From the NCBI RefSeq assembly GCF_021233055.1, contig NZ_CP089538.1, positions 2,496,501-2,560,500 of the forward strand: a DNA stretch of 64,000 bases, given 5' to 3'. Under the pieces are notes generated by a model. The model was not told the origin of the DNA. It searched no databases and saw only the letters and a list, made by a program, of their open reading frames with translations. Origin of the DNA: Spirosoma oryzicola. GTDB lineage: Bacteria; Bacteroidota; Bacteroidia; Cytophagales; Spirosomataceae. Shown here piece after piece: positions 1 to 64,000 of this stretch (positions are counted from its first letter, which is position 1; every line of letters starts with the position of its first letter). The position numbers were made by a program, and so were the translations under genes.

Positions 1-2565
1 CGGGTAGCGGCCTTACGTGAATACAATGATAAGTTCGAATTAAACCTAAAAGACCAAGCGGCCCGCGAACTCAAAATTCAACTAGATGCGTCCAAAAAAG
101 CCTTAGACGACATTGTTGCCAAAAACGGTGAACGGGGTGAAGAATACCGCAAGGCTTATGCTCAATGGTTGAAGGACAACCAGCAGTATAATTCTGCGGT
201 ATTAACACAAACTGTTACCGCAGCCAAAGAAACGGCTCAGCAGATAAAGGAATATGAAAAGGAAATTCAGGAGGCCAACCGGGAAACTGCGCAGTTAGAT
301 AAAGATACCCTCCAAGTTCAAATTAGGTCACGTAAGGAAATCATTGGACTAACACTTGATTTACTTGGTCAGCAATCAGGAATGGTCGGCCAAGCGAGCC
401 AAGCGATTCGATCAGTGATGAACAATATTGACGGACTTTCGGCCAAATCACTCCAAGCCGCTCAGGACGGAGTAGCCAACGCCAATATCTACCTGAGTAA
501 CATCAAGCTAGCCTATGAAGAAGGAACCGCTATTGGTGACGCGGCTATCGCCCGCGCTAATCAGGGGGTAGCCGATGCCAACAATGTAGCCGCTAAAGCT
601 CAAGCCGCCACGGATGCCGCCTTTCTGGGTTTGGTTTCTACGGGCATACAGGTTGTTCTTGCATTAGCTGGAGCGATTCGCGAACGTATGGCCGAAGCCT
701 GCAAAGTTGCCGCCGAAAGTATGGGCAGGTTGCGCGATGTATTTAAGGACATATATGAGCAAATGGCGCAAACCAGCCGTGAGTCCTATGAATTGCAAAT
801 GGAAGCAGCTAAGGGCAATACCGAAAAGCAGCTCGCCATTATCAATGATTTCTATAAAACCCAAGACGAATTAGCGAGTAGCTCCGCTCGTATTGATGCA
901 GAGGTTGCTTACCATCAGAAGTTTTTCGAACTCCGTGGTGAGCAGAAGAAAATGCTATTATGGTGGGAGCAGGATGAGCAAGATGCATTGTACCGCGAAC
1001 AGGCTAGGGCCGCTCAAAAGGTACTACTGTTTCAAGCAAATATCGACGCTCTTGAACGACAAAAACTAAAGGCGAAGGAAGTTCACGAAACCCAACTCGC
1101 CGACATCGATGCTTACAATCAGCGCTTCAAAGAGGCCGTTGATGAGCGTATTGATAAACTTAACGAAGAGCTAGAAAAAGCCAAAGCAATCAGGGAGCAG
1201 GAATCGTCCGATAAGCAACTCCGTCTTGAAAATGACGATACGTTCAGAGCCGAAATCTTAGCCAAGGCAGAAGCCCGCGAAATTCAGAATCTTGAAGAGG
1301 CAAAGCAGCGCGAACTACAACGCGCTCAGGAATCCCAGGCAACCGCCGAAGAATTGGCTCGTATCGAAGCCGCTTTCGAGAAGTCAAAAGCCGACACTCA
1401 CGCTAAATTCGAAGATGCCAAAAAGGACAAGTCGGAACAGGTTAAACTGGCTACTATTGAGATAAAAACGCAGGAAAAGGATAGCGTCAATGCGATGGAA
1501 TCCGATTCGGCCAAAAAGGTGCTTGCCTTGCAGAATCAGGTAGCACAAAACGAAGCCGAAGCCGCTATCAAAAAGAAGATTGCCAACGCCGAGTATACGA
1601 ACGCTGTCATTGCGATGAATCAGCAAATCTTCGAAGCGAACAAGCAGATGAAGGTTGCCGAAATTCAGAGTGAAATTGCGATCCTGAATGCACAGAAGTC
1701 ATGGACAGGCATCGGCAACGGTAAAATCAATGAAGCGATCGGTCAACTGCAGCAAGCTATTTCGACAATTCAGGGCTTGAGTGCGGGAGGGCAAATGGTA
1801 GCCGTCGATGGTGGGTACACCTTCAATCCGAACAACAATACGTCAAACTTCAATCTCGATCAGGGAGAATTGCAGTACATCGTTGACATGAACCGGGCCG
1901 GGGGGCGCGATAAGATTTCGCTTCGAAACGGGACGGTCGGCGGCCCTAGCCTGCCGGTTCGTGAAGATACCTTGTCGCTACTGCCGGAAGGTCAGGAAGT
2001 TGGCTTGTACCGAAATGGCAAGCCTGCAACCTTTACCTACGACGTGAGCGGTAAGCGTGTTGACGTTGTTGATGCGAACGGAAAACCTGTTACCGTTGCT
2101 TTCGCCCGGGGCTTTATCCCGTCAACCGGCGAATCATTCTTCAAAGGCTCAGATTTCGTCGAAGGCTTAGGCTATCCGGACGGTCGCGACACCGTGCCGG
2201 CGATGGTCAACAAAGGCGAACGGATTGTGCCTACCGTACTCAACAACATCCTTGGCGGAAAGAAACTAAGCAACGAACAGCTTGTCGATAAGGTGCTCGC
2301 TCACGACAAGCTGATGCAGATGTTCCCCGATGCGGTTGGCTTGCTCACTGGTTCTCAGGGCGGTTCGATTATGAAGCTACCGGAGCATATCATGAAGGGA
2401 GCTGCAACCGATATGTCGGGCGTACGAAAAGACCTGCGCGACGTAAAGCAGGCTATTGAGAATTACAAGCCGCTTCATCTGTCATTTGACGAACACGGCT
2501 ACACCAAGTCGGTAATTGGTCGCGTGTCAAAAACGACCCTGATTCAATCCTTACTCACCCGTTAA
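1..2565 (+). CDS. Phage tail tape-measure protein, 3' part (partial at window edge)
   Basis: The frame is open to the left edge of the window, so only the last 854 residues are seen and the true start lies outside. The protein is dominated by long charged Ala/Glu/Lys/Gln-rich coiled coil (roughly residues 230-600 of the visible part), with a small hydrophobic Gly/Ala segment near residue 210. The C-terminal part carries the phrase GRDTVPAMVNKGERIV, commonly found near the end of tape-measure proteins. Tape measures set tail length and occupy the tail lumen. The tail-type genes directly downstream fit this. The family assignment comes from architecture, not a domain match. Confidence 0.75.
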   Translation, partial: RVAALREYNDKFELNLKDQAARELKIQLDASKKALDDIVAKNGERGEEYRKAYAQWLKDNQQYNSAVLTQTVTAAKETAQQIKEYEKEIQEANRETAQLDKDTLQVQIRSRKEIIGLTLDLLGQQSGMVGQASQAIRSVMNNIDGLSAKSLQAAQDGVANANIYLSNIKLAYEEGTAIGDAAIARANQGVADANNVAAKAQAATDAAFLGLVSTGIQVVLALAGAIRERMAEACKVAAESMGRLRDVFKDIYEQMAQTSRESYELQMEAAKGNTEKQLAIINDFYKTQDELASSSARIDAEVAYHQKFFELRGEQKKMLLWWEQDEQDALYREQARAAQKVLLFQANIDALERQKLKAKEVHETQLADIDAYNQRFKEAVDERIDKLNEELEKAKAIREQESSDKQLRLENDDTFRAEILAKAEAREIQNLEEAKQRELQRAQESQATAEELARIEAAFEKSKADTHAKFEDAKKDKSEQVKLATIEIKTQEKDSVNAMESDSAKKVLALQNQVAQNEAEAAIKKKIANAEYTNAVIAMNQQIFEANKQMKVAEIQSEIAILNAQKSWTGIGNGKINEAIGQLQQAISTIQGLSAGGQMVAVDGGYTFNPNNNTSNFNLDQGELQYIVDMNRAGGRDKISLRNGTVGGPSLPVREDTLSLLPEGQEVGLYRNGKPATFTYDVSGKRVDVVDANGKPVTVAFARGFIPSTGESFFKGSDFVEGLGYPDGRDTVPAMVNKGERIVPTVLNNILGGKKLSNEQLVDKVLAHDKLMQMFPDAVGLLTGSQGGSIMKLPEHIMKGAATDMSGVRKDLRDVKQAIENYKPLHLSFDEHGYTKSVIGRVSKTTLIQSLLTR

Positions 2566-2570
2566 CTTGT

Positions 2571-2879
2571 ATGGCAACCCCTAAGAAATTACCCAAAGCC
2601 CGTAAGCGCTACTTTATTCAGAACCCTGTTGTCGTACTTGATTTAGCCGATTATGAGCGAATCTACGAACACTTGGTCAGCATGGGCCTGTACAGCAACC
2701 AGCCAAAAAATATTAAGGTTGGTTTGGATAGTCGCCATCGGTGCATTCTTAAGGAAATTAAGGATAAAGTTAAAATGGCGCGTCGTCATTACAATATCAG
2801 CGAAGGGGCCAGGCTTTACAGCCAAAAGGAAACAGAGTCTAGTTTAAACGAGATGGCTGATGTATTACTATCTCGATAA
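2571..2879 (+). CDS. Small basic phage protein, unknown function
   Basis: A 102-residue basic protein whose start lies 5 bases after the tape-measure stop codon. Its 3' end overlaps the next gene by 20 bases, so it clearly belongs to the tail operon. It has no signal peptide or membrane segment. The N-terminus is Lys/Arg-rich and the body has alternating hydrophobic and charged residues. I do not recognise the family. From its position between tape measure and a baseplate-like protein, a minor tail role is likely. Confidence 0.6.
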   Translation: MATPKKLPKARKRYFIQNPVVVLDLADYERIYEHLVSMGLYSNQPKNIKVGLDSRHRCILKEIKDKVKMARRHYNISEGARLYSQKETESSLNEMADVLLSR

Positions 2880-4695
2880 TACGGCGATCGATGCGCCGGT
2901 CGGCTTGGATGGGCTGATTCTTCGAAAGATGCGCAATCCGCGTTATTGGGGGTTCTTGCTGGGTAGTATGGGTACGGGGGCAATGTCGGGCATTACCTAC
3001 CACCAACCCGAAGCAACCCGTTTGCTGGCCAATCAATTCCGGAAGCACGGCACCGAAGCGGTAACACGGTTTCGGATGATCGAATCGGGCTACACCCTGT
3101 ACGATGGCAACATCGACTATTCAACGTATACAACGGACGGGCAGGTTGTCAGCGTCGATCTTCGGGACGCAAACGAACTGGTTAGTCTGGAAGCGCAGGC
3201 GACAACGGATTATAGGTTGACTCCTGATCAGGCCATAACGCTCCATACCCGGCCTTTGGGCGGACACGTTCAATTGCTTACCGATCCGAACGCGTTGACT
3301 GTACAGCAATCGTCGATTGGCTCGGTTTCGATTAATCATGCTTTGCCGTTAACGCGAAAAGCGGATAGTGACGAAACGGTGAAGGGTTCCTTAGCGCCGG
3401 TCGTAACTCCGCTGGCATTAGATCCTTTTTACCGCAACACAACGACCACTGAGCAGCTTGTTAAATTATCAGGTATCGTTGTCGTGGAAGCAAAAGCCAG
3501 TGCAACAGTATCAGTCAAATTGATTGTCGAGTCGGTTAGTGGCGACGGTACTTTACTCGCATCGGTAGTAGTCGGACAATACGGTATAGCGACCACACAA
3601 ACAACGATTCGCGCGGTCGTTGATCTACGAATTGCGGTACCCGTATCCGGCTCGTGTCGTTTGGTGTGGCGTAGCGATGTGCAGGTTTCTTCGTTTGCGT
3701 TTACCTACGTTGATAGTACGGTTGTGTCAGTAACCGACGAAGATGATTTACCTGAATCGACAGCTTACGGCGTTCTGGCAATTGATGCACTCAAAAAGCT
3801 TGTTTCGGCATCAACGGCAGGCAAACTATCGGTAAAGAGTGATTTCTTCGAGCGGGGCGAGGGTAAGTACTTCATGATGGCTTCGGGGCTTGGTATTCGG
3901 GGCATAAACACTCCATTCAGCACAAGCCTGCAAACGCTGTTTGAGAATCTTTGCTACATCTGGAATCTCAGGTTGTGGATTGATGGCGACACCATTCATA
4001 TCGAATCACGAAATGCAAAACAAAAGCGGGTAAGTCGGATAACTGATCTATTTACCTTTTCTCAGAGCGTCGCTACTGAGTTTTTGTACAACGAAATCAA
4101 CGTTGGCTACGAAACCTGGCAGGGTGAAAGTTTACTGGCTCGCGAAGAAATCAACAAATTGATTACCTATACTACGGGTGTAACGGTGCTCCGAAATGTG
4201 CTCAATTTACGGTGCACCTTCATTGCCGCGTCAACACTTATCGAAGAGCAGCGCCGAAAACAGTTTGATTCGAAAACGTCGGGGCCCAGCAAAATAGAAG
4301 GCAATGACGACAAACTGTTTATGCTCTGTTGCGTACCACACGGTTCGGGCTATCGCGCTGAAACAACGGAACTTAACAAAGATAGTGTCAGTGATTACAG
4401 TCCGGACACTTTGTACAATCGGCGCATCACTCCCCAGCAGAATTTGACCCGTTGGGAGCGCGTGATTAGAGCTTCGGGCCCAATAAAAGAGTTTGATCTT
4501 ACCGCCGTTCCGCAATCAGCTACACCTATGCTGACGACAATAAGCTGTCCGATGGATTTGTACAGCTACTCGCAGATTGGCGACTACATCGAAATAGACG
4601 CACCAGGCTACAAAGCATCTGGCGAACTGCTTGATATTGAATACAGAAAATCCCTCAAAGGCGACGAGGCAACCTTAACGATTCTATCCTACTAA
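2860..4695 (+). CDS. Phage tail/baseplate hub-like structural protein
   Basis: A 611-residue protein starting inside the end of the preceding small gene. The N-terminus reads as a distal-tail-like beta domain. The middle is beta-rich with many Val/Thr/Ser, and the C-terminal third (FSQSVATEFLYNEINVGYE onward) ends in a compact beta domain with the phrase YSQIGDYIEID. This kind of protein, directly after a tape measure in Bacteroidota phages, is usually a distal tail or baseplate hub protein. It occupies the same relative place as the 443/680-residue tail proteins of the second element, although I see no convincing sequence similarity. Function is inferred from position and size. Confidence 0.55.
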   Translation: MYYYLDNTAIDAPVGLDGLILRKMRNPRYWGFLLGSMGTGAMSGITYHQPEATRLLANQFRKHGTEAVTRFRMIESGYTLYDGNIDYSTYTTDGQVVSVDLRDANELVSLEAQATTDYRLTPDQAITLHTRPLGGHVQLLTDPNALTVQQSSIGSVSINHALPLTRKADSDETVKGSLAPVVTPLALDPFYRNTTTTEQLVKLSGIVVVEAKASATVSVKLIVESVSGDGTLLASVVVGQYGIATTQTTIRAVVDLRIAVPVSGSCRLVWRSDVQVSSFAFTYVDSTVVSVTDEDDLPESTAYGVLAIDALKKLVSASTAGKLSVKSDFFERGEGKYFMMASGLGIRGINTPFSTSLQTLFENLCYIWNLRLWIDGDTIHIESRNAKQKRVSRITDLFTFSQSVATEFLYNEINVGYETWQGESLLAREEINKLITYTTGVTVLRNVLNLRCTFIAASTLIEEQRRKQFDSKTSGPSKIEGNDDKLFMLCCVPHGSGYRAETTELNKDSVSDYSPDTLYNRRITPQQNLTRWERVIRASGPIKEFDLTAVPQSATPMLTTISCPMDLYSYSQIGDYIEIDAPGYKASGELLDIEYRKSLKGDEATLTILSY

Positions 4696-4696
4696 C

Positions 4697-7483
4697 ATGC
4701 AATTGTTCGACGCATTCATTCGGTTTTTTCTGCTTGATGATGACGGCAAAGCGACGCCCCAAAACGGTGTACTGCCCACCGAAAAACACGCGGTTATACC
4801 CGCCGTACCCGGTGATTTATTCCGGTTTTTAGTGCCGTGCGCTGATTTGGGCGGTGTTCGGCCCGAATCGACGGGCGTATACATTGGTGAGCAGAAAGTC
4901 GGCTTTATTCGCCGTCAGGAAGCGGAAACGTATAGCGAAATCCGTCTTCGGGTGAACAGTGCCGTGTCCGAAGGTGACTACAAACAGTTCGCGCTGCTCG
5001 GCGAAATTCCCAATCCAGACCACGCCGTCACGAATCTGGCGCTTAACCGCGCGTGTCTGGCTAGTTCGACGCTCGAAGTATCGAACGTAGGTACGTACGC
5101 GCTGACCGATGGCGTTCTTGATAACGGCTTTTGGACAAGCAACAGCGATTACTTTCAGGCGCACGACGAATGGCTTATTATGCCACTGGCTGAACTTTCG
5201 CGCATAAACAGCCTAGTTTTCTATGCGCGAAACTCGCGTGACGGCTATACCCACTTTCCGGTATCGGTCCGGCTTGAGATTAGTACAGATGGTACAAATT
5301 ATTCATTCGTTCGGCAGTGGCTGAATCTTGATCAGCCGTCCGGTTTACTAGCCGTTACGCTGCAACTACCGGAAGCCGTTGACGCTACGCACCTAAAGCT
5401 AACCTTTAGCGATATGCGGCTCAACACCTTCGATTCGTCGTACCGTGCGCAGCTCGCTGAGTGGCAGGTTATCGGTTATCCGCTCAGCAAACCGCCGACC
5501 ATCGAAGCCAATCTGCTCGGCACCTTCAAAAAACAACTGACAAACCTTGGCGACTACGTGCGGGAAATTCGCTCGTTTTTCGAGAGTTATGTCAACACGC
5601 CCGTTACCGTCGATGAAGACGGCTCAGAATTAGTAATCAAGATGTATCATACCGACCGATTTGGGCTTGGAAACGTCCGCGTCGGTATTGGCCTAGGTGA
5701 CGTGTCCGAAAGCAACACAAACGAACCGCGTTTGTCGGTCCGCTTCAAAGATACGATTACTCAGCCCGCTAAAACCTCCTACCGCGTCAGCGTTGATCTG
5801 GATATTGCCGAGGGGAATAGCTACGTACTTGGCGAGAAAAATTATACCGCTACCCGAACCGATACGGCTAGTAGTATTCTAACCGCCTTGGGTGTTACCG
5901 GCGAAACGATTGAACTACCGGGTGGCACAACGCCGGTTATCAGCGCGTCGGCGGGCTCCGTTTCGGTTATTAACCGCAACCGTCCGGCTATACAAGTCTT
6001 GTTTGTGTATTCATCGGGTGGTAGCGATAACTACAAAGCGGTGGTATCTTCGTCCGTTCAGGCGGGCAACACCTACCAAATTTCCGTCGAAGGCCAGACG
6101 ACGCGTACGTACATTGCGCAGCCAGGCGATGTAGCCGCAACGGTAGAAGCGTATTTCAACGCCAACGGTGGCACTTCGTTTAGTACACCGCTCGGCAAAG
6201 TGCCCATTGCCCGCGCCGATGCAGGTAGTCAGGTAATTGCTAATGTAAACAGCCCGGCAATCCGGCTTACGTCCCGTACCGAGATTCCCGCGCAGGTACT
6301 TGACCGCTACGACGTTTTTGTGGGCACGAGTATACTCCCCGGCAATACCTTTAGTTTGCAGCAAAATAGCGACGCCAAGCGCGTTGTGGTGGCCAGTTCG
6401 GGCGACACGGCACTTTCTGTTGCGCAGGGCTTTGGCTACGACACCAATCCGTTTACACTCAGCATCCCAACCGGCTCGAAGCTTACGGGCTTTGCTGAGT
6501 CCGGCCCGCGCTACAATGAGGCTAATATCGCGGATGTGGAAGTGTTATCCGGTCCGATTCTGCAACGAAATCTGCCCTACGTGGCCGAAATCGTTGTACC
6601 CACCAATCAGCTCGAAGGTGTATACAGTCTCGATTTGAAAACGGATACCCTTATCGCGCAGAGCAATTATATCGACGTTCGCGCTGACGATAAAAACACG
6701 GCGCTCGTTCGCTTCGCGGATACGGGTCACACCTACGGCATGCGCTACGAGGAAATGGGTTTGGTGCAACAAATCCGACTGCCAATCTACGTTTCACCCG
6801 CCAAGATTCGTCAGACCGAAACCCTTGGCCAGACGCCGGACGGTAAGATGATTCGGGCAGAAACCCGCAGCGAAGCGGTGCACACGCTAACAACCCGTGC
6901 CTTGCCATCCGCTTTTCACAAAGCAATGTGGACTGCTCTGAAACATCGTCAGCTAACAATTGACGGTATTCATTACCAACAACAGGGCGAATACAGCCTC
7001 AGTGATTGGGTTGGCCGCAAAAACAAGCTCATACAGGGCTCAGCGGAGCTTATTCGACTGGACAGTTACCGCAACAACCGTTTCGAAAATAAGCATCTAT
7101 CAACCCTCACTGAATCAATGGGTTATGTACTTATTGAGAATGTAGATACACCGCTTGGACTGAGCGTTTATTTACAGAGCGATAATATTGTAGGCCGGGT
7201 TCGGGCGGGCAGTACAGTTGCGCCGGACGTATACCAACTACAGATCCGTTCAGGATGCGAACCTTTGGAGGTCGCCGTTTACGTGGACAATGTGCTGTTC
7301 GTGACGAGTCTACTGACCGCTTCCCGGCTTAATCGAATTGATGAGTACCTGATTTTGCAAGCGTCGCAGTCGGTTCGTATTGTCGCCAGACCCGCAGCGA
7401 GCAACGTCAAAACCAAAACGTGGCTGCAACACCGGACCGACAGCGCGTACAGTGACGAGTACAGTAACCAATTTGAGCCGTAA
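4697..7483 (+). CDS. Large tail structural protein with F5/8 type C (discoidin)-like domain
   Basis: A 928-residue protein starting one base after the preceding stop. Residues about 112-262 contain a discoidin/F5-8 type C-like module: the opening phrase TNLALNRACLASS, a central PVSVRLEISTDGTNYS strand pair, and a closing LKLTFSD segment. Such modules bind carbohydrates or membranes. Several beta-rich repeats follow with similar phrases (for example NSYVLGEKNYTATRTDTASS and NTYQISVEGQTTRTYIAQPGD), suggesting repeated Ig-like or tail-spike domains at about 350-640. The likely role is a baseplate or receptor-binding protein at the tail tip. The discoidin call is fairly strong; the rest is inferred from context. 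Confidence 0.6.
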   Translation: MQLFDAFIRFFLLDDDGKATPQNGVLPTEKHAVIPAVPGDLFRFLVPCADLGGVRPESTGVYIGEQKVGFIRRQEAETYSEIRLRVNSAVSEGDYKQFALLGEIPNPDHAVTNLALNRACLASSTLEVSNVGTYALTDGVLDNGFWTSNSDYFQAHDEWLIMPLAELSRINSLVFYARNSRDGYTHFPVSVRLEISTDGTNYSFVRQWLNLDQPSGLLAVTLQLPEAVDATHLKLTFSDMRLNTFDSSYRAQLAEWQVIGYPLSKPPTIEANLLGTFKKQLTNLGDYVREIRSFFESYVNTPVTVDEDGSELVIKMYHTDRFGLGNVRVGIGLGDVSESNTNEPRLSVRFKDTITQPAKTSYRVSVDLDIAEGNSYVLGEKNYTATRTDTASSILTALGVTGETIELPGGTTPVISASAGSVSVINRNRPAIQVLFVYSSGGSDNYKAVVSSSVQAGNTYQISVEGQTTRTYIAQPGDVAATVEAYFNANGGTSFSTPLGKVPIARADAGSQVIANVNSPAIRLTSRTEIPAQVLDRYDVFVGTSILPGNTFSLQQNSDAKRVVVASSGDTALSVAQGFGYDTNPFTLSIPTGSKLTGFAESGPRYNEANIADVEVLSGPILQRNLPYVAEIVVPTNQLEGVYSLDLKTDTLIAQSNYIDVRADDKNTALVRFADTGHTYGMRYEEMGLVQQIRLPIYVSPAKIRQTETLGQTPDGKMIRAETRSEAVHTLTTRALPSAFHKAMWTALKHRQLTIDGIHYQQQGEYSLSDWVGRKNKLIQGSAELIRLDSYRNNRFENKHLSTLTESMGYVLIENVDTPLGLSVYLQSDNIVGRVRAGSTVAPDVYQLQIRSGCEPLEVAVYVDNVLFVTSLLTASRLNRIDEYLILQASQSVRIVARPAASNVKTKTWLQHRTDSAYSDEYSNQFEP

Positions 7484-7484
7484 C

Positions 7485-9566
7485 ATGAAGGTACTTTTTC
7501 GGGTAGTTGTGCTGGTCGGCCTTTCGCTGAGCAGCTACGCGCAGCAACTCACGCTGGCGCAGATGTACGCCAAAATTGATAACAGCTTTCCCGACAATGT
7601 GGCGGGCAAGATTTCGGCGGCTCAGATGCGGGCACGGTTCAAGGATCTCGCGCTGTACTTCTTTCAGACCGGCACCCCCGATGGTCAGCCCTTTACCCGC
7701 TCCCAGGCCCGCGCCATCAGTGCGCCGAGCAACGACGCAAAGTTCAACCTGCTTTTTATTACCGACAAAGGACTCGAAGGCTCGTTTGTGTACGATGCTG
7801 CCGATAACTCAACCGCCGACGATGGCGTGTTGACACTCGTCAGCGCGTCAGGCCGTCGCTACAAACGCATTTACGACGTTGCGAAAATTAGCTGGTTCGG
7901 CGCAAAAGGCGATGGTATCAACGATGATGGCCCGGCCTTCGTGAAGGCAATTCAATCGGGCTTAACGGTCAGGGTACCTAAGACAAACGCTTATTACCGG
8001 ATCAATAATCGGGTCGTTATTTCGAATAAAACAGGCTTTGAGATTCAGGCGACGGGGGCTAAGATACTCAACAGCGATACGACAAAAGCCTCGTTCCTGT
8101 TTCAGAACTGTTCTGATTTTACGATTCAGGGGGGCGTGTGGGGCTACGCCTTTATTCCAAAGCAGAACGGCGGCAACGATCAGCACATCATGCACATTGA
8201 TCAGTGTCAGAACGTAGTCTTGCGCAAAGCCGAGTTGCGCTACGGACCAGAAATGGGGCTTGCTATTACCAACTGCAACAACGTGACTGTAGAAGGCAAC
8301 TACATTCATCACACCTTTCGTGACGGCGTGTATTCCCGCTACAACGCCAATCTGTACATTCTGAATAATTTAGTTCGACACATTAAGGATGACGGACTAT
8401 CGATTCACGATAAAGACAACCGCGATCCGGGTGTTGATGCATCGAAAGCAATCCTGAGAAGTTACGGCTATTCGCAAACGAGCAACGTTACGCTTCAGGG
8501 CAATGATATCAGCAATGTATATCAGGGTGTCGGCTCAATAGCGGCTTACAATCTTCAGATTCTCAATAACACGATTAAAAATACGGTCATCGCCGGTATT
8601 GCTGTATTCAATATCAATAACGACGATCCGGCAACGGCGAGTAATATCCGCATTGAAAGCAACAGCCTGGATTCAACCAACCGGACTACGCTCATTAATG
8701 GCAAGCTGTACAGCAACAGCGGCCAATCGGGAACAGGCCGGGCCGCTATTGCAACAATCAGCCTGGGCAACAACAATCAGATCGGCCAGGGCGAAACCAA
8801 GCGGCTTAAAAACATCGCCGTCCTGAATAACACGGTTAAAAATTCGGGGGCACATGGTTTCTTCGGGCGCACGTTCGACGGGCTTACGTTGTCCAAAAAT
8901 ACGTTTCAGGACTGCGCAGGCCCGAACCCGTCAACAACGTTGTCGGGCGACGTAATCGAAATCGGCGAGGGTACCGACTACGACGAAACGAATAATACAG
9001 TTATCGATACCCGTTCGACACCACTCCACCACTACGCGTTTTCACTGAACAACGTAATTGGTCAGTACAACACATCATTCGTAAGGGGCACGACGGCGGG
9101 CGAACGGCAAACGCTCAACGCAGCGCCGACCAGTGACCGGGTCAAGTATGGCATTGTCGGTACCAGTGCTACGAACGTCAACACATCGGGCGCTACCAGC
9201 TTCAACGCGGTACAGACGCCGAACATCTACCAAATCGCGGGTGGCGCGTGGAATACATCCATATCCGCACCAACCGCACTCGCTACCGCAGGCAATCTAC
9301 ACGTTTCGGTATCCAATGATGCGATAACGCAGGAAGCGTTTGATTACCTCGGCAACAAAGCGTGGCGTGTTTTGAATGGTTACCACAGCTCAAACAACTG
9401 GTCAGAATGGACCTACGCTCTGAAACCATTGATCAAATCGGCGGTACCGACAACGGACGAAGTACCCGTTAATAATTCCCGTGTTGTGGTCAATCCTGGT
9501 ACGTGGGTTCGCTACTACGTGAATCTGGGTGGCCAGTTGTGGTATTCCCAAATGACAACGAACTAA
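7485..9566 (+). CDS. Tail fibre/spike with right-handed beta-helix and N-terminal signal peptide
   Basis: I start this at the ATG two bases after the previous stop (693 residues); the longer frame to 7380 only overlaps the upstream gene. The first about 20 residues form a Sec-type signal peptide ending in SSYAQ. Residues 25-50 hold an IDNSFPDN motif followed by a short helix. At about 137 comes WFGAKGDGINDDGPAF, the hallmark opening of pectate-lyase-3-type beta-helices. Asn-rich helix coils (NNVTVEGNYIHH, NVTLQGNDISN) run to about 520. Residues 580-650 resemble a pyocin-knob domain (IAGGAWNTS...NNWSEWTYA). It is probably a receptor-binding or polysaccharide-degrading spike. Confidence 0.75.
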   Translation: MKVLFRVVVLVGLSLSSYAQQLTLAQMYAKIDNSFPDNVAGKISAAQMRARFKDLALYFFQTGTPDGQPFTRSQARAISAPSNDAKFNLLFITDKGLEGSFVYDAADNSTADDGVLTLVSASGRRYKRIYDVAKISWFGAKGDGINDDGPAFVKAIQSGLTVRVPKTNAYYRINNRVVISNKTGFEIQATGAKILNSDTTKASFLFQNCSDFTIQGGVWGYAFIPKQNGGNDQHIMHIDQCQNVVLRKAELRYGPEMGLAITNCNNVTVEGNYIHHTFRDGVYSRYNANLYILNNLVRHIKDDGLSIHDKDNRDPGVDASKAILRSYGYSQTSNVTLQGNDISNVYQGVGSIAAYNLQILNNTIKNTVIAGIAVFNINNDDPATASNIRIESNSLDSTNRTTLINGKLYSNSGQSGTGRAAIATISLGNNNQIGQGETKRLKNIAVLNNTVKNSGAHGFFGRTFDGLTLSKNTFQDCAGPNPSTTLSGDVIEIGEGTDYDETNNTVIDTRSTPLHHYAFSLNNVIGQYNTSFVRGTTAGERQTLNAAPTSDRVKYGIVGTSATNVNTSGATSFNAVQTPNIYQIAGGAWNTSISAPTALATAGNLHVSVSNDAITQEAFDYLGNKAWRVLNGYHSSNNWSEWTYALKPLIKSAVPTTDEVPVNNSRVVVNPGTWVRYYVNLGGQLWYSQMTTN

Positions 9567-10498
9567 TGGCGGACCGGGCACAGATCATATCGGGGGCAAT
9601 TGCAGGCTCGGCGCTGGTTCATATCAGCGCGCCAGACCGCGATCCGGGTACGGATGTGCTCGTATATGCGGGTCCGGATCTGCTCGGCTCGGCTGATTTG
9701 GCCGCTGGCGTGGCTGATGTTGTGCTGAGCCGGGTACTTGTTGCGGGCGAAGTAATACAGGCAAGCCTGGTTAATCCCGGCGACGGATGCGGTTTACCGG
9801 TTATTGTGTCTTCGCCGGGCATTACGATCGGCGGCTGGCGTACCCCTTCGGAGCTTGACGTTACCCTACCTGATGGCTCGACGATTAGCATGCCCGCCGA
9901 TCAGTTCAAGGAACAATACGGCTACTTACCGGCCAGTATTCAGGACCCGGCTGGCGTTCGGGCGAATGTTTACCCCGAATTTTTACCTGAGCAGCTACGC
10001 AGCATTCAGTTTTCGTTGACCATCAAGCAGGTACCCGGCCAGACGTACGTAACCGTGTCCAACGTGACTGGAACGCTCGGTACACCGCTTGTGCAGTGGG
10101 CTGCTTCGGAACCGTTCGGCTCGGATATGTCGCGTGTATTTACCGTGAATACGGCGCTGAATCTGGCCGTAAAAGGCGCAAACGATACAACACCGGCTAC
10201 GCGAAACCTGAACATTGAAGTGACAGCAGCCTCTTCGGGTCCGTCGTCGGGCGATATAAACGGTTTAGCTTTTCGCTTCAATAACGGGCCCTACGTTCGC
10301 GTACTCGCCAATTCAACGAAGCAACTACAGGCCCGCTTACAGGGCTTTATTGACTGGCAGAATTTCAACTTTGAAGAAAGCCAGTATCAGGAATGCTTTT
10401 TTCAGGGCGTACCCAACGGCCCATATACGATACAGGTACGGGTTGCCAATGATACCAATTCGGCAAACTGGAAAAGTTTAACCATCACAAAAAGCTAA
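9566..10498 (+). CDS. Phage structural/tail-tip protein, unknown family
   Basis: A 310-residue protein. The ATG shares its A with the preceding TAA (TAATG overlap), so translational coupling is likely; a longer frame upstream would run into the fibre gene. It is beta-rich with no signal peptide. The first 90 residues are rich in Gly/Ala/Val (LVHISAPDRDPGTDVLVYAGPD), and the C-terminal about 70 residues (GLAFRFNNGPYVRVLANSTK) resemble a fibronectin/Ig-like fold. The position after the fibre suggests an accessory tail or carbohydrate-binding protein. I cannot name the family. Confidence 0.55.
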   Translation: MADRAQIISGAIAGSALVHISAPDRDPGTDVLVYAGPDLLGSADLAAGVADVVLSRVLVAGEVIQASLVNPGDGCGLPVIVSSPGITIGGWRTPSELDVTLPDGSTISMPADQFKEQYGYLPASIQDPAGVRANVYPEFLPEQLRSIQFSLTIKQVPGQTYVTVSNVTGTLGTPLVQWAASEPFGSDMSRVFTVNTALNLAVKGANDTTPATRNLNIEVTAASSGPSSGDINGLAFRFNNGPYVRVLANSTKQLQARLQGFIDWQNFNFEESQYQECFFQGVPNGPYTIQVRVANDTNSANWKSLTITKS

Positions 10499-10734
10499 TG
10501 GCAAACGCAGCAGCAGAAGTAGCCAAAACCGATGAAGCGCCCGAAATCACAATGAAAGATGTGAGCCGGGATAATGGGAACGGTATCGTCGTATTCAAGA
10601 CCAATGCTAAAAAGGGAACTGAATTCACGCTCAAAGTGGACGATAGCCAGGTGAAAGCGAAAGCAGAAAACGGGCAGGTCTGGTTCTACGTCGGTCGTGA
10701 GCTAACCGAGGAAAGCAATATCCGACTCGCTTAG
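10498..10734 (+). CDS. Small phage protein, unknown function
   Basis: A 78-residue acidic/basic mixed protein whose ATG overlaps the previous stop (TAATG). The N-terminal 20 residues are Ala/Glu-rich and probably disordered. The rest contains beta-type stretches (GIVVFKTNAKKGTEFTLKVDD). No membrane segment is present. The tight overlap supports real translation. The likely role is a minor structural protein, but nothing in the sequence proves it. Confidence 0.5.
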   Translation: MANAAAEVAKTDEAPEITMKDVSRDNGNGIVVFKTNAKKGTEFTLKVDDSQVKAKAENGQVWFYVGRELTEESNIRLA

Positions 10735-10780
10735 CGGTCGCCAAGGATTTAAAACAGGAACAGTAAACAACAAATCAGAA

Positions 10781-11731
10781 ATGACATCACTTAAAAGCTT
10801 CCTTTCCGATGGCTCGTCAACTGGAGCAGTCGTTCGGGTACCCGCCAACAAGATTCGACTACCTAAGTCAAACTTTGTGGCCGTTGCCTTCTTACCCAAA
10901 AATACCTTACCCGAATTGGGTAGCTCGTACACCCCACCCGGTGGTACTGCCGCCACACTTACCGCTGCCAATCTGGTTTCGGTGATTACGCTACTCGCTA
11001 TCAACGGTATTGCTACAGTTTTTGGTAATGGTACGGTATCGGGTAAGCGGGGTAAGTACAAAGCCGACGAAGAAACAACGATTTTTGGCTCGCAGCGTAC
11101 CGCCGAAGATACCGACGAAGGGGAGATCGTGTTCGAGATTATGTTCAAGTACGCCTACCACAACACGGAGTTTATGAACCAGCTTCGTAAGCGTTCGGGG
11201 AAAGACGATATCTACTTCTTTACCGACCGTTCAGTTGAGGTTGTACGGGCTGACATTCACGAACCTGTGTACAAAAATTCCAACAACGGCGAGGTAACTG
11301 GCAACAACAAAGAAAATCTGACATCGGGCGGCTTTGGCGTTATAATTGGTTCGGATGGGGATATCGTGCCGGAATTCGGAAACTTCGAGAAGAGCCTATC
11401 CGCTTCCAACTTCCAGTACACCTTCGGCGTCCCGACTGTGACAGGAACCGGCCTTACGGCTTCTTTGTCGGGTACGGTGATCAACAAAACGGCACCTGGT
11501 ACGGGCACGATTGCCAACGCGGTGGCAGAAACGGTTACGGCGGGCGTTGTGGCCTACCGCGTTTATCTGGAAGGCGATTCGGCTTTACCCGCTGGTATAA
11601 CGATCGATTCGGCAACTGGTACGGTAACCGTCGCGGCTAACCTAACAGCAGGTTCGTACAAGGTTATCGTTGCCGCAGAAAACAAGGTTGGCGTCATCGG
11701 TGAATACCGCTTTACGCTAATTGCTGCTTAA
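10781..11731 (+). CDS. Phage structural protein with C-terminal putative Ig domain (tail-tube candidate)
   Basis: A 316-residue protein beginning 46 bases after the preceding gene and ending just before a strong terminator. The first 220 residues look like a compact virion protein (KADEETTIFGSQRTAEDTDEGEIVFEI, then a helical YHNTEFMNQLRKRSGKDDIYFFTD segment). The last about 90 residues form a putative Ig/He_PIG-type domain (ALPAGITIDSATGTVTVAANL). Ig extensions are common on major tail and capsid proteins. Being last in its transcription unit and before the portal, it could be the major tail protein. This is inference. Confidence 0.5.
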   Translation: MTSLKSFLSDGSSTGAVVRVPANKIRLPKSNFVAVAFLPKNTLPELGSSYTPPGGTAATLTAANLVSVITLLAINGIATVFGNGTVSGKRGKYKADEETTIFGSQRTAEDTDEGEIVFEIMFKYAYHNTEFMNQLRKRSGKDDIYFFTDRSVEVVRADIHEPVYKNSNNGEVTGNNKENLTSGGFGVIIGSDGDIVPEFGNFEKSLSASNFQYTFGVPTVTGTGLTASLSGTVINKTAPGTGTIANAVAETVTAGVVAYRVYLEGDSALPAGITIDSATGTVTVAANLTAGSYKVIVAAENKVGVIGEYRFTLIAA

Positions 11732-11755
11732 TAGTATTCTATCCACACCATACAT

Positions 11756-11798
11756 AAAATCCGGAGCCACTGGCCGAAGCTAATCGGCTCCGGATTTT
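11756..11798 (+). terminator. Intrinsic terminator between tail and head modules
   Basis: An inverted repeat with arms AATCCGGAGCC and GGCTCCGGATT and a loop of about 17 bases, followed by a short T tract. Its A-rich left flank and T-rich right flank suggest it may act in both directions. It ends the 10781 gene. The downstream portal gene must start after it, which is why the ATG at 11812 is preferred over the TTG at 11797 inside the hairpin arm. Confidence 0.75.
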
Positions 11799-11811
11799 GA
11801 AAGAACTTCTA

Positions 11812-13839
11812 ATGCTGGACTACACGCGCGATATCCTGCCATACTTGGAACTTGGATCGGACAACAAACCGAATCCAAAGTATCGGCATTCGTTCTATCA
11901 GGCCAGTATTGATCACAAAAACCGGTTGAAAGCGGCTTTTCGTAAGAAGATGCCGGACTACCTCAACATCAACCGGCCCAAAGAGCGGGAAGAGTACAAG
12001 AAATACCGCGAAGCGATCTATCGCAACACGATGCGTTCGTTTCGTACGCGCATTGTTGAAGCACTGGATTATATCCGGCAAGCGGACGATTTCGAGGTTG
12101 TTTACCCCAAACAGCAGGAACAAACCGCATCTGTTAGGGATTCGCTCGAAGGTTTACTGTCGGATAGCAAATTTACCAAAGACGGCGATCTGACGAACTG
12201 GTTTTTCTCCAAAGTCAGAAAGAAGTACGTTGACGATCCGAATGCGGTCATTGTCATGTTACCCATGACGCAGCCCATCAGCGATAGCGAACGCGTTCGA
12301 CCCGAACCGCTACTGATCGGGTCCGAGTTCGTTTACCAGCATCGCAAGGGTGAGTTTGCCGTGTTGCAGTCACCCGAAAAGACCTGGATAACCAATGCCG
12401 AAGGCAGGCCCGAGAAAACGGGGGTTATCCTGCTATTCGTTGACGTGGATACCTACTGTGTAGCCCGTCAGAAAAGCCGGTTCGCTGTTGCTGGAAAAAC
12501 CCAGATTGAATGGGATGTAACGGGTTTGAAACCGCTCGTCAGCGAGGAAGATCCGGCAACCATAACCGGCTATTCCTTTTCTCCGCCGAAACACTACTGC
12601 CCGGTACTACCCGTTCGCAAGATCGGTAAGCTTTCGGAAGATGAAGCCGAAGAGAAATCCGGACAATCCTATACGCTGGTTAGTAGCAACGATGCGGGCG
12701 AAGAGTTTTTCGAAAGCATTATCGCCGATGCGTTGCCGCATATTGAAGGCGCTCAGGAAGTTGGTAGCGATATTCAGATTGAGCGAAATTTCCACGTCAG
12801 TAGCCAGGAATGGCGCTTTGGGCAAAAGCAGTGCGCGGATTCGATTCACAACGGAAACGGCGGACGCTGCAACGGTGGCAAGATTCCTATACTGGATAAC
12901 GAGGGTATGCCTATCGTAGGCAAAACAGCCATGTGCCCAACCTGCAAAGGTTCGGGCATGGACGTATCCGGCTCCGGTATGGGCTTAATTATCGTGTCAG
13001 CTCCGGGAGCAACCAACTTGCAGGACGAAGGCAGGCCGACGAATCTCCCCATTCCACCAGGCGGTTTTATTCCGCGCCCGATCGAGGGGCTGCAAGAGTT
13101 CGTAAAAGAGTACGAGCGCGAAAAAAAATCGGGTTACGAAACGGTCAATATGCAGTTCCTGATGGAGCGGCTAAACGATCAGTCCGGTACCGCCAAGCGG
13201 CTTGACCTGGAAGAGTTGTACAAAACGCTTATTGTCAACGGGGCGCATCTGTGCGGACTTCTGGAGTTTTTGTTTGAGTGCGCAGCCTACCAGCGTAAGC
13301 AGGAATCCGAAAAGCCGTCCATTGAACCTCCCGTTCGACTGAGCATCGAAAACTCGGAACTGACGCGTCAGGAACTGGTCGAAGCAGTCGAAAAAGGATT
13401 CGACGTAAACCTTCGCAAGCCGCTTGAAAAAAAACTGATCAAGTACCAGTCAGGTGAAGATTCGGACTACTATCGGCGGTACGAATTGCGCGAACGGATT
13501 GACCCCTACCAGGTCTACAATGTAGAAACGAAGCTGTTTATCAAATCCGAAGCGCGTCTGACGATGCAGATCGACGGTCCGGAATACCGGGAGTTATGCG
13601 AGTGCATCAACCTGAGCATTCACTTTGATAAGCTGGTTACCGACGAACTGCTCAAAGGTGAAGGTTTCTGGAATCTGAAACCCGCCGAACAGTACGCTAA
13701 ACTTCGCGAAGGAGCCAGGAAAATGACCGCTCCGGCAAAGCCCGTTCAGATTGATCCAAAAACGGGACTACCTACGCAGCAGGAAGGGCAACTAGCGCCA
13801 ATCGTCGATTTAAAAAACAACAACCAGCTTAAACTGTAA
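11812..13839 (+). CDS. Phage portal-like protein with cysteine (zinc-type) insertion
   Basis: A 675-residue protein. I start at ATG 11812, because the in-frame TTG five codons earlier lies inside a terminator arm. The large, mainly helical protein sits immediately upstream of a MuF-type head protein, scaffold and capsid gene, which is the usual place for a portal, the dodecameric DNA channel. The tail (LIKYQSGEDSDYYRRYELRE, then a Gln/Lys-rich end) fits this. An unusual insertion at about 341-380 has C341, C353 and a CPTCKGSG motif (C375, C378) resembling half of a DnaJ-type zinc finger. The portal assignment is by context. Confidence 0.6.
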   Translation: MLDYTRDILPYLELGSDNKPNPKYRHSFYQASIDHKNRLKAAFRKKMPDYLNINRPKEREEYKKYREAIYRNTMRSFRTRIVEALDYIRQADDFEVVYPKQQEQTASVRDSLEGLLSDSKFTKDGDLTNWFFSKVRKKYVDDPNAVIVMLPMTQPISDSERVRPEPLLIGSEFVYQHRKGEFAVLQSPEKTWITNAEGRPEKTGVILLFVDVDTYCVARQKSRFAVAGKTQIEWDVTGLKPLVSEEDPATITGYSFSPPKHYCPVLPVRKIGKLSEDEAEEKSGQSYTLVSSNDAGEEFFESIIADALPHIEGAQEVGSDIQIERNFHVSSQEWRFGQKQCADSIHNGNGGRCNGGKIPILDNEGMPIVGKTAMCPTCKGSGMDVSGSGMGLIIVSAPGATNLQDEGRPTNLPIPPGGFIPRPIEGLQEFVKEYEREKKSGYETVNMQFLMERLNDQSGTAKRLDLEELYKTLIVNGAHLCGLLEFLFECAAYQRKQESEKPSIEPPVRLSIENSELTRQELVEAVEKGFDVNLRKPLEKKLIKYQSGEDSDYYRRYELRERIDPYQVYNVETKLFIKSEARLTMQIDGPEYRELCECINLSIHFDKLVTDELLKGEGFWNLKPAEQYAKLREGARKMTAPAKPVQIDPKTGLPTQQEGQLAPIVDLKNNNQLKL

Positions 13840-14675
13840 TGAACGAGATTCAGGACATAGAGCAGCTTGATAACGATATTCAAACGTGGGATGCAGCGTT
13901 CGCCGTTGCCATGCTCGCCTTGAATAGTGCATTACTGAGCGAGCTATACGCCCTGATTGATCGGCTGGTGCTACGCGGCAGAGCGACAACGTACGCCGAA
14001 GTGATGGCGAACTTTCAAACCGTTGTCACCTGGCAGGCTGACTTACCAAACACGTTGTTTCGAATCGGCTTCGACGACGTACTAAACGGACTTCTGGCAC
14101 ATATGGGACAAAGCGCCGAGCGGATGAATCGCTATTACAGCAAGATCCTGTCTGACTTCAACCCAAGTGCGTACAATACCCTCGTCGAACAGCTAACCGA
14201 GCAAACGCGCAACCTGGTCACTTCGACGCTTGAATCGACGTATCAGAAAGTCGTTGGCGACGTGCTGACAACGGGCGTCATGACCAAATCAACAGCCGCT
14301 GAGCTTCGGGCAACGCTCGCTGAGCGTCTGCAAAACGAAGGCTTATCCACCCGTCCGGTTAATACCGTAGCGTCAGACAGTTTGTACACCTTCACCCGTG
14401 CGTACTCGCAGGCAGTCGCCGAAGGGCTAAACCTGAAGCACTACTACTACATGGGTACGCAGATTGCCACAACCCGTAGTTTCTGTGCTGCTCGTTTTGG
14501 CCGGGTCTTTACGCAGAAAGAAGTAGAAGAGTGGCCAGAGTTGACGTGGACGGGCAAGATACCGGGCACCAACAAGCAAACAATCTTCTGGTACTGTGGG
14601 GGCTTTAACTGTCGGCACCGGCTGCTACCGATTTCAAAAACCTTGTATACCAACTTTTTAAACAACAATAACTAA
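13839..14675 (+). CDS. Phage head morphogenesis protein, MuF (SPP1 gp7)-like
   Basis: A 278-residue protein starting on the A of the previous stop (TAATG). The N-terminal 200 residues are helical. The C-terminal domain shows the typical MuF signature: TRSFCAARFGRVFTQKEVEEW, then CGGFNCRHRLLPIS, which is the conserved cysteine/histidine-containing end of this family. MuF proteins are minor head components next to the portal and are often injected or involved in head assembly. Position between portal and scaffold fits exactly. No toxin fusion follows the MuF domain. Confidence 0.8.
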   Translation: MNEIQDIEQLDNDIQTWDAAFAVAMLALNSALLSELYALIDRLVLRGRATTYAEVMANFQTVVTWQADLPNTLFRIGFDDVLNGLLAHMGQSAERMNRYYSKILSDFNPSAYNTLVEQLTEQTRNLVTSTLESTYQKVVGDVLTTGVMTKSTAAELRATLAERLQNEGLSTRPVNTVASDSLYTFTRAYSQAVAEGLNLKHYYYMGTQIATTRSFCAARFGRVFTQKEVEEWPELTWTGKIPGTNKQTIFWYCGGFNCRHRLLPISKTLYTNFLNNNN

Positions 14676-14980
14676 TGGCTAAAAAACTGAGTGAATTGAA
14701 ATCCCGCGATCAGATCGTTGTAAAGCTCCACGCAATTCAGGGCACAAAAGATAGCGAAGCGGTAACAATCAAGCCCGAACAGGAAATCGTAATGACCAAA
14801 TCGGCTTACGAGTCAATCGAGCGAAACACTAATAACTATTCGCCTGCATTAAACCGCAAGGTTACTCCGCTCGGAATTCCAAAATTCAAAAAGATCGAAT
14901 CCGATGCAGGCGGAAAGGTAGATGTCCTTGATGGCTTTGAAGCGTTTGCCCAAGAGGAAGAGGTTGTATCCGCAGCTTAA
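14675..14980 (+). CDS. Small head-module protein, unknown function
   Basis: A 101-residue protein overlapping the MuF stop by one base (TAATG). It is rich in Lys/Glu with short beta stretches (DQIVVKLHAIQG) and an acidic C-terminus (FAQEEEVVSAA). There is no membrane segment. Its place between MuF and scaffold suggests a head accessory protein. I do not recognise the family. Confidence 0.5.
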   Translation: MAKKLSELKSRDQIVVKLHAIQGTKDSEAVTIKPEQEIVMTKSAYESIERNTNNYSPALNRKVTPLGIPKFKKIESDAGGKVDVLDGFEAFAQEEEVVSAA

Positions 14981-14999
14981 GTAAAGTAAAAGCATTTTC

Positions 15000-15047
15000 A
15001 GTAAAACCGGCCTTCGGGCAAACCACCAGTAACCGGCCCTCGGGCAA
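15000..15047 (+). repeat. Two direct repeats in the leader before the scaffold gene
   Basis: Two near-identical units of the form GTAA(AA)CCGGCC(T/C)TCGGGCAAA lie about 27 bases apart in the 70-base gap before the scaffold gene. Each can fold a small GC hairpin (one with a TTCG loop). They may tune expression of the abundant scaffold/capsid pair, but the hairpins are short. Confidence 0.4.
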
Positions 15048-15052
15048 AGCGA

Positions 15053-15901
15053 ATGAAACTTAAAGACCTATTTACAACACTGGCTACCCGTGCAGGCATT
15101 GCCGAAACGGATGCAAAATTGAAGGCCGTAATCGACGCCATTCCTGATTTTGACGTAGACGATGAAACGGTTGCCAATCCAATTAAAACCAATCTGATTA
15201 CTGAATTGGAGGCCGAATCCCGGCCAACGATTAAAAAGAAACTTGTCGCTCAGGCGCTGAACGGCGTTGATGCTCAGTTGGAAGCCAAATTATCTAAAAT
15301 CTTTACCGCCGAGGAAATCGAAGCACTGAAGAAAGACGAAAAGCCAACCATCAAAAAGCTAACTCGACTACTGGCTAAGTATGACGAACTGGAAGCGTCA
15401 TCGAAACCCGGCGATCAGGCAGAATTAAACAAAACGATTCTGGATCTAAACGGCACAATCGAAAAGCTGAAGACAGATAACGAAGTCGCTGTAAATGCCG
15501 TCCGTTCGGAGTATGACCAGAAGCTGTACTTCAACTCGCTGGCTAACAAAGTAATCGCCCGTGCCGACGTAACCGATTACGCTAAAGCAAAAGAGGGTAA
15601 GCGGGTTATCACGGATTTACAGGAAACAATTGAAGCGGCAGGCGGAGTACTGGACTTCAAAACGGGCAATGTCATGCAGAAAGCGGACCCAACGGCTCAA
15701 CTTTTTATTGACAATAAACCCGCTACGGTTGATTCGATGCTGACCAAAACGCTGACGGAGAATGAATACATCAAAAAGTCAGAACCCGCAGGATCGACAA
15801 CCATTACAACAGCGGGTGGCAATGATGGTAAGCCGGCGCAAATTGGCTCTGGCATCTTGAAGACGATTCAGCAGGCGACTGAACAGTCGAAAGCAAGCTA
15901 A
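15053..15901 (+). CDS. Capsid scaffolding protein candidate
   Basis: A 282-residue, acidic, highly helical protein directly upstream of the capsid gene. A heptad-rich coiled coil spans about 110-170 (ELNKTILDLNGTIEKLKTDNEVA). The N-terminal 90 residues are Lys/Glu/Ala-rich. The C-terminus is Gly/Thr-rich then helical (IGSGILKTIQQATEQSKAS), as in scaffolds whose C-terminus contacts the capsid shell. Scaffolds guide procapsid assembly in the cytoplasm and are then lost. The assignment rests on composition and position. Confidence 0.65.
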   Translation: MKLKDLFTTLATRAGIAETDAKLKAVIDAIPDFDVDDETVANPIKTNLITELEAESRPTIKKKLVAQALNGVDAQLEAKLSKIFTAEEIEALKKDEKPTIKKLTRLLAKYDELEASSKPGDQAELNKTILDLNGTIEKLKTDNEVAVNAVRSEYDQKLYFNSLANKVIARADVTDYAKAKEGKRVITDLQETIEAAGGVLDFKTGNVMQKADPTAQLFIDNKPATVDSMLTKTLTENEYIKKSEPAGSTTITTAGGNDGKPAQIGSGILKTIQQATEQSKAS

Positions 15902-15959
15902 AATTAGATAGTAAAAGTCCGTACCGGTCGGCTACCGGGACTAACTAACAACAACTACA

Positions 15960-17117
15960 ATGAACTTAGGAATTGCAGGAATTGCGCCGGTTGCTTTGGC
16001 TCTGACATTGGCCAACGGTAAGCGGTTTAAAAACTACGGCTTTTTGCAGGCAGCCCGGTCACCACAATTGGCCGCTCTGATTGCTGAGCTAAACCCACAA
16101 ACGGCCCGCGCTGATGGGCGTTATTCGTCGGTAAAAGAAAACGGCAAGCCTAAAGCAGTCGTAAAGCTCAACTATCGCCCGCAGATTAATGCGACACCAT
16201 TAACCGAGCGTACTGTTACTACAGGCGCAGGTCCGGTTGAAGATCAGTCCATTGATGTGCCGTTTAACGTTCACCGCGAATTGCCCTTAACTTACGAAAC
16301 GACAGACATTATCCGTCTGGCCAAGGAAACCGAAGAGTATCTGAAGCGGGCAAATGCAAACCAGTTTGCGGTAAGCCTGAGTGATTTTAAGATGCTCTCA
16401 GATATGGGTGATCAGATTCTTCGTCGAACTGATGCGGTACTAGCGAGCGTAAACACTGCGGTTGGTACGGCTATGTTAGCTGGCGCAGGCGGAAACCTGA
16501 TGATCGGCTCGACTTCCCCCGCAAACATGGCAGTTCAACCAATCACAGCCTTTAAATCTGACGGCTCGCTGAGTCTTGATCCGTTTGATTTCTTCGCTGA
16601 GTTGAAGCAAACTCACCATTTCGAAGGTAAGCCTATCGTTATTGGTGCAAAGAAATTCGCTAAATGGCTACGTCGTAAGGGCATAGCAACGGCGGCTGAT
16701 TTAGGTTACGATTATGCAGCGGCATTCGCTGAACTGGATATCGAAGGCTATTTCGATGAGGATGCGGATACCATCTTGGGGCCGGACGAAATCTTGATTA
16801 TCGATCCAGGCGCGGCCTGCATGGAAACGATTCTAGAGCATAGACTCTATGATCAAGGGGGTGTAATTCCTGGCAATAAAGTAGCGAACACAACCTACGG
16901 AACGGCTTCATTCAATATTGCCCAGACGAATGCCGAAACCTTCCAGATGGATATCGATATGCGGGTTCGGGAAGAGGATACGGCCTACCCACGTTTTACG
17001 ATCACGCCATCTATGCACTTCGGCGTATTCACCCGTCCGGCTGGCTACCACAAAAACTACGGCGGATGGGAAACCCACACCGGTATTTTCCGCGCCAAGC
17101 TCGTTCAGGCTTCCTAA
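15960..17117 (+). CDS. Major capsid protein
   Basis: A 385-residue protein of typical HK97-fold capsid length, following a scaffold candidate and followed by a terminator. Features include a mixed alpha/beta body, NNN-free beta loops such as KAVVKLNYRPQINATPLTERT (an E-loop-like segment), a long helix AKETEEYLKRANANQFAVSL, and a C-terminal segment FTITPSMHFGVFTRPAGYHKNYGGWETHTG with strongly conserved-looking aromatic residues. It assembles the icosahedral shell. Position and length make this the best capsid candidate in the first element; the fold itself is inferred. Confidence 0.7.
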   Translation: MNLGIAGIAPVALALTLANGKRFKNYGFLQAARSPQLAALIAELNPQTARADGRYSSVKENGKPKAVVKLNYRPQINATPLTERTVTTGAGPVEDQSIDVPFNVHRELPLTYETTDIIRLAKETEEYLKRANANQFAVSLSDFKMLSDMGDQILRRTDAVLASVNTAVGTAMLAGAGGNLMIGSTSPANMAVQPITAFKSDGSLSLDPFDFFAELKQTHHFEGKPIVIGAKKFAKWLRRKGIATAADLGYDYAAAFAELDIEGYFDEDADTILGPDEILIIDPGAACMETILEHRLYDQGGVIPGNKVANTTYGTASFNIAQTNAETFQMDIDMRVREEDTAYPRFTITPSMHFGVFTRPAGYHKNYGGWETHTGIFRAKLVQAS

Positions 17118-17141
17118 GCATCAGGAGTAGCGAATCCGTCC

Positions 17142-17176
17142 AAACCCCGATTCCGGTTCACAGAATCGGGGTTTTT
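17142..17176 (+). terminator. Intrinsic terminator after the major capsid gene
   Basis: Perfect arms AACCCCGATTC and GAATCGGGGTT with a loop of about 9 bases and a T5 run. The secreted-protein gene starts only 12 bases later, so that gene probably depends on read-through or on a promoter overlapping the hairpin. Confidence 0.85.
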
Positions 17177-17187
17177 CTATTCACATC

Positions 17188-19455
17188 ATGAAAAAACTAT
17201 TGGCCGTACTCCCCGTACTGCTCGCTTTGTCGGCAGCTACGGTAAGGCCCACTCTGTCATTTCGATCACAATCGGATAGTCTGCCCGCTGGCACAAGAAT
17301 CAGCTTTGAGATTGCCGTACCAGGCGATCCGACACCTACGAAGTTTAGCTACGTCGTTCCCGCTCCAGCTGACAAGCCAACCCCTTCGCCGGTTGTTGTT
17401 CCCGACAAAAACAGCTTATCGGTTGCCCAGGTCATCAGCGGCCAGTCAGCCCGCGTCGGCGAACCGTTCAGCTTTGTTATTCCCGTAGGTACCTTCTCCG
17501 GCAATGTAACGGGCGTTGATGTATCGGATTTGCCCGCTGGTTTGCGGTATGATTCCAAGACTCGTACGATATCGGGAACGCCAACCAAAGCCGACAAGCG
17601 AACGGTTACCGTTACCGCGTCAGACGGCACCCGCATTGTCCAAACAAGTTTCTCGCTCAGCTTTTCAGCGAAAGACGTTCCGATTATTGATACGCCAATT
17701 CCAGACGATAAGCAATCGACGGGTGTACCAACTATTCCACCGATTCCTGTATCGGGTTTGGCGCAGCGCTACCCGGTTGCTTTTAATTTCTCCAGTTCGC
17801 CCAACCGGATCAATCGGATGCAAGCTCCGCTATCACCCGAATACCGCGACGGCTGGAAAATGAAGCAAACCGAGATTGTGACGGGTGGCAACGGCGGCAT
17901 TATCGAAACGCCCGACGAACTTCGGAAGCGGGGCCAAAACTGGTTCAATGCCTGTTGGTTCTACTGCCGGGATGATCGCCCGTACGGGTTACCGAAAAGT
18001 ACCGATAACCTGTTTTACGAATACACCGGTAACTATTGGGGCCCATATCATCAAAACGCATATTTGGCAGTTGTCACAGACTTAACCAAGATCGGTAACG
18101 ACTGTATTCTCCGACTAGCCGGTTGGAACAGCGTACCCGAAAACGGCCTGATTGACGGCGTTGCCACGGTCAAAGAGGCACATTTTAACATTGAATACAA
18201 CTGGTTTTTGCCCTCAGACTGGGAAAAGTTAAACGGGGATCAGCGAAATGTACGCTACTTCAACTACGCAATTAATCAAACGGAGAGCCTGCAAGAAACC
18301 TATAACCGGGGTGGTATTGAAGCGATTGTATCAGCTCAGCATCAGAAGTTTCGCAATATCATTGCCTTGTCGGTTCTGTATCTCAATCGCAATAACAACG
18401 GGATGAAAGCCTTTTATGGGGATTTCTGGGGCCTGTCACGCTACCACGATTTAGCCAACTGGAACGAACCTGTATCGGCAACCGAGCTACTGACCAGGGA
18501 TGTAAACGACCACGGCTTATTCCCTTACGCCAACGAGGAGGCCAATGCGGGTACGATATCGCTCAACAATGGGCAGAGCTTTTACGTATCGGGCAATCTC
18601 AACGCGATGCAGATGCGCCGGAACTGCTATAACTACGAATGGAATGTCTTTATGAGTTACAAAGACTTTCAGGACTACTTCGCCGTCACAAAAGATGCGC
18701 CCGCCGAGCAGAAAGACATTCGCAAGTGGCATTCCAAGATGCGGCCAAACCTGACGCGTCCCTACGATATGGCGTACCATATTTTGCTCGATAAGACCAT
18801 TGCTGCAAAGAAAGGCTGGTCCGACTACAAAGAGTACTGGCAAAACGAGCACATTTACGAGCATCAGATCATTGTTCCCGATTGGCCAGGCGAACCCTGG
18901 AAGGCCGCGCAGGGAGCCTGGGTACCGTGGACACTCTATGACGGAAATACAGCGAACTCACCAACCAAAATACCCCTGCACCCCGAAGTGCAAACCAATC
19001 TGGTTTTCCTGTCCCGGATGCACTACGACGGCAAGTTTACCTGGGGTAACGGATGCTGCTCGCGTTTGAATCCTGATGGTATGTACGGCGAGAACTTGAA
19101 CGGTAGTGTGCATTCTGTCAGCCGGGAAGCGGAGCAATCGGCATTGTCGGAGATTAACCAGTACAACGAAACTGTATTCACCGCCGACAAGCGGCAACAT
19201 ATTGGCGATATACCCGTTTTGACGCCGAGCGGCCAGTACGTAACTGGCGATCCGAGTGTACTACTTCGGGCTAATGCCCCACTGGTAACGGGTGTCGATA
19301 GCCCGTCGACAGGCTGGGAGTTGTACTACATCTATTATCCGAATCAAAGCCGCGACGGACAAACGACTGTTCGCTGGAAATCGCCGGTTGATGGCGCAGA
19401 GCTTTCCGGCGTAGCGACCGGATGGGGCGGCACCTTGTACGCCCGCAAACGCTAA
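17188..19455 (+). CDS. Large secreted protein with putative Ig domain, unknown C-terminal domain
   Basis: A 755-residue protein with a clear Sec signal peptide (MKKLLAVLPVLLALSAA). A Pro-rich linker precedes a He_PIG-type putative Ig domain at about 85-157 (LPAGLRYDSKTRTISGTPTKAD). Residues 190-755 form a large globular domain rich in Trp, Tyr and Asn (NACWFYCRDDRPYG, YGDFWGLSRYHDL, WGNGCCSRLNPDG), which resembles a carbohydrate-active or adhesive domain, though I cannot place it in a family. It lies between capsid and lysis genes, so it may be a moron expressed from the prophage or a late protein acting outside the inner membrane. Confidence 0.55.
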   Translation: MKKLLAVLPVLLALSAATVRPTLSFRSQSDSLPAGTRISFEIAVPGDPTPTKFSYVVPAPADKPTPSPVVVPDKNSLSVAQVISGQSARVGEPFSFVIPVGTFSGNVTGVDVSDLPAGLRYDSKTRTISGTPTKADKRTVTVTASDGTRIVQTSFSLSFSAKDVPIIDTPIPDDKQSTGVPTIPPIPVSGLAQRYPVAFNFSSSPNRINRMQAPLSPEYRDGWKMKQTEIVTGGNGGIIETPDELRKRGQNWFNACWFYCRDDRPYGLPKSTDNLFYEYTGNYWGPYHQNAYLAVVTDLTKIGNDCILRLAGWNSVPENGLIDGVATVKEAHFNIEYNWFLPSDWEKLNGDQRNVRYFNYAINQTESLQETYNRGGIEAIVSAQHQKFRNIIALSVLYLNRNNNGMKAFYGDFWGLSRYHDLANWNEPVSATELLTRDVNDHGLFPYANEEANAGTISLNNGQSFYVSGNLNAMQMRRNCYNYEWNVFMSYKDFQDYFAVTKDAPAEQKDIRKWHSKMRPNLTRPYDMAYHILLDKTIAAKKGWSDYKEYWQNEHIYEHQIIVPDWPGEPWKAAQGAWVPWTLYDGNTANSPTKIPLHPEVQTNLVFLSRMHYDGKFTWGNGCCSRLNPDGMYGENLNGSVHSVSREAEQSALSEINQYNETVFTADKRQHIGDIPVLTPSGQYVTGDPSVLLRANAPLVTGVDSPSTGWELYYIYYPNQSRDGQTTVRWKSPVDGAELSGVATGWGGTLYARKR

Positions 19456-19505
19456 TTCCGTACCCACCGTAACGAAGTACACCGTAACATACTCAACCTG
19501 TCCAA

Positions 19506-19868
19506 ATGGATAAACTAATTGACTTTCTGGGGCGGGATACGTTCATTATTGCCGTGCTGTTTATCGCCGTCAACATTCGGGCCGGAAAGCCCGAAAAGGT
19601 ACCTATACTGGATGGATTAACCTTGTCGTTTACCCCGTTTTTCGTTGTGCTCTGTCTGTTGTACCTGTTCGAATTTGGCCTTGGCTTGTTTGGATTAGAG
19701 CTACCCGCCAAAGTGCTAGGAGCCACGGCGGGCGTATTTGGCTATCTGGGTAATAGCTGGCTGGTTGGTCTGGCCAAGAATGGGGAACGCATCGAAGAGG
19801 GCGGCAGTCTCGAAGCCTTAGCAGGGCTTATTAAATCAGTAATCAACTTCTTTAAAAAAACAGACTAG
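19506..19868 (+). CDS. Holin candidate (small membrane protein)
   Basis: A 120-residue protein with two or three hydrophobic segments (about 10-24, 40-62 and 68-85) and a charged C-terminus ending in FFKKTD. It opens the lysis cassette, with another membrane protein, a spanin-like protein and an endolysin immediately downstream. Holins time lysis by perforating the inner membrane. Size, topology and position fit a holin or phage r1t/toxin-secretion-type holin, but the specific family is not certain. Confidence 0.55.
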   Translation: MDKLIDFLGRDTFIIAVLFIAVNIRAGKPEKVPILDGLTLSFTPFFVVLCLLYLFEFGLGLFGLELPAKVLGATAGVFGYLGNSWLVGLAKNGERIEEGGSLEALAGLIKSVINFFKKTD

Positions 19869-19870
19869 CT

Positions 19871-20281
19871 ATGTGGATTGTCATCGCGCAGTTTATATGC
19901 CTTGCCGCAGCCATTGGCTTGCTGGCTATTATGTATGACCTAGACCACGCAACGCCGTGGTATGTTCGGTACGGGCTACTCGCCCTATCCGTTGCTTTTA
20001 TCGGCGCATTTGGCGCTAGTTTCCGGAATCCAAGCGTATATGAACATGCGGCAGCTATTGCCTTTACCGGCGTCGGCGTAATGGTTATCGCTATTGTTTT
20101 CTATCTGGTAGCGGCCAAAACCATCAAACCGGGCGTACTAAAAGTGTCGGGCGGGGCTTTTCTAATCGCAGCCTTACTATGGACTGTTGGTAGCTGCTCG
20201 GATATCAAGCGTCAGCAGTTGCAAATGGAGCATTCAACCGATACGACGCGCGTTCAATCCGATACGTCAACTCACTACTAA
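19871..20281 (+). CDS. Polytopic membrane protein of the lysis cassette
   Basis: A 136-residue protein, two bases after the holin candidate, with four hydrophobic segments (about 3-20, 33-49, 61-82 and 90-108) and a polar C-terminal tail (SDIKRQQLQMEHSTDTTRVQ). The last hydrophobic segment ends in LLWTVGSC, which by chance or design resembles a lipobox. It could be a second holin or antiholin. No family is recognised. Confidence 0.5.
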   Translation: MWIVIAQFICLAAAIGLLAIMYDLDHATPWYVRYGLLALSVAFIGAFGASFRNPSVYEHAAAIAFTGVGVMVIAIVFYLVAAKTIKPGVLKVSGGAFLIAALLWTVGSCSDIKRQQLQMEHSTDTTRVQSDTSTHY

Positions 20282-20282
20282 C

Positions 20283-20945
20283 ATGAACATCCCCGCAAAC
20301 ATACTAACTATTGTACTACTGGTTCTACTGGTTGGTGTATCGGTGTGGGGTGTTCAGAACTGTTCGGGAAAGCAGGATGCAGCGAAAGCCGCGTCCGAGC
20401 TACGTTACGAGAAAAAGTTGGACAGTCTGCTACTTCTCAACCGGGCATTGTCCAGCGAGAAAGATGTATCTGCTTTGAAAGAACAAAACGCCAAAGCCGC
20501 TGAACAGGCGCAGCGCGACGAGCATAACCGGGCGGATCGCGACAACCAAACGGCGCTTATGGTCGCCATGATGAACCGGCCTAGTCAGGATATTATGGCG
20601 CTTCGTGGACTCATCGAAAACGGATTTCTGAGCCGGGAGCGATACGCCGACACGTCGTCCGTTGTCCGTAAAGATTCGGGCTTCACGGCGGCTGTTGCTG
20701 TGCAGGGAAAAGTGCTGAGTGATACCCGCGAAGAGGTTCAAAAAATGGGGATTGCGCTCCGGCAGACGCAGCAGCAAATGTCCGGCCTGGAAGAGATTCT
20801 TAATAAACAGGACAAAGGAATCAGCAACGCCCAACTGTATATACAGGACCGGATCGACGAGCGGGGTTTGTTTCGCGCAAAAAGTAAAAAGCAGTTCAAA
20901 GAAGCCAACCGGATGCTGAACGATATCCGGCGCTATAGACCGTAA
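20283..20945 (+). CDS. Inner-membrane spanin-like protein (TM plus coiled coil)
   Basis: A 220-residue protein starting at the ATG immediately after the previous stop; the longer frame to 20187 is overlap. One N-terminal membrane segment (ILTIVLLVLLVGVSVWGV) is followed by a long Gln/Glu/Lys-rich coiled coil facing the periplasm. That is the topology of i-spanins, which help disrupt the outer membrane at lysis. It sits directly before the endolysin. The partner lipoprotein is not obvious here, so a unimolecular or alternative function is possible. Confidence 0.5.
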   Translation: MNIPANILTIVLLVLLVGVSVWGVQNCSGKQDAAKAASELRYEKKLDSLLLLNRALSSEKDVSALKEQNAKAAEQAQRDEHNRADRDNQTALMVAMMNRPSQDIMALRGLIENGFLSRERYADTSSVVRKDSGFTAAVAVQGKVLSDTREEVQKMGIALRQTQQQMSGLEEILNKQDKGISNAQLYIQDRIDERGLFRAKSKKQFKEANRMLNDIRRYRP

Positions 20946-20950
20946 TTTGT

Positions 20951-21457
20951 ATGAGCACTGAACTTATTAATAAGGCACTCGCTGTTGCTGCTTCGCAGGT
21001 TGGCGTCACCGAGAAGCCACTAAACAGCAACCGGGGGCCGCAAGTTGATTTGTATTTGCAGTCGGTCGGTATTTACGGGCCGGCGAGCTGGTGCGCAGCT
21101 TTTGTTCACTGGTGTTTTTTGCAGGCCGCAAAAGAGCTTGGTATTGATAACCCACTGGTGAAGACGGGCGGCTGTTGGGATCATTGGCGGAAATGCGAAA
21201 GCAAGGGAGCCAAACGCTACACGGCGGCTCAGGTAGCCAAAAATCCGAAGTTACTGAAGCCAGGTTTACTGTTTGTGATGGACTTTGGGAAGGGAGCCGG
21301 ACACACGGGGTTTGTTCTGGCGATTGACGGAAAACGGATTGTAACGATAGAGGGCAACACAAATACAGACGGGAGCCGAAACGGAATTGGTGTATTCAAG
21401 CGAAGCCGTAGTATTGCGTCGATCAATCTTGGTTTTATTGATTACTCAGGTGATTAA
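20951..21457 (+). CDS. Endolysin, CHAP/NlpC-type cysteine peptidase or amidase
   Basis: A 168-residue single-domain enzyme. Catalytic cysteine C48 lies in the phrase PASWCAAFVHWC at the start of a helix. The histidine is H118 in GAGHTGFVLAI and the third residue is N136 in TIEGNTN, which is the CHAP-domain order. CHAP enzymes cut peptidoglycan stem peptides or amide bonds. There is no signal peptide, so export would depend on the upstream holin candidate. It is the last gene of the late operon, ending at a bidirectional terminator. Confidence 0.85.
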   Translation: MSTELINKALAVAASQVGVTEKPLNSNRGPQVDLYLQSVGIYGPASWCAAFVHWCFLQAAKELGIDNPLVKTGGCWDHWRKCESKGAKRYTAAQVAKNPKLLKPGLLFVMDFGKGAGHTGFVLAIDGKRIVTIEGNTNTDGSRNGIGVFKRSRSIASINLGFIDYSGD

Positions 21458-21478
21458 TTGGGTTTAGGAGTAATACAG

Positions 21479-21514
21479 AAAACGCCCGGTCGTATTGATC
21501 GGGCGTTTCTTTAT
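21479..21514. terminator. Bidirectional terminator between late and early operons
   Basis: Arms AAACGCCCG and CGGGCGTTT with a loop of about 11 bases. An A run lies on the left and a T run on the right, so it can stop transcription from the plus-strand lysis genes and from the minus-strand small gene at 21511-21687, which converge here. Confidence 0.85.
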
Positions 21515-21687
21515 TTAAGCTTAAGCCAACGTTCTCCGTTTATATCAATGGCCTTCTTTGCGTTGGCTACGCTTTTGTATGTTCCTAATACATGCGCCGT
21601 TTGCGGGTGTATTATCTGATAGGCTTCTTTAGGTACGCCCTTAGCTAGAACCTCCTTCGTGTTGATCGTATACCCCTTATAGTCCAT
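21511..21687 (-). CDS. Small 58-residue early-region protein
   Basis: A short minus-strand frame starting MDYKGYTINTKEVL and ending GERWLKLK, with its stop codon at the edge of the terminator. Its composition is protein-like, with a plausible beta-alpha pattern (QTAHVLGTYKSVANAKKAI). It fills an otherwise empty stretch and lies last in the early direction. It resembles small phage proteins of unknown function that look like a transcribed short domain. Confidence 0.55.
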   Translation of the reverse strand: MDYKGYTINTKEVLAKGVPKEAYQIIHPQTAHVLGTYKSVANAKKAIDINGERWLKLK

Positions 21688-21776
21688 AATTGCCTAATCC
21701 TATTAATGGCTGACGGATACAGCGATGTATATAAAGCGATTAAGCCCATAAATGTGTAATTATATAAGCGAACGGT

Positions 21777-22010
21777 CTAATTATCCTGTGCAGCGCCTGG
21801 GTAAAACGTTTCGGTTGATTCGTGCTGGTAATCAATCAGCATCTGAATGTACTTGAGATCGCCGGGTTTATCAATGCCGAGTGACAGTCTATGAAAGTAG
21901 AAACCCGACTCGCTCAGATAGCCGTGAAAGCCTCGGTAATTGTACCGACCTTCCTTTCCTCGGTCGGGCATAAAACCAAGCTGTAGTAACTGTTCTTCGG
22001 TGATTGCCAT
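21777..22010 (-). CDS. Small early phage protein, unknown function
   Basis: A 77-residue protein (MAITEEQLLQLGF...) with a likely compact alpha/beta fold and no membrane segment. It lies downstream of a terminator that ends the main early operon and has its own TAnnTTTG-type promoter element about 23 bases before the ATG, so it is probably expressed separately. The opening ITEEQLLQLGF and the YLSESGFYFHRLS phrase are typical of short hypothetical proteins in Bacteroidota phages. Confidence 0.6.
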   Translation of the reverse strand: MAITEEQLLQLGFMPDRGKEGRYNYRGFHGYLSESGFYFHRLSLGIDKPGDLKYIQMLIDYQHESTETFYPGAAQDN

Positions 22011-22032
22011 TCAGGTTGTTGTTTACGTACAA

Positions 22033-22040
22033 CAAAGGTA
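22033..22040 (-). promoter_or_regulatory. Bacteroidota-type -7 promoter element
   Basis: On the minus strand this reads TACCTTTG, matching TAnnTTTG, the known Bacteroidota -7 consensus. It stands between the terminator at 22052-22085 and the ATG at 22010. A TTGTTGT/ACAACAA inverted repeat overlaps the start of transcription and may be an operator. No good -33 TTTG was found. Confidence 0.45.
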
Positions 22041-22051
22041 AGACAGTGAAT

Positions 22052-22085
22052 AAAAAAGCCGACCCGTTAGAAAGGAGTCGGCTTT
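22052..22085 (-). terminator. Terminator of the main early operon
   Basis: Arms AAAGCCGAC and GTCGGCTTT with a loop of about 13 bases. The A6 run on the left becomes a U run for minus-strand transcripts. It lies 5 bases after the stop of the zinc-finger gene at 22090. Confidence 0.85.
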
Positions 22086-22089
22086 GTGA

Positions 22090-22731
22090 TTAGAACGGCA
22101 AATCGTCGTCCACATAAACAGGCTTCGGCTTTGGCACTTCGGGCAATTGCCCAAAATCAAGATGCTCACGCCGTCGCTGGTACTCATTGATGCAGTAGCG
22201 TTTTAGCCGATGCGCCGTTATGATTAGTCCCATTTGCGAATTAGAAAACCGGCGCGTTCGCCACAGTCGCCGGAACGATGCTTTGTCAAATAGCCAGAAT
22301 AGCCAGAAGTGCGCTTCGGTTGTCCAGGCAGAGGACACAAAATCTTTGTAGCCTTGAATCTGATTTTCCTTGTCTACCCGGTACTGAACAGGAATACTTT
22401 CGGGGTGATCGTAGGTCATGAACGGTTGATGGAAAACGTACGGCCCAAACTTGACCCGGTTCAGAACCGTAAACTTTGGGCTGATGTACCAACCGCGCCA
22501 ACACCGGTTGCAGGTATCATACCACTTCTCGCCACTCTGCCAGTAATAGCCGGTGTAGATTCCGGTACCGTCGCAGGTCCAACATTTCTTACCGGGAATA
22601 ATCTGGATATCGTTGCCGGCTGGTTTGCCGTAGTAATCCAAGATTCGCTTTTTGATTGCGTAGAACGGATCTTTGTATTCGGGCTGTTTGTTGGCGTGAT
22701 GCAGTAACCAGGAAAGGATAAGGGTTTTCAT
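22090..22731 (-). CDS. Zinc-ribbon phage protein, unknown function
   Basis: A 213-residue protein; I use the ATG at 22731 (MKTLILSWLLHHANKQ), because upstream residues of the longer frame overlap the ASCH gene and look non-coding. Residues about 48-80 hold CWTCDGTG, a 19-residue Trp/Tyr-rich loop, then CNRC, a DnaJ-like zinc ribbon. The C-terminus is basic and helical (RLKRYCINEYQRRR), then Pro-rich. It is the last gene of the early operon. Zinc ribbons of this type bind nucleic acid or protein partners. A specific role cannot be assigned. Confidence 0.6.
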   Translation of the reverse strand: MKTLILSWLLHHANKQPEYKDPFYAIKKRILDYYGKPAGNDIQIIPGKKCWTCDGTGIYTGYYWQSGEKWYDTCNRCWRGWYISPKFTVLNRVKFGPYVFHQPFMTYDHPESIPVQYRVDKENQIQGYKDFVSSAWTTEAHFWLFWLFDKASFRRLWRTRRFSNSQMGLIITAHRLKRYCINEYQRRREHLDFGQLPEVPKPKPVYVDDDLPF

Positions 22732-22741
22732 GTTCGTGCAA

Positions 22742-23491
22742 TTAATTGACGTTTTTTGCAATTTTGGACCCGATTTTCGCTGTTTTCGCCCGCTTTTCGG
22801 CAATTTTTCCCACATCTGGGAAATTGTTAGGCTTCTCGATCCGCTCGAATTCGTACACCCAAACGAACGGGTTTTCGTCCCATGAGCCATTGCCATTGAT
22901 CTTTTCCCATAGCTTTTGATAGGTCGTTGCGGGGGATATGCTGTAGATATCTGACCCAGCAACCTCGTAATGATAATGCGTACCGTCATTTAATTTATCT
23001 ACGACGGTTATCCCCTCAGCAATGGCATCCGCTTCGCTGATATCCTGTAACCGCTCAACCCGAATACTCGTAACTTTTAAGAATATACGCGCTGCTTCGG
23101 CGGGCATGAACAGCGATGGTTTCCAGTGGTAGACAGACCATTGATCTTTCGGGCAGTCAGCACGGTAAGAAAATCTAGGTTCGCTCTCCGGATCCTCTGG
23201 GTCGTAATCAGAGCAAGCGTAGTCTTCAGCATCTAGAAACGTTTCGCGAACCCATAGCACATCACCTATCTGATAAGGAACCTTAACATCGGCGATCATT
23301 GGATCGGCAGCCGGATCGGATAATGTTCGATTATCTATCCAGAACCGAGCGTGTGATTGATCTACGATCAGTGCAGAAAACTTCGCTTCGCTTTCAGGTT
23401 GAGGCTTTACGAGTCGGCGCGTCTGGGTTTTGGTTCCGGCTAACAAGGCTTGAACCATCAATGTAGAAAACAGGATTGGACGGAATTTCAT
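22742..23491 (-). CDS. ASCH-domain phage protein
   Basis: A 249-residue protein with the typical phage ASCH layout: the start MKFRPILFSTLMVQALLAGTKTQTRR, GDVLWVRETF at about 76, KPSLFMPAEAARIFLKVTSIRVERLQDI near 125, and the closing ENPFVWVYEFERI. ASCH domains have a PUA-like fold and are thought to bind RNA or modified nucleotides. The C-terminal about 30 residues are Lys/Ala-rich. It is encoded just downstream of the PP-loop and DUF5131 genes, suggesting a joint role in nucleic-acid metabolism. The family call is firm; the function is not known. Confidence 0.8.
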   Translation of the reverse strand: MKFRPILFSTLMVQALLAGTKTQTRRLVKPQPESEAKFSALIVDQSHARFWIDNRTLSDPAADPMIADVKVPYQIGDVLWVRETFLDAEDYACSDYDPEDPESEPRFSYRADCPKDQWSVYHWKPSLFMPAEAARIFLKVTSIRVERLQDISEADAIAEGITVVDKLNDGTHYHYEVAGSDIYSISPATTYQKLWEKINGNGSWDENPFVWVYEFERIEKPNNFPDVGKIAEKRAKTAKIGSKIAKNVN

Positions 23492-23544
23492 ACGTGTTTT
23501 GAGTTATGTCAACCCGCAGCGGACCACGGGTTGACGGGTTGGAG

Positions 23545-24363
23545 TTAGGAGAATGCACAGACTTCGCAAGGGTTAGAGTCGTGTCCCAACTCGTCGCGCT
23601 CAATGCCGAATTCGGTGTAAAATTTATCCGCATCACGGCCCCAGTAGGCATTGAGTTCATTGCTCAGCTCGACTGCTTTAGCGAAGTAGTCTGGATAGTA
23701 CTTCTCCACATGGCGCAACTGAGCAATGTGCATATTCTTGTAGGGCAGGCAGTTATTATGTGAGAAGAGACGTTTCCCCTTTTCGTCAAGAATCTTGTAA
23801 ATGGCCGGGTACCAGCCTATTTCCTGCTCAACTATCGCAAAGCAATCGTCGTTACTCAGATTCAGAATCGGAAACCCTTTGTAGTACGCCAGATTCGGGT
23901 CTTTGCTGTACATAGTATCAGCCCGCTTCTTTTCTTCCCGGACGTAGCCAACTAAGTCTAATTGAATCTGATGTTCGACCATATACGAATACATGGGTTC
24001 TATTTTAAGCTTCTCTGTGCAGAACGCCCGTGTCGGATGCGGTATAAGTCGAATACTCCGAAAGAAGTCCAGCACTGAGTAATTGATCTGTTCGTAGTGC
24101 ACATTCCCAAAGTGCCGTTTGGCGTACTCAACACCCGCATGAACGAACACTTCGGTATCAGGTGAGTGCTCGACAATATGCGAGTAAAACAGATGCAGTT
24201 CAGCGGGCTTTTTCTCGTCTGGCAATGCCGCCAGCATGCACAGCAAGGCCATTGAATTGATGCCACCTGACAAACCGATCAAAACACGGAGGTCCGAGTA
24301 ATCTTCCGATTCAACAACGTGAACCGCCGTTTTCCGGTCGAAAAGTTCTAGTTGATTGCTCAT
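23545..24363 (-). CDS. PP-loop ATPase, PAPS-reductase-like
   Basis: A 272-residue protein starting at the ATG that overlaps the DUF5131 stop (ATGA). The PP-loop SGGINS is at 32-37, and the rest resembles the phosphoadenosine phosphosulfate reductase-like fold. PAPS reductases and their phage relatives activate sulfate or nucleotides with ATP. Cysteine motifs occur late (NNCLPY, and CEVC near the end), which could bind a metal or Fe-S cluster. In phage genomes such proteins often sit beside DUF5131, as here. The true substrate is unknown; assimilatory sulfate reduction is unlikely in this context. Confidence 0.8.
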   Translation of the reverse strand: MSNQLELFDRKTAVHVVESEDYSDLRVLIGLSGGINSMALLCMLAALPDEKKPAELHLFYSHIVEHSPDTEVFVHAGVEYAKRHFGNVHYEQINYSVLDFFRSIRLIPHPTRAFCTEKLKIEPMYSYMVEHQIQLDLVGYVREEKKRADTMYSKDPNLAYYKGFPILNLSNDDCFAIVEQEIGWYPAIYKILDEKGKRLFSHNNCLPYKNMHIAQLRHVEKYYPDYFAKAVELSNELNAYWGRDADKFYTEFGIERDELGHDSNPCEVCAFS

Positions 24364-25232
24364 AGCGGAAACTGTTGAACTTGTAAATAGGCAGGCCACT
24401 CGGTCGGATCGGTCGCATGACGCGCTTTGAAACCGTACTGTTTCTGTAAGCTGGTCCCGAGCTGTTTCACCCAACACGACGTACCCGCTTTGTGGCAATC
24501 GTCAACGACCTGTAAAATCCATTCGATCTGACAGGGTCGGTAGCGATACTGTCCGTTTTCGTTACCCGATTCCCCGCCGACGATAACCCAGGCCAAACCT
24601 CCGTCTGCCGCGCCGAGGTATTTGGAGATATCTACTTTCTCAAGCAGCGGTTCAATCGAAACAAAGTGAACATTGGCCGGAACAGACAACAGAATCGGTA
24701 CCCGCTTGTCGATGGTGTGCTGATAGCCTGCCGATACACCGAGCCAAACGTTCGCAGGCGGTATACCCCGTAGCCATTCGCCAAGCCAGTAAGCCAGGCT
24801 AAGCATACCGCTGTTGTTGCTCCCCTGATTCATCGCCTGCTCGTAGGCCAGCTCCAGCGCCAGCCGAATCCGACCGGGGCGTTTGGTTAAAATCTGATAC
24901 GTCAGATGCGGGGTTTTGCGGATAATGTCAAACGTTTCGAGCCGAAACGAATCGATATCCTTGTGAAAGAAATCCGTCAATGACGAGGTGAATACTTTGG
25001 CCGGTTCTTTCAAGCGCAACGGCAAATTGAACGCGCCACCCGATTTGACGGACGTCTGAGAAACCAGTTCGGGATTATGCCGCGTACCGTTCAATGATTC
25101 GCGGTACATGTAGCAGAATTCACATTCGGATACTTTCTCGCCGGTAGTGGGGTGTTTATCGTAAACTTTATGACAGCCCCGGGCAATGTTCCAGGTTATA
25201 TCTGTCCAGGAAATAGCAGTGTTGATACCCAT
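24360..25232 (-). CDS. DUF5131 (phage Gp37/Gp68) family protein, radical-SAM-like
   Basis: A 290-residue protein with the family opening ISWTDITWNIARGC, then ECEFCY. The cysteines C20, C37 and C40 form a CX16CX2C pattern, compatible with an Fe-S site as in radical-SAM/spore-photoproduct-lyase-like proteins; the spacing is longer than the usual short loop. Other family phrases are QILTKRPGR, ANVWLGVSA, VHFVSIEPLLEKVD, WVIVGGESG and WVKQLG. It overlaps the PP-loop gene by 4 bases, so the two are probably co-translated. The biochemical activity of the family is not established. Confidence 0.85.
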   Translation of the reverse strand: MGINTAISWTDITWNIARGCHKVYDKHPTTGEKVSECEFCYMYRESLNGTRHNPELVSQTSVKSGGAFNLPLRLKEPAKVFTSSLTDFFHKDIDSFRLETFDIIRKTPHLTYQILTKRPGRIRLALELAYEQAMNQGSNNSGMLSLAYWLGEWLRGIPPANVWLGVSAGYQHTIDKRVPILLSVPANVHFVSIEPLLEKVDISKYLGAADGGLAWVIVGGESGNENGQYRYRPCQIEWILQVVDDCHKAGTSCWVKQLGTSLQKQYGFKARHATDPTEWPAYLQVQQFPL

Positions 25233-25465
25233 TACTTGTTTCTTGATTTTGGTTTGGGAGTTGCAGCGGGCACCGAACCCGGTTTGCCGAGTATTTCGCG
25301 AATCGCATCTAAGCGCATCGCCCTATCGGTTTCGCTCATATCAGGGATGGGCTTTGAGTCTTGGAGGACAATCAGCCACAGGTGCAGTTGACCGACGCTG
25401 TACATGCTTTTGAGGTAAGCGATCAGATTGGCTTTGTCAGCGCCGGTCAGGTTGGGTTTAGCCAT
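25232..25465 (-). CDS. Small early phage protein, unknown function
   Basis: A 77-residue protein joined to both neighbours by one-base overlaps. It is helical (NLIAYLKSMYSVGQLHLWLIVL) with a Pro/Lys-rich basic tail (ATPKPKSRNK). The hydrophobic helix is too polar to be a clear membrane segment. It is probably an accessory factor of the adjacent genes; the family is not recognised. Confidence 0.55.
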   Translation of the reverse strand: MAKPNLTGADKANLIAYLKSMYSVGQLHLWLIVLQDSKPIPDMSETDRAMRLDAIREILGKPGSVPAATPKPKSRNK

Positions 25466-26109
25466 TACTCGTCGGTACTTTCGCCCGTATCGGAATTCTC
25501 GTCAGCGCCCGTTTGCTCGTCCGGATTCGGGCTTTCGGGCTCCATCGCGCTCAGCACCGATTCCAGTTCTTTGATTTTGGCGCTGATCTCAACGCCTTGA
25601 TCAATGGCGTGGTCCTGATCGTCAACGTCGGCGAGCGCCTTCATTTTGTCGCGCCAGAAATTCAGCTCCCGGATTAAGTGTGCGTACTGAGCAGGATTGG
25701 TTTCGGCGGTACCGGCTGCTTCGGGTGTCGGATCGGTAGCCTGACCAAACGGCATTTCTTCGGTATCGTCAATATCGCGCTGGTAATCACTCGGACGAAA
25801 CGGCTCGGTTTTAACCAGATCAAAGGTGTCCAAACTGTAGTATTCCCGTTCGTAGGTTTTGTAATTCTTGATCATGCGCGCCCGGACTTCCCGCATCTCG
25901 AAACGGTTATTAAGCCGGTTACACATCTCGTTGAATTGCTGCTTGATGGCGTCAATCTGATGCTTGAAATCACTCATGACCGCTTTCTTCTCGTCTTCTT
26001 TTTCCTGCCAGTCCTGAGACAGACGGGCAATAACGGGACCCATAAGATTTAGCTCATCCTGGGTAAACTGATAGCGGATTTCGACTTGCTGGATTTCGTG
26101 TTTCATCAC
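25465..26109 (-). CDS. Acidic coiled-coil early protein
   Basis: A 214-residue protein. The first 110 residues form a helical, charged segment (KHQIDAIKQQFNEMCNRLNNRFEMREVRARMIKNYKTYERE), followed by a disordered Glu/Thr/Pro-rich region, a short helical domain (HLIRELNFWRDKMKALADVD) and an acidic Asp/Glu/Ser-rich tail. It lies between the RuvC-like nuclease and small early genes. Some phage proteins of this type accompany replication or recombination enzymes, but I cannot name it. Confidence 0.55.
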   Translation of the reverse strand: MMKHEIQQVEIRYQFTQDELNLMGPVIARLSQDWQEKEDEKKAVMSDFKHQIDAIKQQFNEMCNRLNNRFEMREVRARMIKNYKTYEREYYSLDTFDLVKTEPFRPSDYQRDIDDTEEMPFGQATDPTPEAAGTAETNPAQYAHLIRELNFWRDKMKALADVDDQDHAIDQGVEISAKIKELESVLSAMEPESPNPDEQTGADENSDTGESTDE

Positions 26110-26138
26110 TGTATTGTTTAGGAGTTAATTGATGCTGA

Positions 26139-26639
26139 TTAGCGACCGAAGCACAACCGGGCCGCGTCGATCTTTTCTTGGTTTTTGGTGTCGATACCCG
26201 TGAACTGTTTCATGTCAGCGGGTTTCCATTTGGCCGAGGTTGGCTTGACTTCGACTACTTCATAGCCCGCTTTGCGTAGCTGCTCGCAGATCAGTTGACC
26301 CGTTGCCGCGTTGCGGCCTACGTCATTGGCGATTCGGTTACTGACGCCGAGCAGGTAGCGGGCAGCGGCTTCGGGATGCTCTTTGAGTCGATCAGGAATT
26401 TTTACGTCGTGATACTGAGGGTTGCGGTTTCGCCATCCCGCATCAACGTAGACTGTCACAGTTGCCAAATCGAATCCGGATATGTAGGCAATCGTTGCGT
26501 CAAAATCTTTCAGCGATAATTCAAGTATGCGTTTGGCGATCCGGCAGTACAGAGCGACCCCGTTTTTTTTGACATCCGGATCGATGCCAATTGCATACTG
26601 TTTTTGCGGGGTGCGGTTAATCGGCATTACGTAGGCCAT
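26139..26639 (-). CDS. RuvC-like endonuclease (Holliday-junction resolvase fold)
   Basis: A 166-residue protein with an RNase H-like layout: first strand YAIGIDPDVKKNGVALY with acidic D20, a second strand VTVYVDAGWRN, a helical GRNAATGQLICEQLRKAGYEVVEVKP segment, and a C-terminal IDAARLCFG carrying a conserved aspartate. This order matches RuvC-type crossover junction nucleases, which resolve recombination or branched replication intermediates before packaging. It follows the helicase loader by one base, consistent with a replication/recombination module. Confidence 0.65.
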   Translation of the reverse strand: MAYVMPINRTPQKQYAIGIDPDVKKNGVALYCRIAKRILELSLKDFDATIAYISGFDLATVTVYVDAGWRNRNPQYHDVKIPDRLKEHPEAAARYLLGVSNRIANDVGRNAATGQLICEQLRKAGYEVVEVKPTSAKWKPADMKQFTGIDTKNQEKIDAARLCFGR

Positions 26640-27493
26640 TATTTGCGTCGGTCTGGTGTGGTTTCTGGAATTTCGATCTGGTTGAACATTTCGCGCATCC
26701 GGCTCCGAATCCGGGAGTCGTAACGGGCTTCGATCTGTTCAGCGGTTAGGTTGGTCGTGATGTGCGTTGTCCGGAAGCCGAGCGGTAAATCGTAGCGATG
26801 CAGGCTGTTGTAGCGCATTTGTAGAATCGACATCATTGTATCGCATTCATTGCCCATGCTCTTAGCGATTTGCTCAACACCGAGATCATCGAAACAGAAG
26901 CCACCCGCTGTATGCCGGAACGCATTGCTGTACATCGGACCCGCTTGGGCCGCGTAGTAATCCAGACTGGCAACACCGCCACCGCTATCGGGATGGCGCT
27001 GGTAGTCAGCAGCCACGTCCAGACAGGTTACCCACCGGTAGGAGCAAACGGGATTTTGCTGGAATAGCTTCATAAGCCACGTTTTACCCTGACCGGGGCG
27101 GGTACCGACCAGTAGTATTCCCTTCGAAAGATCCTTGCCGTATTCGGTTTCAAACCGCTGGTCGCTGGTGAAGTACATCGACAGCATCCGAAGCAGGTCT
27201 TTGTTGTGGTCATCGACTACGAAGCCGCGAAACTTGTCCTGTGCCTGTTTGAGAATCCAAGCGTAGAATTCCTTCGCGCCAATCTTAATCGGCTGGTTGG
27301 CTTCGCGAACCTTCTGTTCGTATTCTTCCCGGTTCTTTTGAATCCGAAGCTGGTTGGCTTTGGCGTGGCGGGCCGCTTTCAACGCAGCAACCGTTTCGGC
27401 TTCGGTTAGCTCCACCTCCTCAAAGTTGTCCGAAGCTGGTTCCGATGCGAGGTTTGGTAAGTTCTTTTCGATTAGCTGATTGAGTTGTTGCAT
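26639..27493 (-). CDS. DnaC-like helicase-loader ATPase
   Basis: A 284-residue AAA+ ATPase. Walker A is GTRPGQGKT at 130-138; Walker B is FCFDDLG at about 200-205; a sensor-1-like TTHITTN and a terminal arginine cluster RIRSRMREMF follow. The N-terminal about 90 residues are a charged helical extension. It resembles DnaC/IstB-type loaders that deliver the replicative helicase to an origin. Its 5' end overlaps the replication-protein gene by 74 bases, giving a lambda O-P-like pair. Confidence 0.8.
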   Translation of the reverse strand: MQQLNQLIEKNLPNLASEPASDNFEEVELTEAETVAALKAARHAKANQLRIQKNREEYEQKVREANQPIKIGAKEFYAWILKQAQDKFRGFVVDDHNKDLLRMLSMYFTSDQRFETEYGKDLSKGILLVGTRPGQGKTWLMKLFQQNPVCSYRWVTCLDVAADYQRHPDSGGGVASLDYYAAQAGPMYSNAFRHTAGGFCFDDLGVEQIAKSMGNECDTMMSILQMRYNSLHRYDLPLGFRTTHITTNLTAEQIEARYDSRIRSRMREMFNQIEIPETTPDRRK

Positions 27494-28424
27494 TGGATTT
27501 GAATTGGCGTTTTTGATTGTTTTCGTGCCAGTAGGCTAAGCGAGTCGGCAAACTCCATGTGTCTTCTTTTTCTCGTCGGAACCGCTTGCCGTTTTCGTTG
27601 TGCTCAGTCCAGTAGGCGATAAAGGCTTTGTACATTTCGTCGGAATACTTGCCGGGATTCTTCTTGTAGTACTCTCTGACGGTCTGCTTGAAAGTTTCGA
27701 TTCGATCTTCGAGAGGGGGGGCGCCGGAATTGGGGGTGAGCCCTTTTTTGATTTTGAGATTAAGTCGTTCCTGAATCTCCTTTCTGATTTGTTCGTTGTC
27801 GCGATCAGCGACAAAAAGAATGTGATGGGTTAGTATTGAGTTTATATTGAGTTTAGTATCTGTATCCTTATATATAGATTCCTCATTTTGAGAAATGGAC
27901 TCCTCATTTTGAGGGATCGATGTATCATTTTGAGGAATGGAAATCTCATTTTGAGGAATCGACGTATCAGAATGAGAAATCGACGTATCATTTTGAGGAA
28001 TGGAGACAGCAATTGTTGATGTTGCGGTTGATTGAGTCGATTTCTCATTTTGAGGAATCGACTCAATCAACCAATCCAACAGATGTTTTCCGCGGCCAAA
28101 CCAGGTCTTTTTATCCAGATTGTCACGACGGTTAAAGTGGTCGGTTTTTATCCAGCCTGATTCAGTTAGTTGACCAATCCAGCGGGCAATAGACTTTTCA
28201 TTGAGGTAGGGGTATTTTTCGGCTAATCCTTTGGCGGTGTCATAAGTCCAGTATTCTCCTTTGTGGAAGTGAGTGTCGCTTTTGCGTTTCTCATTTTCGG
28301 TTATCCAGAAATTTATATTGCCGACTAGGATAGCTTTCTCTACTCCTATCTCTATAGCTAAAGCCGCGTCGAAGGAGTGCATTGAGCCCTTCTTGATCTC
28401 GGTATTGCGGCTTGTTGTGGACAT
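27420..28424 (-). CDS. Phage replication initiator-like protein with winged helix and heptad-like sequence repeats
   Basis: A 334-residue protein; I choose ATG 28424 (MSTTSRNTEIKKG) over the longer frame because the upstream residues fit a leader. A winged-helix domain spans about 20-100 (WTYDTAKGLAEKYPYLNEKSIARWIGQLTESGWI). Residues 122-184 are a repeated SIPQN(D/E)x(T/E) heptad, encoded by 21-bp DNA repeats. The C-terminal domain at 205-290 includes ETFKQTVREYYKKNPGKYSDEMYKAFIAYW. Such proteins bind the phage origin, recruiting the loader encoded next door. The DNA repeats inside the gene are therefore good candidates for its binding sites. Confidence 0.75.
   Translation of the reverse strand: MSTTSRNTEIKKGSMHSFDAALAIEIGVEKAILVGNINFWITENEKRKSDTHFHKGEYWTYDTAKGLAEKYPYLNEKSIARWIGQLTESGWIKTDHFNRRDNLDKKTWFGRGKHLLDWLIESIPQNEKSTQSTATSTIAVSIPQNDTSISHSDTSIPQNEISIPQNDTSIPQNEESISQNEESIYKDTDTKLNINSILTHHILFVADRDNEQIRKEIQERLNLKIKKGLTPNSGAPPLEDRIETFKQTVREYYKKNPGKYSDEMYKAFIAYWTEHNENGKRFRREKEDTWSLPTRLAYWHENNQKRQFKSNATTQSANRKELTKPRIGTSFGQL
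27829..27880. other. AT-rich tract beside the iterons (possible DNA-unwinding element)
   Basis: About 50 bases strikingly rich in A and T, containing two copies of TATTGAGTTTA and the run TATATATAGATT, directly adjoining the last 21-bp iteron. It is coding sequence of the replication gene, yet its composition differs from the surrounding DNA. Order along the gene is iterons then AT-rich tract, as in the lambda origin. Confidence 0.5.
27881..28006. repeat. Six 21-bp iterons inside the replication gene (origin candidate)
   Basis: The core CATTTTGAG begins at 27884, 27905, 27926, 27947 and 27989, with a variant CAGAATGAG at 27968; the spacing is exactly 21 bases throughout. Each core sits in the interrupted palindrome CTCA-TTT-TGAG or a close variant, followed by GAATGGA or GATCGA. 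A seventh core lies at 28046. Tandem, dyad-symmetric iterons within an initiator gene next to a helicase-loader gene are the hallmark of lambda-type origins. Confidence 0.75.
28026..28072. repeat. 47-bp palindrome centred on a seventh iteron core
   Basis: Perfect 17-base arms, GGTTGATTGAGTCGATT (28026-28042) and its complement (28056-28072), enclose 13 bases that contain another iteron core, itself CTCA-TTT-TGAG. The whole 47-base block can form a cruciform or bind a dimeric protein. It lies inside the replication gene, upstream of the six tandem iterons. Confidence 0.8.
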
Positions 28425-28429
28425 AACGA

Positions 28430-28561
28430 CTAGTAAAAAAGGGCGACGATATTCGGCCACAGGGAGCCGATAATGATTATGGCCATAAAGACAAGGCCAG
28501 CGAGCAGCAGGCCAACCGAGGCCATGACGCTGTTTTCGGGGTTTGGATCAGGTCTGCACAT
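28430..28561 (-). CDS. 43-residue single-span membrane protein
   Basis: A short frame, MCRPDPNPENSVMASV then a hydrophobic segment GLLLAGLVFMAIIIIGSLW and NIVALFY. The ATG is one base after the stop of the preceding gene at 28563, and the end is 5 bases before the replication gene, so it fits the operon with no gap. A membrane-anchored accessory or superinfection-exclusion role is possible. Nothing more can be read from it. Confidence 0.55.
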   Translation of the reverse strand: MCRPDPNPENSVMASVGLLLAGLVFMAIIIIGSLWPNIVALFY

Positions 28562-28562
28562 A

Positions 28563-28943
28563 TCAGTTCGGGAGTAAGTCAGTGAGAAGCCAGGCGTTGT
28601 GTGTAAATCGGCTGTAACCAATGAGTAGTTGTCCCTCTTCGGGCGTGTAGGGTGTAACGGACAGCATCGCCGACGATAGCTTGTCAATGAAATGAATCCG
28701 GTAGGCTTGCTCATGCCAGTCCTGTTTGAAGTACATGTCGTACAGTCGACGCGCCCGGCAGCGAACCCACCGAATCAGTTTGTAGCCAGTATACCGGTTG
28801 TAGCTGTGGTCCTGAGCGAGTTGGGCCAGTTCACGTTTGAACAGATCCTGCCAGTTCGCGTGATTAGTCTCACCGGGCAAATACTCCCATAAATCAGCGA
28901 CGAGCAGCCGGGCCGCTGATTGGAATTTGTGTGTCGTTTCCAT
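28563..28943 (-). CDS. Early phage protein, unknown function
   Basis: A 126-residue, helical, Trp/Arg-rich protein (WVRCRARRLYDMYFKQDWHEQAYRIHFID) without membrane segments. Its ATG overlaps the stop of the 49-residue membrane protein (TGATG). The C-terminus (YTPEEGQLLIGYSRFTHNAWLLTDLLPN) looks folded. It is probably a transcribed early accessory protein; the family is not recognised. Confidence 0.6.
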   Translation of the reverse strand: METTHKFQSAARLLVADLWEYLPGETNHANWQDLFKRELAQLAQDHSYNRYTGYKLIRWVRCRARRLYDMYFKQDWHEQAYRIHFIDKLSSAMLSVTPYTPEEGQLLIGYSRFTHNAWLLTDLLPN

Positions 28944-29092
28944 CAGCTTAAGCGGTTTTTGTTGAAGAGCGACACGAAGTAGTCAGCAATTGGCCGCGCC
29001 GTGAAGACGACGATAAAAGCAGTGTTGGCAAGAAAGACGATCAGTAAAGCAGCACAGATAATAAAATCTGTCACGGGATGGTCAGAGAACAT
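28943..29092 (-). CDS. 49-residue membrane protein, first gene after the early promoter
   Basis: A short frame starting MFSDHPVTDFIICAALLIVFLANTAFIVVF: one strong membrane segment at about 10-30, then a basic tail RPIADYFVSLFNKNRLS. Its stop overlaps the next ATG. It is the first gene downstream of the candidate early promoter at about 29150, so it would be strongly expressed at the start of lytic growth or induction. Confidence 0.55.
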   Translation of the reverse strand: MFSDHPVTDFIICAALLIVFLANTAFIVVFTARPIADYFVSLFNKNRLS

Positions 29093-29146
29093 AGGATGTA
29101 GAGGTTTACATTATAGGCTTTATTTGTTCGCCGTTGAATGACGCTT

Positions 29147-29177
29147 CAAACGTAAAATATTTTATTTAAATATACAA
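29147..29177 (-). promoter_or_regulatory. Early promoter candidate (TAnnTTTG)
   Basis: On the minus strand TACGTTTG (29147-29154) matches the Bacteroidota -7 consensus. About 20 bases upstream is ATTG, a partial -33 match, which lies inside one arm of the operator palindrome at 29175-29195. It would drive the 29092-22090 early operon. Overlap with the operator suggests repression by the HTH protein encoded at 29700. Confidence 0.55.
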
Positions 29178-29195
29178 TACTTGTTGTAAGTATTG
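29175..29195. promoter_or_regulatory. Operator palindrome upstream of the early operon
   Basis: Perfect 8-base arms CAATACTT and AAGTATTG separated by 5 bases. The 12-base string TACAATACTTGT (29173-29184) recurs as its exact complement at 29675-29686, just before the repressor gene, and a related copy is at 29605-29618. This distribution is typical of a phage immunity operator. Confidence 0.65.
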
Positions 29196-29280
29196 GTAAA
29201 AAAATAGTGGAGAATTAACACGTTTGTTTAAAATCTCCACTTCTCCCAATAGCTAACACAAATACCAAAATCGTCTAGTT

Positions 29281-29574
29281 TTAGGCTTCCAATGGTTGCA
29301 TCAGCTCTTCTTCTATTATCTTAAGCTCTTTACGAATGGCTCTCAAACGCTCTTTAATTACATCTGTAGAGTTCATTTCAAGCACCCAAAGCATTAAATG
29401 TTTCTTAACATTTAAATCAATTGTTTTACCGCTCAATGTATTTTTTACAATATCATCGGTGTAAAATGATTTCCGTTTGGGCTTCAACCCGCTATCATTC
29501 AGACGCTTCACTAGCTCCGAACTAACGTTGGCACTTTTGGGCAGCAATTCCGTTAAATAAATGAGATTTTCCAT
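29281..29574 (-). CDS. Small early/regulatory protein opposite the repressor
   Basis: A 97-residue basic then acidic helical protein (DVIKERLRAIRKELKIIEEELMQPLEA at the end). It is transcribed divergently from the HTH repressor across a 125-base operator region, which is the place of a cro-type or antirepressor gene. I see no clear helix-turn-helix, although VSSELVKRLNDSGLKPKRKSF could be part of one. The codon use is AT-richer than the late genes. The role is inferred from position only. Confidence 0.55.
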   Translation of the reverse strand: MENLIYLTELLPKSANVSSELVKRLNDSGLKPKRKSFYTDDIVKNTLSGKTIDLNVKKHLMLWVLEMNSTDVIKERLRAIRKELKIIEEELMQPLEA

Positions 29575-29604
29575 AGGTGTTGTATATGATGATATATTTA
29601 CTAT

Positions 29605-29686
29605 ACTTGTATTGTAAAGCGCAACAGATGTTTTATCTATCGTCGCGCTAAACTACTATCTTGGTTTAATTAAAACAAGTATTGTA
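29605..29686. promoter_or_regulatory. Operator-like repeats in the divergent control region
   Basis: GTATTGTAAA occurs at 29609-29618 and 29679-29688; the second is part of ACAAGTATTGTA, the exact complement of the operator string at 29173-29184. They flank the middle of the divergent region between the 29574 gene and the repressor and would allow repressor autoregulation. Confidence 0.55.
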
Positions 29687-29699
29687 AAATAAAAATTGC

Positions 29700-30260
29700 A
29701 TGGAAGAAACTAAGAAGAAAGATCTTAGCCCCGTGGCTCAACGTTTACTGAGTTTCGTTGAACAGCAGGGCGGGTATTCGGTAGTTGCCAAGCGGCTTAA
29801 TAAACACCCTCAGTTCCTATATAATATACGGGATGGTAAAGCGAAGCCTTCGTACGATACGCTTATGGAATTGTGGCAGGTATACAAAGCAAAATTCGAT
29901 CTGATGTACGTAATGACTGGAACGAGCAGTCAGGGCGGCACTGTCGAAATAGAGGCCGAACCTGTTCCCGCGCCGGTTTCTGATCGGGGTACCGAGCGGC
30001 TTGAAATGGAGAACGCCAGTTTGAAGCGTCAGGTTGAATTACTGGAAGATACGGTTAGCATACTCAGGAATGTTGTTTCCAGTCAGCTCGGGAAAGAATT
30101 AAAAACTGAGTCCGCTAACGAGTCCACCCAGGGCCAACAGCTTGTTTTGGGATTGACCTACGCCGAACGCAAAGCCGCCAACCGATTTGTTCCGGTTGAT
30201 TTTCGCGATGCATTAGGCGTATCGAAAATATTCCCGAATCAGGCTCCCATTCGGCCTTAG
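29700..30260 (+). CDS. Phage repressor-like HTH protein with coiled coil
   Basis: A 186-residue protein. Residues about 10-65 form an XRE-like helix-turn-helix (VAQRLLSFVEQQGGYSVVAKRLNKHPQFLYNIRDGKAKPSYDTL). A Pro/Glu linker follows, then a short leucine-type coiled coil at about 98-130 (LEMENASLKRQVELLEDTVSIL) for oligomerisation. It lacks a LexA-type peptidase domain. This is the usual architecture of Bacteroidota prophage repressors. Repeated operator strings on both sides of the divergent region support control of the early genes and of itself. Confidence 0.75.
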   Translation: MEETKKKDLSPVAQRLLSFVEQQGGYSVVAKRLNKHPQFLYNIRDGKAKPSYDTLMELWQVYKAKFDLMYVMTGTSSQGGTVEIEAEPVPAPVSDRGTERLEMENASLKRQVELLEDTVSILRNVVSSQLGKELKTESANESTQGQQLVLGLTYAERKAANRFVPVDFRDALGVSKIFPNQAPIRP

Positions 30261-30444
30261 GCGTTAGCGGTCAGATGCGCGAAGCGATGCGCATCCGTGG
30301 CTTTGAAGAATCGAAAGGATACCGGAACGGTAACGCAGTTTTTTGACCTGCCCAAAATCCGGCTTATTTGCTTAGTGGAGAGCGGAGAATATTGGTCGCG
30401 TTGACCCTCGCTCTCTGCATGGACCTTTAAATTGAGACCTGGTG
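30261..30444 (+). ncRNA. Structured non-coding stretch between repressor and integrase (RNA candidate)
   Basis: No convincing gene is present here. Two structures are visible: a hairpin GATGCGC/GCGCATC (30274-30295), and a nested pair, outer GAGAGCG/CGCTCTC (30378-30384 with 30409-30415) around inner GGTC/GACC (30394-30397 with 30403-30406). A strong terminator follows at once. It may be a repressor 3' UTR or a small RNA. No promoter consensus was found. Confidence 0.35.
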
Positions 30445-30475
30445 CCCGATAAGATAACTTTATCGGGTTTTTTTT
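30445..30475 (+). terminator. Strong intrinsic terminator before the integrase gene
   Basis: Arms CCCGATAA and TTATCGGG, loop 7 bases, followed by T8. It ends repressor-side transcription 160 bases before the integrase. Confidence 0.9.
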
Positions 30476-30535
30476 GTGCCTTTTTTCTGCTGATAGCAAA
30501 CGGTTTAAGGACCAAATCCCTCTGATTTTGAAAAG

Positions 30536-30575
30536 TGTTGGCACTCCTGTTGGCACTTAAATCCACTGTTGGCAC
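30536..30575 (+). repeat. Three TGTTGGCAC direct repeats before the integrase (arm-type sites?)
   Basis: Exact TGTTGGCAC at 30536-30544, 30548-30556 and 30567-30575. Direct repeats just outside an integrase gene are typical of arm-type recombinase binding sites or the attachment region. No partner att site can be seen in the window. Confidence 0.55.
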
Positions 30576-30593
30576 CCCTCCCTTTTCATATGA

Positions 30594-30635
30594 TGCACCT
30601 AGTTATGACTGTCTAACCAGACCATAAGAGGTGCA
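30594..30635 (+). promoter_or_regulatory. Hairpin ending at the integrase start codon
   Basis: TGCACCT (30594-30600) pairs with AGGTGCA (30629-30635), which touches the ATG at 30636; an inner GTCT-AACC-AGAC hairpin (30611-30622) stacks within. AGGTG is the only Shine-Dalgarno-like sequence, so the fold could hide the ribosome site and limit integrase synthesis, or form part of the attachment site. Confidence 0.4.
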
Positions 30636-31862
30636 ATGAACATCAACCGCATGGAAGTTAAATACTGGCTGCACGACTCCAAAACGCCGGGTAAAGCTCA
30701 GATCTATTGCAACATCACCGTAAAGGGACAGCGTATCCAGATTGGCTCTACAGGCATTACCATCTACCGAGATCACTGGAATGCCGACACACAACGGATC
30801 ACAAAACATAACCCCAGGTCACAGTTTTTAAACGAACAACTGATTGCCCAAGAGTTGCAGCTGATGAGCATCTTCACCGATTTATTTACGAAGAAAGCGC
30901 CTATCACTGCCGGTAAAATCAAGCGGCTATTTAAACAAGGGGCTGGCGAAACCACGGTATTGCTGACCGCTTTTGATCTGTTCTTAAAAGACGTTAAAAC
31001 GAATCCGGAATGTAGTGAGAATACCTGGGAAGCCTACGACGATTGCCGTAAAAAGCTGATTAACTTTCTGATCTCGGAGAAAGCCTTGGATTTAGTCGTT
31101 GAAGAATTCGACGTGGCCTATCTGAAGAAGTATCGCAAATGGATGAAGCTCATTCCAGTCGGCGATAAAATTGGCCACAAAGACAGCTACATCCGGAAAC
31201 ATAGTCAAACCATCAAACAAGTGACAAAGTGGGCAAAGGCCAACCACCTAGCTGATCATAACAACCTGGAAGGCTTCAAGGTCCCCAACGCCAAATACGA
31301 CGACCCCATCTACTTAACGGACGAAGAATTCGAACGCCTGGTAAACCATCGCTTTGATAACCCCCATAAGCAGCAAGCTGCCGATATGTTCATAATCTAT
31401 TGCCGGACAGGCTTCCACTATGGCGATCTTAAAGATTTTATTAAGCAGTACCAAACCGCTCTACGCCGGGGTATTGATGGCAAGCCTTGGCTGATCAAGG
31501 ATCGCATCAAAACGGAAGTAACCGCCAGAGTGCCCCAGTTCAAAGAAGTGGAAGCCATTGTCGAGAGATATGGTGGCTGGGAAAAACTGCCAGTCAAGGC
31601 CAATAAGACGATGAATGACTGGTTAAAATTGATTGCCGGCGAGCTAGGCTTCCATCCTGATCTGTCAACGAAGGCAGGTCGTAAGACATTTACTGACTGG
31701 TGTTACAATACGCTCGGTCTATCAACTGAAGCCGTCAAAGTAATGCTGGGTCGCAAGTCCGAGAAAGGCTTGGAAGTATATGGCCGACCTGACGAGCGCC
31801 GAGTTATTGCTGAATTAAATCAGAGTGTAGTTTTTAAACAGGATACACAAGATATGCCCTAG
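30636..31862 (+). CDS. Tyrosine recombinase (phage integrase) with divergent active site
   Basis: A 408-residue protein with the Bacteroidota integrase layout: arm-binding domain (about 1-100), SAM-like core-binding domain (110-215), catalytic domain (225-395). The nucleophile Y382 (EVYGR) and the second arginine R349 (AGRKTF) are present. The first arginine position reads TGFHYGDL (H261). The HxxR histidine is K346, and the LGH histidine is R373 (MLGRKS). Some Bacteroidota recombinases lack the first arginine, but three changes together are unusual. It is the likely integrase of the first element. Confidence 0.85.
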   Translation: MNINRMEVKYWLHDSKTPGKAQIYCNITVKGQRIQIGSTGITIYRDHWNADTQRITKHNPRSQFLNEQLIAQELQLMSIFTDLFTKKAPITAGKIKRLFKQGAGETTVLLTAFDLFLKDVKTNPECSENTWEAYDDCRKKLINFLISEKALDLVVEEFDVAYLKKYRKWMKLIPVGDKIGHKDSYIRKHSQTIKQVTKWAKANHLADHNNLEGFKVPNAKYDDPIYLTDEEFERLVNHRFDNPHKQQAADMFIIYCRTGFHYGDLKDFIKQYQTALRRGIDGKPWLIKDRIKTEVTARVPQFKEVEAIVERYGGWEKLPVKANKTMNDWLKLIAGELGFHPDLSTKAGRKTFTDWCYNTLGLSTEAVKVMLGRKSEKGLEVYGRPDERRVIAELNQSVVFKQDTQDMP

Positions 31863-31898
31863 CAATTTGCAATAGATCTTACGCTCTATTGCAAATTG
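31863..31898 (+). terminator. Long hairpin terminator after the integrase
   Basis: Perfect 14-base arms CAATTTGCAATAGA and TCTATTGCAAATTG with an 8-base loop, 1 base after the integrase stop codon. T-rich sequence follows about 15 bases later. It also marks the sharp change from balanced to AT-rich DNA. Confidence 0.65.
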
Positions 31899-31933
31899 TT
31901 TAACTAATTTATTTTTTTTCAAATGGAAAAGGC

Positions 31934-31988
31934 AGGCATTAAATAAATTAAGTTGAAATTGTTTAATAACTCAATTTATTTAATGCCT
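31934..31988 (-). terminator. Inverted repeat at the 3' end of the defence-like operon
   Basis: Perfect 16-base arms AGGCATTAAATAAATT and AATTTATTTAATGCCT enclose 23 bases and cover the stop codon of the PIN-like gene. It probably ends minus-strand transcription, although it could also be a remnant of the insertion boundary. Confidence 0.5.
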
Positions 31989-33419
31989 ATCTAACTGAAT
32001 ATCAATAATAGGTATATTGGTGCTAAAAAGCAATTTTAAAAAGTTATCTATTTCTTCGAATTTTAGATCAACAGTGTTTTCAATCTTTATTGTCAACCTA
32101 TTTGCTGAGGGTCCTTCAAATCTCACAAGGCGATTACTTAGAAAAGGCAAATCTCGAATCAAATTAGTAATTAATTTGATATGTTTACTTATTTCAGTAC
32201 TAGATAATAAAAATAGAGTTATATGTTCAACGTATGAGTTATCTAAAAAGTAATTCACTGTTTTCGTCATTATAGATTGTCTAATCGACTCCCAACCAAT
32301 TGATATATCATAACCCAAATTACTTATGAAGGCTGGTAATCTATTAATCTTATCTATTTCATTTGTATATAATGATAAGATTAAGCTATCACTGGAACTT
32401 AGCAAATTGTAAACACTCAATCCCAGAGCCTCTGTAATTTTTAGTATTTCTTTAACTCGAATAGGTGAGCCAATTTGGCTTTTAATTACTACCTCGACAA
32501 CATTAGATCTAATATCAATTGAACTTTCTCCAAAGGGAATAAAAGAATCTATCTTAAGCTGGTTTTGCGTAACTTCTGAGATTGTATCTGGTGATACTTT
32601 AGATTCTAAGTATTTATTAGCGTGCGAGAGGAAGGTGTCTGTTGAGTATATGTGAAATAATTTGTTAGTCAAAAGATAGAATTCTTCTATGAGTTGAGGT
32701 TGAGGTCCAAAAGTAGTGCTTTTGGATGCAGATTGCCACCACCAATCTGGTTTCTTTTCGTCAGTAACGAATATTACGGACTGATTATCAATTTTTGCTT
32801 TGTCAATTATTTGAAACCATATAATCAAATCTCCGTACTTTTCATTATCTGGCTTCGCTTTATCTGTAAAGCCAGGAGGTATTGAACTATCATAACGTTT
32901 TGCACCCATTTTGTAAATTTCATTTAGTCTGTCATTATCATAAGGACTTCCTATCGAATCTCCTAAATTATGGTGAACACTATTCAAAATTTTATCATCT
33001 CCAGATAAAAACAATCTATATTTTTCTTTATTAGTATTTATTTCAGATTCAATCCTTTGAGTTATGTCAGAGAAATTACTTAGCAAATCTTCAGAAAGAT
33101 GAGGAACTGATGTGCTACCAATTAGGTCATTTTTATAAGTGTTTAATAACTTTAGGGACTCAACGTGCTTGTCAATTAAATCTAAAATTACTTGCTTTCG
33201 TTTTCTATGAAATTCAAAACCAACTCTGTGTGTTAAAAAGCATCTATCTTTTAATTTCTCGATAAGTTCTAATATCATATCTCTAGTGTCTTCAGAATAT
33301 GAGTATAGATTAAGTAGGACATTTGTATCAAAAGTAATTAATGAATTTTGCCATAGATTATCTAGATCGTCAGTTGATTTATTTAAAAATCCAGCATATA
33401 AATCTTTCATCAATGCCAT
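31980..33419 (-). CDS. PIN-like (PIN_8/DUF4935-type) ribonuclease-like protein, defence candidate
   Basis: A 479-residue protein. The N-terminal about 235 residues form a PIN-like domain with the expected acidic residues: D31 in ITFDTNVLLNLY, E69 in RVGFEFHRKRK, D197 in KYGDLIIWFQII, and D220 in IFVTDEKKPDWWW, which is typical of the DUF4935 branch. A basic phrase PPGFTDKAKPDNEKYGD precedes the third. The remaining 240 residues are an AT-rich-encoded region of unknown fold, perhaps sensing or regulatory. PIN nucleases cleave RNA. It is the last gene of the resolvase-SIR2-DUF2971 operon, 53 bases after the DUF2971 gene. Confidence 0.75.
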   Translation of the reverse strand: MALMKDLYAGFLNKSTDDLDNLWQNSLITFDTNVLLNLYSYSEDTRDMILELIEKLKDRCFLTHRVGFEFHRKRKQVILDLIDKHVESLKLLNTYKNDLIGSTSVPHLSEDLLSNFSDITQRIESEINTNKEKYRLFLSGDDKILNSVHHNLGDSIGSPYDNDRLNEIYKMGAKRYDSSIPPGFTDKAKPDNEKYGDLIIWFQIIDKAKIDNQSVIFVTDEKKPDWWWQSASKSTTFGPQPQLIEEFYLLTNKLFHIYSTDTFLSHANKYLESKVSPDTISEVTQNQLKIDSFIPFGESSIDIRSNVVEVVIKSQIGSPIRVKEILKITEALGLSVYNLLSSSDSLILSLYTNEIDKINRLPAFISNLGYDISIGWESIRQSIMTKTVNYFLDNSYVEHITLFLLSSTEISKHIKLITNLIRDLPFLSNRLVRFEGPSANRLTIKIENTVDLKFEEIDNFLKLLFSTNIPIIDIQLDRH

Positions 33420-33472
33420 TTGGAAGTTAGTTTTGATTTTATTTGGGATATTAATTTATGTATAAACGTAGA

Positions 33473-34324
33473 CTAAATTGGAACTGATTTTATGTTGAAA
33501 ATAGAGGTGTCCATTTCCATTTTCATGACATTAGTCGGTGAATAGTCATTTTCTTTAACTAACATTAGTATTTCGTCTCTCTCTCTTTTGCTTAGCCTAC
33601 AACCTAGAAAGATCTCTTTTAAGCAAATCTTAGAAAAGGGAAATAAATCATACCCGTATCGGTCATTTATAAAGCCTCTGACTTCTTTTTCGTATTCCCA
33701 AACAGTCGATTTACTGGTTACCCAATGATCTATACATTTATCTGATTTATTGTAATAATTCACAGGATCTATTTTGCTAATATATTTAACCTTTTTCAAA
33801 GTCATAAAATAATGATCTTGACTTACGACAGGCTGAAAGCTAAAGCCAAAGCAAACTCCTCTATGCTTTTCTGCATAGTGACTCCACATTAAGGCAATAT
33901 CACTTTTTTCGCTAAAACAGCAAACGCCTGATTCTCTCCTTTGACGTGTGAAGCTTTCATACGCAAGACGCTCGAAGTTTTCAATGCCAACTTCTTTAAT
34001 TTTCTTTAATAATTCTCTTTTTTGCTTATTAGAATTATGATCAACAGCCTTTTGCATCCATAATTTTCTGCTTCTACCTGATGAAGTAAAGTCAATTAAA
34101 CCTTCAAACATATCAAATGGATCATTAAAACTTTCAGGAGATGAAAATTTAAGGCTTCTACCTGTTAATATTGATATGGCAGTGGTGTAAGATGCATAAT
34201 GATAAATTATTGGGGGTGGAATTTCATAAACAATATCTGGAAATAGTGGATGAAATTTTATTTGTTCAAAAGTGTCAATTTCTGTTCTCCTAGGAATTAA
34301 TAATAGTTTATCGCTCTTTTTCAT
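33473..34324 (-). CDS. DUF2971 family protein, defence candidate
   Basis: A 283-residue protein with the DUF2971 signatures: YHYASYTTAISILTGRSLKFSSPESFNDPFD (41-71), GVCCFSEKSDIALMWSHYAEKHRGVCFGF (133-161) and VWEYEKEVRGFI (208-219). The conserved S/P/N/D, Cys-Phe-Ser-Glu, Met-Trp-Ser-His-Tyr and Trp-Glu-Tyr-Glu-Lys-Glu residues are all intact. The family is frequent in genomic islands and beside phage-defence genes, but its activity is not established. It lies 12 bases after the SIR2-like gene, so the two are co-transcribed. Confidence 0.85.
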   Translation of the reverse strand: MKKSDKLLLIPRRTEIDTFEQIKFHPLFPDIVYEIPPPIIYHYASYTTAISILTGRSLKFSSPESFNDPFDMFEGLIDFTSSGRSRKLWMQKAVDHNSNKQKRELLKKIKEVGIENFERLAYESFTRQRRESGVCCFSEKSDIALMWSHYAEKHRGVCFGFSFQPVVSQDHYFMTLKKVKYISKIDPVNYYNKSDKCIDHWVTSKSTVWEYEKEVRGFINDRYGYDLFPFSKICLKEIFLGCRLSKRERDEILMLVKENDYSPTNVMKMEMDTSIFNIKSVPI

Positions 34325-34336
34325 TTATTCTTGATC

Positions 34337-35440
34337 TCAGTCATTCATCAATGAATTAAACAAACTTAAAAAGTCTTCAATTGTAGTGATGCTCGCTGTT
34401 GATCTTTTTACGATGTTTTTAAAATAAACTCCTTTAAATTGATCAGCAACTTGATCTGGATTTCTTGAACATATATACAGCCGCTGTGAAGGGTCTTTAA
34501 ATTTTCTTTGTATTAGAGATTTTAAGTGTGGTTCGTTTTGCATTGAATTTCCTATAATGATTAACTTATCAGCTTCTTCCAAAGACGAGGACATGAAATT
34601 ATAATAGTGGTTTAGAACTGGATCTCTTCTAATCAGTTGTTCTTTAAAAAGAGGATTGTTGAATATGATTACCGGATCTGAGTTTGCCTTGTTATTATCA
34701 TTTCGAGTTTTTAGTGTTTCTCCATTCTTCTTTTCAAATCTATATGAGCCATGCAGATGTATACATCTAATATGGTTGTTTTGTAGTGTATCATCATATA
34801 GTCTTAAGTAAAGAGGGTAATCCTTATTATTGCCAAACCCATCTACTGTAAGATACCCTAAATCCCTCGTTGATCTAGTTAGTAGAGTATCGAGTATACC
34901 ATCATAGTTAGTTGTGAAAAAATCACAGTCTTTAATATTATTTCTTTCAAGAATGGATTTGAAATGATCACCAAAAAAGGGAAATAGCCTTTTTAAATCT
35001 TTATAGCCTTCCGAGTTCTCGTGCTGCCTGAATTCTTCAGCAATATCTCTAATTCTATCAATTAATAAAAAGTCAAAAACTTCCTTTATACTTTCAATGG
35101 TTTCATGCGGTAATGCTTTTTGAAAAGCTTCAATACTTGAAAAAAAATCTATTACAGAATATATCATTCTTATTAGCTCTTCATCATTAAGCCTAGGATT
35201 TTTATCTTTAAGCTCGTAAAATAGCTCTTCAAACCTACGCCACAAAGATGTTATTGCACTAATAGCATTAGCTAAGTCGTCTTTTGAAGTTTTTAAGTTT
35301 GTGGGGAGAAGGTTTGTTGGAAAAGCTAACACAATGTCTCTAACAAGAAAATTAAAGCCATTTCCAATGATAAAGGCTATTTTTTGACCATCAGCTTCTT
35401 TAGAAACTGGTAAAAAATTGTCGTCTCGTGTGGATATCAT
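34337..35440 (-). CDS. SIR2-like NAD-binding protein, defence candidate
   Basis: A 367-residue protein with a SIR2-type fold: IAFIIGNGFN (21-30, glycine-rich NAD loop), DFFTTNYDGILD (TTNYD at 176-180), HLHGSY (228-233), DPVIIFNNPLF, and DKLIIIGNSMQNEPHLKSLI (291-310). The N178/D180 and H228 or H230 region matches the NAD-hydrolysing SIR2 enzymes of defence systems such as ThsA and DSR proteins, which deplete NAD on infection. There is no membrane segment. It is encoded between a serine resolvase and a DUF2971 gene, 10 and 12 bases away. Confidence 0.85.
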   Translation of the reverse strand: MISTRDDNFLPVSKEADGQKIAFIIGNGFNFLVRDIVLAFPTNLLPTNLKTSKDDLANAISAITSLWRRFEELFYELKDKNPRLNDEELIRMIYSVIDFFSSIEAFQKALPHETIESIKEVFDFLLIDRIRDIAEEFRQHENSEGYKDLKRLFPFFGDHFKSILERNNIKDCDFFTTNYDGILDTLLTRSTRDLGYLTVDGFGNNKDYPLYLRLYDDTLQNNHIRCIHLHGSYRFEKKNGETLKTRNDNNKANSDPVIIFNNPLFKEQLIRRDPVLNHYYNFMSSSLEEADKLIIIGNSMQNEPHLKSLIQRKFKDPSQRLYICSRNPDQVADQFKGVYFKNIVKRSTASITTIEDFLSLFNSLMND

Positions 35441-35450
35441 AAATTTACTT

Positions 35451-36023
35451 TTAATTAATATTTACGCCTCTGTAAGCTAAGTACTTATATACTGTTGTTC
35501 TCGATTTGTTTAACTGCGCAGCAATCATCTTTACTCCATAGCCTTCTTTATGAAGTGACTCAGCTATTCTAGCGGTATTTTTTGCCTCTTCGGTAAGCCC
35601 CTTTGGTTTGCCTCCTAACTTTCCTTTCAAACGTGCGACCTCTAAGCCAGCCATTGTTCTTTCCCGGATTATATTTCTTTCGTATTCGGCGAGCGAGCAG
35701 AAGAGATGGAAAATCAGCTTACCTGATGAAGTACTAGTATCAATCTTATCATTGACGCTGGAGAAGGAGACACCTTTATCGGAAAATTGATTCACTAATT
35801 CGATTAGATGTGTTAGTGAGCGCCCCAGTCGATCAAGTTTCCAAACGACTACTTCATCTCCCGATCGTAGATGAGCAATCATCATTTGTAATTGGGGGCG
35901 TTCCTTGGACGTTCCGCTTACTTTCTCTTGAAATATCTTTTCGCATCCAACATTTTGCAGGGCATTTAGCTGAAGATCTAAATTTTGGTCAAATGTGGAA
36001 ACACGGGCATATCCAATCCTCAT
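35451..36023 (-). CDS. Serine recombinase, resolvase/invertase type
   Basis: A 190-residue protein; ATG 36023 (MRIGYARVST) is chosen because the longer frame only adds non-conserved residues. The catalytic serine is S9 in YARVSTFDQNLDLQ. Arginine-rich catalytic phrases VVWKLDRLGRSLTHL and AEYERNIIRERTMAGLEVAR follow, then a C-terminal helix-turn-helix (YGVKMIAAQLNKSRTTVYKYL). The size is that of Tn3-type resolvases and Hin/Pin invertases. It heads the AT-rich operon, so it may mobilise or regulate the defence genes. Confidence 0.85.
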   Translation of the reverse strand: MRIGYARVSTFDQNLDLQLNALQNVGCEKIFQEKVSGTSKERPQLQMMIAHLRSGDEVVVWKLDRLGRSLTHLIELVNQFSDKGVSFSSVNDKIDTSTSSGKLIFHLFCSLAEYERNIIRERTMAGLEVARLKGKLGGKPKGLTEEAKNTARIAESLHKEGYGVKMIAAQLNKSRTTVYKYLAYRGVNIN

Positions 36024-36036
36024 AAAACTTGAAGTA

Positions 36037-36075
36037 TGTTCATTAAAACCGACTAATATGTGAATATAATGAACA
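36037..36075. repeat. Inverted repeat upstream of the resolvase gene (crossover/res-site candidate)
   Basis: Arms TGTTCATT (36037-36044) and AATGAACA (36068-36075) are separated by 23 bases, just before the resolvase start. Serine resolvase sites usually lie next to their gene and consist of spaced inverted motifs. A complete three-subsite res was not found. Confidence 0.4.
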
Positions 36076-36176
36076 ATCAATATTGGACTAGTTATATGGA
36101 CGCTTAATTACCTGACTTTATGTAACGGTAGACTGCAATGAGTATGATTGCTAAAACGACCGTTTATCTGTACATC

Positions 36177-36209
36177 AAAAAAGCCCCCGGTTATCTCGGG
36201 GGCTTTTTT
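36177..36209. terminator. Bidirectional terminator at the left end of the second element
   Basis: Thirteen-base arms AAAAAAGCCCCCG and CGGGGGCTTTTTT with an 8-base loop form a GC stem flanked by A6 and T6. It stops the minus-strand lysis genes, whose last stop codon is at 36208, and protects them from plus-strand transcription. Confidence 0.9.
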
Positions 36210-36615
36210 ACTTTCGGAAGATTAGGCGACCGATCAGCGTGGCCAGGATCGATGAGCGTTGAAACCAGAGCTCAGCTCGCTGCGCACGGATCTGTCGAGC
36301 CTGGCGTCGGATCGTTTGATCCTGCTCATCGATACGCTTGAGCAGGCCCGTAACCAGGGTGTCACTCGTCGACTGGGCTTTCCGGAGCTGATCAACCTGG
36401 TAGGTCAGGTTGGGGACCGAGATCCGGTCAGCGATCGCCTGGCGGGCCTGGGGCTCAGTCAGTCGAACTGGGCGCGGCTCTAGGTATGGCAGGGTATCCT
36501 GTACTAGCGTTTGGCTTTGCGAAAAGGCTGTCGATAACGTGCTGCAACTGATCAGCAGGAATGCGATCCACAGCCGTTTGAAGCTGTTGTCTGACTTGTT
36601 CGGCGCTGTCTGCAT
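36208..36615 (-). CDS. Outer-membrane spanin-like lipoprotein candidate
   Basis: A 135-residue protein with an N-terminal hydrophobic segment ending in a lipobox (FLLISC, cysteine at residue about 24), then a periplasmic coiled-coil-like stretch (LLKRIDEQDQTIRRQARQIRAQRAEL) and a slightly hydrophobic basic C-terminus. Its first 160 bases overlap the preceding gene in another frame. That is the arrangement of phage Rz/Rz1 spanin pairs. The protein is longer than most o-spanins. Confidence 0.5.
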   Translation of the reverse strand: MQTAPNKSDNSFKRLWIAFLLISCSTLSTAFSQSQTLVQDTLPYLEPRPVRLTEPQARQAIADRISVPNLTYQVDQLRKAQSTSDTLVTGLLKRIDEQDQTIRRQARQIRAQRAELWFQRSSILATLIGRLIFRK

Positions 36616-36913
36616 TAGCTACGTGATCAGTGATAACTGAGATAAATACTTCGGCCTTTTTTCGGACGCTGTCCGCTTCGGCGGCTTGCTTTCTTTCGAT
36701 TGAGCCACCGGTACCGGGCCAGGTACCCACTTCGGGGAGGGACTTCGGCATCTCCCCGCTGCTCACCAGGCAGCCCACCACCAGCCCCAAACAGGCCGCT
36801 AAGATCAGCCCACCCCGAGGTAGCTCGATTGGCTGGCCACACCAGCGAAAGAAGTCCAGCAACCAGGACGACGCCGATACCAGCCAGGATAGTAGGGAAC
36901 CGACCCATTTCAT
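36455..36913 (-). CDS. Inner-membrane spanin-like protein candidate
   Basis: A 152-residue protein with hydrophobic segments at about 6-20 and 34-50 (LILAACLGLVVGCLV), then a charged helical periplasmic region (RKQAAEADSVRKKAEVFISVITDHV...AEQVRQQLQTAVDRI). The end overlaps the lipoprotein gene, so it fits the i-spanin place of an overlapping pair. Two membrane segments are atypical; one may be a re-entrant or signal segment. Its start overlaps the stop of the holin-like gene (ATGA). Confidence 0.5.
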   Translation of the reverse strand: MKWVGSLLSWLVSASSWLLDFFRWCGQPIELPRGGLILAACLGLVVGCLVSSGEMPKSLPEVGTWPGTGGSIERKQAAEADSVRKKAEVFISVITDHVANADSAEQVRQQLQTAVDRIPADQLQHVIDSLFAKPNASTGYPAIPRAAPSSTD

Positions 36914-37164
36914 TGCTTCGGATTAAAGTTGACCGTTAGCTTGGAGACGGTCGCAATAGCGGCCGACACGTAGCCCAGAATCTCGATGGCGTGCGTGGCC
37001 AGGGGAGGAAGATCCAGACCATACGCCTGCAGGCTTTGCTGACACGTGATCAGCCCGGCCGATAAAGCCGCCACGATAACACCGCCCCACAGGAGCGGCT
37101 TGAAGAAAGGAGACGTCGGGCTGGAGAGCCGATCGATGAGGGTTAACTCGTTTTGATTGTTCAT
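36910..37164 (-). CDS. Holin-like small membrane protein
   Basis: An 84-residue protein with two membrane segments (about 24-42, LLWGGVIVAALSAGLI, and 58-74, IEILGYVSAAIATVSKL) and charged ends. The two-span topology is that of class II holins. It lies in the lysis cassette, directly after an endolysin and a 45-residue membrane protein, and overlaps the next gene by 4 bases. Confidence 0.6.
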   Translation of the reverse strand: MNNQNELTLIDRLSSPTSPFFKPLLWGGVIVAALSAGLITCQQSLQAYGLDLPPLATHAIEILGYVSAAIATVSKLTVNFNPKQ

Positions 37165-37188
37165 GGATGGTTTGATTAAAAAAAGGTT

Positions 37189-37326
37189 TTACTTCGTTGT
37201 AGGCTTGCCAAAAATCGTATTATAAAACCAGGTGCCGACCCAGTAGAAGATCAGGCAGTAGGCGATCGTCGGTTCGAATGATTCGTATAGATCGTTTAGA
37301 AAGTGCCAGGGGACTAAGGTTTCCAT
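37189..37326 (-). CDS. 45-residue membrane protein of the lysis cassette
   Basis: A short frame METLVPWHFLNDLYESF followed by a hydrophobic segment (TIAYCLIFYWVGTWFYNTIF) and a KPTTK tail. Its ATG overlaps the end of the endolysin gene by 13 bases, and the stop is 24 bases before the holin-like gene, so it is embedded in the operon. It could be a holin partner or antiholin. Confidence 0.5.
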   Translation of the reverse strand: METLVPWHFLNDLYESFEPTIAYCLIFYWVGTWFYNTIFGKPTTK

Positions 37327-37991
37327 TGTTCTAGGTAAGGCGTCAGATGGTTGGCTATCGCTTTAATCTCACTTTTGCGCCGGCGGTTGAGGTAGCAGCC
37401 GCCCTTGGTACCGGTTCCACCGGTGGTATTAAAACCGATCGTCATCACGTAATCCGCATCGTCGTTCCAGCGATCGTCGGCCAGTCCTTCCACGTGACTG
37501 GCGTAAAGCGAAACGAAGTCCATCTTCTTGGGTGGTGGCCCGATCCGCTGATTACCCCGGGCACCCCGCTGGTAGACGATCTTGGCTTTATCCCGAAAGT
37601 AAACTTTCACGTACCCCACCGATTTGACCGTTAACCAAGCCCCGTTCTTAGCGTAGGCGTAGTATAGTCCAGAAGCGCAATACAGTGCCTGGGAGGGCAA
37701 GTGATTAAATTTGTTGATCCGCGTAATCCAGGGGGCGTCGTTGTGGTTGGTGCGTTCGGTCTTGCCCAGAAACTGAGCCGCCGTGTCATAGATCGCCTGA
37801 CGTAGGGCCTGCTCATCGAGCGTGATGGGATTTTCCCGGGCTGGCGTGCCCAAACGCACCGTCGCTGAGCGGACGGTGCGTTTGGGCACGCCAGCCCGGG
37901 GCTTTTTACTCAGGGCTTCACCGAGTGGGACAAGGCTGAATGCAACAAAAGCAAGCCAAGCAGTAAGACGGTAAGTATTGAGCGTTGCCAT
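37314..37991 (-). CDS. Endolysin with N-terminal signal/SAR segment (CHAP-like)
   Basis: A 225-residue protein. Residues 10-26 (TAWLAFVAFSLVPLGEAL) form a signal or signal-anchor-release segment, allowing Sec-dependent export without a holin. After a basic linker, the catalytic part has C105 in SQALYCASGLYYAY, H166 in LYASHVEGL and N188 in GFNTTGGTG, an order consistent with CHAP/NlpC cysteine peptidases. The C-terminus is basic. A 29-base perfect inverted repeat lies in the linker part. The gene overlaps its upstream neighbour by 82 bases. Confidence 0.65.
   Translation of the reverse strand: MATLNTYRLTAWLAFVAFSLVPLGEALSKKPRAGVPKRTVRSATVRLGTPARENPITLDEQALRQAIYDTAAQFLGKTERTNHNDAPWITRINKFNHLPSQALYCASGLYYAYAKNGAWLTVKSVGYVKVYFRDKAKIVYQRGARGNQRIGPPPKKMDFVSLYASHVEGLADDRWNDDADYVMTIGFNTTGGTGTKGGCYLNRRRKSEIKAIANHLTPYLEQWKP
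37835..37900. repeat. Perfect 29-bp inverted repeat inside the endolysin gene
   Basis: The left arm is 37835-37863 (beginning CCCGGGCTGGCG), the right arm is 37872-37900 and is its exact complement; the loop is 8 bases. GC-rich arms of this length would form an extremely stable RNA hairpin or cruciform. It encodes residues 31-52 of the endolysin, where the protein reads PRAGVPKRTV-RSA-TVRLGTPAR, and starts 9 bases after the upstream stop codon. Confidence 0.9.
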
Positions 37992-38662
37992 GGGGTCAGG
38001 TCCTCAAAAAACTCGGTAATAAAGTCGCGTTTGGTTTTGAATACGGGCAGTAGATAGAAGGCCACAAAGGGGGCAACTATCAGTAGCTTGATCAAAAGGG
38101 TGGGCAGATCGATGAGCTCGACGAACTTCTCGAAAAAGAACTTTTGAAAGCTGGTGGCGTCGTAGGGCTGAGCCTGCTGCTCCAGCGGCAGTTTGGCGTT
38201 GCTGTTGAGGATTGTGTGGCGGATATCCTGAAAGCAGCCGTAGGACCAGACCAGGAAGATGATCAGCGCACCGAGTGCTCCCCATACCAGCCGCCGGCGC
38301 AGGCCCGGGCGCTGCCAGATCTCCGGCTCTATCTCCTGGACGACGGCCGTTTCGGTTTTAATGCCCAGCTCCATGGCCAGCAAGTGCGCTTCGAGTTCGG
38401 CTTCTTCGGCCCAGGCATTACGCTCTTCGGCATCCTGGCGATCGGTCATCGTCAGTGACTGCGACCGGAAGTCTTTAGCGGACTTGAGCAGCTTATTGTA
38501 GCTGTCGAGTTTCTTCTGGCGCTCCTTTTGGGCGTCTTCCTGTTTTTTGGCATTGATCTGGCGCAGCTGCTCATTGAGCTTTTGCTGCTGCTCGACAATT
38601 TCCCGCTCCTCGGGGGTCAGCCCTTCCAGATCCTGACCGGGTAATTCAGTCTGTAGACTCAT
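37910..38662 (-). CDS. Membrane-associated coiled-coil phage protein
   Basis: A 250-residue protein. Residues 15-105 are a Gln/Glu/Lys-rich coiled coil (EEREIVEQQQKLNEQLRQINAKKQ). Three hydrophobic segments follow at about 126-142 (LVWGALGALIIFLVWSY), 187-205 and 229-244. It could be a virion-linked membrane protein or part of the lysis apparatus, since the endolysin is next. Its start overlaps the previous gene by 17 bases. Family unknown. Confidence 0.5.
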   Translation of the reverse strand: MSLQTELPGQDLEGLTPEEREIVEQQQKLNEQLRQINAKKQEDAQKERQKKLDSYNKLLKSAKDFRSQSLTMTDRQDAEERNAWAEEAELEAHLLAMELGIKTETAVVQEIEPEIWQRPGLRRRLVWGALGALIIFLVWSYGCFQDIRHTILNSNAKLPLEQQAQPYDATSFQKFFFEKFVELIDLPTLLIKLLIVAPFVAFYLLPVFKTKRDFITEFFEDLTPWQRSILTVLLLGLLLLHSALSHSVKP

Positions 38663-39497
38663 CGTCTTGGTTAAGTTTTTTTAGCTCCAAATAGCCTAAC
38701 ACGTCGTGGATCGGCCGAGCCATTACCGCATCGTAGGAGCCGAAGTTGCCTTCTCTAGCCAGGTTGTGAACCGTGGTCTCCCAGTCTCGGACGAACGTGC
38801 CGGTGTGCAGGATCGCTTTCTTTTCGTCTGGGTCAGGAGCGGGCATTCCGTAGAGCTGCTCGGTGCGTTTAGTGGCCGACAAGAACCACTGCAAGATGGC
38901 GATCCGGGTGCCCAGATCAACGGACGAAAAACGCTCGGCCCGGCTCTCGACGAAGTACGAATTAAACGGTTCCCGGTCGTCACCGGTGATGTCTTCCCGC
39001 CGGCGCTGGAGCCGCCGGAGTAGGGACACTTTAGGCCGGCAGATGGTCGCCAGGAACTGATTTAGAAAGGGTTCCTTGCTGGTCCCCGCCGACGTGGTAT
39101 GGGTATCGGAGAAGGCCAGCAGGTAGGCCACGGCCGTGATAAACTCACCGGTGTTCACCTGGTGCAATTCTTCATCGGGCAATAGATAGGTAGCACCCTT
39201 ACAGACGAAGCTGGCCACCGGGCGTTTTTCTATTCCCGTTTCCCAGGCCCACTCGATCTGCTCCAGGAGACGCTGCAGGTTGTCGATCTGATCAGGTTGG
39301 ACAAACTGCTCTTTGACCTCGATCGGCGCATTGCAAGCCAGGTGAAAGACCGCCAGACGGGTCTGCAGGGTACGTGGTTGCGTGTAGGCCAGCTTTAAAA
39401 CGGCGATAGCCAGCTTGGGTGGGAGTTCGCTGTAGCGCTCAGCAATCAGGTACGTTTCGGCGGGTTGTTCGCCAATGGCAATTTTTATTTTCTTCAT
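38646..39497 (-). CDS. Phage protein of the late operon, unknown function
   Basis: A 283-residue, mostly helical soluble protein starting at the ATG overlapping the previous stop (TAATG); the longer frame to 39542 is not needed. It is rich in Arg/Leu/Glu (LQRRREDITGDDREPFNSYFVESRAERFSSVD), with no membrane or signal segments. Between capsid-side genes and lysis genes it may be a virion or assembly protein. I cannot recognise a family. Confidence 0.5.
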   Translation of the reverse strand: MKKIKIAIGEQPAETYLIAERYSELPPKLAIAVLKLAYTQPRTLQTRLAVFHLACNAPIEVKEQFVQPDQIDNLQRLLEQIEWAWETGIEKRPVASFVCKGATYLLPDEELHQVNTGEFITAVAYLLAFSDTHTTSAGTSKEPFLNQFLATICRPKVSLLRRLQRRREDITGDDREPFNSYFVESRAERFSSVDLGTRIAILQWFLSATKRTEQLYGMPAPDPDEKKAILHTGTFVRDWETTVHNLAREGNFGSYDAVMARPIHDVLGYLELKKLNQDDESTD

Positions 39498-40483
39498 TAG
39501 AGACGAAAGTGTTTTTTGCCCTCGTTGTCGGGCATGGTCCATTCGGCTTGGCCGGTCGGCGCAACGTAAAGCGCCGAGTTGAAATACGAGGAAAATACCG
39601 TGGCCGAAGCCGTTTTGTTGAGGAAGGTCCGCAGCTCACCCCGGGCCGTTTCGACCTGCTTCCAGAGTTCGGCCCGCAACTCGGCTACCTGCGCCGGGTT
39701 AACGGCTTTCTGATCCTTCAGGCCCTTGAAGCTCGAAATGATCCGGATGCCGTCTGGCTGGAAAATTACGTTCAGCGTCGGCAGCGCTTCCCACAGGGTC
39801 ACCGGTGCCAGCAGCTGGCGGCAGTAGCTCAGCAGCTCGGTTTCTTCCCGGGTTAGCGTATCGCCATGGATGCGCTTATCCGTCAGCTCATCGAACAGCG
39901 CATCGCCCAACATATTGCGCACGTACCGGCGCTCGGTGCGGGGCATGAATAGCTGCAGCCGGACCAGCATCGAGTGGGTGGCGGCCACTTCTGGTAGGGC
40001 TCGTCTTAGCTCGACCGTTGTGGGGATCAGCAGCTGGTGGGCGTGGCGATAGGCCGTCGAGTTTGTCCAGGTGGGCAGCTCATCCTGATGCGTCGTCAGA
40101 AAGTCCATCAGCTGCTCCAGAGCGGTATCGGCTTTCTTGGCCGTATCGGCCAGGATGGTGTCGATCTCCCACTGGGCGAGCTTTTCGGATTTGTCGACTT
40201 TGAAGCGGGACAAACCGGCATTGCCAAACTGATACAGGAAACTCACCTGGGCTTGCTCAAAAGCGGCCCAGACGATGGCTTTCTGGGTATGCCGGCGAAC
40301 CTGCTGCAGCAGCTCCACACTAGGGTTCTCCAGCTCCTCGATCAGCGCTGAGCCCAGCAGGGGCTCGATGAGCTGCTCCTGAGCGTCGACCACAAAAGGC
40401 TCCAGCTGGTTGAAATAAATTTCTTTGTCAAAGAGCGCCCCAATAAACTGGGCAAACTGGTCGGAGGTCGTAACTAGGATCAT
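39497..40483 (-). CDS. Structural/assembly protein, DUF6712-like
   Basis: A 328-residue helical protein starting MILVTTSDQFAQFIGALFDKEIYFNQLEPFVVDAQEQLIEPLLG, a layout I associate with the DUF6712 group of Bacteroidota phage proteins, usually near the capsid genes and thought to take part in head-tail connection. It overlaps the frameshift-fused gene by 4 bases (ATGA). There is a second helical half with conserved-looking ARGELRTFLNKTASATVFSSYFNSALYVAPTG. The name is tentative. Confidence 0.55.
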   Translation of the reverse strand: MILVTTSDQFAQFIGALFDKEIYFNQLEPFVVDAQEQLIEPLLGSALIEELENPSVELLQQVRRHTQKAIVWAAFEQAQVSFLYQFGNAGLSRFKVDKSEKLAQWEIDTILADTAKKADTALEQLMDFLTTHQDELPTWTNSTAYRHAHQLLIPTTVELRRALPEVAATHSMLVRLQLFMPRTERRYVRNMLGDALFDELTDKRIHGDTLTREETELLSYCRQLLAPVTLWEALPTLNVIFQPDGIRIISSFKGLKDQKAVNPAQVAELRAELWKQVETARGELRTFLNKTASATVFSSYFNSALYVAPTGQAEWTMPDNEGKKHFRL

Positions 40484-40896
40484 GAATTGAGTTGGTTGGC
40501 GGCCCGCTCCCGGCTGACGGCCTGGCGAGCTTCCTGATAGAGTTGATCGTACATGGCGTGTTTAGCTTCGGCGTCCGGATGCTTGGGGTTGCCAACCCGG
40601 GCCTTCCAAGTTGATACGTTCTTGGCCAGGTTGCGCACCTGCAGGCCCAGTTCGACCCCGGACGTGGGTACCTGGTAGCGATCGGTCCAGACTTTCACGG
40701 GTTCTTCTATTGGCAGCATTTGCTGTTCCTGAAGAAACTTGCGTCGTTCCAGCTCCCTGCGATAGCGATCGTCCCAGTGTAAAATTTCATCGACCTGGGC
40801 TTTGGCGTTCTGGGTAGGAGGGATGCTGGCCAGCCTGGCGGCCCGGCTCTCGGCTTCCTTGTTGCAGGTATCGACCTGCTGACACACCCAGGCCAT
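40480..40896 (-). CDS. Downstream ORF of a -1 frameshift pair (tail-assembly-chaperone GT-like)
   Basis: From the first ATG the frame gives 138 residues (MAWVCQQVDTCNKEAE...), helical and Arg/Glu-rich. The same frame is open and protein-like back to 40965 (TPAGPPVPTGVKLNADQYAQ), with no ATG, GTG or TTG start, and meets a GGGAAAC slippery heptamer in the preceding gene. A -1 shift would give a 261-residue fusion of the two (100 plus 161 residues), comparable to lambda G-GT. Internal initiation at 40896 is the alternative. Confidence 0.6.
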   Translation of the reverse strand: MAWVCQQVDTCNKEAESRAARLASIPPTQNAKAQVDEILHWDDRYRRELERRKFLQEQQMLPIEEPVKVWTDRYQVPTSGVELGLQVRNLAKNVSTWKARVGNPKHPDAEAKHAMYDQLYQEARQAVSRERAANQLNS

Positions 40897-40927
40897 CGCC
40901 TGGGCGTACTGATCAGCGTTTAGCTTG

Positions 40928-40971
40928 ACGCCGGTCGGAACGGGAGGTCCCGCCGGCGTTAGGCGTTTCCC
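40928..40971 (-). promoter_or_regulatory. -1 programmed ribosomal frameshift signal
   Basis: On the minus strand the heptamer G-GGA-AAC (40965-40971) is in the zero frame of the 101-residue gene, two codons before its stop. Five bases later a stem begins: ACGCCGG (40953-40959) pairs with CCGGCGT (40928-40934), with an inner CGGG/CCCG helix and tetraloop. Heptamer, short spacer and stem match the known signal architecture. Lambda uses GGGAAAG in its G-T frameshift. Confidence 0.75.
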
Positions 40972-41264
40972 TCGTTCGGCGTGGCTTCAGCGGTTACAAC
41001 CGGCACAGGAGTACTGGCTTTTGCTGCTTTCGGCGTAGCGGTTGCCCTGGGCTTTTTAGCCTTGGTAGCCGTAATAGCCGATGGCAAGTCAGCCGGTCCC
41101 AGTTGGGTACCTTCAACCGTCGAACCGATTATCTGACCGACTACACCAATGAGTACAGGGGAACATTCTAACTCGATTTGATTGAAGGTTTCCTGACTGA
41201 TCAGGCCCCGTTCCAGGGACGTTTGGGCTTGCTGCAGGCGAATACGATTTTTAAGTGATGACAT
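40959..41264 (-). CDS. Upstream ORF of a -1 frameshift pair (tail-assembly-chaperone G-like)
   Basis: A 101-residue protein: helical N-terminus (SSLKNRIRLQQAQTSLERGLISQETFNQIEL) and an Ala/Thr/Pro/Lys-rich, probably flexible second half. Near its end the codons GGA-AAC form part of a GGGAAAC slippery site. Its position after a tail-tube candidate and before a frameshifted extension recalls the G/GT chaperones of tailed phages. Here, however, the tape measure is not next in line, so the role is tentative. Confidence 0.6.
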   Translation of the reverse strand: MSSLKNRIRLQQAQTSLERGLISQETFNQIELECSPVLIGVVGQIIGSTVEGTQLGPADLPSAITATKAKKPRATATPKAAKASTPVPVVTAEATPNEGNA

Positions 41265-41286
41265 GGCTATGATTGATTAACGAGCA

Positions 41287-41320
41287 TAAAAAAGGCCCCT
41301 CCCCACATCGGGAGGGGCCT
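41287..41320 (-). terminator. Terminator upstream of the frameshift pair
   Basis: Arms AGGCCCCTCCC and GGGAGGGGCCT with a 6-base loop and an A run on the left, giving a U run in minus-strand transcripts. It ends the 41345 gene unit and probably reduces the transcription of the downstream genes. Confidence 0.85.
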
Positions 41321-41344
41321 GATCCAGTTGGCGGCAGTGGTAAC

Positions 41345-41545
41345 CTACTTTGCTTCTGTCGTTGTAGGTGTTTGTCCCTTGGTAGCGGGCACGCGCTGGG
41401 TCCAGCCTGGATACTGGCTTTCGATGGCTTTCACCGTAGCTTCGGGCACATCGACGGGAGTATTCCTGATAGTGATCTCGGTTTCGCCGAGTTTGAACCG
41501 CACTGCATCGTTTTCAACGGCATCGGTCAGAATTAATCTAAACAT
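41345..41545 (-). CDS. Small late protein, unknown function
   Basis: A 66-residue protein starting MFRLILTDAVENDAVRFKLGETEITIRNTPVDV; the ATG at 41545 is preferred to the upstream one because the extra residues are not conserved-looking. It has a short beta-rich domain followed by a Thr/Pro/Lys tail. It lies between the tail-tube candidate and a terminator, so a minor tail or head-completion role is likely. Confidence 0.5.
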   Translation of the reverse strand: MFRLILTDAVENDAVRFKLGETEITIRNTPVDVPEATVKAIESQYPGWTQRVPATKGQTPTTTEAK

Positions 41546-41602
41546 CCTGGGGCGTTTCAACGCAGTAAAAGAGTTAAACAAACAGGTGAACGAAGTCCCT
41601 TA

Positions 41603-42289
41603 CTAGGCAACTACTGGTGTTAAAGGCAGCGCCAGCGTTGAGGGATAGATCGGTGGTGCAAACGTGTAACTGTCGTTATCACCCGAGAAACTGATGCCTT
41701 TCTTATCGCCCCCTTTTTTACCCAGTTGACCTTTCTGCTTGAGCACGATCGGCTGCAGTTTGGTCCCGTAGACTTTCATCGTGTCGTCATTCTCTTCGAC
41801 GATGAAGATCACACCGGCGTTGACGTACTTTTCAGCTTCAACGAGCTGCGCCTTCCCGTTACCGGCGATATCAAACATGATACTGTGCTTGAACGATTGG
41901 TAGAAGCGGTCACCCTGGCTTTCGAACGTAGCGTCCAGCGTGTTGTCAGCGGGAGTAATAATCGCCATCGATTTGCCTACTTTCAGCGGGATCGCCACCG
42001 TCAGCTCGGACGCGGTGATGTTCCCTTTCTTCGGCCAGTCGATCACGTCGTCTTTCAAATCAGCGGCCAGCACGACGAAGGCTCGACGACCACCGGCGGG
42101 GTTGGGCGTCTGATCATCGATGTTTTTGAGGGCGGCCAGCGAGGTGAGGCCCATCACGACCGATCCCGGATCGGCATGGGTCAACAGGTGCGTGGCTGCT
42201 TCAGCCGCCGGCACCACAAAGTCGGCCATCAATACGGCGGCTACGATAGCCAGCATGACGTAGGTCGATTTGAGAAGGAAACTTTTCAT
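41603..42289 (-). CDS. Tail-tube-type structural protein candidate with N-terminal signal-like segment
   Basis: A 228-residue protein. The first about 32 residues look like a Sec signal peptide (TYVMLAIVAAVLMADFVVPAAEA). From MGLTSLAALKNIDDQTPNPAGGRRAF on, the beta-rich body (ITASELTVAIPLKVGKSMAIITPADNTLDATFESQGDRFYQSFKHSIMF) resembles a compact tube-forming virion protein. It follows the capsid gene and a hairpin. A cytoplasmically assembled tail protein should not be exported, so either the true start is internal or the leader has another role. Confidence 0.5.
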   Translation of the reverse strand: MKSFLLKSTYVMLAIVAAVLMADFVVPAAEAATHLLTHADPGSVVMGLTSLAALKNIDDQTPNPAGGRRAFVVLAADLKDDVIDWPKKGNITASELTVAIPLKVGKSMAIITPADNTLDATFESQGDRFYQSFKHSIMFDIAGNGKAQLVEAEKYVNAGVIFIVEENDDTMKVYGTKLQPIVLKQKGQLGKKGGDKKGISFSGDNDSYTFAPPIYPSTLALPLTPVVA

Positions 42290-42338
42290 GGATACTAGAA
42301 AAAATTAGTTGTAAGAGAGATGTTTGTTGCCCACAAAG

Positions 42339-42365
42339 CCCACCATCGACAGGCAATGGTGGGCG
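42339..42365 (-). terminator. Hairpin after the major capsid gene
   Basis: Arms GCCCACCAT and ATGGTGGGC with a loop of about 9 bases lie between the capsid stop and the next gene. Only a short U run follows on the minus strand, so it may attenuate or stabilise the capsid mRNA rather than fully terminate. Confidence 0.6.
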
Positions 42366-42386
42366 GGGGTGTGAATAAAAAAGCGT

Positions 42387-43403
42387 TTATTCGTCGTCGT
42401 CAGCGTCAGCAATGGCTGGACGAGTCCGCAGATCATTGACGATCTGGATATCACCGCGCACGAAGTTGGGAGCGCACTTGCCGTCTGCAACCAGGGCAAT
42501 CGAGCGGTCGCGCACGTCGTAATCCGAGGTCAGCTCTATCGCATCGTCCTGACGGCTCGACAGATAGACCGTGTTTTCTTTCGGGGTCATCGACATAAAG
42601 TCGGTTCCACCCAAACCAGCCTGCGTATTGAGACGCACGTTGGGGGCGAAATACAGCACTTCCTGATTGAAGGCATTGTAGATCTTGGATTGGCCCTTGG
42701 CATTCTCTAGCGCGAAGTCATAAGCGGTCTTCACGTGCGTTGGTAAGAAGAACTCGACGGGACCATTGGCGTAAGCCGGCAGCACGCGTACAAAACGCTT
42801 CCACATCCGCTTCACTTCGGCGATCACGTTATCTTCATTGATGAAGAAATTTGCCTGACTGTGGGCGATCACGTTGCCTTCTGGAATTTCATCCGTCAGG
42901 ATCGCGTCGTCGTATAGCTTCAGGAAACCGTTGAACACATCCTGGGGGTCGGTGCCCGTACTATCCAGAACGCCTTTCCAGAGGGCTGATACGCCGAAGT
43001 CGTTACCGATCTGCTCGATCAGCGCCGAAGAGATAAAATCCGCGAATGGATACTTGGTTGGATCGATACCGTCGGAGCCTTCGATTTCACCCAGGTAGGA
43101 AGCCTCCATCGAAAGCCGCTTTGGCTCGTCGATCAGCACGTCGACTTTCCAGGGACGTACTTTACCGATCCGGGCTTCGAACGACACTACGTCGTCTTTA
43201 GGATCGAATTTGCCTTTGCCACCGGGCTGCAGCAGGGCCTGGGTGAGCATGGTCGAGAGCACGATCTCGTCGATAACGCGCAGCCGGCGGAAGCCTTGCA
43301 GGTATCCCCAGCCGGAGACGACCTTTTTGCGCAGCACGTCCCGGTTGAGCTCTCTGCGTTTTTTGAGACTCTCATCGAGTTGGGTGAGTTTGATTGCAGA
43401 CAT
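42387..43403 (-). CDS. Major capsid protein of the second element
   Basis: A 338-residue protein after a protease and scaffold, the standard location for the capsid gene. A basic helical N-terminus (SLKKRRELNRDVLRKKV) is followed by an alpha/beta body with NIFFN-like internal strands; WKRFVRVLPAYANGPVEFFLPTHVKTAYDFALE and the C-terminal SDYDVRDRSIALVADGKCAPNFVRGDIQIVN are typical of gpE/HK97-like shells. There is no sequence resemblance to the capsid of the first element. Confidence 0.75.
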   Translation of the reverse strand: MSAIKLTQLDESLKKRRELNRDVLRKKVVSGWGYLQGFRRLRVIDEIVLSTMLTQALLQPGGKGKFDPKDDVVSFEARIGKVRPWKVDVLIDEPKRLSMEASYLGEIEGSDGIDPTKYPFADFISSALIEQIGNDFGVSALWKGVLDSTGTDPQDVFNGFLKLYDDAILTDEIPEGNVIAHSQANFFINEDNVIAEVKRMWKRFVRVLPAYANGPVEFFLPTHVKTAYDFALENAKGQSKIYNAFNQEVLYFAPNVRLNTQAGLGGTDFMSMTPKENTVYLSSRQDDAIELTSDYDVRDRSIALVADGKCAPNFVRGDIQIVNDLRTRPAIADADDDE

Positions 43404-43460
43404 TGGTTTTTATTGAAAAAGAGGAAGGTCCGGAATCCGCCGGAGCGGCCGCTGGGCGGA

Positions 43461-43910
43461 TTAGTTGGCAGGTTTGTAAGAAGCCCGGGCGATTTTGTCC
43501 GTTTCGGTCAGGAATTCTTCCGCACTGTTCTGATTGCTGGCATCTTCTTCAGCCAGGGGGTTGACCGCCTGCTTGAGCTTGGTTACTTCGTTCTCGCTGG
43601 CCGTGAGCTTGGTTTGCAGATCAGTTGCGTTTTGCTCGGCCGTTGTTTTGCCCGACTGAGCCGTTGTTAACTGGCCTTCCAGCTCCGTGATGCGGGCTTC
43701 GGCGGTACCTAGTTTGGTGTTTGCTTCGGTCAGATCAGCCTTGATAGCCTCGTTACCTTCTGCCTGAGCATCGAGCCGATCCTGGATTTCCTGGGCATCG
43801 GCCGAGAACTGATTAAATTCTTCCGTGGCCAGTTTCTCGGAGATTTGTTTCTGGCTTTTGGGAAACAGGGCGGCTACAATATTCGCCACCGATTGGGGTA
43901 ATTTTGCCAT
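43461..43910 (-). CDS. Capsid scaffold-like coiled-coil protein
   Basis: A 149-residue protein with a continuous coiled coil from about 30 to 120 (AQEIQDRLDAQAEGNEAIKADLTEANTKLGTAEARITELEGQL) and an acidic tail ending in ARASYKPAN. It lies between the S49-type prohead protease and the major capsid gene, overlapping the protease stop by one base. Scaffold cores of this kind are removed by the protease. It may be the scaffold itself or a delta-domain equivalent. Confidence 0.7.
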   Translation of the reverse strand: MAKLPQSVANIVAALFPKSQKQISEKLATEEFNQFSADAQEIQDRLDAQAEGNEAIKADLTEANTKLGTAEARITELEGQLTTAQSGKTTAEQNATDLQTKLTASENEVTKLKQAVNPLAEEDASNQNSAEEFLTETDKIARASYKPAN

Positions 43911-44836
43911 TATGCAGCTTGTTTAAGTGCGTGATTGATACATTCCTGAAGCGATCCGATGCGGTCAGCCAGCCCTATTTCGAGCGATGGTTCTTTGCCG
44001 AACATCTCACCACTGAAGGCCTCGTCGGAGGTGAGCTTGCCGGCTCGGCCCCGGCGGACGTAGCCCAGAAACTCGGTACGGCACTCGTTGAGTGAGGCCG
44101 TGATCTGAACTTTAGTTTCGGCTGAGAGTGGCTCGACGCCATTGATGAGGGCTTTTTTCTCCGAGCCATCGGCCCGGAAGATGGTGATGCCGATGCCTTC
44201 TTTTTCGAGGGCTTTCGACATGTCCTGATAGACCATCAGTACACCGATCGAGCCCACTTCCGAGACGGCCTGGTCTTCCATCCAGATCATGTCCGCCTGA
44301 CTGGCCACGTAGTAGCCGGCCGATGCACAGTAGGGCGTCCAGACGTAGATCAGTTTGGGGAAAGCCGCCACCATGTCGGCCAGCATTCTTGTCGAGTCGA
44401 CGGTACCGCCGGGCGTGTTCATCTTCAGCACGACCGCTTTGACTTTCGGATCGAGAGCCGCCAGAGCCAGGATACGAGCGACGTACTCATTACCGCCGAT
44501 ACCACAGTAGCCTACCCGGGCCATGGCTCCATCGATGGGAATGACAGCGACCGAGCCACCACCCGCCTTGCGGTACTGATACAGATCGTACTTGTCCGTA
44601 TTGAAAAAGCCGTCATCGTCGTACATCGCGTCGATGGCTTCTTCTAAGCGTTGCTGGCGGGCCGCCTGCTTCTGGAAGCGATCCTGATCGGCCGTATTGG
44701 CCGCCGATGCCTGCTGACGAAAGATCGACGGGAAAGGCTCCTGGCCGGCGTTGAGCCGGGGTAATACGATGCCCGTCATTCGGTCGACGAACGGCTCGTG
44801 CATGTAATAGTAGCCTGAAAACGATAATCCCGTCAT
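43910..44836 (-). CDS. S49-family prohead protease (SppA/ClpP-like)
   Basis: A 308-residue protein with a ClpP/crotonase-type protease core from about 95. The catalytic serine is S172 in YCASAGYYVASQADMIW. The lysine of the Ser-Lys dyad is in FRADGSEKKALINGV, about 227-228. Phrases MNTPGGTVDSTRMLADMV and EVGSIGVLMVYQDMSKALEKEGI are typical of S49. The first 90 residues are an extension. These proteases mature the prohead by cutting the scaffold. Confidence 0.85.
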   Translation of the reverse strand: MTGLSFSGYYYMHEPFVDRMTGIVLPRLNAGQEPFPSIFRQQASAANTADQDRFQKQAARQQRLEEAIDAMYDDDGFFNTDKYDLYQYRKAGGGSVAVIPIDGAMARVGYCGIGGNEYVARILALAALDPKVKAVVLKMNTPGGTVDSTRMLADMVAAFPKLIYVWTPYCASAGYYVASQADMIWMEDQAVSEVGSIGVLMVYQDMSKALEKEGIGITIFRADGSEKKALINGVEPLSAETKVQITASLNECRTEFLGYVRRGRAGKLTSDEAFSGEMFGKEPSLEIGLADRIGSLQECINHALKQAA

Positions 44837-44892
44837 GTCCTCGGTTGTTGATGGTACGAAGGTGCCGGGACTGTGGGGCGTTTACTAGGACG

Positions 44893-44925
44893 AAAAAAAA
44901 GCCCGACCAGGCTCTAGTCGGGCTT
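44893..44925 (-). terminator. Terminator upstream of the protease-capsid unit
   Basis: Arms AAGCCCGAC and GTCGGGCTT with a loop of about 9 bases, flanked on the left by A8, giving a U run for minus-strand transcription. It ends the tail-side genes before the protease gene. Confidence 0.85.
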
Positions 44926-44945
44926 GCGAATGCCATTGTCCAACG

Positions 44946-45548
44946 CTATGCCACCAGGGATACAAACAAGCGCTCTCCATTATTAGCCATGATACCGCTC
45001 GTTAGATCGAGCTGAGCCGAGGCAAAGTTGGCCACGTTGCTTTTGCGAAACGTGCGCGGGAGACTACCCGCCGGAATTAGCGCATTGATCTCCGAGTGCC
45101 CATTGACCGATGAAAAGCCCGGCGAGTTGCCATCGACGATCACACCGATCAAATAGCGGCCACCGGCCACCAGGTTAACCGGTTGCTCGAAGGCGATCCG
45201 GTTCCAGCCCGCTGAATTGCGGTAGGTGGGGCCGGCGTTCGCCAGCGCCAGTCGGTTGCCACTCAGATCGAAGAGCGCCACGGCGTTGTTGTAGTTGTTG
45301 TCGACCTGGTAGTTGGTGTAGTTCAACCGCAGGGCCAGCCCGCCAATCGTCAGTGCCGCCGGCGCGATGACCTGGCAGAAGTAAGGCTGCTGACTGGTCA
45401 GGCCGAGTCGGGAATCGGTGTTGATATCGATCAGCCGGTCACTGGCGACCAGCAGCCCGTTGAGCACACTATCCAGATTATGGTTGACCCAGCTTGCCGC
45501 ATTCACTTCCTGCAGATCACCGTCCGGGCGAACACTGATTTGTCCCAT
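44946..45548 (-). CDS. Virion/tail appendage protein, unknown family
   Basis: A 200-residue beta-rich protein with many Asn, Ser and Gly (LNYTNYQVDNNYNNAVALFDLSGNRLALANAGPTYRNSAGW). The C-terminal half looks like a jelly-roll or carbohydrate-binding-type fold. It starts three bases after the previous gene. No signal peptide. In such phages these short beta proteins between tape measure and capsid genes are tail-tip decorations; this is inference. Confidence 0.5.
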   Translation of the reverse strand: MGQISVRPDGDLQEVNAASWVNHNLDSVLNGLLVASDRLIDINTDSRLGLTSQQPYFCQVIAPAALTIGGLALRLNYTNYQVDNNYNNAVALFDLSGNRLALANAGPTYRNSAGWNRIAFEQPVNLVAGGRYLIGVIVDGNSPGFSSVNGHSEINALIPAGSLPRTFRKSNVANFASAQLDLTSGIMANNGERLFVSLVA

Positions 45549-45551
45549 GGG

Positions 45552-46076
45552 TTACGCCCGGTAAAGAATCTGTGAATTGATGGCCAGCTGTACCGTAGTT
45601 GCATCGAGCGCCGTGCCCACAACCTGCAAAAAGTTGCCCGTTCCTACGGCCGCAGACTGAGAGACTTTACCCGCCTGGGTCGAGCTCAGATAAACGGGTG
45701 CTCCGGGGGTTAGACCCGAAAAGCCCGTCACCGGAATGCGGGCGTAAACCGTTGCCTGAGCGCCCGATGCCGTGTTGGCGGTAACAATACCCACGGCCCG
45801 GGTCGTGCCATTGTTGCCGGCGATGGCCTTTTTGATCTTGTTGCTGGTCGAGCCCGAATCGTAGTAAGCGTACACCAGATCACCCGATACCAGGGCTTCG
45901 CCGGCCGTGTAGCCCTTGCCGTCCATCGAGCCAACCAGGGATGGGTCGAGCATTCCGTTAGAACCCGTCACGACAATTTTGCCTGCATCAGCAGCGCCCG
46001 TTGAGGTGGTAATACCGGCGATCTCTTTTAAGTCGCTCGTGCCGTCGTCAAACGTAATAAACTTGTTGTTTGCCAT
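45552..46076 (-). CDS. Small structural protein, decoration/fibre type
   Basis: A 174-residue, Gly/Thr/Ala/Ser-rich protein starting MANNKFITFDDGTSDLKEIAGITTSTGAADAGKIVVTGSNG, with a repeating beta pattern (GYTAGEALVSGDLVYAYYDSGSTSNKIKKAIAGNN) like other fibre or capsid-decoration proteins. The N-terminal phrase occurs in many short Bacteroidota phage virion proteins. Position suggests tail or capsid surface. Confidence 0.55.
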   Translation of the reverse strand: MANNKFITFDDGTSDLKEIAGITTSTGAADAGKIVVTGSNGMLDPSLVGSMDGKGYTAGEALVSGDLVYAYYDSGSTSNKIKKAIAGNNGTTRAVGIVTANTASGAQATVYARIPVTGFSGLTPGAPVYLSSTQAGKVSQSAAVGTGNFLQVVGTALDATTVQLAINSQILYRA

Positions 46077-46088
46077 TGAATTGAGGAA

Positions 46089-46586
46089 TTATAAATTAAG
46101 AAAAACAATTGGTTGCTGAAGAATTAAAAGCGAGTCTGGCCGGATGGCTCGCAGGATTTTGTGGGCGAACACCAGTCCGTCTGCCCGGGCCGGGTGCCAG
46201 CGGCCAGCCGCTCCGGCCAGAAAGCTCTCGCCGGGGGTAAGCGTTGCAGCCGGGAACACCACTTCGCCAGAGCTGCGCACGTGCACGGCCTGGCCCGGAT
46301 CGGCTGAGTTGAGCGCAATCCCACAGAAGGCATAGGCGTGATCGGCCCGGGTGGCATCGTAGGGTACCAGGCCCGCTTCGGTCAGGGCCACGGCCGCACG
46401 GTCGATGATGGGTACCTGAGCGATGTAGGACACGTCCCGCTCACCCCCCGAAAAGACGACCGTGCCTCCAGTTCGAATCAGTTGCACCGGGGTTACTGGG
46501 GACCGCACCAGCGCTACCTGGCCGGGAGCCTGGCGAATCAGCACGATGGGCTGACGAGCGGGCCGGATGAGTTTGATGACTTCCAT
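46089..46586 (-). CDS. Phage tail-associated protein, unknown family
   Basis: A 165-residue protein. The first half is hydrophobic-beta and basic (VIKLIRPARQPIVLIRQAPGQVALVRSPVTPVQLIRT). The second has a Gly/Ala-rich beta domain (HVRSSGEVVFPAATLTPGESFLAGAAG). The stop is close to the next gene and the start overlaps the preceding stop by one base. No recognised family; a minor tail component by context. Confidence 0.5.
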   Translation of the reverse strand: MEVIKLIRPARQPIVLIRQAPGQVALVRSPVTPVQLIRTGGTVVFSGGERDVSYIAQVPIIDRAAVALTEAGLVPYDATRADHAYAFCGIALNSADPGQAVHVRSSGEVVFPAATLTPGESFLAGAAGRWHPARADGLVFAHKILRAIRPDSLLILQQPIVFLNL

Positions 46587-46915
46587 TATTCGACGGCGAG
46601 CATGATAACGACCATATCTTCCCGCTCATCGCCCCGCTGCTGGTAAAGCTCCAGCCGATAACGGCCGGGCCGCAGGCTATTCATGATGCGCGTCGACACG
46701 TCGACCATCACCACGTTCTCTTCGGGCATACTCATCGACGCCCCGTTTAGCCGAGTGCCCGAGGCATCCAGCAGATCACCCCGTAGGTTAGCGGCAACGA
46801 CGCTGGTATCGGGATGTTGTTCGTCCTTGGTAAACAAGGAAAAGGCGAGTCGGAAGTGTTCTTTCCGACTGACTTTAACCGCTAACTCGGGGGCTGTGTA
46901 ATCGTGCTGAATCAT
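46586..46915 (-). CDS. Small tail-module protein, unknown function
   Basis: A 109-residue protein with a beta-sandwich-like pattern (ELAVKVSRKEHFRLAFSLFT...RPGRYRLELYQQRGDEREDMVVIMLAVE). It lies six bases after the DUF1353 gene and overlaps the next by one base, so translation is coupled. Likely a minor tail or baseplate component; the family is not recognised. Confidence 0.5.
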   Translation of the reverse strand: MIQHDYTAPELAVKVSRKEHFRLAFSLFTKDEQHPDTSVVAANLRGDLLDASGTRLNGASMSMPEENVVMVDVSTRIMNSLRPGRYRLELYQQRGDEREDMVVIMLAVE

Positions 46916-46921
46916 AAAGTT

Positions 46922-47305
46922 TTAGTGAATCCACCAGCTTCGGCCGAACAGTCGGCAAGCCAGGTACATGCAATAGTTGCGAATAAACTTGCGGGGTTCG
47001 ACGGTTCTCAGATGAGCGTACAGCTCCTGATCGGCCACCCACCGGGCCTTCTTCCGCCCCAGTTGTTCCTGAAATAGCCGGTTGTCGTACCACCAATCGT
47101 GAAGTAGACACGCCCGGTTGTGCCGGCCGATCGGCGGGATAAACCCCCAGAGCAGCATGGGCACTGACGCGAAATCAGTGGTGTAGCCGCTTGGAACGGT
47201 TACCTCGCCCAGCCGGGTCAGGTAAGTAACCGAGTTGACCAGTTCCCACCGATCCGATTTAAGGGGATCTTCTTCCTTGTAGCGGACGACGATGGGCTGG
47301 TTCAT
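46922..47305 (-). CDS. DUF1353 family protein
   Basis: A 127-residue protein with the DUF1353 signature: VTVPSGYTTDFASVP, then PPIGRHNRACLLHDWWYDN, containing the conserved TDFASVP and HDWWYD residues. DUF1353 proteins are common in tailed phages near lysis or tail genes; the function is unknown, though the conserved His and Asp suggest an enzyme or metal site. It overlaps the upstream gene by 4 bases. Confidence 0.8.
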   Translation of the reverse strand: MNQPIVVRYKEEDPLKSDRWELVNSVTYLTRLGEVTVPSGYTTDFASVPMLLWGFIPPIGRHNRACLLHDWWYDNRLFQEQLGRKKARWVADQELYAHLRTVEPRKFIRNYCMYLACRLFGRSWWIH

Positions 47306-47751
47306 AGATCACCCCGGGCATCGATGTTGGTGATCTCATTGCTGATCAAGGCGTAGAGCAACTCGGCCACCGAAGTCTTGTCATTAATCGTCATTCCCAT
47401 TTTCTTGAGGTCACCCAGGCAGACGGCCTGGAAGAAATCGCGCTGGGTGATGATGCCTTCGCCGGCTTCAGCTACGACTTTGCCCGTCGTTGGATCGACG
47501 AAGGCACCGGCCGTCTGGCGAGTCACCAACTGCTCCTGGTAGCGGGCCAGGGCATTCTGCTTCTGAACAGCGCTCAACGAAGCATCCTGGTCAACGATCT
47601 CGGTGATGGGTCTACCTGCCTCGTTGACGGTGACGATGCGCACCTGTTGCACCATATTGAGGTCACGCAGCACCACAAACGACTCGTGGTAGGCGACGCG
47701 CTTGAAACCCGTTACGGCTTCGGGAGAAATGGATTTCTGGATGGTTTGCAT
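47302..47751 (-). CDS. Late-operon phage protein, unknown function
   Basis: A 149-residue protein with a helical, charged middle (VQKQNALARYQEQLVTRQT) and a compact C-terminal domain (GIITQRDFFQAVCLGDLKKMGMTINDKTSVAELLYALISNEITNIDARG). No membrane segments. The position is right after a fibre gene and before DUF1353, so it could be a fibre-assembly or baseplate protein. Confidence 0.5.
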   Translation of the reverse strand: MQTIQKSISPEAVTGFKRVAYHESFVVLRDLNMVQQVRIVTVNEAGRPITEIVDQDASLSAVQKQNALARYQEQLVTRQTAGAFVDPTTGKVVAEAGEGIITQRDFFQAVCLGDLKKMGMTINDKTSVAELLYALISNEITNIDARGDL

Positions 47752-47781
47752 GAGAAAAGCGATAAAAACGTTGGGAAAGTC

Positions 47782-48900
47782 TTACCAGGATTGAAGCTGC
47801 ATCCGACGCCAACCCTGCGTTGTTTTGTGGTAGAACCAGGTATCGTCCCAGGCGACGCAGCCGGGCTGACCGTTGGGATCGTTCGGCCCCGATGGGGTAT
47901 AACGATTCTCCAGTCGGAGCTGATCGAAGCCGTTCGCCGACTTGAGATGGAGTTTGGCCGTTGGGGTAGGGGTACCGATGCCTACGTTACCCGCGTCGTT
48001 GATACGCAACCGTTCGGGGTACTTGCCCGCATCCCAGCCGTAGATCACCAGCGCATCTTGGCCGGCCGGTTGGCCCATTTGCCAGACGGCGACGCCTGTT
48101 TGGTGAAACTGGATGAGTGCTCCTAAGCTACCATTCAGCCCGTGGGTGTTCTGAAAGTTAGCAATCAGGCCCGACGTGGGGTTATCCTTCTGGATATCCA
48201 ATGGTGCACCGGGGGCATTCGTACCAATGCCGAGTCGACCGCTACCGGTCAGACGCGCCAGTTCGACGCTGGTGGCTGGCGAAGAGCCGGCATAGAAAAC
48301 GTGACTGGCCCCGATCGAATCTACCTGATATCGTAACGCCCCGTCGTTGATGCCGAATCCATAAAATTGATGGTCATTATTGGCCGACTGGTTGAGCACG
48401 ATCTTGCGATTGAGCACCGCATTACCCAGTCGAAAGGAGTTGGTATACGTGTCGATCAGGATCTGGTACGCAACCGACTGACCCCAGGGGTGGTATTTGA
48501 GCTGACCGTCGGTGTCGACGCCCACCTGGTCGATCCGGAAGCCCGGCAGGTGAAATTCCATAAACGCCGGACCTCCGTTGGTGCCTTGCACCTGCAACCC
48601 TTGCACTTCGGCAAACTGGACTCCACCCAGCGCCGTATTATTGGGCGTGCGTGTTTTAAAGGTCGAGCCGCCCCGAAACTCGGTCATGCCCGTTCGGTAC
48701 ACACCGTCGCTGTTTGCGCCACCCGGCGTACCGTCGCTGATCTTGAACCATGTGCTCAGGTTGTTGTTGGCCGCATCGCGTACCCAGCGAACCACGGTCT
48801 TCAGGATAAAGCGGACAACGCTTGCGTCATTACGCCGTTTGGTATTATCGGGCAAATTGGAGTCGATCTGACTCTCGATGCCGGTCGAGTCAATAGCCAT
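47782..48900 (-). CDS. Tail fibre-like protein
   Basis: A 372-residue protein. The N-terminus carries an IDSNLPDNTKRRNDASVVRFILKTVV motif, similar to that of the beta-helix fibre at 7485 and probably a particle-attachment element. The middle is Gly/Asn-rich and the C-terminal half contains two GxLGIGTxxPxxxLxI/L repeats (GRLGIGTNAPGAPLDIQ and GNVGIGTPTPTAKLHLK), typical of trimeric beta-helical fibres. It ends in a Trp-rich tip (WDDTWFYHKTTQGWRRMQLQSW). The start overlaps the previous stop (TAATG). Confidence 0.7.
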   Translation of the reverse strand: MAIDSTGIESQIDSNLPDNTKRRNDASVVRFILKTVVRWVRDAANNNLSTWFKISDGTPGGANSDGVYRTGMTEFRGGSTFKTRTPNNTALGGVQFAEVQGLQVQGTNGGPAFMEFHLPGFRIDQVGVDTDGQLKYHPWGQSVAYQILIDTYTNSFRLGNAVLNRKIVLNQSANNDHQFYGFGINDGALRYQVDSIGASHVFYAGSSPATSVELARLTGSGRLGIGTNAPGAPLDIQKDNPTSGLIANFQNTHGLNGSLGALIQFHQTGVAVWQMGQPAGQDALVIYGWDAGKYPERLRINDAGNVGIGTPTPTAKLHLKSANGFDQLRLENRYTPSGPNDPNGQPGCVAWDDTWFYHKTTQGWRRMQLQSW

Positions 48901-49454
48901 TATGAATCAAAAGAAAGGTTGAATGAATAATCAAAACCGGCATCGGGGAACAGCGTGGCCAGGTCAATGGTGGGCAGCGCCCAGGCCGGATGCCAGTCAC
49001 GTCCCGAGAAGGTGAGTTTACTGCTTTGGCCCGTGGCGATCGAGCGGTTGAAGGTATAGCGCAGGCCCGTTTCCGGATTGCCCAGCAGCCAGCACTGCTC
49101 GTCGATCTGCCGAATTAAGGCCACCCACCGGCATTGGCTATACTTGTACTGCCAGGCCATCAGTTCGGGGTGCGAAGTGGGGAGCGTCGCTTCCAGGCTA
49201 AGCACGTAGCCGCCATCGGAATCGGCTTCGCCAAATTGACACATGCCCACCCCAAACTGCAGACGGTGCACCAGCGCACCTGGTTTGATCAGCAGGTTAG
49301 CAACTCCCACCTGGTGGGTTACGCCGGAAGGAAACTGATCTGGGTCGAGCACGTCGACGACGTCCTGCAGGGCAATCAGCAGCACGTGCGTGACGATGCC
49401 AACGGAGGAGCGCCCCTCCAGGCTTGGGCCGATGGGCGAGTCCTGTACGATCAT
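48900..49454 (-). CDS. Tail-associated protein, unknown family
   Basis: A 184-residue beta-rich protein (QVGVANLLIKPGALVHRLQFGVGMCQFG...ALPTIDLATLFPDAGFDYSFNLSFDS). It shares its stop with the fibre start (TAATG) and lies just upstream of a hairpin. The tail-tip or fibre-base role is suggested only by position and composition. Confidence 0.5.
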   Translation of the reverse strand: MIVQDSPIGPSLEGRSSVGIVTHVLLIALQDVVDVLDPDQFPSGVTHQVGVANLLIKPGALVHRLQFGVGMCQFGEADSDGGYVLSLEATLPTSHPELMAWQYKYSQCRWVALIRQIDEQCWLLGNPETGLRYTFNRSIATGQSSKLTFSGRDWHPAWALPTIDLATLFPDAGFDYSFNLSFDS

Positions 49455-49525
49455 GCCCCAAAAGTCGCCGAAATTGCTCCCAAAAAATAGGACGGATTTT
49501 AGGGCTTTTTTGAGCGCTATAAAAA

Positions 49526-49567
49526 CAGAAAAACCGCCTTACAGCGGTTTCTAAAGCGGTTTTTCTG
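49526..49567 (-). terminator. Hairpin between the tape-measure side and fibre genes
   Basis: Arms CAGAAAAACCGC (49526-49537) and GCGGTTTTTCTG (49556-49567) with an alternative inner ACCGC/GCGGT stem. The A run in the left arm gives U-rich RNA on the minus strand. It may attenuate transcription into the fibre genes. Confidence 0.65.
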
Positions 49568-49579
49568 GAAAGTTTTTAC

Positions 49580-50110
49580 CTACGAAATGGCGAAAATTAC
49601 CGACGAGTTTCCCAATTCGCCGACGACTTGCCGAATACTACCGACATCTTTCCGAAAAATTTTTGTGCGTTGACGCTCTTTTTTCGACTCAAAATCGCGC
49701 CAGATCTTCCAGGCCGTGTCCGCCGTCAGCTCATCGTCGTTAATCTGGTGAATTTCCAGAAACTTCTTCACCGCCTGCATCTGGTTGCCGGTCGCGTAGT
49801 GGTAGCCGGTCACGAAGGTGATCAGCGTATCGCGGAAGTGGCGGTCGAGCGCCATCTGCAGCGACTTAACATTGTGCTTGGGTAAACTTAGAAACTTGGT
49901 TTCGGTGGGGTATTGGAAAATCAGGATCGGCCCGGTTGGCATCTGAAAGCTGGTGGTCATGAGCGGGTCCTTCACGAGTGCCAGGCTGAGCATATCGCCC
50001 AGGAAGGTCATCTTACGTACACTGATTTCATTGGTTGAGCCGGTACCGTAGCGAGTAACAATAAATTTTTGAATGTGTGATTTTACGGGAAGTACTACTG
50101 GGATGTTCAT
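49580..50110 (-). CDS. Phage protein, unknown function
   Basis: A 176-residue, basic, mixed alpha/beta protein (PVVLPVKSHIQKFIVTRYGTGSTNEISVRKMTFLGDMLSLALVKDP). The C-terminal third is helical and Lys/Arg-rich. It follows the tape-measure gene by 75 AT-rich bases and ends at a hairpin. It resembles nothing I can name and does not look structural; it might be a regulator or nucleic-acid-binding protein. Confidence 0.45.
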   Translation of the reverse strand: MNIPVVLPVKSHIQKFIVTRYGTGSTNEISVRKMTFLGDMLSLALVKDPLMTTSFQMPTGPILIFQYPTETKFLSLPKHNVKSLQMALDRHFRDTLITFVTGYHYATGNQMQAVKKFLEIHQINDDELTADTAWKIWRDFESKKERQRTKIFRKDVGSIRQVVGELGNSSVIFAIS

Positions 50111-50185
50111 CGTTTTTTGGAAGAGGTTCTAAATGTACAAAATTGATGTAACTCTTAACAGCTTTTAGTAGGTAGTTATGACCAT

Positions 50186-53100
50186 TTATTTCAGTTGTGA
50201 AATAGCCGAATACAACTGATCCAACCGGCCCGCCTGGTTGGTTCCATACACCGCTCCTTCGACACCCCGAGTGGCTCCTTCGACGCCCCGCACGGCCCCT
50301 TCCACGGCATTGATACTGCCCTTCAAATTCCCCACCTGGTAGGCCATGCCATCGAGCGCCGACTTGTTGGTGACGGCCAGGTTGCCCAGCTCCTGCTTGG
50401 TGGTGGTGGCCACCTGATCCAGACTCGCTTCGAGCCGATTCGTCAGCTCATCCAGCGCCACCAGCACGTCGACGCTCAGCTTGTCCATCTTCGCGTTGAG
50501 GCTCGTATTGAGTGAGCGCAGGTTGAGGGCGATCGTCAGCGTTTGGGTCTGCAGATTGGCCTGGGTGTTTTTATCCAGGTTGATCAGCGCCGTTTCCATC
50601 TTGTCAGTCAGCGTCGAGAGTGCCAGATCGATCAGCTTCGCCAGAGCCGCCATGGCATCGACGTTATTCTTATCCGCTGTCTCGATCGCTTCGCCAATAT
50701 CCGCTAAGAGGTCGAGCTGATCCTGGGCCATCTGGGCGGCTTTTTTGGCCTGCTCTTCGGCGGCTCCCGTAGCCGCTGCCGCTTCCCCGGTACCGTTGGC
50801 ATCACCGGCGTCGCCCGAGGTGGGGCCATCGTAGGCAGATACCGACGCATCAATGGCCGCCTGGGCTTCGGCTTCGGCTTTGCGGGCTTCTTCTTCCGCC
50901 TGACGTGCGGCTTCTTCCGCTTCCCGTTTGGCTTTCTTGGAGCCGAACAGCATCATCCGCTTTTCGTAGTAGGGCGTTTCGGCAATGGTACCGATCCCTT
51001 TCCAGCTGCTGCCACCCACGCCACCCTGGGCGTAGGCGATTTTTTCGCCACCCCGGTAGAGTGATGAATACAGCAGCCGATCGACAACGCCCTTGTTGTT
51101 GGCGTAAGTGTTGCGGCTCAGGATCATGAACGGTTCGCCGTCTTCAGCTTCGCCCACTTCCCGGCCGCTTTGGCGATCGATCATGGCGATGCCCCGTTCG
51201 CCGTACTGACTACCGTGCCGGGAGCCCCGCATAATACCGGCGTTACGGAAGTAGCTCTGGCCACCCTTACCAAACATCTGTCCGGCGTAATCTGAGTAGC
51301 TACCGCCATCCGATCCGATCTGGCCCATACCCCCATCCCGGAACGCCGGAGCGGGCTGGTTCTTGATTTTCGCCACCTGGATAGCGGTCAGACCAGCGAT
51401 GATTCCGGCGAACACTAAGTTGACCGGGAAGATCCCCGAGGCCAGGGCTTTCAGGGCAGCCTGAGCGCCGGAGATGATCGCTGTGGCGACCTGAGCCCGC
51501 TTATCCGCTTCCCATTTTTGCTTCGCCAGATCCTTTTCTTTGGCCGCTCCATCTTTTCGGATGGCATCAGCCTCTTTCTCAAATTCAGTACGGATGTCCG
51601 ATTTGGATTCGGCCAGCTTCTCCTCAATTTCTTTGATGGCATCGGCCGAATCGCCGGCGGCTTCCTTTTCCTTCTCGGCCTGCTCTTCGGCGGCTTTGAT
51701 GGCATCATCCAGGCGTTTTTCTGAATCCGCCAGCTTTTGCTCGGTTTCTTTTTTGCTGGCTGCGATCTCTTTGTCGAGCCGCTCTTGGGTCATTTTGGTG
51801 AGGAAGTTGACCGACTCGGTCGCAATGTTGGCTACCATTTCGTACTTAGCCATGTTCTCCGACATGCGCGTCTGCCAGGCCGCTTTCTCCCCAGCGACAA
51901 TATTAGCCGACTGCTCGGCGAATGCCTGAAAGTCGCCCTGCAGCAGCCCCTTGAACGCACTCGAAAAAGCCTCGTACCGCTGGCGCTTTTGGTTGACGGC
52001 TTCGGTATCGATGGCCGTCACGTCGTTGGTGTGCTGAATCACACTCGACTTCACATCCGCCAGGTACTTATCGTTGATCGCCTTCTGAGTCTGGGTTTTA
52101 TGCTCCTGACTCATGTTGCTCTCCTCGATCCGGCGCAGCTCGTCATCCCGCTCCTGACGCATGTTCTCGCGCAGGAACTCGTACTCCTTATCCAGCCGCT
52201 GTTTTTTGATCGACAACAGCTTGGTGGCATTGGTGCCGGCCTGCAGCTCCTTAAGATCGTACTGGGCCATTTCAGCGGCCTGTTCCGCCGATCGCATGGC
52301 TTTGTTGGCTTCGATTTCTTTGTTGCGGAACTCGGTAGCGATCCGGCTCAGATCGTTTTTGTACGTCTGATCCAGGGCCTTCAGCAACTGGGCTTTCTGG
52401 GTTTCATCGGCGATCTCCTTATCGATCCGGGCTTTCTCTTTTTCGTACTTGAACAGGGCATCGAGCTCCTTCCGGCGCTTCTCATCGGTTTCCAGCGAGA
52501 GCTGATAATCCCGCATCATGTCGAGTGCCTTTTGCTGATCAGCCCGGATCTTCTCGACGTGCTTGAGATTGACTTCGTCCAGCTCGGCTTTGAGCTGGGC
52601 ATCGAGCGCTTTGATGGCGAGGTTTTTGTCCACTTCACTCGCTTTGGATGCCTGAATAGCAGCTACTTCCTGCTCATGCTTCCACTGGAGTTTCGCCCGC
52701 TCTCGCTCGGTTTCATCTTTGATGGCTTCGATCTGGGCTTCCCGGCGTTTTTTGTAGGCTTCTTCGGTATCCTTGCGGGTGTCTTCGGCTAGTTTCTCCC
52801 GGGCTTTTTGGGCCTGCTCGGCTTTCTGAGCGAGCGTTTTCTGATCTTCCAGCACTTCCAGTTGCCCCGTTTGGGCCGCTCCCTGCACGGAAGCCGTTTT
52901 CTTGTCGTCGACGAGCTTTTTGTGGGACTCCAGCTGCTTGGGATGCTCAGCGGCCATCGTGTCGGAGTAGCCCTTGCTGAAGCCGGCCGCTACTTTCTTA
53001 CCTCCCTCAAACATGATGGTGGCCGCTTCGGCGAAGTTCAGTCCCTTCAGCGCTTCCCACATTCGGCCCAGTTCGACCGTGGCGACTTTCATGGCTTCGA

Positions 53101-55513
53101 AGAGTCCATTCACGCCCGCCCGGACGGTAACAGAGTTATTATAAAGCGCCATGAAACCAGCCGCCAGTAGGGCGACCACGGTGATGACGGCCGCCATGGG
53201 GTTCATCGACATGGCCGTGTTCAGCAGGCGCTGCGCAACGGCCGATGCTTCCTTCGATACAGTGGCGATTTTCTCAGCAGCCGCCAGTCGTAACGTATTG
53301 GCTTCCGCCAGGATCGTCTGGGCGTTAAAGGTCACCAGAGCAACGCCCAGGGCGATAAACGATTCTTTGTTTTCACTCAAAAAGGCCGGTACCGCCCGAA
53401 TGATATCGACGAAACTGACGAAGCCAGTCACTGATTTAGTCAACATGGGTAGCAGCACCCCGCCGGCATCGACGGCCAGGGCCATCATGCTCTTTTTGGC
53501 TTTGTCGACTTCAGCGGCAGCGGTCGAATTCATCTTGTTGAATTCGTTCTGCAGACTGGTGGCCTGCTTGAGCGCCGGGTTGGCTAGTAGCTGCTCCTGG
53601 GTCTGCTTGTTAGTCGCCTTCGATAAATCGGTAACGAGTTTAGTGGCTTCGGCTGAGTAGAAGCCCAGCTTCTTCATCTCTTCGGCGATCTGGGCGTCGG
53701 ATAGCCCTTTGAAGGAATTTGCCAGGCGAATGAAAAACTCGTTCGGATTCGACTTGATTAGCTTCTCCAGCTCGTCTTTGGATAGGCCGAGTTTTTTGGC
53801 GAACGTGTCGGTTGACTTGCCCACTTGCTCCAGGGCCGCGTTGTAAATGCCTTTCATGGCATTAGCCGCAATCTCCTGTTTTTGTCGTACCATGTCGGTC
53901 TGATCTTTCAGCAACGACATGACCTTAGTGGCTTCCTGAGACTTGATGCCCAGATCGTCGAGTCGTTTGGCGACCAGATCAGCGGGTAGTCCTTTGAGCG
54001 ACTCGGCCAGCTTGAGCAAAAATTCGTTCGGATTGGTGTTGATGAGCTCTTTCATCTCAGCCTCCGAAATGTGCAGCTGATCCGCAAAGAGCGCAGTTGC
54101 TTTGGCGGCTCCCAGCAGGATGTTGGATAGACCGCCGGCTGATATCTCGGCCGAGAGCCCCAGTTCCTGGAAAGCAGCGCCCAGGCCCATGGTCTGGGTG
54201 ATCTGGGGGGATAGATCGCCGAGTTGGCCCATCCGCTGGGTGAAGTCGGCCACGACTGGAGCGGTGGCGGAGCCGGCGGCTCCCAGTTCATTGAGGGCCG
54301 ATCCGATGTCGTTAATGGCATCGCCGGCCTTCATGTCTTTGGTTTCTTTGAAGAGTTTCTGCAGCGCTCCGATCTCTTTGGCCGCTTCTTCAGCTCCGCC
54401 CGAAAACTCATCCCCTAATGCCACGACCGCCATGTCGACAGATTTGACAAAACCCAGCAGCTCATCGTTGGCCACGCCGAGCTGGCCACCGATCTGGGCG
54501 ATGGTCATCAGGTCTTCTTTGGTGGTTCGGGTGTCAATTTTATCCAGCTCACCAGCCAGGGCTTTGACCTGCTCCGAACTCTGGCCCGTCGCTTTTTCCA
54601 CCCCGCCCATGGCATCGCTGAGCTTGAGCGCATCGGTGATTCCCTGCTTGAAAAACGAGAAGACTTCTTCAACAACGCGCATCAACGAGAAGGCACCAAC
54701 CAGCCCCACTACGGTGTCCTGGATACGTTTCCAGCGCCCGGGCTGTTGCTCCAGCGTCGTGTTGAGCTGCTTGTTGACGGCGTCCTGTTTTTCGACGGCC
54801 GCTGCGTGTTCTTTCGTACCGGGTACGAGCTGCTCGATCTCATCGCCTAGCTGCTTGGAGATCACCTGAAGCTGCTTGACAGTCAGGGTGGCCCGTTTGT
54901 TTTCGTCGTCCCAGTCGCCAATCGTGGCAATGACCTGCTTGGCCGTCGTATTGAGCTGTTTGTTGACGGCGTCCTGTTTTTCGACGGCCGCTGTGTGCTC
55001 TTTGGTACCAGGCACCAGCTGCTCGATCTCATCGCCCAGCGCGGCTGCTACTTCCCGGAGCTGCTTTACGGTGAGTGCCGATCGCTTGTTTTCATCATCC
55101 CAGTCGGCCACCGAAGCCGTGACTTTGATAATCTCGGGAATGAGCGCTTTGTAGTCGGCCCGGAGCTCAGTGATGCGGCCATTGACTTCCCTGAGACGAG
55201 CGGATTTGGCCGCGTACTCATCGGTACCGGCGGTCATATCCTTCATCTCTTTGACGATGCTCTTGGCTTCTTTTTCGAGCTGATTGAGCGTCAGTGCCGA
55301 TGTGCCGATCTCCTGCCGGAGTGCCTTCTGGGCATCCGCATTGCGACCGATTTCTTTGTATAGATCAGCCCACTCCTTGGTCCCCTTGGGCGCTTCCTTT
55401 AGTGCCCGCTCCAGCTGCTTGGCCTCGACTTCCAGCAGATTCAGTTGGTTGCGGGCCTGATCGCCCTGGATATCCAGAGTAATAGTGACCTTTTCGTTGT
55501 TATTAAATGCCAT
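50186..55513 (-). CDS. Tail tape-measure protein (1775 residues)
   Basis: The ATG at 55513 (MAFNNNEKVTITLDIQGDQ) is the natural start; the longer frame only reads into the terminator region. The N-terminal about 270 residues contain repeats of a helical hairpin ((L/T)NQLEKEAK or TVKQL...GTKEH...VNKQL), including a 63-residue tandem duplication. At 300-620 is a TP901-type tape-measure core (TIAQIGGQLGVANDELLGFVKSVD; a second internal repeat NPNEFLLKLAESLKGL / NPNEFFIRLANSFKGL). Hydrophobic segments at about 730-800, then very long coiled coil. It determines tail length. Confidence 0.9.
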   Translation of the reverse strand: MAFNNNEKVTITLDIQGDQARNQLNLLEVEAKQLERALKEAPKGTKEWADLYKEIGRNADAQKALRQEIGTSALTLNQLEKEAKSIVKEMKDMTAGTDEYAAKSARLREVNGRITELRADYKALIPEIIKVTASVADWDDENKRSALTVKQLREVAAALGDEIEQLVPGTKEHTAAVEKQDAVNKQLNTTAKQVIATIGDWDDENKRATLTVKQLQVISKQLGDEIEQLVPGTKEHAAAVEKQDAVNKQLNTTLEQQPGRWKRIQDTVVGLVGAFSLMRVVEEVFSFFKQGITDALKLSDAMGGVEKATGQSSEQVKALAGELDKIDTRTTKEDLMTIAQIGGQLGVANDELLGFVKSVDMAVVALGDEFSGGAEEAAKEIGALQKLFKETKDMKAGDAINDIGSALNELGAAGSATAPVVADFTQRMGQLGDLSPQITQTMGLGAAFQELGLSAEISAGGLSNILLGAAKATALFADQLHISEAEMKELINTNPNEFLLKLAESLKGLPADLVAKRLDDLGIKSQEATKVMSLLKDQTDMVRQKQEIAANAMKGIYNAALEQVGKSTDTFAKKLGLSKDELEKLIKSNPNEFFIRLANSFKGLSDAQIAEEMKKLGFYSAEATKLVTDLSKATNKQTQEQLLANPALKQATSLQNEFNKMNSTAAAEVDKAKKSMMALAVDAGGVLLPMLTKSVTGFVSFVDIIRAVPAFLSENKESFIALGVALVTFNAQTILAEANTLRLAAAEKIATVSKEASAVAQRLLNTAMSMNPMAAVITVVALLAAGFMALYNNSVTVRAGVNGLFEAMKVATVELGRMWEALKGLNFAEAATIMFEGGKKVAAGFSKGYSDTMAAEHPKQLESHKKLVDDKKTASVQGAAQTGQLEVLEDQKTLAQKAEQAQKAREKLAEDTRKDTEEAYKKRREAQIEAIKDETERERAKLQWKHEQEVAAIQASKASEVDKNLAIKALDAQLKAELDEVNLKHVEKIRADQQKALDMMRDYQLSLETDEKRRKELDALFKYEKEKARIDKEIADETQKAQLLKALDQTYKNDLSRIATEFRNKEIEANKAMRSAEQAAEMAQYDLKELQAGTNATKLLSIKKQRLDKEYEFLRENMRQERDDELRRIEESNMSQEHKTQTQKAINDKYLADVKSSVIQHTNDVTAIDTEAVNQKRQRYEAFSSAFKGLLQGDFQAFAEQSANIVAGEKAAWQTRMSENMAKYEMVANIATESVNFLTKMTQERLDKEIAASKKETEQKLADSEKRLDDAIKAAEEQAEKEKEAAGDSADAIKEIEEKLAESKSDIRTEFEKEADAIRKDGAAKEKDLAKQKWEADKRAQVATAIISGAQAALKALASGIFPVNLVFAGIIAGLTAIQVAKIKNQPAPAFRDGGMGQIGSDGGSYSDYAGQMFGKGGQSYFRNAGIMRGSRHGSQYGERGIAMIDRQSGREVGEAEDGEPFMILSRNTYANNKGVVDRLLYSSLYRGGEKIAYAQGGVGGSSWKGIGTIAETPYYEKRMMLFGSKKAKREAEEAARQAEEEARKAEAEAQAAIDASVSAYDGPTSGDAGDANGTGEAAAATGAAEEQAKKAAQMAQDQLDLLADIGEAIETADKNNVDAMAALAKLIDLALSTLTDKMETALINLDKNTQANLQTQTLTIALNLRSLNTSLNAKMDKLSVDVLVALDELTNRLEASLDQVATTTKQELGNLAVTNKSALDGMAYQVGNLKGSINAVEGAVRGVEGATRGVEGAVYGTNQAGRLDQLYSAISQLK
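54751..55099 (-). repeat. 189-bp tandem duplication inside the tape-measure gene
   Basis: Two adjoining copies of a 63-codon unit, each containing the phrase GDEIEQLVPGTKEH followed by AAVEKQDAVNKQLNT (with T or A at one place), retain high nucleotide identity for about 90 bases at their ends. Tape-measure genes lengthen by in-frame duplications; this one looks recent. Confidence 0.75.
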
Positions 55514-55577
55514 ATCCAAACGCGCTGAGTGCGCCGGATAGCAAAAGAATCGATGTTTTTGGGGGATAATAGGACAC

Positions 55578-55608
55578 AAAAAAGCATCGCTGTGGCGATG
55601 CCTTTTTT
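55578..55608 (-). terminator. Terminator after the HNH gene
   Basis: A run AAAAAA, stem GCATCGC/GCGATGC with a tiny loop, and T6 on the other side; on the minus strand it follows the HNH stop by 8 bases and precedes the tape-measure gene. Confidence 0.85.
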
Positions 55609-55615
55609 AATTAAG

Positions 55616-56356
55616 CTACCTAAGTTTTTCAGAAAACTCTTCGTAACGAGCACCACGACATTTGAAGCATATACCTGCTTGTACGTGATTGAATTCAGGC
55701 ATGTATCCTGTCCCCCCACACCGGCTACAGGTCGTTAATTCCATTTCTAGCTTATTTCCGTCTTTGTCAAAAACTGGAATTTTCAATTTGCCGTGTGTTT
55801 CTAGGTGGCAGTCTGAACAATAAGTAATTAATGCTTCGTTTGGGTACTCCCAAGCTTTTGCTCCTATCAGATAATAATGATGGTGAATATTTAAGTTTTT
55901 AGCGTAATGCCAATTTATGCGCTGTGGATTTGTTTGTGCGATGGCTCGAATGTCTTCGCTTGTTAATCCGTATTCATTATTGCTTAAACTGTCGATAATT
56001 GGTTTTACTGTAAACAGTGCCTGTAATATTATACTATCTTGATTACTGATTGTGAAAGCTGCATAACCTCTCTTTTCTCCTTTCTTTCTGCCTTTGGGTA
56101 CCTTCTTTAGAGCCTTGTCGCAATAGTATAGCCTTTTTTGGACGGATGAGATTTGAATGCTTGAAACCATACTATTGCCCTGAGGTACTTGTACTAGACT
56201 GGATTGAAATGAATTGATCTCAAAGTTGTCTAGTAGATATTTTTTATTAAAACAGGATTGGCATACTTGTCCATCCCGAGTGAGAATATCCTCTCTTTTG
56301 TGTTTCCACTCTAAAGAGCGCAGCTCAGATTGGTATTCTTCTTTTGTTTTTATCAC
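55616..56356 (-). CDS. HNH homing-type endonuclease with extra zinc ribbon
   Basis: A 246-residue protein encoded by clearly AT-rich DNA. The HNH core is split: DGQVCQSC near 29-36, then NIHHHYYLIGAKAWEYPNEALITYCSDCHLETHG at about 170-203. The C-terminal CSRCGGTG and CFKCRGARYEEF form a DnaJ-type zinc ribbon. It sits between a methylase and the tape-measure gene with its own terminators on both sides, as expected for a free-standing homing endonuclease. The N-terminus is helical. Confidence 0.75.
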   Translation of the reverse strand: MIKTKEEYQSELRSLEWKHKREDILTRDGQVCQSCFNKKYLLDNFEINSFQSSLVQVPQGNSMVSSIQISSVQKRLYYCDKALKKVPKGRKKGEKRGYAAFTISNQDSIILQALFTVKPIIDSLSNNEYGLTSEDIRAIAQTNPQRINWHYAKNLNIHHHYYLIGAKAWEYPNEALITYCSDCHLETHGKLKIPVFDKDGNKLEMELTTCSRCGGTGYMPEFNHVQAGICFKCRGARYEEFSEKLR

Positions 56357-56372
56357 ATTCTTTTTGATACAG

Positions 56373-56415
56373 TAGATAATGAGAAAGTCATCATGATGTG
56401 TTTTCTCATTATCTA
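56373..56415. terminator. Long hairpin between methylase and HNH genes
   Basis: Perfect 14-base arms TAGATAATGAGAAA and TTTCTCATTATCTA with a loop of about 15 bases in an AT-rich spacer. It marks one edge of the AT-rich HNH insertion. Confidence 0.65.
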
Positions 56416-56428
56416 ATGACTTGAAATG

Positions 56429-57232
56429 TTAGTAGTTCCAGGTCAGGCATTCGACCTTTTGTCTTTTCTCTTTCCAGCGCCCGTCGACAGCTAGTGTTTT
56501 AACGATAGTCTCATGTTGCCAGCCTAGTCGCTCCCGATACGCCAGCAGTTGGGCTTCGGGATAGCTGCTTAGGAGAAATTTGCCTTTCATGGTTGCGCAG
56601 ATTTCCAGCAACTGCTGAAAGTCTTCAGCTGTATAGCCTTTGTAGTGGCCCTGATCAGAGCTGACATATGGCGGGTCGAGATAGAAGAAAGTGTCCGGTG
56701 AATCATACGTCTTTATCACTTTCAGCACGTCGTACGACTCAATGGTGACCCGTTTCAGTCTCTCTTGATAGGCTTCGGTGAGCAGCTTCTTTCTGTTGAA
56801 CATTCTTAATGGCTCAGTCCCTTTTCGGTCATAGGCAAAGCCCGATCCAATCGTTTTACTGAATGACATATTGGCTTGTAGCCAGACGGCCCAGGCCATT
56901 CGAATCGTGTCATTAATTTCGACTTCGCCCGACTTGTATTCTGCGTTGCTTTCCCGATGCTGAAGCCGGCTGTGAAACGTTTCATCAATCAGCGGCTGTA
57001 GCTCATCAAAGTCGTACTTAAGCACTTTATAAAAGGTGATCAGCCGGTTGCTGATGTCGTTGATAACCTCATGGGGGCTTTGCGGCTTGGCCCAGAAGAC
57101 GGCACCCCCGCCAAAGAAAGGTTCGATATAGGTGCGATGCGTCGGGATTTTGGGTAAAATATGTTTCAGCATCATCTGCTTGCCCCCATAATAGCTTATG
57201 GGGGTTTTGAGCAATGGTTTAACCGGATTCAT
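56429..57232 (-). CDS. DNA adenine N6-methyltransferase, D12 class
   Basis: A 267-residue Dam-type methylase. SAM-binding motif I regions are SYYGGKQMMLKHIL (13-26) and EPFFGGGAVFWAK (37-49). The catalytic DPPY is at 186-189. A target-recognition region lies between, with the usual Asn/Asp-rich START (NDISNRLITFYKVLK). D12 methylases modify adenine in short palindromes and in phages protect DNA from host restriction. Its position among virion genes suggests late expression. Confidence 0.9.
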   Translation of the reverse strand: MNPVKPLLKTPISYYGGKQMMLKHILPKIPTHRTYIEPFFGGGAVFWAKPQSPHEVINDISNRLITFYKVLKYDFDELQPLIDETFHSRLQHRESNAEYKSGEVEINDTIRMAWAVWLQANMSFSKTIGSGFAYDRKGTEPLRMFNRKKLLTEAYQERLKRVTIESYDVLKVIKTYDSPDTFFYLDPPYVSSDQGHYKGYTAEDFQQLLEICATMKGKFLLSSYPEAQLLAYRERLGWQHETIVKTLAVDGRWKEKRQKVECLTWNY

Positions 57233-57293
57233 AACGTTGAGTAGTATTCACCCGCAAATTGGTGCGCTTCTGATTCGTCCTAAAGGACATTTT

Positions 57294-57318
57294 TTTGTAC
57301 CCCCGCTTCGTATATTTG
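57294..57318 (+). promoter_or_regulatory. Promoter candidate for plus-strand gene pair
   Basis: TATATTTG at 57311-57318 matches the Bacteroidota -7 consensus, 47 bases before the ATG at 57365. TTTG at 57294 would be the -33 element, but the 13-base spacing is shorter than usual. Confidence 0.4.
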
Positions 57319-57364
57319 TACCAACACCCGCAGTCGCCAGCGGCCTAAAAACGGCAAAAATACG

Positions 57365-57607
57365 ATGACAGCATCACCCCAATTTGAGGACGGGATCGTC
57401 CTGGCTCGGGATACGTTTGCGCAGTTAGATCGTCGCGGCTCCAAATGGAGAACCCGTAATGTACCTGCCTACATCCGGGAGCAGCTCTGGCTTCCTTACT
57501 ACATCGCTGAGCAAAGCGGTGAACGGCAGTTGTACATCATCCGGTCACCCAACGATCAGAATCCTAAAGTTCATTTCGCCCGGTGGCCACCACCGGAGCC
57601 TGAATGA
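57365..57607 (+). CDS. Small plus-strand accessory (moron-like) protein
   Basis: An 80-residue basic protein (MTASPQFEDGIVLARDTFAQLDRRGSKWRTRNVPAYIREQLWLPYYIAEQSGER), transcribed against the surrounding late operon, with a TAnnTTTG element upstream and a terminator right after. These are the usual marks of a phage moron expressed from the prophage. I cannot identify a family; possible roles include defence or host modulation. Confidence 0.6.
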   Translation: MTASPQFEDGIVLARDTFAQLDRRGSKWRTRNVPAYIREQLWLPYYIAEQSGERQLYIIRSPNDQNPKVHFARWPPPEPE

Positions 57608-57945
57608 AAAATAGATTTTCGTTTGAAAACGAGAAAGCCGCTTCATCATCCGAAGCGGCTTTTATTTTAGATATCAAAACCAAGTTTCGCGTCCGGATCG
57701 TGCGCTTCCGGACGCTGAAAGAAATGGATCAATATCAGACAGAAAACATCACGGCTCAGGTCCGCTCGTTACCTGTTTTGGTCGAATCCGTATCGGACGC
57801 TGTACCTGATGAAAAAAAGCCGTACTGGCTCAAGCGAATGGCTGATTGGTACTACTACACGCAGCTCAGGCCCGGCCACTCCTGGCCGGGCCAGGCTAAG
57901 CCCGAATCAACAGACACTGAGCCGCCTGCTTCACCGGAAGATTGA
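57604..57945 (+). CDS. Second plus-strand accessory frame, overlapping a terminator
   Basis: A 113-residue frame starting by ATGA overlap with the preceding gene and running into the opposite tail gene by 50 bases. The composition is protein-like (FRVRIVRFRTLKEMDQYQTENITAQVRSLPVLVESV). Yet a clean terminator hairpin lies at its codons 11-21, so transcription might stop before it. Either it is a real gene expressed by read-through or a decaying remnant. The C-terminus is acidic and disordered. Confidence 0.45.
   Translation: MKNRFSFENEKAASSSEAAFILDIKTKFRVRIVRFRTLKEMDQYQTENITAQVRSLPVLVESVSDAVPDEKKPYWLKRMADWYYYTQLRPGHSWPGQAKPESTDTEPPASPED
57634..57667 (+). terminator. Terminator-like hairpin after the first plus-strand gene
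   Basis: Perfect 11-base arms AAAGCCGCTTC and GAAGCGGCTTT, 7-base loop, then a T-rich tail. It begins 27 bases after the stop at 57607 and is embedded in the start of the next frame. Confidence 0.75.
57869..57892. repeat. GC-rich inverted repeat between convergent genes
   Basis: Arms GGCCCGGCCA and TGGCCGGGCC around four bases. It lies just before the minus-strand tail-gene stop at 57896 and may act as a terminator or mRNA-end stabiliser. No clear T run. Confidence 0.5.
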
Positions 57946-59227
57946 CGACAATCCGGGCGACCAGGTAATCGACGCCCACCACATGCACTTTGCGGGCAAA
58001 ATCGAGCTGAGCCAGATCCGTCGGCGTCAGCATTAGACTGCGTTCTGCGTAGAACATACCCGCCCGAAAACGCTCGGTTTGCGCCCAGAACTTCTCCCGT
58101 AACGCTGCCCAGGTGAGGGTGATGTCGCCCAGCGAATTGGTGGCTTTTCCCCCGTTCCAGAATGCCAGCCGGGGCACGGTCGAGCCACTGGCCTGGCTCA
58201 TGATCGGCAGCTCCTGAGCCGGATCAAACAGGATTGGACAGAGCTTACTACTCACTTTAGCGATGCCCGGATCGGTGCCCGCACTGACGTGATCAGCCAC
58301 GGCGGACGGCCGGTCTTTGAGCAGCTGATCGTTGCCATCCAGCTCGAAGGTCAGCTGCAGCCGGCGGTTAAGCTCTTGCCGTTTTTTGTACTGCCGACTC
58401 GCCCGATCCGACCAGTCGATTCCCGCCGGCTGGCGAAAGATATCGTCGGTCAGGCCCATGGTCAGTTTGCGCTCGACTGCTTTGAACCGGTACGAAAAGT
58501 TAAACACTTTGCGTAGCTCCAGTAGCAGCATGCCAATTGTCCAGGCGGGCAGGTGGCTGGCGATCGGAACGAAACCCGGCGTGGCCAGGGGCTGGGTATT
58601 CATCAAGATCAGCTTCGAGATCTGAGGGTGATCAAAGAGCGTACCGGTTAGTGAGCTACCCGTCAGGCTGGCCAGCTGCTGGAGCAGGTACCGAACGGAG
58701 ATCGCCGGTACCACCACGCCTTGAGCATCGTTCATGCGACCGCTGTAGATGCTCGGCGAGCTGCTGGAGTTGCTCACAAAGCCCGGGTTGATCACCTCGG
58801 GGAAACAAACGGCCAGCTTTCCGTCGACGTAAATTTCCCGGGGTAGGTTATCAGCCGGAAAGGTGATGATGGGCAGAGGCAGTTCATTGAGTGGGATCGT
58901 TTGGTAACGGCCGAAGAATTCGCCCAGGGGCTCGTCCACAGCCAGTTGGTAGCCCTGGCCATCCGGATCGGTCAGAAAGCCCACACCTTCCTGCAGCAGC
59001 TGCCCACCATAAAACGTTTGGGCATTGTAGCGACTGGCTCCGGCCACTTGCAGACTATCGGCAAAGCCCAGCAGCTGCCGGTTGAGCGGAGTCAGGGCCA
59101 TGGCCGGCCAGGTGGCTTTCTGGGTAAATAACGTTTCATACGTCAGAAACGGATTGGTCAGCTCCAGACCAACGGTGGCGGCTGGCGGCAGATCGGCTAC
59201 CTGGCCATCAATGCGTAACTCGATCAT
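57896..59227 (-). CDS. Tail/baseplate protein
   Basis: A 443-residue protein starting MIELRIDGQVADLPPAATVGLELTNPFLTYETLFTQKATWPAMALTPLNRQLLGF. The beta-rich N-terminal domain and the aromatic phrase GRWHP-free body with FRAGMFYAERSLMLTPTDLAQLDFARKVHVVGVDYLV look like a distal-tail or baseplate-hub-type protein. It starts 3 bases before the stop of the 680-residue protein, so they are co-translated. The same relative neighbourhood as the hub-like gene of the first element. Tentative. Confidence 0.55.
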   Translation of the reverse strand: MIELRIDGQVADLPPAATVGLELTNPFLTYETLFTQKATWPAMALTPLNRQLLGFADSLQVAGASRYNAQTFYGGQLLQEGVGFLTDPDGQGYQLAVDEPLGEFFGRYQTIPLNELPLPIITFPADNLPREIYVDGKLAVCFPEVINPGFVSNSSSSPSIYSGRMNDAQGVVVPAISVRYLLQQLASLTGSSLTGTLFDHPQISKLILMNTQPLATPGFVPIASHLPAWTIGMLLLELRKVFNFSYRFKAVERKLTMGLTDDIFRQPAGIDWSDRASRQYKKRQELNRRLQLTFELDGNDQLLKDRPSAVADHVSAGTDPGIAKVSSKLCPILFDPAQELPIMSQASGSTVPRLAFWNGGKATNSLGDITLTWAALREKFWAQTERFRAGMFYAERSLMLTPTDLAQLDFARKVHVVGVDYLVARIVVNLPVKQAAQCLLIRA

Positions 59228-61266
59228 CGATCTTCGTGTTTGAAATAAAACCGGTCAGTCGAAGCGGGTGGGTAGTTAACCCCGTTAACCGTAAACAGTG
59301 CCAGCAGCTCGTACCCATCCGGATTGAGCGTGATATCCCGGCTATAGAGCTGAGCGCCGTTTTTGTAGAGTCGCACTCGCTTGGCGGCTCCGGGCTGACC
59401 CGAGACGTAAACCAGCCAATTCAGATCGCTCACCGGGAAGTTCAGATCGTTGGCTTTGGTCGGGTAAATAAATGCTCCACTGGTTCCCTGAAGCGACTGC
59501 GTGTTGCCCATGTCCGCTGGTCCGTTCTGGCCGTCGTTGTGGTAGATAGCCGCCGTGTCCGGCTGACTGTAGCGAATATGCCACTGGCCGGCTGGTACCG
59601 GCCAGGCGTAGGTCTCGGAGAGTGAACAAGCGCCGTAGGTGTCGGCGTATGCCTGGGTGTCGAGCCGGCGAAACTCGGCTTCCGCCCGCGCATCGCCATC
59701 GCCTTCCAACTCGCCACCGTAGGAGCCGGCTGCCACGCTGATCAGGGCCGTCGAACCTTCCTGACCACTGGGGCAGGTAGCGCGTTTGTAGCTGCCCGCC
59801 CGGCCGATTGCCGCACTGGGGAAAGGGGTGGACCCGATCACCACACTCGGCACCGGTGCGGGAGCCATGTAATCCGGATCGCCCGGGCTGTTGGGCTTGT
59901 CGGTCGTGGGCTTGACGTCGGTTTTGTCATCTAGGTAATACTTCCGGAGCCGGACGACGGTACCCATGCCGGTGCGTTTGCCGCGCTCATCCAGGATGTG
60001 CCGGAAGCCCACGCCCCGCCAGGCCGTAGCCCGAGTCTGGGTTGTCGGCGGAGCGGGCAGCTCGCTGTAGTAGCTGGCTAGGGCCGTTGTGAAGGTGAAG
60101 CTCCGACTGATCAAATCGGCACTATCGTCGGCATCGATCAGCTCGGTGGTGGCCAGCTGCAGCGGCTGGTGCCCCTTCGTCGTAACCAGGTACCACTCTC
60201 GGGACAGCAGCAGCTCATCCAGGTAGCGTAGGGTGGCCCGGCTGTTGCGCTCCAACCAGCCCGTTTGCAGGGTGATGGTGCGCTCGGCGGCTACGTCGAC
60301 CACGTACAGTTCGCCCAAATCGGTGCCCGCTCCCCGATCGGCGATGGTGCGGCTTACTTTCAGGCTCTGACTGCTGCTGCCCACCAGGCGTAGGGTATCG
60401 TAACCCCCCAGCGAATTGGCAAACAGCAGATGCCGCTCCGACGCCTGGTACCGGTTGTCGACGTAGTAGGTGCGTACCTGGCTAATGCACTCATCGTTCT
60501 GATTGGCCAGCCAGAGCCGGTAGCTGACGATCGGGTTGGACGCATCGACCTCGTATTGCTTCATGACCGGCATGCCAATCGGGGCACAGATGACCTGGTA
60601 AGCGCCCACCGATCGAATCTGAGTGACGGTCACCACAACCGAAGCCCCGTTCTTTCCTGTAAGCTCGACGCGCAGTTTGACGACTGTAGGTAGGGGGCTG
60701 CAGTTGAGCACAAAATACAAATACTCTTCCTGATCGCGCCCGATCTGTTTGTTGTCGGGATGCCAGGTGAGAAACTGCCGGGTGTTGGCCTGGTAAACAT
60801 CGAAGAAGCGATCGGCCCAGCCGGCCGCATCGCTATCCGATAAACCTGCCGCAATGACCCAGCGCGTGGGTTTTGGAGTCAGGCTGAGCTGCGCATCGGC
60901 CTGTTTAACGCATTCTGAGGGCCTGTAGGGCATTGTCAGCGTGGCAATGGCTGATAGCTCCGTTTGGCGAAAGAAAGGCTTCTGGCGGCTTAAAAAGCCG
61001 TCGAGCAGCTCGTCAATCCGGAAAAACGCTCCTTCGTAGGTGGTAGCACCCCCTTTTGTGACCGGCGGCTTCTCCCGACCCTCCAGCGTGGTCAGCTCCA
61101 CCAGCGTAGGTGACTGGGGAAACTCGGGCACGTCGATGCGGAGCAGATAGGCCAGATCGGCCCGCTCCGGGATGGCGACCGGATCGGCCGCTTCAATGTT
61201 GTAATTAATTGGATTACCGCTGAGCTGGAGCGGCAAAAAGGTGAGCTGTGCTAATGGATCGATCAT
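59224..61266 (-). CDS. Large tail structural protein
   Basis: A 680-residue beta-rich protein with phrases typical of Bacteroidota phage tail proteins: YEGAFFRIDELLDGFLSRQKPFFRQT near 90, ASERHLLFANSLGGYDTLRLVGSS near 285, and WRGVGFRHILDERGKRTGMG. It resembles baseplate/tail proteins with repeated domains; the C-terminus has an Ig or jelly-roll look (YVSGQPGAAKRVRLYKNGAQLYSRDITLNPDG). It overlaps the next gene by 4 bases and lies after the tail-completion proteins. Confidence 0.55.
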   Translation of the reverse strand: MIDPLAQLTFLPLQLSGNPINYNIEAADPVAIPERADLAYLLRIDVPEFPQSPTLVELTTLEGREKPPVTKGGATTYEGAFFRIDELLDGFLSRQKPFFRQTELSAIATLTMPYRPSECVKQADAQLSLTPKPTRWVIAAGLSDSDAAGWADRFFDVYQANTRQFLTWHPDNKQIGRDQEEYLYFVLNCSPLPTVVKLRVELTGKNGASVVVTVTQIRSVGAYQVICAPIGMPVMKQYEVDASNPIVSYRLWLANQNDECISQVRTYYVDNRYQASERHLLFANSLGGYDTLRLVGSSSQSLKVSRTIADRGAGTDLGELYVVDVAAERTITLQTGWLERNSRATLRYLDELLLSREWYLVTTKGHQPLQLATTELIDADDSADLISRSFTFTTALASYYSELPAPPTTQTRATAWRGVGFRHILDERGKRTGMGTVVRLRKYYLDDKTDVKPTTDKPNSPGDPDYMAPAPVPSVVIGSTPFPSAAIGRAGSYKRATCPSGQEGSTALISVAAGSYGGELEGDGDARAEAEFRRLDTQAYADTYGACSLSETYAWPVPAGQWHIRYSQPDTAAIYHNDGQNGPADMGNTQSLQGTSGAFIYPTKANDLNFPVSDLNWLVYVSGQPGAAKRVRLYKNGAQLYSRDITLNPDGYELLALFTVNGVNYPPASTDRFYFKHEDR

Positions 61267-61820
61267 AATTTACCTTCCAGAGTGTTTTTGATGTGACGAA
61301 GCGCCGATAAGGCGGCTGCCTGACGGACCCGCTCGTGGGTCATGATAAAGAGTCGCCCGCTGGTCTTGTTGTACCAGGACCGCCCTTTCCGCAGGTGGCG
61401 AATGTCGCGGTACCGGGCAATCCGCACGCCCCAGGCGATGTCCCGGATCAGTTTGGAAACAGGACGGGGGCCTTTGTTTTTACCCCGGCTGTTGAAGGTG
61501 CGGTACCGATCGGCCCAGATTGCGTTCAAAAACTTATCGACACCGGTTTTTTCAACGAAGTATTCGATGGCTTCGAGTGGCGCCATTCGATCACCGGTGT
61601 TGAGGCCCTTCATGTCTTTGAAGCGGCCATACTCTTCGAACTTGATGGTACACTCGAAAACGAACCGGGCCGCATCGATGCGAATGGTCGCTTCGAAGCT
61701 GTCCAGCAGCTCCCCCGTTATTTTGATGCCAGCCGCCTGCAGGGCGTATTTGTACTCGGTCAACGCCTGCAGACGATAGGTGCCAATAATGGCCGCTAGT
61801 TCGGCTTCGAGTTCGTCCAT
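61263..61820 (-). CDS. Head-tail joining/tail-completion protein candidate
   Basis: A 185-residue basic protein with a helical N-terminus (YKYALQAAGIKITGELLDSFEATIRIDAARF) and an Arg-rich C-terminus (ARYRDIRHLRKGRSWYNKTSGRLFIMTHERVRQAAALSALRHIK). Proteins of this size after the portal and connector often form the neck (HK97 gp10-like). The assignment is from position and composition. Confidence 0.55.
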   Translation of the reverse strand: MDELEAELAAIIGTYRLQALTEYKYALQAAGIKITGELLDSFEATIRIDAARFVFECTIKFEEYGRFKDMKGLNTGDRMAPLEAIEYFVEKTGVDKFLNAIWADRYRTFNSRGKNKGPRPVSKLIRDIAWGVRIARYRDIRHLRKGRSWYNKTSGRLFIMTHERVRQAAALSALRHIKNTLEGKL

Positions 61821-61822
61821 GG

Positions 61823-62311
61823 TTAACTAGGAATGCCCACCTGCGCGTTGGCGTTGGTGATAAACTGGAAATCGACCATCACGCCGAACGCCTGGGCACT
61901 ACCCACTTTACCCATCGGCCGGACGCGCCAGTGGCGTTTGTCGGGGAGCCGGAAGCGGCCGGCTTTGGCATCTTTGCGGATCTGGCCAATGATGCGGAAG
62001 GCCATCACCTGGGCGTCGGCTACGGCCTGATTGCGGGCTGCTTCGGTGCGATCGGTGGGCTTGACCAGGATCGCAAAAGCGTTGTCCTGTTCGGCATCGA
62101 TCACCCCGTACCCATTGTCGTCGATATCGACAAAAGGCATGAACAACACCAGTAGGGGAAAACCGAAACTGGGCGCTTTGGTGGCTTCGTCCAAACCACT
62201 GACGTCTTCGCCGGCTTCGAAGAGAAACGATTGCAGATCGGGATCTTTTTCGACCAGTTGCTCGAAGTATTCTTGCTGCGAAATAACGTCGGAGCCTAAG
62301 TAGGTTGTCAT
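61823..62311 (-). CDS. Head-tail connector candidate
   Basis: A 162-residue protein overlapping the portal gene's end by 4 bases (ATGA). The middle reads EATKAPSFGFPLLVLFMPFVDIDDNGYGVIDAEQDNAFAILVKP, a beta-strand-rich core, and the end is WRVRPMGKVGSAQAFGVMVDFQFITNANAQVGIPS. Small proteins directly after the portal generally are connectors. Family not recognised. Confidence 0.55.
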   Translation of the reverse strand: MTTYLGSDVISQQEYFEQLVEKDPDLQSFLFEAGEDVSGLDEATKAPSFGFPLLVLFMPFVDIDDNGYGVIDAEQDNAFAILVKPTDRTEAARNQAVADAQVMAFRIIGQIRKDAKAGRFRLPDKRHWRVRPMGKVGSAQAFGVMVDFQFITNANAQVGIPS

Positions 62312-63612
62312 GCGCCCAGTGAGTTTTGTTTGCCGGTTGGGTTTTTGTCCAGTGTGGTGAATTCGATATCGACGAAGCGGAAAGCCACCGTACCTTTTTC
62401 ATCGAGTCCCATCAGTTTCAGCGCCAGATTGAGTGGCTTGAGCAAATGACGTCGGTAGGAGGGCGTTCGATACGCAACCTGGTACATGGCCGCATGCTCC
62501 AGCTCGGAGCCCGATCCGCCCAGTTTTTCCCCCTGAGCAATGCCCGCCAGTACCGGCAGGATACCGTGCCCCTGGGCCTGCGCGGTGTTGGCGGCCCCGT
62601 AAATTTTGGTGTAGGCATCGTCGGTCATTTTGTTGTCGACAGGCTTGATCCGGATCAGATCATTGGCTTTGCCATCGCCGTTGGTCAGATCGCCGATCAT
62701 GACCACGGCCTTATCGGCGTTCTCCACGCCGGCCAGGAAGGCGTCGAGTTTGGCCATGAACTTATCTTTCCGGGCCTCGATGAGTTTGTCTGTTTCTTCA
62801 TCGCCGGGCGTTTCACCTTCCTGAATAAAATAGGCTTCGTCGATCTCGATGAGATACTTGATGTTGTAGCCGTTTTCGAGTCCGTTCAAATGATAGAGCG
62901 GGATTTTATTCGCCACTTTGGTCCACCACTTGGTGCCCCAGAACAAGCCCAGGTTGTAGAAATCCTGGCCGATTTGCGCCTTTTTGAGGTGCATGATCGA
63001 CTCGGCATATTTGGTTGGCTCCTTGCGGTTGAACAGGGGCACCTTCGCCAGTTGGCTGGGCTTCTTACCGGTACCAAACTGGGGGCTGATCAGCAGCGCT
63101 TCTAGGCCCTTGCCGGTGGGTTTGACGTAGCGGCACTTGAGCGGCTGGATTGTCTGCAGACCGATGTCCTTCCCTTCGCCAACCGACAGGTTGACAAACG
63201 CCTGCTCACAGAAGGTCATCGACAGGGCGGCCAACTCCAGATACTTATCGAAGATTTCGTTTTCCTCGAACCATTCCTTGATTTCGGGGAAGGCTTCGCG
63301 CTGATACACGACTTTGCCCCCTTCGTAGGTTTCTCGGAAGGGAGCCACGCCCGCGCCCAGAATAAACTCTTTGGCCTGATCCATGAGCGATGGCTTACTG
63401 GGTGATTCCCAGTTGAGCGCGATAACCTGGTTGGGCTCATTATCATCTTTGCCCCAGGCCACCCACTCGTGACTCCCCAACGACGTGCTGGCCTTCACGG
63501 CCGAGAGCGCCTTTTCATCGCCGTGCACGATATCGATCGCCGGCATAATCTCTACGGCAGCACTGGGGCCCGAGAGATGGAACAAATTGTGATCAAATTT
63601 ACGGACGCCCAT
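62308..63612 (-). CDS. Phage portal protein
   Basis: A 434-residue protein of portal length. Portal-type features are the N-terminal beta/alpha part (SHEWVAWGKDDNEPNQVIALNWESPSKPSLMDQAKEFILGAG), a central DNA-channel-like segment, helical stem residues IARKDKFMAKLDAF, and the C-terminal GGSGSELEHAAMYQVAYRTPSYRRHLLKPLNLALKLMG, a phrase typical of portals in Bacteroidota phages. It lies upstream of connector and tail genes. Unlike the portal of the first element it has no cysteine insertion. Confidence 0.7.
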   Translation of the reverse strand: MGVRKFDHNLFHLSGPSAAVEIMPAIDIVHGDEKALSAVKASTSLGSHEWVAWGKDDNEPNQVIALNWESPSKPSLMDQAKEFILGAGVAPFRETYEGGKVVYQREAFPEIKEWFEENEIFDKYLELAALSMTFCEQAFVNLSVGEGKDIGLQTIQPLKCRYVKPTGKGLEALLISPQFGTGKKPSQLAKVPLFNRKEPTKYAESIMHLKKAQIGQDFYNLGLFWGTKWWTKVANKIPLYHLNGLENGYNIKYLIEIDEAYFIQEGETPGDEETDKLIEARKDKFMAKLDAFLAGVENADKAVVMIGDLTNGDGKANDLIRIKPVDNKMTDDAYTKIYGAANTAQAQGHGILPVLAGIAQGEKLGGSGSELEHAAMYQVAYRTPSYRRHLLKPLNLALKLMGLDEKGTVAFRFVDIEFTTLDKNPTGKQNSLGA

Positions 63613-63921
63613 TTACCAGGATCGTTTGATTGTGTGCCACTCGGTTTGATTTTTGAATCGGTAGTGTGTGATAAGCCGGGTGCGGAGCGAGAAGGGTTCT
63701 CTCGTCTGGTCCTCCAGCAGCAGGACGCCTTTTTCGAAGACGTCGTAGCGGAGCCCGGCTCCTTTCTTGCTGCCTTTGCCATCGAAGCGCTTGCTCGATT
63801 TTCGGCAGTCGTGTTTTTCGCCGGACGCGCCATCTTTCTTACGGTAGCGGATCGAGAAGCCGTCATTTTCGGCATCCTGCAGCAGCTTGTAGAAAGCCGA
63901 GACCGGTAACATTTTTTCCAT
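63613..63921 (-). CDS. Small basic protein upstream of the portal gene
   Basis: A 102-residue basic protein (FYKLLQDAENDGFSIRYRKKDGASGEKHDCRKSSKRFDGKGSKKGAG) ending one base before the portal start. No membrane segment. Before a portal one expects terminase subunits further upstream, beyond the right edge; this could be a small DNA-binding or packaging-related protein, but it is not recognised. Confidence 0.5.
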   Translation of the reverse strand: MEKMLPVSAFYKLLQDAENDGFSIRYRKKDGASGEKHDCRKSSKRFDGKGSKKGAGLRYDVFEKGVLLLEDQTREPFSLRTRLITHYRFKNQTEWHTIKRSW

Positions 63922-64000
63922 GGTGCAAGGTGTTACCGCTGAGAGCGGTTAAAAAGGACGTTTTTTAGGCCAAAAAGCCTTCCAATCTGTTTTGGGGTCA

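Follow-up and report, generated by a model that had tools for sequence, protein, structure and literature searches.

Gene content of the locus

A stretch of 64,000 nucleotides from the Spirosoma oryzicola contig NZ_CP089538.1 (hereafter the window) was analyzed, and four minus-strand genes within it were found to form one apparent operon with phage genes on each side. The genes and the features around them are as follows:

30636-31862, plus strand: tyrosine integrase of a prophage (Pfam, PHROG), one border of the slot that holds the operon
31861-31900, plus strand: hairpin behind the integrase gene (z -8.1)
31930-31992, minus strand: hairpin at the operon 3′ end, stem of 22 bp (z -8.9), a likely terminator
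31980-33419, minus strand: PIN_8 gene, 479 aa
33473-34324, minus strand: DUF2971 gene, 283 aa
34337-35440, minus strand: SIR2_2 gene, 367 aa
35451-36023, minus strand: small serine recombinase of the resolvase/invertase type, 190 aa from the ATG at 36023; it heads the operon
36178-36208, minus strand: GC-rich hairpin with a U-run, downstream of the last phage late gene (z -4.1), a likely terminator insulating the operon
36208-36615, minus strand: first phage gene, the other border of the slot; no family match, putative lysis role suggested by position

The longest frame of the recombinase begins with a TTG at 36080. From the PIN_8 gene towards the recombinase, the genes are spaced by 53, 12, and 10 bp, and these coordinates bear out an earlier reading of the letters of the window (hereafter the sequence-only reading), which had treated the four as one unit. 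The AT-richness that it had described was also confirmed, as GC content is 30.3% in the PIN_8, 32.3% in the DUF2971, 31.8% in the SIR2_2, and 41.0% in the recombinase gene vs. 51.1% in the window, with 46.4% on the integrase side and 57–58% in the phage genes of the opposite side. At third codon positions, the GC fraction is 0.24–0.27 in the three cargo genes and 0.37 in the recombinase, while outside the operon it reaches 0.55 in the integrase and 0.62–0.70 in three phage genes. The two flanks had been taken for the ends of one small element, which proved wrong: they are the prophage integrase and further prophage genes, the latter forming a minus-strand late-gene block that begins with the gene at 36208-36615, extends to about 66 kb, and is recognised by PHROG in the window.

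A pattern scan for terminators returned 2 sites vs. 2.6 expected, left both operon ends without a site, and picked up neither of the two minus-strand hairpins. The sigma-70 promoter scan, which omits promoters of the host phylum, gave 20 sites vs. 19.2 expected, none of them above chance, and an Rfam search of 29–37 kb gave no match.

Predicted functions of the four proteins

The recombinase was assigned to the Resolvase family (Pfam, 7.8e-46, plus HTH_7) and matches a PHROG DNA invertase (4.2e-71); S9, R65, and R68, which we take to be the catalytic residues of small serine recombinases, are present. A repeat search of 28.9–36.7 kb found no inverted target for it. In this it differs from PinQ, likewise a prophage-borne small serine recombinase, which inverts a defined DNA segment (PMC12529663); the same paper states that recombinases often adjoin anti-phage genes.

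The SIR2_2 protein (Pfam, 1.4e-6) is a predicted NAD+ hydrolase by its sequence, with N178 and H230 kept. The preservation of the NAD-site motifs, already noticed in the letters, held up against 48 aligned of 57 homologues, across which ten site residues (G26, N27, G28, N30, T177, N178, D180, H230, G297, and S299) are invariant. Its predicted structure is nearest to the SIR2 protein of SIR2-HerA (Nezha), with which the model shares the SIR2 fold and the catalytic N/H; identity is 14–16%, and the operon has no HerA gene and no ATPase-family match among its four genes. KomBC, of which a structure with dITP exists, also has this fold. Thoeris differs by its TIR partner (ThsB), which is missing here, no TIR match being found among the operon genes. 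DSR1 and DSR2 are long proteins with a C-terminal sensor region, unlike the SIR2 protein of 367 aa described here. Relatives of this protein were found neither in viral contigs (single-protein scan and alignment scan) nor in phage and plasmid records.

The DUF2971 protein (Pfam, 1.7e-8) belongs to the same family as the PADLOC phage-defence candidate PDC-S31 (6.3e-43). All of the signature residues that it had been said to keep are indeed there when compared with 52 aligned of 120 listed homologues: FNDP, LMWSHY, H154, K205, W209, and Y211-E-x-E-x-R216. An ADP-ribosyltransferase-like fold is predicted from its structural model (pLDDT 92), whose top matches are DarT (DarTG) and Tpt1/KptA, with low TM-scores of only 0.3–0.44 and a helical stretch of its own at 83–131. 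E212 and E214, candidates for the catalytic glutamate of the third ADP-ribosyltransferase motif, are present in 52/52 aligned sequences and precede or begin the strand 214–219 of the model. PDC-S31 itself is only a candidate, to which the modelling adds a proposed fold and a possible active site. Profile alignment with hhalign gave probabilities of 0.1 against DarT and 3.0 against KptA (profiles from 8/10 and 18/18 places, respectively), where the positive control, DarT against KptA, itself reached only 3.7, and a search against PDB sequences returned nothing up to E 10. DarTG further differs by its DarG, as no DarG-like gene and no macrodomain match were found among the operon genes.

The family counts at least 729 matching database proteins, this one included, and was found in 5 of 50,697 phage records and at 5 loci in viral contigs. 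It is possible, though short of probable, that DUF2971 proteins constitute an unrecognised class of ADP-ribosyltransferases acting as phage-triggered effectors. In this prophage, such an effector would stand next to a SIR2 NADase and a PIN RNase, and an invader would be attacked from a single slot by RNA cleavage and by two different NAD+-consuming enzymes. If DUF2971 is truly such an enzyme, a large family without a stated function gains a testable chemistry. Literature on DUF2971 was nearly absent, with none on PF11185, in a search that covered mostly non-subscription journals, and the idea may already have been published. Both DUF2971 and AbiGi start with a YHY/FHF-helix motif. A sequence kinship between the two was not found (hhalign probability 0.3, against a single AbiGi sequence).

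The PIN_8 (DUF4935) protein (Pfam, 1.4e-55) is predicted from its sequence to be an RNase. Four acidic residues had been noted in it, three of which (D31, E69, and D197) are invariant among 24 aligned homologues, while D220 is present, yet the column conserved at 90% is 221, occupied here by E. The C-terminal part lies mostly beyond the coverage of the homologues listed.

A variable slot beside the prophage integrase

Three related prophages lie in tandem in the genome, and each carries a resolvase and differing cargo adjoining its integrase. The integrases of the second and third share 83% and 58% identity with that of the first; in the sister prophages, late genes beyond the slot were recognised only by eye. 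Among the 15–17-base exact matches considered as attachment sites, none is common to the three slots at one place. A fourth integrase relative (C1:4241407) is accompanied at the same place by a distant serine recombinase and the Septu genes PtuA (6.8e-124) and PtuB (1.2e-84). Across the family to which the window belongs, 150 genomes yielded 30 integrase relatives in 20 of them, and 18 of the 30 slots were read. The slot adjoins the integrase in all 18, and in 10 of them a small serine recombinase is present (7 close, including this one, and 3 distant). PADLOC-matched or DUF2971 genes occur in 5/18 slots, by family-library scans omitting the cargo of L171, L172, L174-L177, and L181-L184:

this operon
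Septu
resolvase-DUF2971 (G338)
AbiGi (G442, 3.4e-31)
OLD/AbiLi-like (G421)

The other 13 slots have no gene tied to a named defence family, the cargo of 10/18 lying outside the family-library scans. Slot cargo further includes transposase-like genes, a TPR protein, and proteins that are small or membrane-like, so the place is not reserved for defence. The likely defence function put forward for the operon is supported both by its location, with defence-family genes in some sister slots, and by the homology of the DUF2971 protein to PDC-S31.

Rousset 2022 (PMC9122126) described antiviral hotspots in P2-like prophages and in P4-like satellites, which share with the present slot a fixed place in a phage family and varying cargo that includes relatives of known defence systems. 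Here, the position was constant in the 18 slots read, and the varying cargo included named families (Septu, AbiGi, OLD/AbiLi-like, DUF2971) in 5 of them. The differences from the hotspots are another phage family, a slot beside the integrase, the recombinase in 10/18 slots, and cargo whose protective role is predicted. The present case adds a probable prophage defence slot in a phage family other than P2-like, with a recurring small serine recombinase.

Separate occurrence of the cargo genes

Within 390 genomes of the order, its own included, SIR2 was clearly present in 6, DUF2971 in 41, and PIN_8 in 22. A second member of the three within 1.5 kb was found neither at the SIR2 and PIN_8 places of these searches nor at 29 DUF2971 places out of the 46 other than this one; likewise, no second example of the set appeared among 21 SIR2 loci from genome contigs with flanks of up to 8 kb (shortened by contig ends in L012, L016, L019, L025, and L030). 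The co-occurrence check suggested with the sequence-only reading thus found the three genes apart as far as searched, leaving its combined system with a sensor-effector split unsupported. Because no co-conservation was seen in the genomes searched, a four-gene single system was rejected.

A dedicated but recently arisen system, with DUF2971 or PIN_8 as its infection sensor and SIR2 as the effector draining NAD+, is unlikely: the single gene run with its 10–53 bp gaps and the similar composition of the three cargo genes would fit it, but there is no second example at the places and loci above, the phage and plasmid records gave no SIR2 relative, and DUF2971 and PIN_8 relatives occur without the others.

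The sole recurring pair of the operon is resolvase-DUF2971. Elsewhere, resolvase relatives directly precede unrelated cargo, such as DUF2971 (L127), YhcG/PDC-S02 (L139, 1.5e-140), and others, and in L143, L145, and L147 they adjoin putative Tn3-type transposase genes, as read by eye. Together with the GC content of the resolvase, unlike that of its cargo, these neighbourhoods speak for a resolvase-headed mobile cassette, in which the recombinase and its site would capture and swap cargo, making the operon a Tn3-like remnant with the effectors as passengers. We consider this quite unlikely, as no transposase was found in the four operon genes and four neighbours scanned, no terminal inverted repeats frame the operon in 28.9–36.7 kb, and in G442 the recombinase follows the AbiGi gene instead of preceding it.

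The operon is probably a moron, i.e., separately acquired, exchangeable anti-phage genes in a variable prophage slot beside the integrase, and not a conserved four-part system. The trigger would be infection of the lysogen by a rival phage. Two of the effectors would then act on NAD+, the SIR2 protein by hydrolysing it and the DUF2971 protein by using it to ADP-ribosylate some target (DNA, RNA, or protein); the third, PIN_8, would cleave RNA. Each of them would halt phage growth through harm to, or arrest of, the cell. The serine recombinase may be the mobility part, moving cargo into and out of the slot, and would be dispensable for the effector chemistry. The tight spacing may mean that the genes of this particular operon act jointly, even if they do so in no other genome.

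A second variable place behind nrdA

Behind nrdA, SIR2 relatives occur in genomes of the Pontibacter-Hymenobacter family, one of which has a PIN_8 relative at this place. The SIR2 copy is situated 3′ of nrdA on the same strand in 15/16 SIR2-bearing genomes, at a distance of 61–141 bp in 14 and of 346 bp in one broken copy. Since 14 of the 21 SIR2 loci lie behind nrdA, a functional link was first proposed, by which SIR2 would act with ribonucleotide reductase and therefore sense deoxynucleotide pools, and the same-fold KomBC structure with dITP is consistent with it. We now regard the link as highly improbable: it is weakened because the nrdA 3′ place (50 of 100 read) is filled by unrelated genes in other genomes, SIR2 is absent (E ≤ 1e-20) from 184/200 genomes of the family, and the copy under study sits in a prophage. 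In the literature searched, SIR2, NADase, defence, and ribonucleotide reductase came together only in what is, by its title, a review of jumbo phages, and nothing on point by title was found for nrdA with defence islands, hotspots, or Hymenobacter. The genes occupying the place elsewhere encode DRT reverse transcriptases, dGTPase, OLD/GajA-like proteins, KAP ATPases, and PIN_8. This second, chromosomal variable place is added to the prophage slot, and genes of no known role at either are good defence candidates.

Operon structure and prophage surroundings

The coordinates and gene calls given by the sequence-only reading for the four minus-strand genes were confirmed by ORF calling, and their families by Pfam.

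Genes and hairpins of the operon, in window coordinates
36178-36208, GC-rich hairpin with a U-run just upstream of the operon, behind the last phage gene (z -4.1)
36023 (ATG) to 35451, minus strand, small serine recombinase (Pfam)
35440-34337, minus strand, SIR2_2 protein (Pfam)
34324-33473, minus strand, DUF2971 protein (Pfam)
33419-31980, minus strand, PIN_8 protein (Pfam)
31930-31992, hairpin with a 22-bp stem at the operon end (z -8.9)

The intergenic gaps are, in order, 10, 12, and 53 bp, and this spacing and the shared strand suggest one transcript common to all four genes. A simple terminator scan listed neither of the operon-end hairpins, and promoters and terminators showed no excess. 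The three cargo genes are AT-rich, as had been claimed (30–32% GC, GC3 0.24–0.27); in the same composition count GC3 was 0.55 for the integrase and 0.62–0.70 for three other phage genes, with the recombinase intermediate between cargo and phage genes (41% GC, GC3 0.37). In the PIN_8 protein (gene 31980-33419), the C-terminal region, residues about 290–479, is hardly covered by the 119 homologues listed, which span 56–75% of the query.

The neighbouring genes are of phage type, encoding on one side a tyrosine integrase (30636-31862), a replication initiation protein, and a DnaC-like helicase loader, and on the other a head maturation protease, a tape-measure protein, and a putative portal protein (weak match, 3.5e-4). 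Three related prophages follow each other in this genome, their integrases lying at 30636, at 76343, and near 121 kb on the window's scale. The second integrase is 83% and the third 58% identical to the first, and in each prophage a resolvase and different cargo adjoin the integrase. Other features were seen nearby: a near-perfect inverted repeat within the phage genes (37835-37900; 67 columns, 95.5%), to the left of the phage replication genes, a DUF5131 gene (3.5e-51) whose neighbour matches PAPS reductase below threshold (23545-25232) and, past the window end between the first and second prophage (about 67.3–70.0 kb), a putative arsenic resistance set, read as permease, phosphatase-like, methyltransferase-like, and small regulator genes.

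Occurrence of the genes in other genomes

The proposal that the four genes make up one conserved system did not hold, as the operon is not conserved as a unit in the genomes searched and SIR2, DUF2971, and PIN_8 were found apart. In the order (390 genomes, this one among them), SIR2 relatives occurred in 10 at E ≤ 1e-3 (6 of them clear), DUF2971 in 41, and PIN_8 in 22; single proteins served as queries, so remote relatives may be missed. The order and family names, Cytophagales and Spirosomaceae, are inferred, since the nearest named DUF2971 relatives are Spirosoma. Within 1.5 kb flanks, a second gene of the three was a neighbour at none of the SIR2 places, the 24 PIN_8 places, or the 29 of 46 DUF2971 places read (the latter two sets outside the own genome). 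A serine recombinase lay near 4 of these 29 DUF2971 loci, one of them close in sequence (4e-68). Likewise, neither DUF2971, PIN_8, nor the operon's recombinase was present at 21 SIR2 loci with flanks of up to 8 kb (L012, L016, L019, L025, and L030 shortened by contig ends), a non-exhaustive set found by two short patterns.

The variable slot in related prophages

In 150 genomes of the family the integrase was matched at 30 places, spread over 20 genomes (E ≤ 1e-60), and for 18 of the 30 the slot, i.e., the stretch behind the integrase, was read, with the late genes past it recognised by eye in the sister prophages.

Cargo of individual slots
Second prophage, own genome: TPR protein, resolvase, 272-aa protein
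Third prophage, own genome: two genes, resolvase, 268-aa protein, 284-aa protein
Fourth integrase copy, own genome (C1:4241407; L179:6607-11212): Septu PtuA/PtuB, distant serine recombinase, 565-aa protein
Genome G442: AbiGi
Genome G382: DUF4062, without PADLOC match
Genome G421: OLD/AbiLi-like ATPase
Genome G338: DUF2971

A small serine recombinase was present in 10 of the 18 slots, comprising 7 close relatives (the operon's own included) and 3 distant ones (L171, 6.7e-16; L173, 8.1e-15; L179, 1.1e-9); the resolvase of genome G236, separated from the integrase there by over 8 kb, was left out of this count. At E ≤ 1e-40, there were 97 places with resolvase relatives, spread over 53 of 241 genomes, so chance occurrence within a given 8 kb should be rare, by an estimate that ignores shared phage descent. 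G338, from another genus of the family, has the order of the window, integrase (+), DUF2971 (-), and resolvase (-), with 27 bp between the latter two genes and neither SIR2 nor PIN_8 in the slot. In 13 of the 18 slots nothing was nameable as defence, the family-library scan covering cargo of slots other than L171, L172, L174–L177, and L181–L184; several of these 13 carry small or membrane-like proteins, two have broken integrases (L176, L184), and one a lone 187-aa gene before phage-like genes (L174).

Slot cargo thus changes between prophages, and a recombinase accompanies it in many slots. We conclude that the place itself is of an ordinary kind, probably a prophage defence slot, and that its gene mix is unusual; this slot is comparable to the antiviral places described in PMC9122126. 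According to PMC12529663, recombinases often lie beside anti-phage genes, in a role that had been unknown. From its repeated presence we would guess that the operon's recombinase is a mobility gene of the cargo. Resolvase paralogues also lie on two smaller contigs of the own genome (C6:30366 and C7:97317); behind the former come another recombinase-like gene and a large gene for a putative restriction-type protein. The 565-aa protein of the fourth slot, without Pfam or PADLOC match, resembles by eye a KAP-like ATPase of G442.

SIR2 genes behind nrdA

SIR2 was found at E ≤ 1e-20 in 16 of 200 genomes of the Pontibacter-Hymenobacter family (Hymenobacteraceae, a name inferred for the family of G315 and G101, whose SIR2 genes have the same scores as loci named Pontibacter and Hymenobacter). 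In 15 of these 16 genomes (15 of 18 places) a copy lies behind nrdA on the same strand, as do 14 of 21 SIR2 loci in a second, overlapping contig set; the RNR was identified by Pfam at L020 and elsewhere by similarity to the L020 protein. The SIR2 copy is disrupted in at least 3 of the 16 genomes (L191, L195, L196).

The nrdA gene was present in 100 of 100 genomes; of these 100 places 50 were read on the 3' side (1.5 kb at 30 of them, up to 5 kb at 20), and SIR2 occupied 6 of the 50. A scan of ten other genes from these 50 places, picked by size and not randomly, identified three as DRT reverse transcriptases (two UG19, one UG21), two as opposite-strand dGTPases, one as OLD/GajA-like, and two as KAP ATPases with PADLOC matches of only about 1e-4, and left two without a family match. 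As unrelated genes stand behind nrdA elsewhere, the association seems to reflect a common insertion place, not a functional partnership. The place is chromosomal and variable (L199–L248), often with one same-strand gene 50–140 bp behind nrdA (SIR2, DRT UG19/UG21, OLD-like, or KAP ATPase), and at one locus (L229) an opposite-strand PIN_8 gene follows at a distance of about 1 kb. With KAP-like P-loop ATPases found at L178, a prophage slot, and at L221 and L245, 3' of nrdA, one gene family is common to the two places.

Putative functions

The putative active-site residues are conserved in sequence, and the protein folds are model predictions. NAD+ hydrolysis, ADP-ribose transfer, and RNA cleavage, together with their trigger, would constitute the mechanism, by which the lysogen might be guarded against other phages. 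The one real lead is the reading of DUF2971 as ADP-ribosyltransferase-like. The own genome also has a DarT family gene (C1:1608732; PF14487, 1.5e-54).
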